NCBI GenBank assembly: GCA_030445745.1
Contig: JASUTE010000020.1
Coordinates: 1 to 34,495, forward strand
Reading direction: 5' to 3'
Origin: Candidatus Cloacimonadota bacterium
GTDB lineage: Bacteria > Cloacimonadota > Cloacimonadia > Cloacimonadales > TCS61
Length of the DNA: 34,495 nt
The first letter of the stretch is position 1. Each line of letters opens with the position of its first letter. Positions 1 through 34,495 of the stretch are shown piece after piece. The notes under the pieces were generated by a model, which was given only the letters and a program-made list of their open reading frames with translations, was not told where the DNA came from and made no database searches. The position numbers and the translations under genes were made by a program.

Positions 1-1
1 C

Positions 2-241
2 TATGCACTCGAAGGTTATCGTTCTATTCCACAATTGATCAGAGAGCTTGAATGTAAACCATACTTTAGTCGTTATGTTCTGGGATTTGCTCTGCTGGGA
101 AATCATTGAAGTCGCTCCTGTAACCAATTTTATGATTTCACCAACAGGATGTTGAGAATAACTCCATCGCTGAACACGCCCAAAATCATTTATTTACTTA
201 TAAAGATCAGAAATACTACTAGTTTTTACAAAAACCAATAA
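2..241 (+). pseudogene. Transposase fragment, interrupted by an in-frame stop and cut by the window edge
   Basis: Frame 2 reads from the window edge as YALEGYRSIPQLIREL and onward to a TGA at 107-109. The same frame then continues with FYDFTNRM to a TAA at 239-241. The GYRSIPQLIREL and FYDFTNRM blocks resemble the N-terminal region of DDE transposases of the IS4/IS1182 type. This resemblance is from memory and I could not search it. The in-frame stop and the lack of any downstream catalytic domain argue for a dead remnant. It is the only plus-strand coding signal I trust in the window. It lies just outside the duplicated integrase element, so it may mark an old boundary of the mobile region. 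From 242 to 345 I see nothing but AT-rich DNA. Confidence 0.4.
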
Positions 242-350
242 ATCTTAAACACTTTATTATATATTCAGGCCTTATTTGAGCCCTAATATTTTAAATTTCT
301 CCCTATTTCACCCTAATTATGCAGAACTCATACTTACTTATAAAATGCTG

Positions 351-424
351 ATAATGTCTGCGTCCCCGCAATTTGTCGTGCCCCCCTAATTTGGGTTATA
401 TACGACAGATGCCGCGGATAACAC
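351..424 (-). other. Putative integron-type recombination site (palindrome downstream of integrase fragment 1)
   Basis: Read on the minus strand, CCGC at the start pairs with GCGG at the end, TGTCGT pairs with ACGACA, and CCC pairs with GGG around an AAATTA centre. The two arms are of unequal length, so bases would bulge. The outer end carries GACATTATC, close to the ends of the sites at 5885 and 6694. It could be an attC, or an attI-like platform site, since it directly follows the integrase fragment. The fold is inferred by eye only. Confidence 0.45.
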
Positions 425-434
425 TTTTAAATTA

Positions 435-725
435 CTATTCATTTTTATCTTTATTTTTACAATTCTCTAAATTCAGATTGCCCAAAGGACTTACAATTTT
501 ATTCTTTGCTACATTTGAAACATGAGTATAAATTTCAGTAGTTCTTGTACTTTTATGACCAAGCAATTCCTGTATGTATCTTAGATCCGTACCGTGCTCC
601 AATAGATGAGTGGCAAAACTGTGTCGCAAAGTATGAATTGTTGCTAGTTTATTTATTCTGCTATTCAAGACTACAGCTTTCACTTTTTTATCGTTATTAA
701 TTCCAACTTTTGTTTCAACCCTCAA
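435..725 (-). pseudogene. Integron-integrase-like tyrosine recombinase, C-terminal fragment (copy 1)
   Basis: The product is the last ~90 residues of a XerC/IntI-type tyrosine recombinase. It shows [15 protein letters not shown] (HxxR box), the LLGHKS box and EIYTHVS with the tyrosine nucleophile. It ends in a KIVSPLGNL tail typical of integron-integrase-like proteins. The SAM-like N-terminal domain and the box I arginine are absent, so it should not recombine DNA alone. I place the start at the TTG at 725, four bases after a perfect AGGAGG (735-730). An upstream in-frame TTG at 752 has no such site. A clear promoter precedes it (755-781). The same truncation in copy 2 means the deletion came before the duplication. 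It may be a decayed gene or an expressed small protein; I favour decay. Confidence 0.65.
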
Positions 726-754
726 AAAACCTCCTATATAACTACACAGCAAAG

Positions 755-781
755 ATTTTAGTTTTTATTACCATCTGTCAA
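755..781 (-). promoter_or_regulatory. Promoter of integrase fragment copy 1
   Basis: On the minus strand a consensus TTGACA (781-776) is followed after 15 bases by TAAAAT (760-755), about 30 bases ahead of the TTG start. The spacer is short, but both boxes are good. Copy 2 keeps TTGACA but has a 14-base spacer and TAAACT, so it should be weaker. Confidence 0.5.
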
Positions 782-846
782 ACAAAAAATAATATTTATA
801 TAGGTTAAAATTATTTGAAAATTTAGCGGGTACTCAAAATAACGAG

Positions 847-878
847 AAAAAACCCTGATTTTTTAAAAACCAGGGTTT
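847..878 (-). terminator. Rho-independent terminator in repeat copy 1
   Basis: The arms AAACCCTG (850-857) and CAGGGTTT (871-878) pair perfectly, and the A/T-rich loop can extend the stem. On the minus strand a run of six T follows the stem. A second hairpin, AAAGCCC/GGGCTTT at 890-916, lies just upstream in transcription order. Together they would stop transcripts coming from the ubiB side before the integrase promoter. The rest of 753-1128 holds the promoter and AT-rich DNA; I see no gene in it. Confidence 0.75.
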
Positions 879-1128
879 ATAAGCATACTAAAGCCCCTGC
901 TTGTGGCGAGGGCTTTTACTTTTTTAGTCAATTTGATGACTGGTAATCTTAATACCATTCAGCAAATTTCCTGAAGTAGAACCTATCAAATGAACTGATT
1001 CGCTTTTATTTTATTTAATTTGAACCACGCAAGACTGACCTGATTTAATAGTTTTCTGGTCACGCTAGTCGGATTATAAACTTTCAGAAGAGCATACAAA
1101 ATAACTGAAACAAAAGTATAAATTTAGG

Positions 1129-2817
1129 TTACATCTTCCTGTGCTTCAAAATCGAAATAAGCAATCCGAATCCCATAATTCCTGCTACAATAAACCCCAC
1201 AATTCCTATTATCGGAACTTCATTCCATAAAGGTGGAATTTTAGAAAGTACGATTAAAGATGAACCGATTATGAGGGCAGCGAGAACAATGGCAAAAGCA
1301 ATACGGTTACTGATTTGATCGTGTTTGACAAGCATTGGTTCCAAGCCTTTATGCTCGAATTCAACCTTTAACTTTCCTGTTTTGATCTGCCTGATAATTT
1401 CCCTAATCTCAAAAGGAAAATCCTTGAATAAAAGACGGAAATCAGCCAAAGAGGAATACAAATCTTTTGTCAGTTTAACAGGATCCAACCGCTTTTTCAA
1501 TAAGTTTTTAGCAAAAGGTTCAAGGTGTGTAACCATATCAAAATCAGGGTCTAATTTCGTTCCGACACCCTCGATAGTAATCAATGCTTTTGAAAGCAGA
1601 TAAAAATCTGACGGTAATCTCAATTTGAAATCAATCAGCATTCTGAAGAGTTTGTTCAAAAACTCACCGACTTTTATTTCTTTAAAAGAAATATAAGCAT
1701 ATTGATTAACAAGTTCGGAAACCCGATATTCCAATTTATCTCTATTTTCGATATTGTAAGTTCTTGTAAGACTGAGAAGCGTTTCGGTTATTTTCTTTGA
1801 GTCTTTATTCACAACTCCCACGATAATATTTCCCAGATAATCCTGATGCTTCGGCAATAAGGTTCCCATAATTCCGAAATCTAGGAAACAGATGATATTA
1901 TCTTTCAGGATGAGAATATTTCCGGGATGCGGATCAGCGTGGAAAAACCCATGTTCAAATATTTGTTTCAGGACAAGATCGCAACCTCGTCCAGCAATGA
2001 GCAAAGGATCATTTTCCGCTTCTCTCAAAGATTTCAGGTCTGATACTTTAATGCCATCGATAAATTCCATTGTCAGAATTTTTTTTGTGGAATAATCTTT
2101 ATAGACTTTAGGAACATAGATCGTCATATCAGTTTGGAAATTCCTTCCGAACCGCGCGATGTGCGAAGCTTCAATATTGAAATCTATTTCTTTACGAATA
2201 GAGCGTTCAAATTCTTTTACCATTTCAACCGGCTTTAATATCTGCATTTCAGTGATGTGTTTTTCCATCAAAAGAGATAAATGAAACATTATTTCTAAAT
2301 CTGTTTCGATAATTCTTTGAATTCCGAAACGTTGCACTTTAATCGCAACTTTTTCACCGCTGAATAATTCGGCTCGATAAACTTGAGCGATGGAAGCCGA
2401 AGCAATCGGAGTTGTATTAAAATTTTTGAAAAGTTCTGAAATCGGTTTTCCTAACTCTTGCTCGATCATTTTTTCTGCTTCTTCATTCGGCATTGGAGCA
2501 ACCGAATCCTGCAGTTTTTCAAGTTCAACTAGCAAAGGTTCCGGTAAAATATCCGGACGATTACTCATAATTTGACCGAATTTGATAAAGGTTGGACCCA
2601 GTTCCTCCAGAACCATTCTAATTCGTTCCCAACGAGAAAGAGAAGTTGTTTCTTCGATTTTTTTGGGAATGAATTTCTTACCAAAATCGAGGTACTTTTC
2701 AATTTGGGAATTGGTGATCAAATCACCAAAACCGTGCCTAAAAAGCACAGTTATGATTTCCCGGTAACGGTTTATATTACGATAAGTATGTCCGATCAAG
2801 CCGATTTTTCGTATCAT
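1129..2817 (-). CDS. ubiB: ABC1/UbiB-family atypical protein kinase-like protein
   Basis: This 562-residue protein is a full-length UbiB/ADCK family member. Visible family signatures are the KxGQ motif KFGQ (79-82), the alanine-rich loop PIASASIAQVY (137-147) that replaces the kinase P-loop, the AIKVQ lysine (160), HADPHPGN (293-300) and DFG (313-315). Two hydrophobic segments at ~500-557 form the C-terminal membrane anchor, as in bacterial UbiB. Family members have ATPase activity and support isoprenoid quinone synthesis; the substrate here is unknown. Its ATG overlaps the stop of the phasin-like gene by four bases, so the two are cotranscribed. This pair recurs in bacteria. It may be host DNA caught between the two integrase repeats rather than a cassette. 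The symbol is a family label. Confidence 0.9.
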   Translation of the reverse strand: MIRKIGLIGHTYRNINRYREIITVLFRHGFGDLITNSQIEKYLDFGKKFIPKKIEETTSLSRWERIRMVLEELGPTFIKFGQIMSNRPDILPEPLLVELEKLQDSVAPMPNEEAEKMIEQELGKPISELFKNFNTTPIASASIAQVYRAELFSGEKVAIKVQRFGIQRIIETDLEIMFHLSLLMEKHITEMQILKPVEMVKEFERSIRKEIDFNIEASHIARFGRNFQTDMTIYVPKVYKDYSTKKILTMEFIDGIKVSDLKSLREAENDPLLIAGRGCDLVLKQIFEHGFFHADPHPGNILILKDNIICFLDFGIMGTLLPKHQDYLGNIIVGVVNKDSKKITETLLSLTRTYNIENRDKLEYRVSELVNQYAYISFKEIKVGEFLNKLFRMLIDFKLRLPSDFYLLSKALITIEGVGTKLDPDFDMVTHLEPFAKNLLKKRLDPVKLTKDLYSSLADFRLLFKDFPFEIREIIRQIKTGKLKVEFEHKGLEPMLVKHDQISNRIAFAIVLAALIIGSSLIVLSKIPPLWNEVPIIGIVGFIVAGIMGFGLLISILKHRKM

Positions 2818-3122
2818 TCTTTACCTGTTTCTGCTCTCAAATTTTCCAGTTCTTTGATCCGTTTTTCTAATCTGTTCAGATCTTCGCGGGTTGGAATATC
2901 TAATTTTCCCAAAGCATTTTTCACAAGTTTCTGAACTTGATTTTCCAAATCCTCTTTTGCCTTTTCAGATTGTTTCAACAGATCATCAACCATTCTTTTT
3001 CCTTCTTTTTCAGTAAGTTTATTTTCTTCCGAAATTTTCTTACCTAATTCCTCGATTTTTTCTTTGGTCATCGAAGCGATGCCAATTCCGGTTAACATTG
3101 TTTTTTTCAATAGATCAAACAT
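2814..3122 (-). CDS. Phasin-like / PhaF-type coiled-coil protein
   Basis: The 102-residue product starts with a short hydrophobic stretch (FDLLKKTMLTGIGIASM). A long, highly charged helix follows, rich in E and K, with heptad-like leucines to the end (RLEKRIKELENL). This layout matches small proteins annotated as phasin family or polyhydroxyalkanoate synthesis regulators. Such proteins coat granules or act as scaffolds, but no PHA synthase is in view, so the granule role is not supported here. The start has AGGAGG seven bases upstream. The stop overlaps the ubiB start as ATGA, so a membrane or quinone-related partnership with UbiB is the better guess. Confidence 0.7.
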   Translation of the reverse strand: MFDLLKKTMLTGIGIASMTKEKIEELGKKISEENKLTEKEGKRMVDDLLKQSEKAKEDLENQVQKLVKNALGKLDIPTREDLNRLEKRIKELENLRAETGKE

Positions 3123-3226
3123 CTTTGTCCTCCTTTTTAGTTTGATGTATTTTTATTTTTATACTCTTGATTATTCTCTTTCCTTGTTTTCTTACTTATT
3201 TTTTTTCTGTTTAAACAAATCCAGGA

Positions 3227-3320
3227 TGGACGGCGTGTGCAGTAGGATCGTCCCAATTTATCGGGGACGCCAACTACAAACAAAGAGCACTTACAAGCCC
3301 GACTGCCGATACACCTGTTA
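3227..3320 (-). other. Putative attC-like site downstream of the methyltransferase gene
   Basis: The minus strand enters the site with GCTAACAGGTGTATCGGCAGT (written here as GCTAACAGG followed by GGCAGT; right arm 3302-3320). It leaves through ACTGC and GGCGTGTG-type sequence (left arm 3227-3243), giving an imperfect outer stem. Inside is a hairpin with CGTCCC (3249-3254) and GGGACG (3264-3269). The CTAACA entry motif is typical of integron attC sites. The arms match less well than at 5885 or 6694, so this is a moderate call. Confidence 0.45.
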
Positions 3321-3340
3321 GCTGCATTTTATCCTCTACA

Positions 3341-3958
3341 TTACTCAATTACAAAAACTCCTGCACACTCTGAAATTTGAGAATACGATACGTCGTTAAA
3401 TTTAGAACCTAAAGAATTAGCAAACTCATCAGCTTTAAAATAATATTCACTGTCATCCCAAACATCAACATATTTTTCACGGCAACTTTTTAAGTCAATT
3501 TTGTTTTTGAAAGCAATATCTGCTATAATAATTGCTCCTGTATATTTTATTAGAGATTTACAATTATTTAACAGATTAACTTTTTCTACATCATTAAGGT
3601 GATGTAAAGCGTAACTTGAAATTATAAAATCAAATTTGTTTTTTTGAAATCGTTCGGGAAGTCCGTTTTTGAAATCAAATACTTCGAAGATTCCCTTAGG
3701 CATTTTAGATTTTGCAATGTTAATCATTTTTTTTGAGAAATCAACTCCGTAAATTTTAGCATTTTTCTCGTACAAGCTTTTGGATAATTTTCCTGTTCCG
3801 ATACCAATATCTAAGATTTTAGTATTTTTTGAGATTTTTATAAGACTTTGAACAAATAAAATTACTTCATTGTAGCCTTCAAAAGGATATCCTTTACTTG
3901 GACTTAATTGTTTATCATAATTTGAAGCCCAATCATTAAATCCTTTTTTGCTTAACAT
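3341..3958 (-). CDS. Class I SAM-dependent methyltransferase
   Basis: A 205-residue Rossmann-fold methyltransferase. Motif I is ILDIGIGTGKL (48-58), followed by IYGVDFS with the ribose-binding acidic residue (~69-75). Further on are an FDFIISSYALHHLND block (109-123) and an IIIADIAF strand. The N-terminal FNDWASNYDKQ is common in small-molecule methyltransferases of the UbiE/type 11 class. The substrate cannot be told from sequence. A GAGGAGAA ribosome binding site eight bases upstream supports the ATG. The gene stands alone between two spacers with palindromic sequence, in the same orientation as its neighbours, which fits a cassette. Codon use is strongly AT-biased. Confidence 0.8.
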   Translation of the reverse strand: MLSKKGFNDWASNYDKQLSPSKGYPFEGYNEVILFVQSLIKISKNTKILDIGIGTGKLSKSLYEKNAKIYGVDFSKKMINIAKSKMPKGIFEVFDFKNGLPERFQKNKFDFIISSYALHHLNDVEKVNLLNNCKSLIKYTGAIIIADIAFKNKIDLKSCREKYVDVWDDSEYYFKADEFANSLGSKFNDVSYSQISECAGVFVIE

Positions 3959-4450
3959 AAACTGTTCTCCTCAAGATACGACTATTTCACATAATTTGCA
4001 GCCGCCAAGCTTGTCCGCCTTTGGCGGGGCTCTTCGCGCTTTACTTACAACCGAGAGTGGAGCAACCTATTACACGATTCAATTATTTTTTAAACCGCAC
4101 CGACAAAACCAAAACAAACCGCAAACCTTTTTTTGATCAACTATTTTTTAGAAACTTCATGCTGAAAAATCATTTAATCGCGTACCCGAAGCAAATAAAG
4201 CTATACCAGAAATCGTTCTGATTTAAAAACAAAATTTACTGCGGCTTTTTTAGATTAAAAAAATCACCGAAATCGTTTTCGCTAAAAAAACTGTTAACTT
4301 AAAAATCCACAGGTTTTCATTAGAATTTTAGACCGAAAAATTAAAGAATTATACTACAAAATTTACCGGTTAAATTTAGCTGGAAGCATCGAATTGATGA
4401 ATCAACCAAAACCAGAATCTGTGCTTGTTAAGAAATTTTATTATAAAAAA
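3959..4450. other. Gene-free spacer (492 bp) with a weak attC-like segment
   Basis: No convincing gene is present; a plus-strand 66-codon frame lacks a ribosome binding site. At 3999-4026 the arms CCGCCAA and TTTGGCGG flank a short loop and make a good hairpin. Its outer flank reads GCAAATTATG on the minus strand, loosely like the ends of the better sites. From about 4080 to 4130 the DNA is rich in ACCGC and AAACC blocks, which could be the other arm. The remainder to 4450 is featureless AT-rich DNA. Confidence 0.3.
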
Positions 4451-4945
4451 TCACTTTAGCTTTGATTCTATTTGATTTAATTTTTCGAAAATTTTGAAAA
4501 TTATGATAATACCCTCACATATAATTCGCCAAAATAAGTTTCCTAAGATTAAATAACCAAGACCTAAAAGAAAAAGACCAGTTCCACCATATTTAGATTG
4601 AGAAGCATTTGAGAACATTACAAAGCTAAAGATTGTTATACCTATAGCCCCTAAAGCATATAAAAATTTTATTAATGACCCACTTACAATTTTGTCAAAT
4701 GACCAAAAACCTCCTTTAGTTTGTTGATTAATATTATTATTATTGTTTTTTTCCTTTCCTTCATATTTTCTTGGTGTATTTAGGTCTACGTATCTACTTT
4801 TTAGTAATTCTCCAATGACTTCAAACTCAATATCAGTGTATTTATCTCCGTCATTTTCATCCCAAATCTCTAATAATTCATTAGTGCTTTTTTCATGGAA
4901 TTTCTCAAAAGCTTGTTTTTTTAATTCACCTTCATTTTTGTTCAT
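4451..4945 (-). CDS. DUF4282-like two-helix membrane protein
   Basis: The 164-residue protein has a charged soluble N-terminal half (LLEIWDENDGDKYTDIEFEVIGELL, ~25-50) and an asparagine-rich linker with a run of N (~66-75). The C-terminal domain has two membrane helices (about 91-110 and 122-145). The C-terminal pattern FWSFDKIVSGSLIKFLYALG, then LGYLILGNLFWRIICEG and FKIFEKL, matches the DUF4282 family as I remember it, whose function is unknown. AGGAGG four bases before the ATG fixes the start. It is a lone gene between non-coding spacers in the cassette-like stretch. Confidence 0.65.
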   Translation of the reverse strand: MNKNEGELKKQAFEKFHEKSTNELLEIWDENDGDKYTDIEFEVIGELLKSRYVDLNTPRKYEGKEKNNNNNINQQTKGGFWSFDKIVSGSLIKFLYALGAIGITIFSFVMFSNASQSKYGGTGLFLLGLGYLILGNLFWRIICEGIIIIFKIFEKLNQIESKLK

Positions 4946-5040
4946 TTTTCCTCCTTTTTTATTACTTGGTTCTGTAAACTGAACCGTTTTTTTTTAGCTC
5001 TAACTTATTATTTTCTATGCAAATAAACCTTACCGGGAAT

Positions 5041-5049
5041 CCCCCCCCC
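5041..5049. repeat. Poly-C tract (9 bases)
   Basis: Nine consecutive C in an otherwise AT-rich non-coding spacer, about 95 bases upstream of the DUF4282-like gene. Such runs are prone to slippage and to sequencing length errors. No reading frame crosses it. Confidence 0.8.
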
Positions 5050-5100
5050 AATAAAAACGAATTTTTACTCAATCCCCAGGAGGAATTAACCTCTGAAAAT

Positions 5101-5265
5101 TGTGGGTAAGTCGGTTAAAAATTTATCCACAATCCACGATTTGGCATTTGCATTCACTTATTTGGCCTTTAATCGTTTCATGAAAAGTTTCATAACTTTT
5201 CATAAAACCTGTTACACTACCTCTATAAAGATTGTCGGTATTCAACCGTCCGCTGCGCCTTAGAT
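5101..5265. other. Spacer between cupin and DUF4282-like genes with inverted repeats and an attC-like end
   Basis: The 4946-5297 spacer has no gene. TGTGGGTAA (5101-5109) and TTATCCACA (5123-5131) form an inverted pair with one mismatch. ATGAAAAGTT (5180-5189) and AACTTTTCAT (5194-5203) form a perfect 10-bp stem with a 4-base loop. At 5227-5262 the minus strand reads ATCTAAGGCGCAGCGGACGG, which looks like the entry half of an integron attC site. I could not define a matching exit arm, so the site is only suggested. Confidence 0.35.
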
Positions 5266-5297
5266 ATAATATAGAATATTCGCTTGTTTTTCGTTAA

Positions 5298-5616
5298 CTA
5301 TGATCTGATCATAGTTAAAAGCATTTTGAAAGGTGTGACGGACTTTAAGGCATGTGGTTCATGAGCGGGCATTGTAATTATCTCGCCTTGTTTTAGATGA
5401 AATGGTTTCCCAGAAATTTTGATTTCTACCTCTCCATCAAGAACCTGAATCAAAGCATCAAAAGGGGCTGTATGTTCGCTTAAACCCTGATCCATATCAA
5501 ATGCAAATAAAGTAACCGTCCCTGTTTTCTTATCGATAATAGTTTTGCTAACAACCACATCTCTTTTGATAATCTACCAAATCAACTAAAGAATTTGCGC
5601 TCAGTTCATTATTCAT
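5298..5616 (-). pseudogene. Small cupin-domain protein with a single-base frameshift
   Basis: The intact frame (5298-5558) encodes a single cupin barrel: SEHTAPFDALIQVLDGEVEIKISG (motif 1, His and Glu metal ligands) and LKQGEIITMPAHEPHALKSV (motif 2, His). It would have to start at a GTG inside the domain. Upstream, an ATG at 5616 with a GGAG site seven bases before it opens MNNELSANSLVDLVDYQ, the usual N-terminus of this family. That frame is displaced by one base at the T-run 5564-5567 (AAAA on the coding strand). Removing one base gives a normal 105-residue cupin. Either the gene is broken, the tract slips, or the assembly has an error. Members are metal-binding proteins of uncertain substrate. 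Confidence 0.75.
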
Positions 5617-5633
5617 TTATTCTCTCCTTTTAG

Positions 5634-5744
5634 CTAACATAAGATTAGGTGTACTAATGAAAAAAGCAAAGGTTGCTCTTCATGACTACCTAGTCTATGT
5701 TGCCTGATAATTGTTAAATGTTTACTATTATTGAAATTAAACAT
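5634..5744 (-). CDS. Possible 36-residue small ORF upstream of the cupin
   Basis: AAGGAG lies six bases before the ATG. The product (MFNFNNSKHLTIIRQHRL, ending in LVHLILC) matches no family I know. It ends 17 bases before the cupin start and could be a leader peptide or chance. Together with 5797-5859 it occupies much of the 5617-6064 spacer. Confidence 0.25.
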   Translation of the reverse strand: MFNFNNSKHLTIIRQHRLGSHEEQPLLFSLVHLILC

Positions 5745-5796
5745 CTTTTCTCCTTATTTATTTCCTTGTATATGTTGCTCATTTTGGCAACATAGT

Positions 5797-5859
5797 CTAA
5801 AAATCGGCAGGTCTTCTAGCACCTTTGCTACCCAGGTTAATTACATTAATAAAAATCAT
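5797..5859 (-). CDS. Possible 20-residue leader ORF
   Basis: A GGAGAGG site precedes the ATG by five bases and the frame is MIFINVINLGSKGARRPADF. Just downstream, TATGTTGC (5771-5778) and GCAACATA (5787-5794) form a perfect 8-bp hairpin. The block TAGACTATGTTGCC recurs inverted near 5692-5705 with one mismatch. This could be a leader with a regulatory hairpin for the cupin. The support is only the Shine-Dalgarno site and the hairpins. Confidence 0.2.
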   Translation of the reverse strand: MIFINVINLGSKGARRPADF

Positions 5860-5884
5860 CTTTACCTCTCCAAAATCTTACCGA

Positions 5885-6006
5885 TAATGTTCATCGTACG
5901 CTGCGGAATCAGCATGATTCCGCCATGAAACGAACCAACCAAAGTTTGAATCGGTACGATTCAGACGAAACGGACTGATAACACCAACCCGCAGGTGCAC
6001 ATGTTA
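5885..6006 (-). other. Putative integron attC site
   Basis: The outer arms are 5885-5906 (plus strand TAATGTTC...GCTGCGG) and 5989-6006 (CCGCAGGTGCACATGTTA). They are an imperfect inverted repeat beginning and ending in TAA/TTA with unequal arm lengths. This is the layout of attC R and L boxes with bulged bases. Inside are two hairpins sharing GAATC/GATTC arms: GGAATC/GATTCC at 5905-5921 and GAATC/GATTC at 5948-5962. The site follows the stop of one single-gene unit (6065) and precedes the next. Its outer end (ACATTATCGG on the minus strand) is shared with the sites at 6694, 351 and 7951. Confidence 0.65.
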
Positions 6007-6064
6007 TGGGCAACAAGTTCAAATTATTCATAAATAAAACTTCAAAAATATGACTATTTATCAA

Positions 6065-6664
6065 TTATAAATAATAATCTCTTTCTTCTATTAAAAAAAC
6101 AGTGAGATCAAGAATTTTATCTTTCAATTTTGGAAATTTAAGAATTGTTTCTATAATTTCATCAAATAAAACTCTTTCATTTTTACTTAGCTTAAAATAC
6201 GCTTTATCACTAACATTTATCTCGTTTAAATTACTTTTCCATTTAGATATTTCTCTACTGTATTTATTGTATTGAAGCTCTTCTTTATAGTTCATTTCAG
6301 GTTTAGAATTGCTCCATCTATCAAGTTCTTTTTTAAATGAATCTATATCTACAAATTGTTCAACCCTTGGTTTATTTTTGTAATATTCTTTTTCAAACTT
6401 AATAAATTCATTATAAGACTTAAATTTTAATTTATTTATATCTGGCTTACTTCTTTTGCTAATTACACAGAAATCAATGATATACTTCATTAATACATTT
6501 CTCTCTTCTTGAGTAATTTCATTATTCATTGAATTTGAAAATTCTTCAATTTCATCAAGAAGTATTTTTACATTAATTTCCAAGTTAGTCATTTTTTCTT
6601 TTCTCAAATTTACTTTTGATCTATTACCTATCAAATAATATAACAGATATGCAAGGATATTCAT
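6065..6664 (-). CDS. Unknown 199-residue protein in a cassette-like unit
   Basis: I do not recognise this gene. The product opens with a short hydrophobic segment (MNILAYLLYYLIG) and is otherwise charged and helical, rich in K, E, N and I. It has no conserved cysteines and no nucleotide-binding or nuclease motif that I can see. AAGGAG seven bases before the ATG at 6664 is convincing; a second ATG at codon 25 (MTNLEINVKI) has only a weak site. The gene is framed by the two best attC-like sites (5885-6006 after it, 6694-6819 before it), so it is the clearest complete cassette in the window. Base composition is very AT-rich. Confidence 0.7.
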   Translation of the reverse strand: MNILAYLLYYLIGNRSKVNLRKEKMTNLEINVKILLDEIEEFSNSMNNEITQEERNVLMKYIIDFCVISKRSKPDINKLKFKSYNEFIKFEKEYYKNKPRVEQFVDIDSFKKELDRWSNSKPEMNYKEELQYNKYSREISKWKSNLNEINVSDKAYFKLSKNERVLFDEIIETILKFPKLKDKILDLTVFLIEERDYYL

Positions 6665-6693
6665 GATTTATCTCCTTAACTTTGAGTTGCCCG

Positions 6694-6819
6694 TAATGTT
6701 TTGCGTGTGTTGCGGAATCAGAATGATTCCGCCCAAAGCAAACTGACCAAACCCTGAATTCGGCAGCTGCCGAATCAGGAAAAAGCCACTGACCAGCCCT
6801 ACCGCAAACACGCCTGTTA
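6694..6819 (-). other. Putative integron attC site (best example)
   Basis: The outer arms 6694-6715 (TAATGTTTTGCGTGTGTTGCGG, given here as TAATG...TTGCGG) and 6802-6819 (CCGCAAACACGCCTGTTA) pair imperfectly. The minus strand begins GCATAACAGGCGTG and ends ACATTACGGGC. Inside are GCGGAATCA/TGATTCCGC (6712-6732, 9 bp) and a long hairpin at 6753-6779. In the long hairpin CCTGAATTCGGCAG pairs with CTGCCGAATCAGG apart from one extra A, which is the extrahelical-base pattern used by integron integrases to choose a strand. The outer arm ends seven bases from the stop of the HEPN gene, as in compact cassettes. Confidence 0.7.
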
Positions 6820-6825
6820 TGCACA

Positions 6826-7929
6826 TTAATTATCAAAGCTTATCTCTTTATTGCTTATATAAGATTCAATAAATTGCTTTAATGTATTATTACAACTTCT
6901 CAATTCTTTTTCATCAATTTGACTTGAACTGTTATGAGAACATTTTGCTCTTAATCTTGAAGCTTTTTTTATCGCGTTATCTATGTATTCTCTTTTTAGA
7001 TTATTTTTTAAATTTAGAATGTTTTCAACAATTAAATCATTTTTGGTTTTATCTTTTAAATTGGGCAGTTGTTTTTTTATTATCTTGGATTTGTCATTGC
7101 TAATATTTTCATCGATAAATTGAACAATTTGTTTTTGCTCATCACTTGTAAACAAACTATTGCTTTTACCACTAAAAAAAGTTTCGATTGTTGACCATAA
7201 TGAAATTAATGATTGTTTTGCTGTAATTGAAGTTAAAGATTGATTAAGTCCAACAAGAGCAGCATATAGATTTTCATCTTTCTTAGAAATTTTAAATAAT
7301 TGCATTGATTTATCAATTTCTATTTTTTTTATATTTTTGTGAATTTCACCAATAGAATATGAAATATTTGTGTTGTTTAATTCTGCGCAAGAAATGTGTC
7401 GGATATTAATACCTAATTTATTTACGTATGATATATTATTACAAAGCCTGATTAAAAAATCTTTACCTAATTCTTTTGTTAATTCAACAGTCTTTGTTAC
7501 AGTAAATTCTTTAGAAATTATTAATTCATTGGAATCATCTAAAAAGATTTTCAAATTATGTTTTTTACTATATTCTTCAAAATCTTTAGGAAATGAAAAT
7601 CTTCTAACAGGTCCAATTAAATCAACGTAAGCATTCAGTACAATTTTCTTTGCTTTGTACAAACTCCTTTTGAAATCGCATAATTGATTATAGAGAATAT
7701 TTTGATTAACTAATATTACGTGAGTATTATTGTTTTCTTGAAGTATTGCCATAAAATCATACTCATTAGAATATTGCTGTATCTGAGTAGTGTAATTTTC
7801 TAAACCAAAAACAAAAAGACATTCTCTGCTTTTATTAAAAGTTTTCAAATTAAATATCTCGGTAAAAATAAATGTCTCTTTTTTTCTAATTACTGAGATG
7901 TCGTTGAAATAAAACTTTATATGTCTCAT
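6826..7929 (-). CDS. Putative HEPN-domain protein (ApeA-like C-terminus), candidate RNase
   Basis: The 367-residue product has an N-terminal half of alternating strands (1-200) without a motif I can name. The helical C-terminal third carries LISLWSTIETFFSG (241-254), typical of the first helix of ApeA/Abi-type HEPN domains. RLRAKCSH (325-332) contains the R-x4-H signature of HEPN ribonucleases (R327, H332). A closing helix follows (LRSCNNTLKQFIESYI). HEPN proteins cleave RNA in toxin-antitoxin, abortive infection and CRISPR systems; that this one is a defence effector is inference. The start ATG at 7929 has only a weak GAGA-type site. It sits between the palindromes at 6694-6819 and 7951-8030, first in the array after the integrase fragment, the best expressed place in an integron. 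No separate antitoxin is evident. Confidence 0.6.
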   Translation of the reverse strand: MRHIKFYFNDISVIRKKETFIFTEIFNLKTFNKSRECLFVFGLENYTTQIQQYSNEYDFMAILQENNNTHVILVNQNILYNQLCDFKRSLYKAKKIVLNAYVDLIGPVRRFSFPKDFEEYSKKHNLKIFLDDSNELIISKEFTVTKTVELTKELGKDFLIRLCNNISYVNKLGINIRHISCAELNNTNISYSIGEIHKNIKKIEIDKSMQLFKISKKDENLYAALVGLNQSLTSITAKQSLISLWSTIETFFSGKSNSLFTSDEQKQIVQFIDENISNDKSKIIKKQLPNLKDKTKNDLIVENILNLKNNLKREYIDNAIKKASRLRAKCSHNSSSQIDEKELRSCNNTLKQFIESYISNKEISFDN

Positions 7930-7950
7930 ATTTTTTATTCTCTCTTATGC

Positions 7951-8030
7951 CGATAATGTCTGCATCCCCGAAATTTGTCGCGAACACCTCCTAATTTGGG
8001 GTTATATGCGACAGTTGTCGCGGATATCAC
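7951..8030 (-). other. Putative integron-type recombination site (palindrome downstream of integrase fragment 2)
   Basis: This is the copy-2 counterpart of 351-424. TGTCGC pairs with GCGACA, and CCCC pairs with GGAGG around AAATTA. The minus strand ends in GACATTATCGGC, nearly identical to the ends of the sites at 5885 and 6694. Lying between the integrase fragment and the first gene, it is the natural place for an attI or first attC site. Confidence 0.5.
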
Positions 8031-8037
8031 TTTTAGA

Positions 8038-8301
8038 TTATTTTTCATTTTTATTTTCACTATTTTCTATATTTAAATTATCCAAAGGACTGATAATTCT
8101 ATTTTTTGCTACGTGTGTAACATGCGTATAAATTTCAGTGGTTTTACTGCTCTTATGTCCCAATAATTCCTGAATATATCTTAAATCTGTTCCATGCTCC
8201 AACAGATGAGTTGCTAAACTATGACTTAAAGTGTGTATTGTTGCTGGTTTATTTATTCTGCTTTTCAAGACTACAGCTTTCACTTTTTTATCGTTATTCA
8301 T
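8038..8301 (-). pseudogene. Integron-integrase-like C-terminal fragment (copy 2), catalytically broken
   Basis: This is the same recombinase fragment as at 435-725, ~87 residues here. HTLRHS has become HTLSHS, so the conserved box II arginine is lost; LLGHKS and the nucleophilic tyrosine in EIYTHV remain. The leader that opens copy 1 at TTG (equivalent position 8325) is cut by a TGA at 8304-8302. Only the ATG at 8301 remains, and it lacks a close ribosome binding site. The GGGGAGG site at 8336-8330 is still present but serves the dead leader. This copy is more decayed than copy 1. Confidence 0.7.
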
Positions 8302-8354
8302 TCAAACTTTTGTTTCAACACTCAAAAAACCTCCCCAATAACAACACAGCCAAG

Positions 8355-8380
8355 AGTTTAGTTATATTAGCATCTGTCAA
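8355..8380 (-). promoter_or_regulatory. Promoter of integrase fragment copy 2
   Basis: TTGACA (8380-8375) is retained from copy 1. The spacer has shrunk to 14 bases and the -10 box is TAAACT (8360-8355). It is likely weak. In an intact integron this promoter could also read into the array. Confidence 0.35.
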
Positions 8381-8450
8381 ACAAAAAAGAATATTTATAT
8401 AGGTTAAAATTATTTGAAAATATAGCGGGCACTCAAAATAACGAGAATAA

Positions 8451-8484
8451 AATAAAAACCCTGATTTTTTAAAAACCAGGGTTT
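8451..8484 (-). terminator. Terminator after kbl (repeat copy 2)
   Basis: AAACCCTG (8456-8463) and CAGGGTTT (8477-8484) pair perfectly, and on the minus strand the stem is followed by TTTTATTTTATTC. A second hairpin with G-U pairs, formed by the AGCTCTCGC and GCGGGGGCT strands (8497-8521 region), lies between it and the kbl stop. The pair ends transcripts of the tdh-acpS-kbl unit. Confidence 0.75.
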
Positions 8485-8540
8485 ATAAGCATACTAAAGC
8501 CCCCGCAAGTAGCGAGAGCTTTTTTCTTACTATTGTTTTC

Positions 8541-9767
8541 TTACTTATTTTTATACTGTTTCAACACACCCAGAACATAGTCGATATCTGCTTCTGTGTG
8601 GTCTGCATTGATTTGGAAACGGATCTCTTCGTCGCCCTTGGGAACAACTGGGAAATTAAGACCGGTTGCCAACACACCATTTTCGGTAAGATAATTCACT
8701 AAATCGGTTGTTTTTGCTGTATCGCGCACCATCAAGGGTACTACAGGATGGTCACCCGGAATAGTTTCATAACCCAGTTCAATTATTCCCTGCTCGAATT
8801 TCTTGGTCATTTTATGCAGATGTTGCAATCTTTTCTGTCCTTTATCGGAATCGAGTATTTGTAACACTTTTAAAGCTGCGGCAGCTTCCGAACAGGTAAT
8901 GGGATTAGAATAGATATACATTGGTGCTGTTTCATGCAGATATTCTACTAAAGTTTTAGAACCAACTACATAACCACCATTTACCCCAAAAGCTTTACCC
9001 AAAGTTCCTACCAAGATATCCACTTTAGCGCCAGTATATTCTTCGGTTCCCCGGCCAGTTTTGCCAAAAGCACCTACTCCGTGGGAATCGTCCGTTATGG
9101 TAATAACACCTTCTTCAAATTTGTCTTCAAATTCTTTGCAAATGGGAACTAATTCATTGAAAGGAGAATTATCACCGCGCATACTAAAGATGCCATCTGT
9201 GATAACCAAACAACGTTTACCTTGACCAACTGCTTCCTGCAGTTTGGCTTTCAAATCTGTCATATCATTGTGTTTGTAAATATATTTTGCAGCTGGACGA
9301 GAAAGTCGTATCGCCTGGATGATGCAATTATGATTGAGTTCATCGCTAATTAAAACTGTTTCTTTGGTTGTAAGTGGATAAATAACTCCCATGCTAGTAA
9401 CATAAGCCGAGCTAAACAACATAGCAGCTTCTTTACCGTGAAATTCGGCAAGCTTAGTTTCCAAATCTATATGAGGACGGTGAGTACCACTAATAAAACG
9501 TACTGCGCCAGGACCTACACCATATTTATGAGCTGCTTTTTCTTCAGCTTCAATTACCTCAGGTAACATCGACATGCCCAGATAGGAATTAGCATTCATC
9601 TTGATGAATTCTTTATCTCCATGGCCATTAATGATATAACGTGGCCCTTTATCACCTTGCGCTTTAATGATTTTTTCAATAATCATTTCAGGGCCTTTAT
9701 CACGCCCAGATTCTCGTAAATCTTCCAAATTTTTCTGTAAAACTGCATTTAGCTTTTTCAAACCCAT
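8541..9767 (-). CDS. kbl: Glycine C-acetyltransferase (2-amino-3-ketobutyrate CoA ligase)
   Basis: A 408-residue PLP enzyme of the alpha-oxoamine synthase family. It shows SFNP-like substrate-loop sequence NSYLGMS (60-66), FSSAYVTSMG for cofactor stacking (~118-127), DDSHGVGAFGKTGRG with the ring-nitrogen aspartate (226-240) and TLGKAFG with the Schiff-base lysine K258. Beside tdh, the natural role is cleavage of 2-amino-3-oxobutanoate with CoA to glycine and acetyl-CoA, the second step of threonine breakdown. Other family members (BioF, HemA, SPT) are possible by sequence alone, but context favours Kbl. I start at the ATG at 9767, which has GGAGG six bases before it. The ATG at 9779 overlaps that site. 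It follows acpS by 17 bases and is closed by the repeat's terminators. Confidence 0.88.
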   Translation of the reverse strand: MGLKKLNAVLQKNLEDLRESGRDKGPEMIIEKIIKAQGDKGPRYIINGHGDKEFIKMNANSYLGMSMLPEVIEAEEKAAHKYGVGPGAVRFISGTHRPHIDLETKLAEFHGKEAAMLFSSAYVTSMGVIYPLTTKETVLISDELNHNCIIQAIRLSRPAAKYIYKHNDMTDLKAKLQEAVGQGKRCLVITDGIFSMRGDNSPFNELVPICKEFEDKFEEGVITITDDSHGVGAFGKTGRGTEEYTGAKVDILVGTLGKAFGVNGGYVVGSKTLVEYLHETAPMYIYSNPITCSEAAAALKVLQILDSDKGQKRLQHLHKMTKKFEQGIIELGYETIPGDHPVVPLMVRDTAKTTDLVNYLTENGVLATGLNFPVVPKGDEEIRFQINADHTEADIDYVLGVLKQYKNK

Positions 9768-9784
9768 CTTAACCTCCATTTTTT

Positions 9785-10159
9785 TTATTTTTCTAAAATT
9801 ACTACTGCTACTGCATAATCTTTAAGATGAGAAATTGAGAGATGAGAAAACCTTATCTGATTTTGACTCATTTGCTTAGCACTTGCTCCCGTTATATTCA
9901 AACTTGGCCGTCCATTTTCAGAATTTACAACTTCAATTTCGGAAAATTTAACACCATTGCTCCACCCTGTGCCAAGAGCTTTCATGAATGCTTCTTTGGC
10001 AGCAAAACGGGCAGCAAAACATTGAGCATAATTAGCTTGTGATTCGCAATACTCAATCTCATGTTCTGTAAAGATCTTAGTTATAAAATTTTTGGATCTA
10101 TCTAGCTGCTTCTTTATTCTGGGAACCTCAATATTGTCGATTCCCACTCCGTAGATCAT
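9785..10159 (-). CDS. acpS: Holo-[acyl-carrier-protein] synthase
   Basis: A 124-residue AcpS-type 4'-phosphopantetheinyl transferase, the usual length for the homotrimeric family. It transfers phosphopantetheine from CoA to a serine of apo-ACP. The metal-binding aspartate is D8 in GVGIDNIEV, and the second signature FAARFAAKEAFMKALGTG (48-65) includes the conserved glutamate E56. The C-terminus has the HLSISHLKDYAVAVV strand block. The start overlaps the tdh stop as ATGA, so translation is coupled. Its place between two threonine-catabolic genes has no obvious biochemical reason beyond both consuming CoA. Confidence 0.92.
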   Translation of the reverse strand: MIYGVGIDNIEVPRIKKQLDRSKNFITKIFTEHEIEYCESQANYAQCFAARFAAKEAFMKALGTGWSNGVKFSEIEVVNSENGRPSLNITGASAKQMSQNQIRFSHLSISHLKDYAVAVVILEK

Positions 10160-11109
10160 TTTTTAAGTTTCTCCGAAAGTACCTTTAACATATCAGCTGT
10201 CATTTTATCCAAATCATATTCATAGCTCCAACCCCATTCTTCAGTTGCAGCTGAATCATCCATGTTATTAGGCCAGCTATCTGCGATTTCTTGACGTACA
10301 GGATCAACATCATAATCAATCTCGAATTCGGGAATATGTTTTCTGATTGATTCTGCCATCATTTCTGGGTCAACACTCATAGATGTAACATTGAACGCAT
10401 TTCTATGCTTTAACTTATTCGGATCAGCTTCCATTAAATCAACAGCTGCTTTCAATGCATCTGGCATGTACATCATATCCAAAAAAGTGCCTGGTTTTAA
10501 GAAACAGGTATACCTCTTATTTTTAATAGCTTCATAGTAAATATCCACAGCATAATCTGTAGTGCCACCACCAGGTAAAGTTTCATTGGAAATAATTCCC
10601 GGATAGCGAACACCCCGTGTGTCTACACCAAATTTTTTGTAATAGTAATCGCAGAGCAGTTCACCAGCAACTTTGGTTACCCCGTACATGGTATTGGGTC
10701 TTTGAATGGTATCTTGTGGAGTATTGTCTTGAGGTGTATTAGGACCAAAGGCACCAATGGAACTCGGTACAAATACAGAACAGTTATGCTCGCGAGCTAT
10801 CTCCAGTACATTATAAAGTCCGTTAATGTTAACATTCCAAGCTAAACCTGGTTTGGCTTCTGCTACAGCAGATAAAATTGCTGCTAAATGGTAAATAGTG
10901 TCGATCTTATACTTTTTTACTACAGCGGCTATTTGTTGAGCATTGGTGCAATCTGCTTTTTCATAAGGACCAGATTCTTTGAGCTGACCGGTAGGTTGAG
11001 TTCTATTAATCCCAGCTACAACATTGTCGTTACCATACATTTTTCTAAGTAACATAGTTAATTCTGAACCAATTTGTCCAACGGAACCTGTAACTAATAT
11101 TTTCTTCAT
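10156..11109 (-). CDS. tdh: L-threonine 3-dehydrogenase, SDR (epimerase-like) type
   Basis: The 317-residue extended short-chain dehydrogenase oxidises L-threonine to 2-amino-3-oxobutanoate with NAD+. The nucleotide-binding GxxGxxG is GSVGQIG (8-14), and the catalytic pair Y142/K146 lies in MYGVTKVAGE. The block RYPGIISNETLPGGGTTDYAV is diagnostic for SDR-type threonine dehydrogenases as opposed to sugar epimerases. This type is common in Bacteroidetes relatives, unlike the zinc enzyme of E. coli. I use the ATG at 11109, with GGAG six bases upstream, over the in-frame start at 11121. It heads the tdh-acpS-kbl unit, whose product feeds Kbl. Confidence 0.9.
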   Translation of the reverse strand: MKKILVTGSVGQIGSELTMLLRKMYGNDNVVAGINRTQPTGQLKESGPYEKADCTNAQQIAAVVKKYKIDTIYHLAAILSAVAEAKPGLAWNVNINGLYNVLEIAREHNCSVFVPSSIGAFGPNTPQDNTPQDTIQRPNTMYGVTKVAGELLCDYYYKKFGVDTRGVRYPGIISNETLPGGGTTDYAVDIYYEAIKNKRYTCFLKPGTFLDMMYMPDALKAAVDLMEADPNKLKHRNAFNVTSMSVDPEMMAESIRKHIPEFEIDYDVDPVRQEIADSWPNNMDDSAATEEWGWSYEYDLDKMTADMLKVLSEKLKK

Positions 11110-11131
11110 AAGCCTCTCCAATTTTTTTGAG

Positions 11132-11160
11132 AAAAATGTTGGGTAGCGTTATTTTGTCAA
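11132..11160 (-). promoter_or_regulatory. Tentative promoter of tdh-acpS-kbl
   Basis: A consensus TTGACA (11160-11155) sits about 45 bases ahead of the tdh start, in the 125-bp gap after mscS. At 17 bases spacing the -10 is only ATTTTT, so the assignment rests mainly on the -35 box and the need for a start in this gap. Confidence 0.3.
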
Positions 11161-11234
11161 TAAAGAAATTACTTTTTCATACTGTGTAATTATCTTTTAT
11201 ACACCACATTTTCCAATGAATTTTTTCAGCTCTT

Positions 11235-12170
11235 TTATTTTTCAATTTTATCCAAAATCTGCTCATTCACATCCAGCTTTAATGGCTTAATCTTTTCGCC
11301 CCAGTAAATAGTGGTGTGTGGGAAAGGAATTTCAATATTATGCTCATCAAACGCTTTTTTTAATCTTCTGCGGTATTCCCGCCCTATCGCCCATTGCTGC
11401 ACTGGTTTAGTTTTCATACGAGCCTTAATTATCAAAGCGCTCTCAGCAAATTTATCTAATCCAAATACCTCAATTGGTTCCAAAATCTTATCTTTGAATT
11501 CTTCATCATTATACATTTCGTTGCCTACCTGCTTCATCAGTTCCATCACTTGCTGTGGATTTTCTTTATAGGCAACTCCAATATCGAAAACCATTGCCGA
11601 CCAATCTTTGGTCATATTAGCTATAGTGTTAATTTTACCATTTTGGAAAATATGGACTACTCCCGAAAAATCTCGCAGGGTGACAGTACGAAAAGCCATT
11701 TTTTCTACTGTGCCACCAGTACCATTTATAATTGCTACATCACCAGCACGTATTTGATTTTCCAAGATTATGAAAAAACCAGAAATAAAATCACGTACCA
11801 ACTCCTGAGCACCGAAACCAACAGCTAAACCTACGATTCCTGCACCAGCCAATATTGGCGCTATGTTTATTCCCAACTTTTGCAAAATAATCATTAGTAA
11901 AACGACCCACAGGATAATTTTAATAAATCCATGAATTATGGAAGTGAGCGTTTCAATGCGCTTACTTGCTTCTATCTTATCTTGTTTACCCTGTCTTTCG
12001 GCATGCAATATAAGCCCCTTTTTCACTTTTTTAGTGAAAAATTTCAAAAGCCTATTAGCTACAAAAAATAGTAAAAGTGCTATTAACAAACCAGGCAACT
12101 CGTTTATAATCCAACTTTTTGAATTTATAAACAACTGCTGCCAGAAATTCGCATCAACTATTTTATCCAT
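11235..12170 (-). CDS. mscS: Small-conductance mechanosensitive channel (MscS family)
   Basis: A 311-residue inner-membrane channel, close to the size of E. coli MscS. Helices lie at about 19-45, 80-102 and 105-135. The third, pore-lining helix is glycine/alanine-rich (APILAGAGIVGLAVGFGAQELVRDFISG), the MscS signature. It is followed by FFIILENQIRAGD and the beta domain (GTVEKMAFRTVTLRDFSG, HIFQNGKI). The C-terminus ends in the usual alpha/beta vestibule (IEIPFPHTTIYWG). It opens under membrane tension to release solutes after hypo-osmotic shock. AGGAGGAGAA directly precedes the ATG. The terminator at 12193-12224 separates it from the gene upstream, so it probably has its own promoter in the short gap before it. 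Confidence 0.93.
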   Translation of the reverse strand: MDKIVDANFWQQLFINSKSWIINELPGLLIALLLFFVANRLLKFFTKKVKKGLILHAERQGKQDKIEASKRIETLTSIIHGFIKIILWVVLLMIILQKLGINIAPILAGAGIVGLAVGFGAQELVRDFISGFFIILENQIRAGDVAIINGTGGTVEKMAFRTVTLRDFSGVVHIFQNGKINTIANMTKDWSAMVFDIGVAYKENPQQVMELMKQVGNEMYNDEEFKDKILEPIEVFGLDKFAESALIIKARMKTKPVQQWAIGREYRRRLKKAFDEHNIEIPFPHTTIYWGEKIKPLKLDVNEQILDKIEK

Positions 12171-12192
12171 TTCTCCTCCTACTAAAAAATTA

Positions 12193-12224
12193 ATAAAAAA
12201 ACCCCTGCTGAGATGCAGGGGTTT
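12193..12224 (-). terminator. Rho-independent terminator of the RNA-binding protein gene
   Basis: AAACCCCTGC (12199-12208) and GCAGGGGTTT (12215-12224) pair perfectly over 10 bp with a 6-base loop. On the minus strand a run of seven T follows. It lies 24 bases after the RRM gene stop. Confidence 0.92.
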
Positions 12225-12248
12225 ACGTTACAAATAGAAAGCTATATG

Positions 12249-12494
12249 TTAACGGTTTCTGCGTTCACGAGCTTCATTTACTCTCAGAGTTCTTCCCATG
12301 AAATCTGTTTCATTCAAGTTGTTAATTGCTTCTTCAGCATTTTCCATTTCTACGAACCCGAAGCCGCGTGATCTACCGGTTTCACGATCAGTAATAATTC
12401 TAGCACTTGTCACTTCACCATATTCACTGAATAGGTTAGTTAAATCTTCTTCGGTAGCTTTCCAGGGGAGATTCCCCACATACAATTTTTTCAT
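12249..12494 (-). CDS. Small RRM-domain RNA-binding protein
   Basis: The 81-residue product is a single RNA recognition motif with a short basic tail (EARERRNR). RNP2 is KLYVGNL near the N-terminus and RNP1 is RGFGFVEM in the middle, both with the aromatic residues that stack on RNA bases. Such glycine-poor one-domain proteins occur in cyanobacteria, Bacteroidetes and related groups, often as cold-induced RNA chaperones; that role here is inference. The ATG at 12494 has AGGAG six bases upstream; a GTG one codon earlier is possible. It is monocistronic, closed by a strong terminator, with a TATAAT box upstream at 12583-12578. Confidence 0.92.
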   Translation of the reverse strand: MKKLYVGNLPWKATEEDLTNLFSEYGEVTSARIITDRETGRSRGFGFVEMENAEEAINNLNETDFMGRTLRVNEARERRNR

Positions 12495-12577
12495 CACATT
12501 CTCCTAATAATTTTAGAAATTCACTCAAATTCCATAAGTTAGAATTATCATAAATTCCATTCTGGTAACTACTTTTA

Positions 12578-12583
12578 ATTATA
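12578..12583 (-). promoter_or_regulatory. Candidate -10 box (TATAAT) for the RRM gene
   Basis: A perfect TATAAT on the minus strand about 85 bases ahead of the RRM gene. The only good -35 (TTGACG, just upstream) is 10 bases away, too close, so the matching -35 is unclear. The long untranslated leader would suit a cold-shock-type mRNA, but that is speculation. Confidence 0.3.
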
Positions 12584-12612
12584 GAGACTTTTCCGTCAAT
12601 CAAAAATTAAAA

Positions 12613-13398
12613 TTATTTATAAATATCTTCTTTTAATCTATCGAAATTATCGAAGGCATGAGCTGAGGAAAGTAGTAACGATAGTAGAACAGAGAGATTT
12701 ACAGTAAGAAAAATAGCAATCATTATCATTATCTGATATTTAATAGCTACCGCAGGTGAGGAACCACCCAGTATTTGTCCGGTCATCATCCCTGGTAAAG
12801 AAACCAAGCCAATAGTTGCCAAACCACCGATTTGCGGTGCAATGGAAGCTTTGTAGGCTTGTCGCAAAAAAGGCATAACTGCTTCTGTTCGTGTAGCCCC
12901 CAAAGAAAGATACTGCACATACTCACTCCGGCGCTCACGTAATGAACTATAGAACCGCTCCATTCCCACTATATTGCTGCGTAACAGATTTCCCAATAAC
13001 ATCCCGCCTAAAGGTATTAAATAGCGGCTATGACTAATAACATTAGCCGGAAATACAATAAGAAAAGCTGCAATTACCGTTGCGGTTGTTATTATGTAGG
13101 AAGGAAAGGTTACCCAAAACAGTTTGCTAAAACGTAGGCCACTTTGGCTCAAAATTGTAATATTAGCTGCTAAAATCATCACGATGATCCAGGCAAAGTT
13201 CACAAGTAGATAATCTAACTTAAAAATATATTCCAAATACAAAGCTACCAGCGAGAGCTGTAAGATCATACGCCCAGCAGCTATTAACAATTTTTTTACG
13301 AGTGGTAGCTTTAGCCAGCGAAAGATTAGGATAGGAATAATAAGCAGAGTAACAAAAATTATTAGATTGGGAATGGCAATATTAAATGTTTCATTCAT
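12613..13398 (-). CDS. fetB: FetB/YbbM-type ABC transporter permease (UPF0014)
   Basis: A 261-residue integral membrane protein with about seven hydrophobic segments. Family blocks include RMILQLSLVALYLEYIF, SRYLIPLGGMLLGN, the coupling region RRSEYVQYLSLGATRTEA and GLVSLPGMMTGQILGG. Length and motifs match E. coli FetB (YbbM), half of a transporter linked to iron export and peroxide resistance. Whether iron is the substrate here is not shown. The start overlaps the stop of the ATPase gene by eight bases, and AGGAG lies nine bases before the ATG. It is the last gene of the nucleotide operon. No clear terminator is visible in the 115 bases that follow. Confidence 0.85.
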   Translation of the reverse strand: MNETFNIAIPNLIIFVTLLIIPILIFRWLKLPLVKKLLIAAGRMILQLSLVALYLEYIFKLDYLLVNFAWIIVMILAANITILSQSGLRFSKLFWVTFPSYIITTATVIAAFLIVFPANVISHSRYLIPLGGMLLGNLLRSNIVGMERFYSSLRERRSEYVQYLSLGATRTEAVMPFLRQAYKASIAPQIGGLATIGLVSLPGMMTGQILGGSSPAVAIKYQIMIMIAIFLTVNLSVLLSLLLSSAHAFDNFDRLKEDIYK

Positions 13399-14029
13399 TT
13401 TTCAGTTCTCCTGCAGCTAAAATGTACTGCTTCATATCTTTGTTTCGCCAATGAGCATCATGTGAAACAGAAATTACCGTTCTTTTGGGATCTTGCAAGA
13501 TCTTATCGATAACGATATGGGTATTTTCGGCATCTAAATTGGAAGTTATCTCATCTAGAAGAAATATTTTCTTATTCAGCAGCAAAGCTTGAATAATACA
13601 CAATCTTTGTTGCTCTCCCCCAGAAAGATTTTCGTAATTATTCTCTAAAACGTTATCGCTGAAGTTGAATTCATGCAAGATCTTTTCAACTACAACTTGT
13701 TCTGGTTTACTAAATTTATTATTTTTAAATGTGAATGGTAAGCAGATAAAATCTTCTGCTTTCCCCTGAAAATTGGGAGCTTTCTGACCGATAAAAACAA
13801 AGTTTTTCCGATAATCTTTGATATTATGTTCCCCTATTTTTTTGCCATTAAACTGAATGCTACCTGAATAGATGGGTTCAAAAAATAGCAAAGAATGCAA
13901 AAATGTTGATTTTCCACTGCCAGAAGGACCATATATCAAAACTTTTTCACCCTCATTGCAGCTAAAATCTATCTTATTCAAAATTGTTTTAGCATCTTTC
14001 TTTACAGTTAACTTTTTTAGTTCTAACAT
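13391..14029 (-). CDS. fetA: FetA/YbbL-type ABC transporter ATPase
   Basis: A 212-residue ATP-binding subunit with Walker A GPSGSGKST (34-42), Q-loop IGQKAPNF (~80), signature LSGGEQQR (135-142), Walker B IFLLDE (155-160) and an H-loop histidine in VISVSHD. The compact size and pairing with an UPF0014 permease identify it as FetA-like rather than a LolD or MacB ATPase. The ATG at 14029 overlaps the guaA stop as TAATG, pointing to translational coupling. An upstream in-frame GTG at 14038 would lie inside guaA. Why a metal-type exporter follows guaA is unclear. Confidence 0.85.
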   Translation of the reverse strand: MLELKKLTVKKDAKTILNKIDFSCNEGEKVLIYGPSGSGKSTFLHSLLFFEPIYSGSIQFNGKKIGEHNIKDYRKNFVFIGQKAPNFQGKAEDFICLPFTFKNNKFSKPEQVVVEKILHEFNFSDNVLENNYENLSGGEQQRLCIIQALLLNKKIFLLDEITSNLDAENTHIVIDKILQDPKRTVISVSHDAHWRNKDMKQYILAAGELKNE

Positions 14030-15816
14030 TATTCCCACTCAATTGTTCCCGGAGGCTTAGTTGTAACATCGTAGAAGATGTAGCCGACGTCCAGTTTTTG
14101 TTTTGCCATATTAATTATTTTATTCATATATTCGGGTGGCATTTCGTAAAAATCAGCACTCATAGCATCGGTAGAAACAACCGGTCTTATCACATAGCAC
14201 CGTTTGCCAAATTTGTCAACTAGCGGCAATTGCACCACCGGCATCTGCCAGATTTCATCTATTTTATCGGTTAATTCTCTCATTAAAGCATCCAGTTGAC
14301 GTAATTCATCTAAATTTTGTTTCTGCAAATAGAGTTTTTCCATATGAAGTTCTGTTACAGGAGTAGTGGAAAAAATAACTCGATTCACCGTTTTAAAATT
14401 GTTCACAACTTTAACTGAAGCTGAGCGAAGGTGTTTCCAAATATCTTTATTTTCTTTATTACGCCAGCAAACAACCGGATGGTGGTAGGTGCGAAAATCA
14501 CCTTGCACGCCCACACTGCGCACTGGTAAAACCTTGCCTTCCAAATCGAATTGATGCAGCATTTGCCTAATTTCTGCAGCTTCTTTTCTATAATTATCCT
14601 GCGGTTTATCGGTAGCAGAACAAATAACCCTGATAGCTAATCCTGGCCCTGGAAAAGGATGCCGTTCAACCAAATGCTCTGGCAACCCAAGTTCTCTTCC
14701 TAAAGCTCTTACCTCGTCTTTATACAGATCGGCTAATGGCTCTATTACCCTACCCGCGTCTATCAATTTCTGTATCTCGCCCACTCGGTTATGGTGGGTT
14801 TTTATCTTGGCAGCTTTTGGAGTAGACCCGCTTTCTATGGTATCTGGGTAGATCGTGCCTTGAACTAACTTCCAATTTTGCTGCAGATTCAGTTTTCCCA
14901 ATTCTTCATTAGCAATTTCCACAAATAGCCTGCCAATTATCAGTCTCTTTTCCTCGGGAGCGGTAACACCTTTCAATGCTTTTAAGAAAGTGTTTTCAGC
15001 TTTAATTATCTCAATATTTTGGAAACCTAATTTTTTAAAATGCTTGGCTAGCTCCACAGATTCATTCTGCCGCATAAAACCGGTATCAACGTGGAAAGAG
15101 TGAATTCTGTCGTTCCCGATAGCTTCAATGCACAAGCGTAGTGCTACCATAGAATCTACACCTCCAGACAACAGCAATACTAGCTTATCACCAGCAGCTT
15201 GTTTTTGTATTTTCCCTATCAGCAGTTCTTTAAAATGCTGGGAATCCCAGCTACGCTCAGCCTGGCAAACTTTTAGGAAATTATCCAACATCTGCTGGCC
15301 GGAGAGCGAGTGCGTAACTTCGGGATGAAACTGCATTCCAAAGAATTTTCCATCATCCGATTCAAAAGCAGCGATCTTTACATTTTCGCTTCTAGCTGTA
15401 ACCCGCAAATTTTTAGGAAGCTGCGCCACATGATCGCCATGACTCATCCAAACTTGTTGATTTGTTGCTAAATTGGAAAAGATCTTGCTATCTGTTTCAC
15501 ATTCAATTTCAGTAAATCCGTACTCAGTTTTATTACCGCTATCTATCTGCCCGCCTAGCATGTAAGCCAAAAGTTGGTGACCATAGCAGATTCCCAAAAT
15601 TGGCACGGGAGAATTTGCTATATCAAGGTCTATTCTGTAAGCTTCTGTTGTATTTACCGAGCGTGGACCACCCGAAAATATTATCCCTTTTATCTCGGTA
15701 TCTAAACTGAATTCTTCCGGATTGTATATCTCGCTAAAAACGTTTAAATCCCGTATCCGGCGCGCTATCAAATGCGTGTATTGTCCACCAAAATCTATAA
15801 TCGCAATTTTATCCAT
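14029..15816 (-). CDS. guaA: GMP synthase (glutamine-hydrolysing), long eukaryote-like form
   Basis: It converts XMP to GMP with ATP and glutamine. The N-terminal class I amidotransferase has the nucleophile C77 in GICYGHQ and H164/E166 in QFHPEV. The ATP pyrophosphatase domain has the P-loop LSGGVDS (216-222). At 595 residues it is ~70 longer than E. coli GuaA. The extra sequence lies in the dimerisation domain, where PVRSVGVQGD, QMPVVQLPLVDKFG and VIRPVVSTDAMSAD recall human GMPS rather than the short bacterial form. It ends in the invariant KPPGTIEWE. I start at the ATG at 15816 with GAGG six bases upstream, overlapping purN by eight bases; an in-frame ATG at 15834 is less likely. It completes the IMP-to-GMP branch with guaB. 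Confidence 0.95.
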   Translation of the reverse strand: MDKIAIIDFGGQYTHLIARRIRDLNVFSEIYNPEEFSLDTEIKGIIFSGGPRSVNTTEAYRIDLDIANSPVPILGICYGHQLLAYMLGGQIDSGNKTEYGFTEIECETDSKIFSNLATNQQVWMSHGDHVAQLPKNLRVTARSENVKIAAFESDDGKFFGMQFHPEVTHSLSGQQMLDNFLKVCQAERSWDSQHFKELLIGKIQKQAAGDKLVLLLSGGVDSMVALRLCIEAIGNDRIHSFHVDTGFMRQNESVELAKHFKKLGFQNIEIIKAENTFLKALKGVTAPEEKRLIIGRLFVEIANEELGKLNLQQNWKLVQGTIYPDTIESGSTPKAAKIKTHHNRVGEIQKLIDAGRVIEPLADLYKDEVRALGRELGLPEHLVERHPFPGPGLAIRVICSATDKPQDNYRKEAAEIRQMLHQFDLEGKVLPVRSVGVQGDFRTYHHPVVCWRNKENKDIWKHLRSASVKVVNNFKTVNRVIFSTTPVTELHMEKLYLQKQNLDELRQLDALMRELTDKIDEIWQMPVVQLPLVDKFGKRCYVIRPVVSTDAMSADFYEMPPEYMNKIINMAKQKLDVGYIFYDVTTKPPGTIEWE

Positions 15817-16390
15817 CTTTGTCCTCATGTTCACAAATCTGCTTAATTATTTCACTGTAAAATTCGTGTTCTACCGCTAAACCGCGTTTCTCTACGTCGG
15901 CCAAACTGGTTGCGCCTTGCAGATTTACTGTTTTTTGCGCAATTATTTTGCCCGTGTCTAAACCTGCATCTACATAATGCACAGTGATCTTGGTTTGTGG
16001 TAATTTATTTTGCCAAGCCCACTTGTAACCGCCTAATCCCCGATGCTGCTTAGTATCTGCCGGATGGATATTTACTATTTTAAATTTTTCTACAAACTCT
16101 GGTGATAACACCCGCATATATCCGGCTAAAACTACCAGATTCGGCTTATACTGCTGCAAAAGCTCTGCTACTTCTTTGTCAAATTGACTGCGCTGTTTTT
16201 TGTAGGAAGGAATTACCGCTGTTTCCAGACCCATTTCTTTAGCTTTTTGCAGTCCTGGTGCATTTTTTTTGTTGGAAAACACTACAGCTATTTCTGCAAT
16301 ATTTTGCAAAATACCAGCTTGAACATTTTTGGCTATGGCTAGCATATTGCTGCCACGACCGCTTATCATTATCGCTAAACGCTTTTTCAT
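15809..16390 (-). CDS. purN: Phosphoribosylglycinamide formyltransferase (folate-dependent)
   Basis: A 193-residue formyltransferase making FGAR from GAR and 10-formyl-THF. Phosphate-binding GRGSNM is at 11-16. The catalytic set is N107 and H109 in VNIHP, and D145 in VDAGLDTGKII. After NIHP the loop reads ADTKQHRGLGGYKWA instead of the common SLLPxYxGLHxHxxA, a divergent substrate loop, so it belongs to a less-studied subgroup. A related formyl-transfer activity cannot be excluded, but the operon context supports GART. The ATG follows the purD stop with no spacer. The ribosome binding site inside purD is weak, so coupling is likely. Confidence 0.88.
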   Translation of the reverse strand: MKKRLAIMISGRGSNMLAIAKNVQAGILQNIAEIAVVFSNKKNAPGLQKAKEMGLETAVIPSYKKQRSQFDKEVAELLQQYKPNLVVLAGYMRVLSPEFVEKFKIVNIHPADTKQHRGLGGYKWAWQNKLPQTKITVHYVDAGLDTGKIIAQKTVNLQGATSLADVEKRGLAVEHEFYSEIIKQICEHEDKDG

Positions 16391-17623
16391 CTATTTTTCC
16401 GTTCTACTGCCTATATCTTTCCGATAATACATATTCTCGAAGCTGTATTTTTGTAGCTTTTTATAGGTATTTTGAATCGCTTGTGCCAAGGTTTCGCCAG
16501 AATCTACCACGTTTAGAACACGGCCACCACTGGTTACCCAGCCATTATCCACAAATTTGGTACCAGCATGAAAAACCAGATCTTCTTCGCCGGTTAATCC
16601 GCTAATTCTCTTCCCTTTTTGGTAAGCTTGGGGATATCCACCGGAAACTAGGACAACATCCACATAATATCTGTCGCTAAATTCCATTTCAAAATCGGCT
16701 AAACTACCATCGAAACAGGCAAGCGCCAATTCTTTCAAATCACTTTTAAGAGCTGGCAATACCACTTCGGTTTCCGGATCACCTAACCGAACATTATATT
16801 CCAAAACTTTAGGACCATCAGCAGTTATCATTAAACCAAAATACAAAACACCATGGTAATTAAAATTTTCTTGCTGTATTCCCTGCATAGTTGGTTCTAT
16901 AATTGTTTGTTCAATCTGTTTTTTTAGTTCTTCGTTATAGAAAGGTACCGGACAAAATGCTCCCATGCCACCAGTATTAGGGCCTTTATCTCCTTCCAAA
17001 AGCTGTTTATGATCTTGCGAGGGCAGCAGTAACTGATAACTCCGACCATCGGTGAAGGCTAAAAGGGAAAGTTCTTTTCCCTCCAATTTTTCTTCAATCA
17101 GCAAATTCGCATCTGCGCCGTATTTTTCATAAAGCTCAGCAACAGCCTGAGTAGCTTCTTCCATGTTAGAACACACATAAACACCTTTACCACCGGCTAA
17201 ACCATCATATTTCAGCACGCAATTGCCATTCATGTTTTCGATAATTTTAATAGCTTCCTGTCTACAACCAGCTGTCTGAAAGTTAGCTGTGGCTACATTG
17301 TATTTTTGCATGAACTTTTTAGCAAAGATCTTGGAACTTTCCAACTTGGCAGCTTCTTTATCCGGACCCAATACCATAATATCATATTCAGCAAAATAAT
17401 CCACAATACCTTTTGCCAATGGTGCTTCAGGGCCCACAAAGATAATTTCGATCTCCTCTTTACAGCAAAATTCTTTCACAGCCTTAAAATCGTTAGGATC
17501 AATATCTACGTTATTGGTGGTACCACCATTACCAGGCAAACAAAACACTTTATCGGCGTTTTGCTGCAATTTCCAAGCTATGGCATGTTCTCTGCCACCC
17601 GAACCTAACACTGCTATTCTCAT
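16391..17623 (-). CDS. purD: Phosphoribosylamine-glycine ligase (GAR synthetase)
   Basis: The 410-residue ATP-grasp enzyme joins phosphoribosylamine and glycine with ATP. It begins MRIAVLGSGGREHAIAWKL, then shows GPEAPLAKG (64-72), the glycine-rich ATP loop YDGLAGGKGVYV (139-150), NTGGMGAFCPVP and the metal-binding LEYNVRLGDPETEVVLP near residue 290. The size is near the 420-430 of typical PurD. AGGAG a few bases before the ATG supports the start. It follows purCE by eight bases. Confidence 0.96.
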   Translation of the reverse strand: MRIAVLGSGGREHAIAWKLQQNADKVFCLPGNGGTTNNVDIDPNDFKAVKEFCCKEEIEIIFVGPEAPLAKGIVDYFAEYDIMVLGPDKEAAKLESSKIFAKKFMQKYNVATANFQTAGCRQEAIKIIENMNGNCVLKYDGLAGGKGVYVCSNMEEATQAVAELYEKYGADANLLIEEKLEGKELSLLAFTDGRSYQLLLPSQDHKQLLEGDKGPNTGGMGAFCPVPFYNEELKKQIEQTIIEPTMQGIQQENFNYHGVLYFGLMITADGPKVLEYNVRLGDPETEVVLPALKSDLKELALACFDGSLADFEMEFSDRYYVDVVLVSGGYPQAYQKGKRISGLTGEEDLVFHAGTKFVDNGWVTSGGRVLNVVDSGETLAQAIQNTYKKLQKYSFENMYYRKDIGSRTEK

Positions 17624-17631
17624 ATCAGCTC

Positions 17632-19017
17632 CTATTTTTGACTTATTTCTTGATCAGAAGCCAGCAATTTTGCCTTCATCTCGGTAATTTCCTTGCGGAA
17701 AGTTGCTTTTAAGCGCTGTAAGTTCAAACTTCTTAGTGCCACTAAAACTGCCGAACTAAGATCAATCATAGTAGCTGCCGGAGTTTGGGAAGGCATCATC
17801 AGGCTGGAATATACATTTACCATGATATCATCTTTATCTTTAAAAGGTGGGCAATTGAAAACTGGTACAGCCAGATTAGCTGCTAAGGCGCCTCCTAAAC
17901 CATTGGAACGCCCAGCAACTGCAATTACAGCACCTGGTTCTAGGGAATTGTTATAAACTTGGGCTAATTCCAAAATACGCTCACCATTTTTATGAGCAGA
18001 AACTACCCGCATCTCTACAAAAATATCGTATTTTTCCAATTTTTCTTTTAATTTCTGGCAATGTGCTAAATCGGAAGGAGACCCCATCACTATTGCTACA
18101 TAACCATCTTTAATAAGCTGTGCCTTCACCAGATTTTTATAAACTCTGTCGTTAACGTTAGCTAAATCTACGGTAAAATCTTGGCCTACGATAGTTTTAT
18201 AGATATCTCTATAGCGGCGAGCAGCTTCTTGAACTACTTCTTCGGGAAGAACTGTTTTCATTTTGCCATCTTCCTGATTGTTCAAAAGCCATTGTCTCAC
18301 ATATTCTTTATCGATGGAATCTACTTTGAGTGGATTTTTCTGATAAGCTGCCAAGCTCCAAAATCGGGAAGAATCGGGAGTATGGATCTCATCTATCAAG
18401 ACCAACTTACCATCAAGAATCCCAAATTCGTATTTTGTGTCTACTAAGACAATTCCACGTTCTTCCAAGAATTTGCTGCCAAATTCAAACAGTTCCATCG
18501 AGATCTGAGCCATTTGCTGGTAAACTTGGCGGCTAGCCCAACCCTCTTCAATTATCGCTTCAGGAGTAATTTCACGATCGATATCTTCTTTGGTAGTTGG
18601 AGTAAGAATGGGTTGAGTAAATCTCTGATTTTGCTGCATGCCTTCTTCTATTTTCACACCAGAGAATTCACGTTTCCCTTTTTTGTAACCACGCCACATA
18701 GAACCTGTCAGGTAACCGCGCACGATCATTTCCACCCGTATTGGTTCTACTTCTTTTACCAGGCTGAGGTTGGGGTCAATAGCTTCGATAAAATGATTAT
18801 CGATAATATGACGAGTTTTCTCAAACCAGAAATTGGTGATTCCATTCAAAACAGCGCCTTTGCCTGGAATATAATTATTTAGAACATTATCGAAACTAGA
18901 AATTCTGTCGGTTACTACCAACATTCTGGTTTTGTCATCAATCCTGTAACTCTCGCGAACTTTGCCGCTGTGAATAAGCTCTAACTGCGGACTTTCCAAC
19001 TTATTTAAATATTGCAT
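17632..19017 (-). CDS. purCE: Bifunctional SAICAR synthetase / class II AIR carboxylase (PAICS-like)
   Basis: Residues 1-~285 are PurC: HSGKVRESY (16-24), DRISSFD (37-43), RGYLTGS (100-106), TPTTKEDIDREI (139-150), LVDTKYEFG (191-199) and LIDEIHTPDSSRFW (207-220). Residues ~305-461 are PurE: MGSPSDLAHC (311-320), VSAHKNGER (339-347), AGRSNGLGG (369-377) and FNCPP. AGRSNGLG and the SAHK motif match the class II, CO2-using AIR carboxylase of animals and some treponemes. Class I uses N5-CAIR and has AGGAAHLPG. So AIR would be carboxylated directly and no purK is needed; none is present here. The order of the two activities swaps the pathway order (PurE then PurC), as in animal PAICS. It sits between purH and purD with short gaps. 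Confidence 0.93.
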   Translation of the reverse strand: MQYLNKLESPQLELIHSGKVRESYRIDDKTRMLVVTDRISSFDNVLNNYIPGKGAVLNGITNFWFEKTRHIIDNHFIEAIDPNLSLVKEVEPIRVEMIVRGYLTGSMWRGYKKGKREFSGVKIEEGMQQNQRFTQPILTPTTKEDIDREITPEAIIEEGWASRQVYQQMAQISMELFEFGSKFLEERGIVLVDTKYEFGILDGKLVLIDEIHTPDSSRFWSLAAYQKNPLKVDSIDKEYVRQWLLNNQEDGKMKTVLPEEVVQEAARRYRDIYKTIVGQDFTVDLANVNDRVYKNLVKAQLIKDGYVAIVMGSPSDLAHCQKLKEKLEKYDIFVEMRVVSAHKNGERILELAQVYNNSLEPGAVIAVAGRSNGLGGALAANLAVPVFNCPPFKDKDDIMVNVYSSLMMPSQTPAATMIDLSSAVLVALRSLNLQRLKATFRKEITEMKAKLLASDQEISQK

Positions 19018-19039
19018 TATAATTCTCCTTTTATATCAT

Positions 19040-20644
19040 CTAGTGTCTAAAATGTCTTATCCCAGTAAATAGCATACCAACTTCCAGTTCATCACAACAT
19101 TTAATCACCTTTTTATCGCGAATGGAGCCGCCGGGCTGAACTATAATCTCAATTCCTACTTGATGAGCTTCTTCTATGCTGTCTGGAAATGGGAAAAAGG
19201 CATCGGAAACTAAAATACATTTGGAAAATTGTTCTTTGAAATATGCTTCCAGGTTTTCGCCGTTGTGTTCTCTGGCTAAATTTTCCTTACATTTTTGAAT
19301 AGCTAATCTGGTAGAAACAACGCGGTTAGGCTGGCCAGCTCCCATTCCCAGTAATTGCAAACTGCCATGTGAATCTCTTCTAACAATAGCGATGGAATTG
19401 GATTTTATTTGGCACATTCCTATTAAGCCAAATTTTACCAGCTCCTCATCAAGTTGAAACTTTCTTTTGGTTACCCATACCAACTTTTCATAGAGCTTAT
19501 CATCAACATCCTGCTTCAAAAGTGCACCATGTAAGAATTTCATATCATATTTGGAAATTGCATCAGCTGGGTCATATTTTACTATGCGCAGATTCTTATG
19601 CAGTTGCAAATATTCCAAAGCTTCATCTGTGAAAGCGGGTGCTATAACCACTTCCACAAATTTCTTTTCGCTTTTTTTGCCATCTAAATGGAAAAATTCA
19701 ACAGTTTGGCGCTGAAGTTCGGAATTAAAAGCTACAATAGAGCCAAAAGCAGAGACCGGATCACCCGCCCAAGCTGCTTCTAAGGCTTTTGCCTGTTCTT
19801 CAGCTTGCGCTAAGCCGCAGGGATTGGTATGCTTCACCACGGCACAGGCGTGTTTCCCTAATTTTTTTACCGAATCTATTGCTGCCTGAATATCTACCAT
19901 ATTGTTGAAGGAAATCTCCTTTCCATTTAACTTTTGTAGATCATATAAACTACCATTAACCCCCTGCTGCTTGTATAAATATCCTTTTTGATGTGGATTT
20001 TCGCCATAACGCAATTCTTTGCCTTTGCTATAGGCTGCTCGCCAGCTTAAAATACCGCTTTGCTCGTCCATGGTGGTTGCTATCATGCTATCGTAATCGG
20101 CTGTGTGGTTAAAAGCCTTGTTCATAAGGTTTTTGCGAGTATTGTAGGAAATTCTGCCACTGTTATTTTTAAACTCCTGGATAATATCTTGGTAATCATC
20201 GAGATCAGTAACCACGGTAACATATTTAAAATTCTTGGCAGCTGCCCTTATCATGGTAGGGCCGCCAATATCGATATTCTCGATCAATTCAGCTAACTCA
20301 GCTCCACTTTGTTTAGCTTTGGCAAATGGATATAAATTACAAATCACCATATCGATCGGCTTTATCCCCAATTCAGCAGCTTCTGCAGCGTCCTGTTCCC
20401 TATCGAAAAGTAAAGCTGATTCTATCTGAAAAGATAGAGTCTTCATTCTACCACCAAAAGCTTCCGGGTTTCCTGTTACTTGGGCAATGTCCGTAACCAT
20501 AATATCAGCATTTTCCAAAACTTTTTTGGTTCCGCCAGTAGAAATTATCTCACAACCTCTGTCATTAAGAGCCTGCGCAAATTCCTCGATTCCGGTTTTA
20601 TCAGACACACTTATTAGAACTCGTTTAATTTCAATTGTTTCCAT
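19040..20644 (-). CDS. purH: Bifunctional AICAR transformylase / IMP cyclohydrolase
   Basis: The 534-residue enzyme carries out the last two steps to IMP. The cyclohydrolase domain (~1-200) has LISVSDKTG, STGGTKKVL, GGRMKTLS and NIDIGGPTMIRAAAKN. The transformylase domain has ELRYGENPHQKGY, CAVVKHTNPCGLA with the catalytic KH pair, SDAFFPFPDSIEEA, QPGGSIRD and the terminal FTGIRHFRH. Length matches E. coli PurH (529). Its ATG lies inside the end of purQ (14-base overlap), with GAGG five bases before it. Confidence 0.97.
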   Translation of the reverse strand: METIEIKRVLISVSDKTGIEEFAQALNDRGCEIISTGGTKKVLENADIMVTDIAQVTGNPEAFGGRMKTLSFQIESALLFDREQDAAEAAELGIKPIDMVICNLYPFAKAKQSGAELAELIENIDIGGPTMIRAAAKNFKYVTVVTDLDDYQDIIQEFKNNSGRISYNTRKNLMNKAFNHTADYDSMIATTMDEQSGILSWRAAYSKGKELRYGENPHQKGYLYKQQGVNGSLYDLQKLNGKEISFNNMVDIQAAIDSVKKLGKHACAVVKHTNPCGLAQAEEQAKALEAAWAGDPVSAFGSIVAFNSELQRQTVEFFHLDGKKSEKKFVEVVIAPAFTDEALEYLQLHKNLRIVKYDPADAISKYDMKFLHGALLKQDVDDKLYEKLVWVTKRKFQLDEELVKFGLIGMCQIKSNSIAIVRRDSHGSLQLLGMGAGQPNRVVSTRLAIQKCKENLAREHNGENLEAYFKEQFSKCILVSDAFFPFPDSIEEAHQVGIEIIVQPGGSIRDKKVIKCCDELEVGMLFTGIRHFRH

Positions 20645-21464
20645 AATTTCCTCTTATTTTTTCTACTATATTTTTGAATATCTGCAAGCCTTCCCCATCT
20701 TCCGAGATTTGTGGATCTTTTCTTTTTAAAGCAGGCCAATTAGGATTGTTGTAGAGCGAAAGATAAGCCTCAGGATGTGGCATCATCCCCAGTATTTGTC
20801 CGGTTTTATCAGTTAATGCTGCGCAATCCATATCAGAGCCATTAGGATTAGCGGGATACTGGCTGGTAATTTCACCCTGCTGGGTGCAATAGGTTAAGCA
20901 GTTCAAATTTTCCTGTTGGATTGCTGTTTTCAGTTCCTGATTTTTCACAATAAGTTTACCTTCACCATGGCGTACTGGCATAAAAATTGTCTCGATTCCT
21001 TTTAAAAAAGGAGTTTTGCTGTTCGAATTAACCTTCAGGTAAACCCATCTGTCTTCAAACTTAGCAGAATTATTACGAGTTAAGGTTACTTCTTGCTCTA
21101 TGTTGCCATTTATATTGGGAAGCAGCCCCATTTTCACCAAAAATTGGAATCCGTTGCATACTCCTAAAATATACTTACCGGCAGCTACAAACTTATTGAT
21201 CTCATCTAAAAAAGTATAGCCGTTTTTCAGCTTGCGGTACTTCATTTTATTTGCCAATACTTTACCAGAACCCAAGTCGTCACCAAAAGAAAACCCACCT
21301 GGAAAATTCAAAATATCGTATTCCTGTATGTTCACATTTCCAGCGAAAATATCATTCAGATGCACAACTTCTGCTTTTGCTCCTGCTAATTTATAAGCAG
21401 CCGCCATCTCTTCTTCACAATTAATTCCAAATCCTGTAACTACAATCGCTTTCACTTCTTTCAT
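20631..21464 (-). CDS. purQ: FGAM synthase, glutamine amidotransferase subunit
   Basis: A class I glutamine amidotransferase that supplies ammonia to PurL. The oxyanion strand is FPGGFSFGDDLGSG. The nucleophile C103 lies in GVCNGFQFL, and the His/Glu pair in MMPHPEAYLS. At 277 residues it is longer than B. subtilis PurQ (~227), with extra sequence around EDRWVYLKVNSNSK that resembles the amidotransferase end of large PurL. I choose the ATG at 21464. A GTG at 21473 overlapping the purL stop (GTGA) is equally readable. It is transcribed between purL and purH. Confidence 0.95.
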   Translation of the reverse strand: MKEVKAIVVTGFGINCEEEMAAAYKLAGAKAEVVHLNDIFAGNVNIQEYDILNFPGGFSFGDDLGSGKVLANKMKYRKLKNGYTFLDEINKFVAAGKYILGVCNGFQFLVKMGLLPNINGNIEQEVTLTRNNSAKFEDRWVYLKVNSNSKTPFLKGIETIFMPVRHGEGKLIVKNQELKTAIQQENLNCLTYCTQQGEITSQYPANPNGSDMDCAALTDKTGQILGMMPHPEAYLSLYNNPNWPALKRKDPQISEDGEGLQIFKNIVEKIRGNYGNN

Positions 21465-21469
21465 CTTGC

Positions 21470-24460
21470 TCACCTATTCAATCCTTCATCCCAAGCTTGT
21501 TTTAGTTGGGAAACAGGAAGATCTATCAATTTTTTATTATTGTTTGCTATTTTAATCTTTCCATCTGAGGTAACTTTTCCCAAATAACAGCAATCTGTTT
21601 GGAAGAGTAGCTCTAGCTTCCTTTTATTTTCTGGTTTCACCGAAATTACAAAACGGGAATGAGATTCCGCAAATAACCAAGCAGTCTCCGAAAGGTCTGA
21701 ATTAGCTGGTATTGAGATATCTATTCCCATGCCCTTGGTAAAAGCAGACTCAGTTAAAGCTACAGCCAATCCACCATCGGAAATATCGTGGGCAGATTCC
21801 AGCAAGTGCTCATCGTTTGCCTGCATCATTTTTTCATATACTTTTTTAGCATTTTGCATTCGTACTTGTGGTACATTTTGGCCTAGTTCGTCAAAAAGCT
21901 GATAAAATTCACTTCCGCCCAGTTCATTGTAAGTTTTACCAATTTGGAAAATTAGATCACCTGCTTGTTTGAAATCACTGGTTATAGTCTTGCGTACATC
22001 CGGAAGCTTAGCTACCATGGAATAAAGAATAGTGGGCGGAATGGAAATTTTCACATCACCAGCCTTAAAATCATTTTTCATGCTATCTTTGCCAGAAGTC
22101 ATAGGAATATTGTAAAAAATAGCCATATCGAAAAGTGCTTTGTTCATCTGCACCAGTTTAGCCAGCTTTAGTTTACCATCAGGATTTTTTTGCGGATCGT
22201 AGAAAGAATCTGGCACACAGAAATTATCGTTTACTGTCCAGAATCTACTATTTTTATCATTTAGATCTGGCAATTTTCCGCCAACTGCAATTATCTGTCT
22301 TATTGCTTCATCAAAAGCGCCAGCGCTCATTTGGTATGCATCGATATCGCCATAGCGTGGAATGATGCCATTGGAAATAGCCAAACCTTGATAAGAATCG
22401 AAATTCAAGCGCATAACAGCAGCATCTTGTGGTGCTTTGCCATCATCTCCCATCAGCGGTTTTATCACTGTTTTTCCCTTTACCTCGTGGTCGTATTGGC
22501 GTATCACCTGCTCACGCGAGCAAATGTTCAAGCTACCCATCAGTTGGGTTAGAATTTGGTTGTAATCCAGATCTTTTTCCAATTTTGGTTCGCTTAACTG
22601 TGGTTGATGCCACTCAGCTGGCATATATTTTTTAGGAACGCCATCGTGCAGAAATTCCATATTCAAATAAGCTATCGTCTCGTTTTCATATTTCACGTTC
22701 AAATAACCATGGTCGGTGAAAACGCCAATATTGCTCAATTCCACTTCTCTGGAAGCGGCCAGCTGTTGTAACTCGGCCAATTTTTGCGGCTGTACCACCA
22801 AAGTCATTCTCTCTTGAGATTCCGAGATAAAAATTTCCCATGGTTTCAGGTTCGCATATTTCAACGGCACTTTTTCTAGGTTGATATCTGCTCCGCCACT
22901 TATTGTCGCCAGCTCGCCCACCGAAGAAGAAAGTCCACCAGCTCCGTTATCGGTGGAACATTTTATCAAGCCTTTGCGGGCAGCTTCATGCAGAAAATCG
23001 GAAAGCAGTTTTTGGGTTATGGGACTTCCTATTTGCACAGCTGACTGTGGAGAATTTTCATCGATTTCTGCTGAAGAAAAAGTAGCTCCATGAATGCCAT
23101 CTTTGCCCACTCGTCCTCCAGCCATTATTATTAGGTCTCCAGCTGAGATATTCTTTTCCCAACTATTCACACCGGCAAACTTGGCTGGCATCACACCACC
23201 TGTACCGCAATAAACAAGTGGTTTACCGCTATAGCGTTCATCAAAAACTATCGAGCCGTTCACCGTGGGAATTCCAGATTTATTACCGCCATCCTCGATT
23301 CCGTGACGCACTCCTGCAAAAATTCTTTTGGGATGTAATTGACCGGCTAAAAGCGGCTTATCATAATCGGGAGGACCGAAGCAGAGTACATTAGTATTGA
23401 AAAGTAGCTTACCTCCGCCAATTCCTGTACCCAGCGGATCACGATTGTTTCCTAAAATACCAGTAATAGCCCCGCCATAAGGATCGATAGCCGAGGGCGA
23501 ATTGTGAGTTTCCACTTTCCAAACAAATACAGAATCATCATCAATCTTAACCACTCCTGCATTATCATTAAATACCTTCAAGAGCCAATTATTCCCAGCT
23601 TTCTGCAATCTTTTTTGAATAATTTCGGTAGACCTTTTTATGTAAGTTTTAAAAAGCGAATCGATTTCTTCCTTTTCACCTGTTTCGTGGTTTACATAGT
23701 TTATTGTCGCAGCAAATTCCTTATGTTTGCAGTGCTCACTCCAAGTTTGCGCTATAACTTCCAGCTCACAGTCGGTGGGTTGGAGTGGCAAGCCAACTTG
23801 TTGGCGCAGTTTCTTGGTCTCTGAATCCAAATAATGCGCTTTTACCGCCTGCATCTCTTCCAAATTCAAACTAAGCAGCATATTTTGAGAAAGTTGCAGT
23901 AACTCTTCATCTTCCAGATCGATATCTATCTGTTTAACCTGCTCGCTACTATCTATACGAACTTCGGGCACATAATCTATCGAGCCGGTGAATTCGCCAT
24001 ATTCCAAATGATGTATGAGCTTGTTTCCCAATAGTTTTTCGGCTATTAGTTGCAGCTGTTCCTGGGAAAGCTGGTTTTCGATGTAATAGATAGCATCTGT
24101 GTAAATATGCTGGGTGTTAGTATCGATTTCTTTACCTAAAATATCGTTCAAAGTCTTTTGTGCCGAAATCCCTTCGTCATCGGTTACTCCAGGTAATTTT
24201 GCTACTAGAATAAAGCTTTTGAATTTGCTATCGGAAAATAACTTATTAATGTAAACATCATGAATTATACTATCACATAAGCCTTTTTGGGCAAATTCAG
24301 CTATTTCGGCCTCAGTTAGCTGGTAAGTTACATTATAAATCTTACCTGTTTTCATCACTCCGGTATCAATATCCAGAAAATTCTTAGCTTCAGCTGCTAT
24401 TTTTTCTGCTTCTACATCTCTAATTCCGTTTTTAAGAACTATCTCGATCTGATTTTTCAT
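21470..24460 (-). CDS. purL: FGAM synthase, synthetase subunit with tandem N-terminal PurS-like domains
   Basis: The 996-residue ATP-dependent synthetase converts FGAR and ammonia to FGAM. It is larger than small PurL (~740) and lacks the fused amidotransferase of large PurL (~1300). Residues 1-75 (IEIVLKNGIRDVEAEKIA) and ~80-160 (FILVAKLPGVTDDEGISAQ) both look like PurS: each opens with a strand, a KxGxxDxE-type turn and a helix. A linker with TDCELEVIAQTWSEHCKHKEF begins the catalytic core. The core shows WKVETHNSPSAIDPYGGAITG, GGRVGKDGIHGATFSS and a second-half SGKDSMKND and SAHDISDGGLAVAL. The fused PurS pair probably does the bridging job of the separate PurS dimer. GGAG lies five bases before the ATG. 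Confidence 0.95.
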   Translation of the reverse strand: MKNQIEIVLKNGIRDVEAEKIAAEAKNFLDIDTGVMKTGKIYNVTYQLTEAEIAEFAQKGLCDSIIHDVYINKLFSDSKFKSFILVAKLPGVTDDEGISAQKTLNDILGKEIDTNTQHIYTDAIYYIENQLSQEQLQLIAEKLLGNKLIHHLEYGEFTGSIDYVPEVRIDSSEQVKQIDIDLEDEELLQLSQNMLLSLNLEEMQAVKAHYLDSETKKLRQQVGLPLQPTDCELEVIAQTWSEHCKHKEFAATINYVNHETGEKEEIDSLFKTYIKRSTEIIQKRLQKAGNNWLLKVFNDNAGVVKIDDDSVFVWKVETHNSPSAIDPYGGAITGILGNNRDPLGTGIGGGKLLFNTNVLCFGPPDYDKPLLAGQLHPKRIFAGVRHGIEDGGNKSGIPTVNGSIVFDERYSGKPLVYCGTGGVMPAKFAGVNSWEKNISAGDLIIMAGGRVGKDGIHGATFSSAEIDENSPQSAVQIGSPITQKLLSDFLHEAARKGLIKCSTDNGAGGLSSSVGELATISGGADINLEKVPLKYANLKPWEIFISESQERMTLVVQPQKLAELQQLAASREVELSNIGVFTDHGYLNVKYENETIAYLNMEFLHDGVPKKYMPAEWHQPQLSEPKLEKDLDYNQILTQLMGSLNICSREQVIRQYDHEVKGKTVIKPLMGDDGKAPQDAAVMRLNFDSYQGLAISNGIIPRYGDIDAYQMSAGAFDEAIRQIIAVGGKLPDLNDKNSRFWTVNDNFCVPDSFYDPQKNPDGKLKLAKLVQMNKALFDMAIFYNIPMTSGKDSMKNDFKAGDVKISIPPTILYSMVAKLPDVRKTITSDFKQAGDLIFQIGKTYNELGGSEFYQLFDELGQNVPQVRMQNAKKVYEKMMQANDEHLLESAHDISDGGLAVALTESAFTKGMGIDISIPANSDLSETAWLFAESHSRFVISVKPENKRKLELLFQTDCCYLGKVTSDGKIKIANNNKKLIDLPVSQLKQAWDEGLNR

Positions 24461-24478
24461 CTACTCTCCGCTATTTTA

Positions 24479-25555
24479 TTAATAACATAATTCTTGTGCA
24501 TTTATACCTTTGCTTTGGATACAGATTTGCCGTTCTGCAGTCACTTGCCCACAAATTTTAGCGTCATACCTCAATTCAGCCATATTTTCCACTATCTTGT
24601 CTGCACTCTTTTCTGGGCAAATTAGCAGCATCCCGTTTCCCATATTCCATAAACGATAAGCTTGTTCTTCGCTGATCTTGCCAATCTCCTGTACTTTTTT
24701 CACAAAAGCTGGTGGAGCGTAAATATCATCTAGTTCAGCTCCCAATTTATTTAGTTTCAGCACTCTGTTCAGATTATCTACCAAACCGCCACCTGTGATA
24801 TGGGCGATTCCGTGCAGTTCTATTCCCTGGGAAATAAGCTGCGAAACCGGATTACAGAAAATTAGCGAAGGTGTAAGCAATTTTTTACCCCAAGTAGTGG
24901 TACTATCATATTTTTCCTGATGCCAATTTTCGCCAAAGTTATCTTCCATAACTTTGCGAACCAATGAAAAGCCGTTGCTTCTAAAGCCCCTACTTTTTAG
25001 GGAAATTATCTTATCTCCAGCTTTTGCATCTGCTCCACTTACCGGTCTTTTTAGAATGGGTGGTAAATAGCCAATAGCGGTAGCACACCAGTTGAAATGA
25101 GGCCCTTTACCAAAGCCGTTCATTCTTTCGCCTAGTTCTGCTATTTCACCGCCAGAAATGGTAACATTTGCCTGTTTAGCAGCTTCAAAAAGCCCTTCCA
25201 TCATCTGGTCGATAACATCGTAATCTAAGTGGTCGATATCGATAATATTGGAGATGTTAGTAGGCTCGAATCCATTTGCTATCAAATCATCTGCTACCAT
25301 CGCCATTAAATCGAACCCGATCGTATTATAGATACCTGTTCTTTCGGCTAATTCTATTTTGGTACCAATACCATCGGAAGAAATACCAATACGGGCATTA
25401 TCGAATTTAAGCATATTGGAAAAAGTGCCATCCACATCGATCTGGATTTCGCCTGCTTTGTCTTTACGATTTATAAAAGTCCGTTTCGCCCAGTCGTAGG
25501 CATTTTGGGAACATTTATTTCCCAAATCTATATCTAACCCACTATCTTTTTTCAT
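24479..25555 (-). CDS. purM: AIR synthetase (FGAM cyclo-ligase)
   Basis: A 358-residue PurM closing the imidazole ring of AIR with ATP. It shows ISSDGIGTKIELAE, GFDLMAMVADDLIANGFEP, TISGGEIAELGER, SRGFRSNGFSLVRK and HITGGGLVDNLNRV. These are the usual PurM blocks, slightly varied: it reads SDGIGTK where many have TDGVGTK, and MVADDL where many have MCVNDL. The product goes straight to the class II PurE half of PurCE. GAGG precedes the ATG; gaps to guaB and purL are 12 and 18 bases. Confidence 0.94.
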   Translation of the reverse strand: MKKDSGLDIDLGNKCSQNAYDWAKRTFINRKDKAGEIQIDVDGTFSNMLKFDNARIGISSDGIGTKIELAERTGIYNTIGFDLMAMVADDLIANGFEPTNISNIIDIDHLDYDVIDQMMEGLFEAAKQANVTISGGEIAELGERMNGFGKGPHFNWCATAIGYLPPILKRPVSGADAKAGDKIISLKSRGFRSNGFSLVRKVMEDNFGENWHQEKYDSTTTWGKKLLTPSLIFCNPVSQLISQGIELHGIAHITGGGLVDNLNRVLKLNKLGAELDDIYAPPAFVKKVQEIGKISEEQAYRLWNMGNGMLLICPEKSADKIVENMAELRYDAKICGQVTAERQICIQSKGINAQELCY

Positions 25556-25567
25556 TTTAATCCTCTG

Positions 25568-27067
25568 TTAAGTCTCATTATTGCTAAATTCATCATATTC
25601 AGTACGTTCCGAACCTTGATAGATATCATGAACTCTACCTTCGCGGATAGAGAGAGCAGATACCAGCTCCAAACGTGCATTTTGGTGGAATTCCTCTAAG
25701 TTTTTAGCTCCACAGGTTCCCATCGCTGATTTTATCTTCATCAATGTTTCATCCAGGTTATCTCGAAGGTGACCTGAATATTCCACTAATCCTTCTACAC
25801 CTTCCACAAATTTACCCTGGTTATATCGCTTTGCCTTCCAAGCTTGAGCTCTGGCCGAACCTTCACCCCAATAAGGTTTCATCACCCGGTTATTTACAAC
25901 TATTTTTTCGGTAGGAGATTCCTCCATTCTGGCAAAATAACGTCCCATCATCACATAATCGGCACCTAAAGCCAGTGCAATGGTAATATCTTTGGTACTA
26001 GTAACGCCACCATCAGCTATTACTGGAATATATTTTCCTGTTTCCTGATAATAAGCAGCGCGCTCTTTCACTACTTCTACTATGGAAGTAGCCAAACCTC
26101 TTCCAGTACCTTTTTGTTCCTGAGTTATGCAAATTGAGCCGCCGCCCATGCCAACTTTAACAGCTGCTGCTCCTGCTTCGACTAAAAAACGGAAACCTGC
26201 GCGGGTAATAATATTCCCTGCTATCACAGGTATTTGCGGGTAATTCTGATGCATCCACTGCAGAGTAGTTTTTTGGTATTCGGTATGGCCATCGGAAGAA
26301 TCTATTGCAATTACATCAGCCTCTGCAGCTACCAAAGCGGGTACACGCTGCTCGTAATCGTGTGTATTAATGGCTGCAACAGCTAATAATCTCTTCTTTT
26401 CATCGTGTACTTCCAAAGGATTTTCCAACTGATCTGTAATATCTTTGCGGAAAACAATCGAAATCAATTTACCCTGGTCATCCAAAATAGGAAGTACCGA
26501 TTTATGGCTTTCCAACAAAATATTGTTTGCTTCTTTCAGATTAGTGATATTGTAACCTACCTCCACCAGCTGTTTGGGAATCATTCTTTGGCCTACAGTA
26601 GCTTGGGAATGAAGTGAAATATCATAATCCCACTTGCTAATAAGTCCCATAAACACATTTTGGTTGTCTACTACAGGAAAAGTTGAATAGCCTGTTTTTT
26701 TTCTAAGTTTGTACATCTCCTCTATCAGCATATCAGGATGCACAGTTTGCGGAATAACGAATCCAGCTTTATGGTGTTTAATTTTGCTAATCATTTCTGC
26801 CTGCTGAGCTGGTGTTTGCGAACAGAAAATAAAAGCAGCACCGCCTAAGCGAGCTAATTCTATTCCCATTTGTGCACCCGACACAGATTGCATAGCAGCC
26901 GAAACCAGGGGAATATTCAGATAATACTTTTTATTGTTATCTGCCGAATATACCAGCGGGGTTCGCAAAGAAATATCTTTGGGATTGTGCTCGCCGGTAG
27001 TGAGCCCTGGAAGCAATCTAAATTCCATTAATGTTCGGGAAGGTTCTAATTTTATCTCTTTTGCCAT
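25568..27067 (-). CDS. guaB: IMP dehydrogenase (Tritrichomonas-like subtype, with CBS pair)
   Basis: The 499-residue enzyme oxidises IMP to XMP with NAD+. The catalytic C313 lies in [17 protein letters not shown], substrate-binding IDSSDGHTE is at ~255-263, and DGG is at 353-355. A CBS pair occupies ~105-215 ([36 protein letters not shown]). SICIT rather than [17 protein letters not shown] and [12 protein letters not shown] strongly recall the ~503-residue enzyme of the parasite Tritrichomonas foetus, a subtype thought to come from bacteria. The flap RY pair is R414-Y415. This form differs from E. coli GuaB and may differ in mycophenolate sensitivity. It lies between the pyr and pur parts of the operon. 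Confidence 0.94.
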
Positions 27068-27077
27068 AATCTCTCCA

Positions 27078-27536
27078 TTAAGTATGAACTTTCACATCAT
27101 CTATTCTATATTTTTTTTCACAATACACACAGCGCACCGAAACGTCTGCGTCTGCTGTCAGTTTGAATTTTGAACTTATTTTTTCTATATTTGTTATACA
27201 TTTGGGATTCGGACATTGAATCAATTCTTCGATATATTCAGGTATTTGTAATTGAATCTTTTTGGCAACGTTGTAATCTTTTATTATAGTAACACTAGCA
27301 TCTGGCGAAATAAGGGCGATACTGTTTACTTCATCGGAAGTTAATTCCTTATTCTCGATTTTTATCAGATCCTTACTTCCCAATTTTTTACTATGCAAAT
27401 TTATTCCTATCATCACGGTTTGGCTGCCGTCCAGTTTTAAAATATCCAAAACTTTAATAGCTTTGCCAGACTCTATATGATCGATAACCGTTCCATTTTT
27501 AATTGCATTTACTTTTATCTGTTTGGGTTGTGTCAT
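27078..27536 (-). CDS. pyrI: Aspartate carbamoyltransferase, regulatory subunit
   Basis: The 152-residue PyrI has the nucleotide-binding N-terminal domain (VIDHIESGKAIKVLDIL, MIGINLHSKKLGSKDLIKIEN) and a C-terminal zinc domain with C108, C113, C136 and C139 (CPNPKC and CVYC). The length equals E. coli PyrI (153). It carries CTP/ATP allosteric control to PyrB, and its presence implies the dodecameric, feedback-regulated ATCase. Its ATG overlaps the pyrB stop (ATGA), giving 1:1 coupled synthesis. Confidence 0.96.
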   Translation of the reverse strand: MTQPKQIKVNAIKNGTVIDHIESGKAIKVLDILKLDGSQTVMIGINLHSKKLGSKDLIKIENKELTSDEVNSIALISPDASVTIIKDYNVAKKIQLQIPEYIEELIQCPNPKCITNIEKISSKFKLTADADVSVRCVYCEKKYRIDDVKVHT

Positions 27537-28438
27537 TTTAGGCCTCCTAATAAAACCGCATAAATAGCCTGTCTGGTATAAACTCCATTTTTAGCTTGTT
27601 GGAAATAATAGGCATAAGGTGTATCATCAACATCGGTAGAAATTTCATCTACACGTGGCAGCGGATGCATCACGCGGAAATTATCCTTCACGCCAGCCAG
27701 CATAGAACGTCTAAGAATATACGAACTTTTGGCTTTTTCGTACTCTTCCGGATCGGCAAATCTCTCGCGCTGCACCCTGGTAACATATAACACATCCAGT
27801 TCTTCTATCTTCTGGTCTATCTCCTGCAGTTCTTCAAATTCTATATTTTGGGAAACAAGGTCGTCTTTAATATAGGAAGGCATTTGTAAAAAGCTGGGAG
27901 AGATGAATTTGAATTTGGGATTGAATTCGGAAAGAGAATAAACCAGGGAATGCACTGTTCTGCCAAATCTAAGGTCGCCAGCCACCCCGATATTCAAATT
28001 TTCCAAAGTACCTTGTGTTTTTATAATGGAATATAAATCTAAAAGCGCTTGGGTAGGATGCTGATTAGCACCATCTCCAGCATTCACAACCGGAATATCA
28101 ACCACTTCCGCTGCATAACGTGCCGAGCCTTCAATTCCTGTTCTAAGAACTATAATATCGGCATATTGTGCTAAAGTTTGCAGAGTATCGGCAAAAGATT
28201 CTCCTTTTTGCACAGAAGAATTTTGGGTACCACGCATGGTAATAGTTTGTCCTCCCAATTTTTTCATAGCAGTGGCAAATGAAAAATGTGTTCTAGTGGA
28301 AGGTTCGTAGAACATCAAAGCTGCTAATTTTCTTTCCATGTTCGGATTCAGCTCACCCTTTTCTATTTTGGCAGCTGTTTCCATAAATAGCATGATTTCT
28401 TCTTTGGTTAAATCTCTCATTGAGATCAAATTATTCAT
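27533..28438 (-). CDS. pyrB: Aspartate carbamoyltransferase, catalytic subunit
   Basis: The 301-residue PyrB makes carbamoyl-aspartate. Carbamoyl-phosphate-binding FYEPSTRTHFSF is at 43-54, the mobile loop SSVQKGES (S and K of the active site) at 74-81, then HPTQALLDLY and HPLPRVDEI. The ATG at 28438 has GGAG five bases ahead; an in-frame GTG at 28444 overlaps that site and is less likely. It follows pyrEF by nine bases. Confidence 0.96.
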   Translation of the reverse strand: MNNLISMRDLTKEEIMLFMETAAKIEKGELNPNMERKLAALMFYEPSTRTHFSFATAMKKLGGQTITMRGTQNSSVQKGESFADTLQTLAQYADIIVLRTGIEGSARYAAEVVDIPVVNAGDGANQHPTQALLDLYSIIKTQGTLENLNIGVAGDLRFGRTVHSLVYSLSEFNPKFKFISPSFLQMPSYIKDDLVSQNIEFEELQEIDQKIEELDVLYVTRVQRERFADPEEYEKAKSSYILRRSMLAGVKDNFRVMHPLPRVDEISTDVDDTPYAYYFQQAKNGVYTRQAIYAVLLGGLK

Positions 28439-28447
28439 CTTCACTCC

Positions 28448-29812
28448 TTATTCTCTTTCTTTATAAGCTTTCCAAGCTCTATCCCGATAGGTTTTAGCAG
28501 CAATATGTACATCATCGGCCTGGTAGATACCACGACCTACTATTATGCAATCTGCTCCACCGTTAATGGCATCTTCTACTGTTATATATTGCTGTCCCAA
28601 TTTATCGGTACCTTTTTCCAATTTAACACCCGGTATTAGTAATAATTGCTCACCAGGAAATTTGGCTTTGAACCTGGAGATATCGTTCACGCTGTGGCCG
28701 TGGCCTATAAAACCAGCCACCCACTGCGGATATTTCTTGGCTATTTCAAAACAACGGCGTGTGTAAGTTTCGTTTATTAAATTTCCCTTAGAACTCATAC
28801 GTGCTAACACAAATCCAGCTCTGTTCTCTAAACCTTCGAATAATCCAGTTAAAATTCCTGCTCCTGCCACCAGATGCACAGTTATATATTCGGCCCAATT
28901 GGAAATATGATAGATGCCACTGCGATACTGTTTGCGAACAGTGTTGCCAATGTCGGCAAATTTACGGTCTTCAAAAATTAGGAAATTATATTCGCGAGCA
29001 TATTCCCGCAGCTTTGCAATAAAATTATCATCAAAATCTGTTAATATATCTACATGTGTTTTCAACATCACTATTTCGGAAGCAGCTGCTTCCAAGATTT
29101 GGAAAAATTCTGCCTTGGTTTCAACATCTAACGATAAGATCAGGTTAGATCGCTTCTCTTCTATTTTTTCCAATAACTTCTGGGTCATTGCATTTGGCTG
29201 TCTACTTTTTTTTGGTTTGTTTAAACTTTGGGTAAACTCTTCCACTTCTTTTACTTTTGCGGCAGTTATTAGCTCTTGCTCTCGTAACTGCTGTAAAATA
29301 TCTACCAAAGAAATAAGGCTGTGTAATTTATAACCATGCTGCTCCAGTTCTTCAGTTCCATTAGCGCTTCTATCGATAACTACCACAAAATCTTCTACTT
29401 CTACCCCGGCTTTTTCATAAGCTTCAGCTGTTTCTATTTTGCTAGCTCCGGTTGTAATCAGGTCATCTATAACCAAACATTTATCACCTTTTTGGAATTT
29501 ACCCACGATGCTACCTCCGGTGCCGTAAGCTTTTTCTTCTTTTCTTTTGTAGATAAGCGGTTTTTGCAGTTTATTAGCAACCAAAGCTGCTATTGGCAAA
29601 GCTGTGTATGGAATACCGGTTATAATATCAAAATCCATATCTTTAATTTTCTCAGCTAAAAGATTAGCCACACCATTCAATAATTCCGGATAGCTGGTTA
29701 TCTCTCTCAAATCGATGTAAAAAGGCGAAACCAATCCACTTTTTAAGGTGAATTTACCAAATTTAATTGCTCCTATCTTTTCCAGTTCGGTTACAAATTG
29801 CTCCTTCGTCAT
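28448..29812 (-). CDS. pyrEF: UMP synthase: orotate phosphoribosyltransferase-OMP decarboxylase fusion
   Basis: Residues 1-~200 are PyrE: FGKFTLKSGLVSPFYIDLR, YKRKEEKAYGTGG (catalytic loop) and the PRPP motif VIDDLITTGAS (114-124). Residues ~210-454 are PyrF: LSLDV (227-231), MLKTHVDI (249-256) and FEDRKFADIGNT with the catalytic K-x-D pair (280-291), then IPGV and VGRGIY. The PyrE-PyrF order is that of animal UMPS. The DRKFADIGNT block is the eukaryotic-type OMP decarboxylase signature, distinct from the E. coli DxKxxDI form. Fusion would pass unstable OMP between sites. A short lysine-rich linker (199-205) joins the domains. It is 14 bases after pyrC. Confidence 0.94.
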   Translation of the reverse strand: MTKEQFVTELEKIGAIKFGKFTLKSGLVSPFYIDLREITSYPELLNGVANLLAEKIKDMDFDIITGIPYTALPIAALVANKLQKPLIYKRKEEKAYGTGGSIVGKFQKGDKCLVIDDLITTGASKIETAEAYEKAGVEVEDFVVVIDRSANGTEELEQHGYKLHSLISLVDILQQLREQELITAAKVKEVEEFTQSLNKPKKSRQPNAMTQKLLEKIEEKRSNLILSLDVETKAEFFQILEAAASEIVMLKTHVDILTDFDDNFIAKLREYAREYNFLIFEDRKFADIGNTVRKQYRSGIYHISNWAEYITVHLVAGAGILTGLFEGLENRAGFVLARMSSKGNLINETYTRRCFEIAKKYPQWVAGFIGHGHSVNDISRFKAKFPGEQLLLIPGVKLEKGTDKLGQQYITVEDAINGGADCIIVGRGIYQADDVHIAAKTYRDRAWKAYKERE

Positions 29813-29826
29813 TATTCTTCTCCTAA

Positions 29827-31080
29827 TTAATATACCTTTCCTTCAACAATTGTTTTTTCGATCTTTACCTTACTCACATAGCCATCGAAAGGCGAGTATT
29901 TTGCTTTCGACTGAAAAAAAGCGGCAATAAGTGGTTGAGTTTGGTTGATATCGACTATCACTATATTGGCTTTGTAGCCGATCTCGAGTTTTCCAACTTT
30001 TTTTAATTGGAAGATCTCGGCTACTTTTTGGCTGGTAAGCTTTTGAATTCTAGAGCAGCTAATATCACATTCGGAAGCCTTATCTAAAATAACCGGTAAA
30101 GTTGTTTCCAAACCAGGAAATCCTGAAGGAGCTTTCCGATATGATTGTATTTTTTCCTCTAAATGATGCGGTGCATGGTCGCTACCTATTACATCAACTG
30201 TACCGTCTTTTATTCCTTGCCATAGAGCTCTGGTATCTTCAGTGGTACGCAGAGGTGGATTCACTTTACCAAAATTACCTACTAACCTCAAAATTTCTTC
30301 GTCCAAGCACAGGTGATGTGGCGTTACTTCACAATAAATGTAATCGGTCTTGTATTTTCGTAGATATTCGATCTCTTCTTTGGTAGAGACATGGCAAATA
30401 TACAGCTTATTCCCAACTTTTTTGGCAGTTTCCACAGCTAATTTAGTTCCAGCTAAAGCACATTCTCTATTTCTTATGTAGGAATGGTTTAAAATTGATT
30501 GCTCGCCAATTTGTTGTTGCCATTTTTGCAAACAACTCTGCAACTCGCTATGCACCAAAACAACCAGGTCATGCTGGGCCGCAAATTCAAAAATGTCGGT
30601 TAAGTGCTGCGGATTTTGTACTATCTCGTTGCTGCTGGAACCAGCCAAAAATACCTTTATGCCACCCACATATTGACGATAGTGTTTTAAGATGGAATTA
30701 AGCTCTTCTTTATTGTGACCGTTAGCGCCCAAATGCAGCCTGAAATCTACTAAAGAGTTTTCTTTAGCTTCTTTTAACTTTAATTCAAAATTTTCCAATG
30801 AATTGGTGGGAGGAAGTGTATTAGGCATATCAAAAATTGTAGCAACTCCTCCATTTATAGCAGCTAAAGAAGCAGTTTGCCAGTCTTCTTTGTCTTTTTG
30901 CTGCAAACCGCGTACATGCACGTGCGGGTCGATCATAGCTGGAAGTACCAGATGGTTTTGCAGAGATAAAACCTGGTCTGCAGCTGGTTCTTCTAAACCA
31001 ATATAGGAAATTATGTTATCTTCAATCAGTAAATTTGCCTTACTATCTACCAAAATACCGTTTTTCAGGAGTGTTTTCAA
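29827..31080 (-). CDS. pyrC: Dihydroorotase, class I
   Basis: The 417-residue amidohydrolase cyclises carbamoyl-aspartate to dihydroorotate. Zinc ligands are H53/H55 in DPHVHVRG, the lysine to be carboxylated is K142 in GGIKVFLAGSSS, and histidines follow in VLVHSE, ICHVST and GSDHAPH with the catalytic aspartate. This is the long AllB/PyrC-like class I, not the short E. coli class. The start is a TTG at 31080 overlapping the pyrK stop (TTGA), with GAGGG seven bases ahead. No other in-frame start precedes the first motif, so the rare start is well supported. Confidence 0.93.
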   Translation of the reverse strand: MKTLLKNGILVDSKANLLIEDNIISYIGLEEPAADQVLSLQNHLVLPAMIDPHVHVRGLQQKDKEDWQTASLAAINGGVATIFDMPNTLPPTNSLENFELKLKEAKENSLVDFRLHLGANGHNKEELNSILKHYRQYVGGIKVFLAGSSSNEIVQNPQHLTDIFEFAAQHDLVVLVHSELQSCLQKWQQQIGEQSILNHSYIRNRECALAGTKLAVETAKKVGNKLYICHVSTKEEIEYLRKYKTDYIYCEVTPHHLCLDEEILRLVGNFGKVNPPLRTTEDTRALWQGIKDGTVDVIGSDHAPHHLEEKIQSYRKAPSGFPGLETTLPVILDKASECDISCSRIQKLTSQKVAEIFQLKKVGKLEIGYKANIVIVDINQTQPLIAAFFQSKAKYSPFDGYVSKVKIEKTIVEGKVY

Positions 31081-31859
31081 AATTTTACCCTCTTTCCGGT
31101 TGCATCACGGTGATATTTACCAAATTCAGTTAATTTATCAACTATTTTTTTGGGTAGAACCGGCCCTTCCACACACAGCCTTATTCCCAGCGGGTCAATA
31201 GTGCAATTTCCGCAAATTCCTATTGCACATTTCATATACCTTTCAAATAGAAACTCAAATTGGTAATTTTCCAAATATGGATATAACGATTTCATCATCA
31301 TTTCTGGTCCAGCTGCGTAAATAAAATCGTACTTTTTTCTTCGCAAGCATTCGCAAGCAAGATCAACCGAAGTTCCAGCTCTTCCTAAACAACCAGACTG
31401 GGTTATGTTCTTATATTCCAACTCCAATTTTTGGAATTTATCGCAAAAGACCAAATCATCTTTGGTTTTAGCGCCATTCACAACACTGACTTTAGCGCCA
31501 TTTTCCAATAATTTTTTGGTTAGAAAATAAAGCGGAGGAGTGCCGTAACCACCTCCTACCAACAAAACATTGCCAGCAGATATAAAAAAAGAGGACCCAT
31601 AAGGCCCTCTTATAGAAACGTAATCGCCTTCTTTTTTCGTAAAAAGGCGTGCAGTGAATTCGCCCACCTTTTTAACGGTGATACAAAACTCCTGCGAATT
31701 ACTATCTGCTATCGAAAAGGGCTTTTCACCGCCTTCGAAATCGGTGAGCATAATAAATTGTCCTGGTTTGGCACCCAGTTCATGCTCAAAGAAAAAAGTC
31801 TTTATAGTATCTGTCTCTTTTATTATTTTAGCTATTTTAAGAGTTACTCTTTTATCCAT
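31077..31859 (-). CDS. pyrK: Dihydroorotate dehydrogenase 1B, electron-transfer subunit
   Basis: The 260-residue PyrK passes electrons from PyrD FMN to NAD+. FAD-binding KPFSIAD (46-52) is followed by an NAD-binding fold (LLVGGGYGTPPLYFL). The 2Fe-2S cluster has C211, C216, C219 and C229 in CAIGICGNC and RLC. Length and order match the Lactococcus and Bacillus proteins. It points to a quinone-independent, anaerobic-type pyrimidine pathway. I use the ATG at 31859 with GAGG just before it. Confidence 0.95.
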   Translation of the reverse strand: MDKRVTLKIAKIIKETDTIKTFFFEHELGAKPGQFIMLTDFEGGEKPFSIADSNSQEFCITVKKVGEFTARLFTKKEGDYVSIRGPYGSSFFISAGNVLLVGGGYGTPPLYFLTKKLLENGAKVSVVNGAKTKDDLVFCDKFQKLELEYKNITQSGCLGRAGTSVDLACECLRRKKYDFIYAAGPEMMMKSLYPYLENYQFEFLFERYMKCAIGICGNCTIDPLGIRLCVEGPVLPKKIVDKLTEFGKYHRDATGKRVKF

Positions 31860-31867
31860 CAATCCTC

Positions 31868-32791
31868 TTAATTTTCTATTTTTTTTAGTTTAGGAATTTG
31901 TTGAAGATTAGCATACCCCATCTGATTCATATACTCTTTTATTTCGATATTTATCTTATCGAAAACTTCGATTCCTCGTTTATAAACTGCAGTACCTACT
32001 CCTACAATATTGGCACCAGCCATTAGCATTTGTATTGCATCTTCTCCGGTTGTCACGCCGCCCATTCCCAAAATAGGAATATCTATAGCAGAATATATTT
32101 GATAGATAAGCTTCAACGCTATCGGTTTGATACAAGGCCCAGAAAGACCACCAAATTTATTGAATAAAACCGATTTTACCATTTTGGTGTCAATTAGCAT
32201 ACCTGGGCCTACTGTGTTTATAAGGCATAAAGCATCGGCACCAGCAGTTTTGGCAGCTTTAGCTATGGCTACAATGTCGTAAACATTGGGCGAAAGTTTC
32301 GCTATCACTGGTAATTTTGATTCCTTTTTAACTGCTTTTACAATTTTATATACTTCTTCTCCAGAAGCAGCCAAAGGAATACCAAACTCGTCGAACACAT
32401 TGGGGCAAGAAAGATTTAATTCCAAAAAATCGGCGTGGGACTTATTCACATATCGGGTTAAAATAACAAAATCTGCACTATTGGTAGCAAAAACGCTCAC
32501 GATAACACTGTTACCGGAGCGTTTTTTAAATTCATCAACTTCTTGCAATCCATTTATAATGCCGGGATTGCATAAACCCATACAGTTCAGAATACCGCCT
32601 TCAAATTCAGCCACCACAGGGCCTTTATGTCCACTGCGGGCTTGCAAGGTCAGAGATTTACTGGTGATAAGCCCAGCACCATTTTTACTAGAAAATTCCA
32701 TACCTGAATAGGACATACCCATAACTCCAGCTGGCAATACAAGCGGGTTGTTAAGTTCTTTTCCTAAAAAATCTACCTTTAGCTCTGGCAT
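31868..32791 (-). CDS. pyrD: Dihydroorotate dehydrogenase 1B, catalytic subunit
   Basis: The 307-residue FMN enzyme oxidises dihydroorotate. The class 1 catalytic base is C129 in LELNLSCPNV, where class 2 enzymes have serine. Other blocks are PLVLPAGVMG, LITSKSLTL, NCMGLCNPG, AKLSPNV, IDIPILGMGGV and AGANIVGVGTA. Pairing with pyrK makes it class 1B (NAD+-linked). It is the first gene of the long nucleotide operon. Its ribosome binding site (GAAAGC) is poor. Confidence 0.95.
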   Translation of the reverse strand: MPELKVDFLGKELNNPLVLPAGVMGMSYSGMEFSSKNGAGLITSKSLTLQARSGHKGPVVAEFEGGILNCMGLCNPGIINGLQEVDEFKKRSGNSVIVSVFATNSADFVILTRYVNKSHADFLELNLSCPNVFDEFGIPLAASGEEVYKIVKAVKKESKLPVIAKLSPNVYDIVAIAKAAKTAGADALCLINTVGPGMLIDTKMVKSVLFNKFGGLSGPCIKPIALKLIYQIYSAIDIPILGMGGVTTGEDAIQMLMAGANIVGVGTAVYKRGIEVFDKINIEIKEYMNQMGYANLQQIPKLKKIEN

Positions 32792-32893
32792 TTTCTGCTT
32801 TCTTTGTTTTTTCTTATGAAGTAAACCTGTTTTTCTTTATTCTGAATTGCTGAACCAAGAAAAATTATCCAGGTAATCGGTCAACTAATTAAT
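32792..32893 (-). promoter_or_regulatory. Upstream region of the pyr-pur operon
   Basis: This ~100-base gap between the metK terminator and pyrD is the only substantial gap upstream of the 15-gene block, so its main promoter should be here. A TTGACC occurs near 32885-32880, but no -10 box lies at normal spacing. I see no riboswitch, PyrR attenuator or purine-box pair. Confidence 0.3.
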
Positions 32894-32920
32894 AAAAAAA
32901 GGGGCAGTAAAAACTGCCCC
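32894..32920 (-). terminator. Rho-independent terminator of metK
   Basis: GGGGCAGT (32901-32908) and ACTGCCCC (32913-32920) pair perfectly around a 4-base loop. On the minus strand seven T follow. It lies eight bases after the metK stop and separates it from the pyr-pur operon. Confidence 0.95.
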
Positions 32921-32928
32921 TAAATATT

Positions 32929-34092
32929 CTAAAGTCCTGCTTTTCTAATTAACTCATCTACCTTATCGCGTTGTTCCCAAGTAAATTCTTTTAGCTCCCT
33001 GCCAAAATGGCCATAGGCGGCGGTTTTTTTATAGATAGGCCTTTTTAAATCCAAATAACGAATAATTTCGGCTGGTGTAAGCGGGAAAGTATCGCGCACC
33101 ATTTTATTCAACTTATCATCTTCCAATTTGCCAGTGCCAAAAGTTCTAATAAGTACCGAAACCGGTTCGGCCACACCAATAGCATAAGCCAGTTGCACTT
33201 CACATTCTTTAGCCAGTTTAGCTGCAACAATATTTTTGGCAATATAGCGCGCCATGTAGGAAGCGCTTCTGTCCACTTTAGATGGATCTTTGCCAGAAAA
33301 GGATCCGCCACCGTGGCTGCCTTTGCCGCCATAAGTATCTACAATTATTTTTCGGCCGGTAAGCCCGCAATCGGCATGAGGTCCACCTTTTACAAATCTG
33401 CCAGTAGGATTCACAAAATATTTAGTATTATCATCCAAAAGCTGTTTAGGAATGATAGGTTTAATAACATGTTTAATAATATCTTTTCTAATTTTTTGTT
33501 GATCAATACCAGGGTTGTGTTGAGCTGAAACTACTAAAGCATCGATTCTTTTAGGAATTTTATTAAAATATTCTACTGTGGTTTGAGTTTTTCCATCTGG
33601 ACGCAGATATTCTAACACATTTTCTTTTCTAACCAGAGCCAATTGTTGCGCCAATTTGTGCGAGAGCATAGTAGTCATCGGCATCAGTTCGGGGGTTTCA
33701 TCACAAGCATACCCAAACATCATTCCTTGGTCACCAGCACCTTGTGAATGTTCATTCGTTTCATCGACACCTTGGGCTATATCTTCCGACTGCCTATCGA
33801 TGGTAGTTAAAACAGCTCCAGTGTGGTAGTCCATACCGTAGTCGGCATTGGTGTAACCAATTTGTTTTACCGTTTCTCTAACAATATCGGGAATTTCTAC
33901 ATAACACTTAGTAGTAATTTCACCACCTACCAGAACCATTCCAGTAGTTACAAAAGTTTCGCAAGCTACACGTGCATCTTTATCTTTTGCTATAATTGCA
34001 TCTAAAATGCTATCGGAAATTTGATCTGCGACCTTATCTGGATGGCCTTCTGTTACCGATTCCGAAGTAAATAAGTACTTTCCGTTTAACAT
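32929..34092 (-). CDS. metK: S-adenosylmethionine synthetase
   Basis: The 387-residue MetK makes SAM from methionine and ATP. It shows [14 protein letters not shown] (14-27), the signature [12 protein letters not shown] (118-129) and the phosphate-binding [12 protein letters not shown] (261-272). It has a normal family length and all expected metal and phosphate residues. AGGAGG seven bases before the ATG is strong. It is a single-gene unit with its own terminator. No SAM riboswitch is visible in the ~110 bases before it. Confidence 0.97.
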
Positions 34093-34224
34093 AATTCCTC
34101 CTATGTTTTTTCACCTTTCTTTATTCAAGTTTAAATAATGAAATAATTAATAAATATAAAATTATTGGGGGTTTTAGGAAGTCAAGTTATTTGTCTTGCG
34201 GGTCATTAAAAGAATAATGAAAAA

Positions 34225-34495
34225 ATGAAAAAATGTAAAATGTAAAATGTAAAATTATTGCCCTGATATTTATTGGGCTTTCTTGTTTGGGAAACAACTA
34301 ATATCAGTTTTGACCACGAAGTGGGCATCCCGCTGCAATTCTTACATTTTTCTCTTTCGCTGGCGGGACAATCCTTGGTTTGATGGATAAGCAAGCAAAA
34401 ATGAAAAAATGTAAAATGTAAAATGAAAAATTATTGCTCTGATATTTATTGGGCTTTCTTGTTTGGGAAATAACTAATATAAGTTTTGACCACGA
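34225..34495. repeat. Tandem repeat of 176-bp period upstream of metK (second copy cut by the window end)
   Basis: Sequence from 34225 recurs from 34401 with few changes. Each unit has an ATGAAAAAATG(TAAAATG)n stretch, then TTATTG, then GATATTTATTGGGCTTTC and TAACTAATAT-type blocks, ending TTTTGACCACGA. Unit 1 also holds TCCCGC/GCGGGA arms about 27 bases apart. The short AAAATGT repeats inside differ in number between the copies. No ribosome binding site or family supports a 62-codon frame here, so I treat 34206-34495 as non-coding. The rest of the 34093-34205 leader is AT-rich, with a TTGACT near 34184-34179 that could be the metK -35. Confidence 0.75.

Follow-up and report, generated by a model that had tools for sequence, protein, structure and literature searches.

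Whether the gene at positions 6826-7929 of the window, a 34,495-nucleotide stretch of contig JASUTE010000020.1 from a Candidatus Cloacimonadota bacterium, encodes an RNA-targeting HEPN ribonuclease carried by an integron is the question raised by this locus. The gene, singled out by a reading made from the letters of the DNA alone, is an open reading frame of the minus strand that begins with ATG and specifies 367 amino acids, and it is AT-rich, with a G+C content of 24% compared to 37% for the window. Comparison with its sole homologue yields a dS of 1.36, a dN of 0.18 and a dN/dS of 0.136, and within this two-copy comparison the ratio is much alike in every segment of the gene. Judged by these values, purifying selection acts on the gene, which is thus genuine and was functional at least until recently.

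The claim that the gene occupies the first position of a cassette array has been borne out by analysis of its surroundings. Adjoining its 5' end are a truncated integron integrase, represented by an 87-amino acid C-terminal remnant (8038-8301, minus strand; TIGR02249 positions 244-315, E 1.9e-26) in which a serine replaces the arginine of the HxxR motif (HTLSHSL), and, between this remnant and the cassette, an attI-like stretch (7947-8030, minus strand). Each of these elements has a counterpart elsewhere in the window: a sister copy of the remnant at 435-752, which keeps the HxxR arginine, and a near copy of the attI-like stretch at 345-420, the two attI-like copies diverging just after ACATTATC. 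The truncated integron module is thus present twice (345-917 and 7947-8523), with about 580 bases in common at 84% identity that include the attI-like stretch, the integrase C-terminus and a repeat upstream of the remnant; since the truncation point is the same in both copies, it is probably the truncated form itself that was duplicated. A search of the genome revealed no integron integrase above the cut-off of the model, and the other matches to this model are full-length open reading frames, probably of the Xer type. A stretch of about 100 bases just upstream of the remnant (8294-8392) recurs at 80-82% on three other contigs of the genome (copies L034, L035 and L036) and constitutes a dispersed intergenic repeat.

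On the 3' side of the cassette, after the stop codon, is an attC-like site (6690-6822, minus strand) for which the pairing of the ends is significant relative to shuffles (p 0.008) and fold z-scores range from -3.2 to -3.8. A second attC-like site (5881-6011, minus strand) shares one 47-base arm with the first at 79% identity, and its end pairing alone is not significant (p 0.32). Of the cores of the 6690-6822 site, one is CATAAC (GTTATGC on the plus strand) and the other is ATTAC, not GTTRRRY; read on the minus strand, both sites have an ATTAY-type R' end and CATAAC at the other end. The ATTAY-type core may be a recombination core particular to this lineage; alternatively, the sites may run opposite to the genes. 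Together, the adjoining integrase remnant and attI-like stretch and the attC-like site located 3' of the gene identify it as a first-position cassette of a decayed integron. The genes of the array, all on the minus strand, encode the 367-amino acid protein, a 199-amino acid orphan with a hydrophobic start (second cassette, 6065-6664), a cupin, a DUF4282 protein and a methyltransferase; no defence genes adjoin the 367-amino acid gene, and among the 125 genomes of the phylum the 199-amino acid protein is absent from all others, including that of the homologue. A 41-base direct repeat (88%) is found at both edges of the array (3184-3224 and 8533-8573) and overlaps the gene at 8541-9779 at its 3' end; it may be a trace of the way in which the array was inserted.

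Among approximately 740 sampled genomes (125 from the phylum and about 600 from elsewhere), a single full-length homologue was identified, 70% identical over 366 residues and located in a different genus within the same family (locus G072:C331). The neighbours of the homologue differ from those of the 367-amino acid gene and similarity between the two loci stops at the cassette ends, so that the gene is mobile as a unit. The stretch preceding the start of the homologue (...CGGGGACACATACATTATGTCC) resembles the attI-like end of the window cassette (...CGGGGATGCAGACATTATCGGC), and in both copies a CATAAC core lies within about 15 bases 3' of the gene. The differing neighbours, the attI-like 5' end and the shared 3' core thus show that the gene has moved as a cassette, and by this comparison it has passed between genera. 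The genome of the homologue also contains two complete tyrosine recombinases in tandem (L021:7458-9524), which are its best matches to the integron integrase model, yet fall below the cut-off. No meaningful homologue of the protein was found in two scans of GTDB contigs, or among viral contigs, plasmids and phages (those scans that were pattern-based reach close relatives only), and further phyla (14, 341 and 3 genomes) contained none. Weak matches in three genomes (G117, G089 and G115) are short, with E values of 0.006-0.09, and a weak match in a fourth (G007) was rejected as a relative, being located inside an open reading frame that we take to be REP-transposase-like. Within the collections covered, the protein constitutes an orphan family.

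The proposal of a HEPN nuclease was originally prompted by an RxxxxH motif, which occurs exactly once in the protein, as R327-x4-H332 (RAKCSH; 6934-6951, minus strand), and by an LWSTIETFF helix, found at residues 244-252. Among composition shuffles of the protein, 18% carry one RxxxxH or more and 6% have one within the last 130 residues; by itself, therefore, the motif is weak evidence. Both R327 and H332 are kept in the homologue (RGKCSH), and the R, K, C, S and H of the motif are unchanged although the segment that holds it, residues 313-367, otherwise drifts and is only 53% identical between the two copies. The best conserved part of the protein, residues 205-260 (82% identical), contains E249 (7183-7185, minus strand), an acid within predicted helix 2 (LWSTIETFF) that is likewise present in both copies; the argument from conservation for all of these residues is one of two sequences. 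The acid of HEPN helix 2 typically lies in an Ex3[KR] motif, present in many families, and the position four residues after E249 is S or G, not K or R, so that no Ex3[KR] is formed. For the superfamily as a whole, an Rx4-6H motif has been described in which the residue after the arginine is polar, mostly N, D or H, though not universally so (PMC3710099). The spacing of R327-x4-H332 agrees with this description, and the polar residue is lacking, the position being occupied by A here and by G in the homologue.

That the C-terminal third is helical is predicted in both of two single-sequence structure models, at very low confidence (mean pLDDT 36 and 42, pTM 0.22 and 0.26). DSSP on these low-confidence models places helices within residues 205-367 (6829-7317, minus strand) at about 216-233, 237-253, 313-332 and 340-360, with a helical insert at 262-311, and a hydrophobic-moment test reveals clear amphipathicity in helices 2 and 4 only. 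HEPN domains, four-helix up-down folds, have the layout H1-H2-insert-H3-H4, in which H3 ends in RxxxxH and H2 bears an acid (PMC3710099), and the helix order predicted in both low-confidence models fits it: H1-H2-helical insert-H3-H4, RxxxxH closing H3 and the acid in H2. The joint fit of predicted helix order, helix 2 acid and motif position counts against a chance motif, and we consider it somewhat more likely than not that the C-terminal region is a HEPN domain.

Database comparisons have not placed the protein in any established family. Neither copy matched a HEPN family from Pfam, NCBIfam or PADLOC at E up to 10, or any PHROGs family, and sequence searches of the PDB yielded no supporting chain. 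A Foldseek search returned nothing significant, and is meaningless as evidence given that the query was a low-confidence model. A PADLOC Cas5_IIId match was rejected, as its E value changes from 0.0054 with the C-terminal piece to 0.2 with the whole protein, and as it consists of 13 bits in the tail of a 679-position profile and is absent with the homologue; PDB matches to 9viw (bacterioferritin) and 9lm7 (E 0.1-1.5, varying by query) were likewise discarded. The N-terminal approximately 200 residues (7330-7929, minus strand), 74% identical between the two copies, have no relative in Pfam or PDB, in keeping with the earlier impression that they match nothing.

The sequence-only reading had gone further in assigning the protein to HEPN ribonucleases of the ApeA/Abi type. 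Of that assignment, the cassette setting, the motif and its conservation and a HEPN-compatible helix order have stood, while membership in the ApeA/Abi type has not. An hhalign comparison with eight collected ApeA HEPN domains gave a score of 9.2, where column shuffles reach 23; the single local match places RAKCSH on RNYLVH, in RxxxxH register. All eight collected ApeA proteins (PF18739) contain R[ND]xxxH, in contrast to the R[AG]KCSH of the 367-amino acid protein and its homologue. Like ApeA, the protein consists of an N-terminal domain and a predicted helical region at the C-terminus, in which one helix carries an acid and a later one ends in RxxxxH, but its N-terminal domain is another, longer one and the PF18739 profile is not matched. 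By every test made, the protein is not a member of the ApeA family.

Other HEPN systems also offer parallels. HEPN domains in integron cassettes have been on record since 2013 (PDB 3jrt; Anantharaman et al., PMC3710099), and the presence of a HEPN-type motif on an integron gene cassette is shared with the 3jrt family; that family, however, is listed from Gammaproteobacteria, whereas the present protein comes from Cloacimonadota, and no such PDB chain was recovered at E up to 10 with either the protein sequence or two-row profiles. Defence by a single HEPN protein is exemplified by DS-11, which combines CBS and HEPN domains and needs its catalytic residues (PMC13092281). If the HEPN reading holds, the 367-amino acid protein would similarly join a sensing part and a HEPN nuclease in one chain, though the CBS domain of DS-11 was not found in it.

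Our best guess is that the cassette encodes a stand-alone, single-protein HEPN-type ribonuclease serving defence or dormancy, and the full working model is given a probability of roughly 0.5. HEPN ribonucleases are typically dimeric (PMC13092281), and in their chemistry the histidine activates the 2'-OH while the arginine provides support (PMC3710099). Under the model, the C-terminal third would fold as a HEPN four-helix domain and dimerise, thereby bringing two RxxxxH sites together in a metal-independent ribonuclease with E249 nearby. The orphan N-terminal residues would restrain the nuclease and sense a trigger, either stress or a product of the phage; the released enzyme would then cut RNA of both host and phage, and growth would stop. 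A candidate role in phage defence would agree with existing knowledge of integron cassettes.

Several other explanations must be weighed against this model. The protein may be an unrelated helical cassette protein with another function, such as binding or regulation, and the RxxxxH a chance match; support from databases for HEPN is zero, the comparison with the ApeA profile is at chance, the polar residue after the arginine is absent and the shuffle frequencies given above (about 6% C-terminal, 18% anywhere) are those of this very composition. Such an account is harder to reconcile with the retention of R, K, C, S and H where residues 313-367 drift, and with a helix order, helix 2 acid and motif position that are jointly HEPN-like, albeit in low-confidence models, and we regard it as doubtful, if far from implausible.

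Alternatively, the protein may be a HEPN ribonuclease that acts in stress or dormancy as a toxin, or that stabilises the cassette array, which in fold and chemistry is a special case of our best explanation. A dormancy role has been proposed for integron-cassette HEPN proteins (PMC3710099), and defence neighbours are absent here; nonetheless, no partner antitoxin is apparent, the 199-amino acid cassette lacking a relative in the genome of the homologue and the neighbours of the homologue being different ones. We regard a role of this kind to the exclusion of phage defence as rather unlikely. It is highly improbable that the 367- and 199-amino acid genes form a two-cassette toxin-antitoxin pair: although the cassettes are neighbours and share a strand, a separate attC-like site belongs to each, and the 199-amino acid protein is restricted to this genome within the phylum sample. 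Because the homologue lies without the 199-amino acid neighbour, amid other genes, a one-gene system is likelier than such a pair.

Should the stand-alone HEPN ribonuclease reading be correct, the protein would be an orphan member of the already known integron-borne HEPN kind, equipped with a new N-terminal domain. That it instead founds a HEPN family so far unrecognised, namely as a one-gene, integron-borne, phage-triggered ribonuclease whose first 200 residues form a new kind of sensing domain, is a speculative and improbable extension of the same idea. In either case, a HEPN ribonuclease at this locus would mean that its N-terminal domain is a new trigger module and that the family has been wholly missed by present profile libraries. 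The setting of this possible new HEPN family is a little-sampled phylum, and decayed chromosomal integrons have in their cassettes a reservoir of small defence and toxin systems that consist of one gene.
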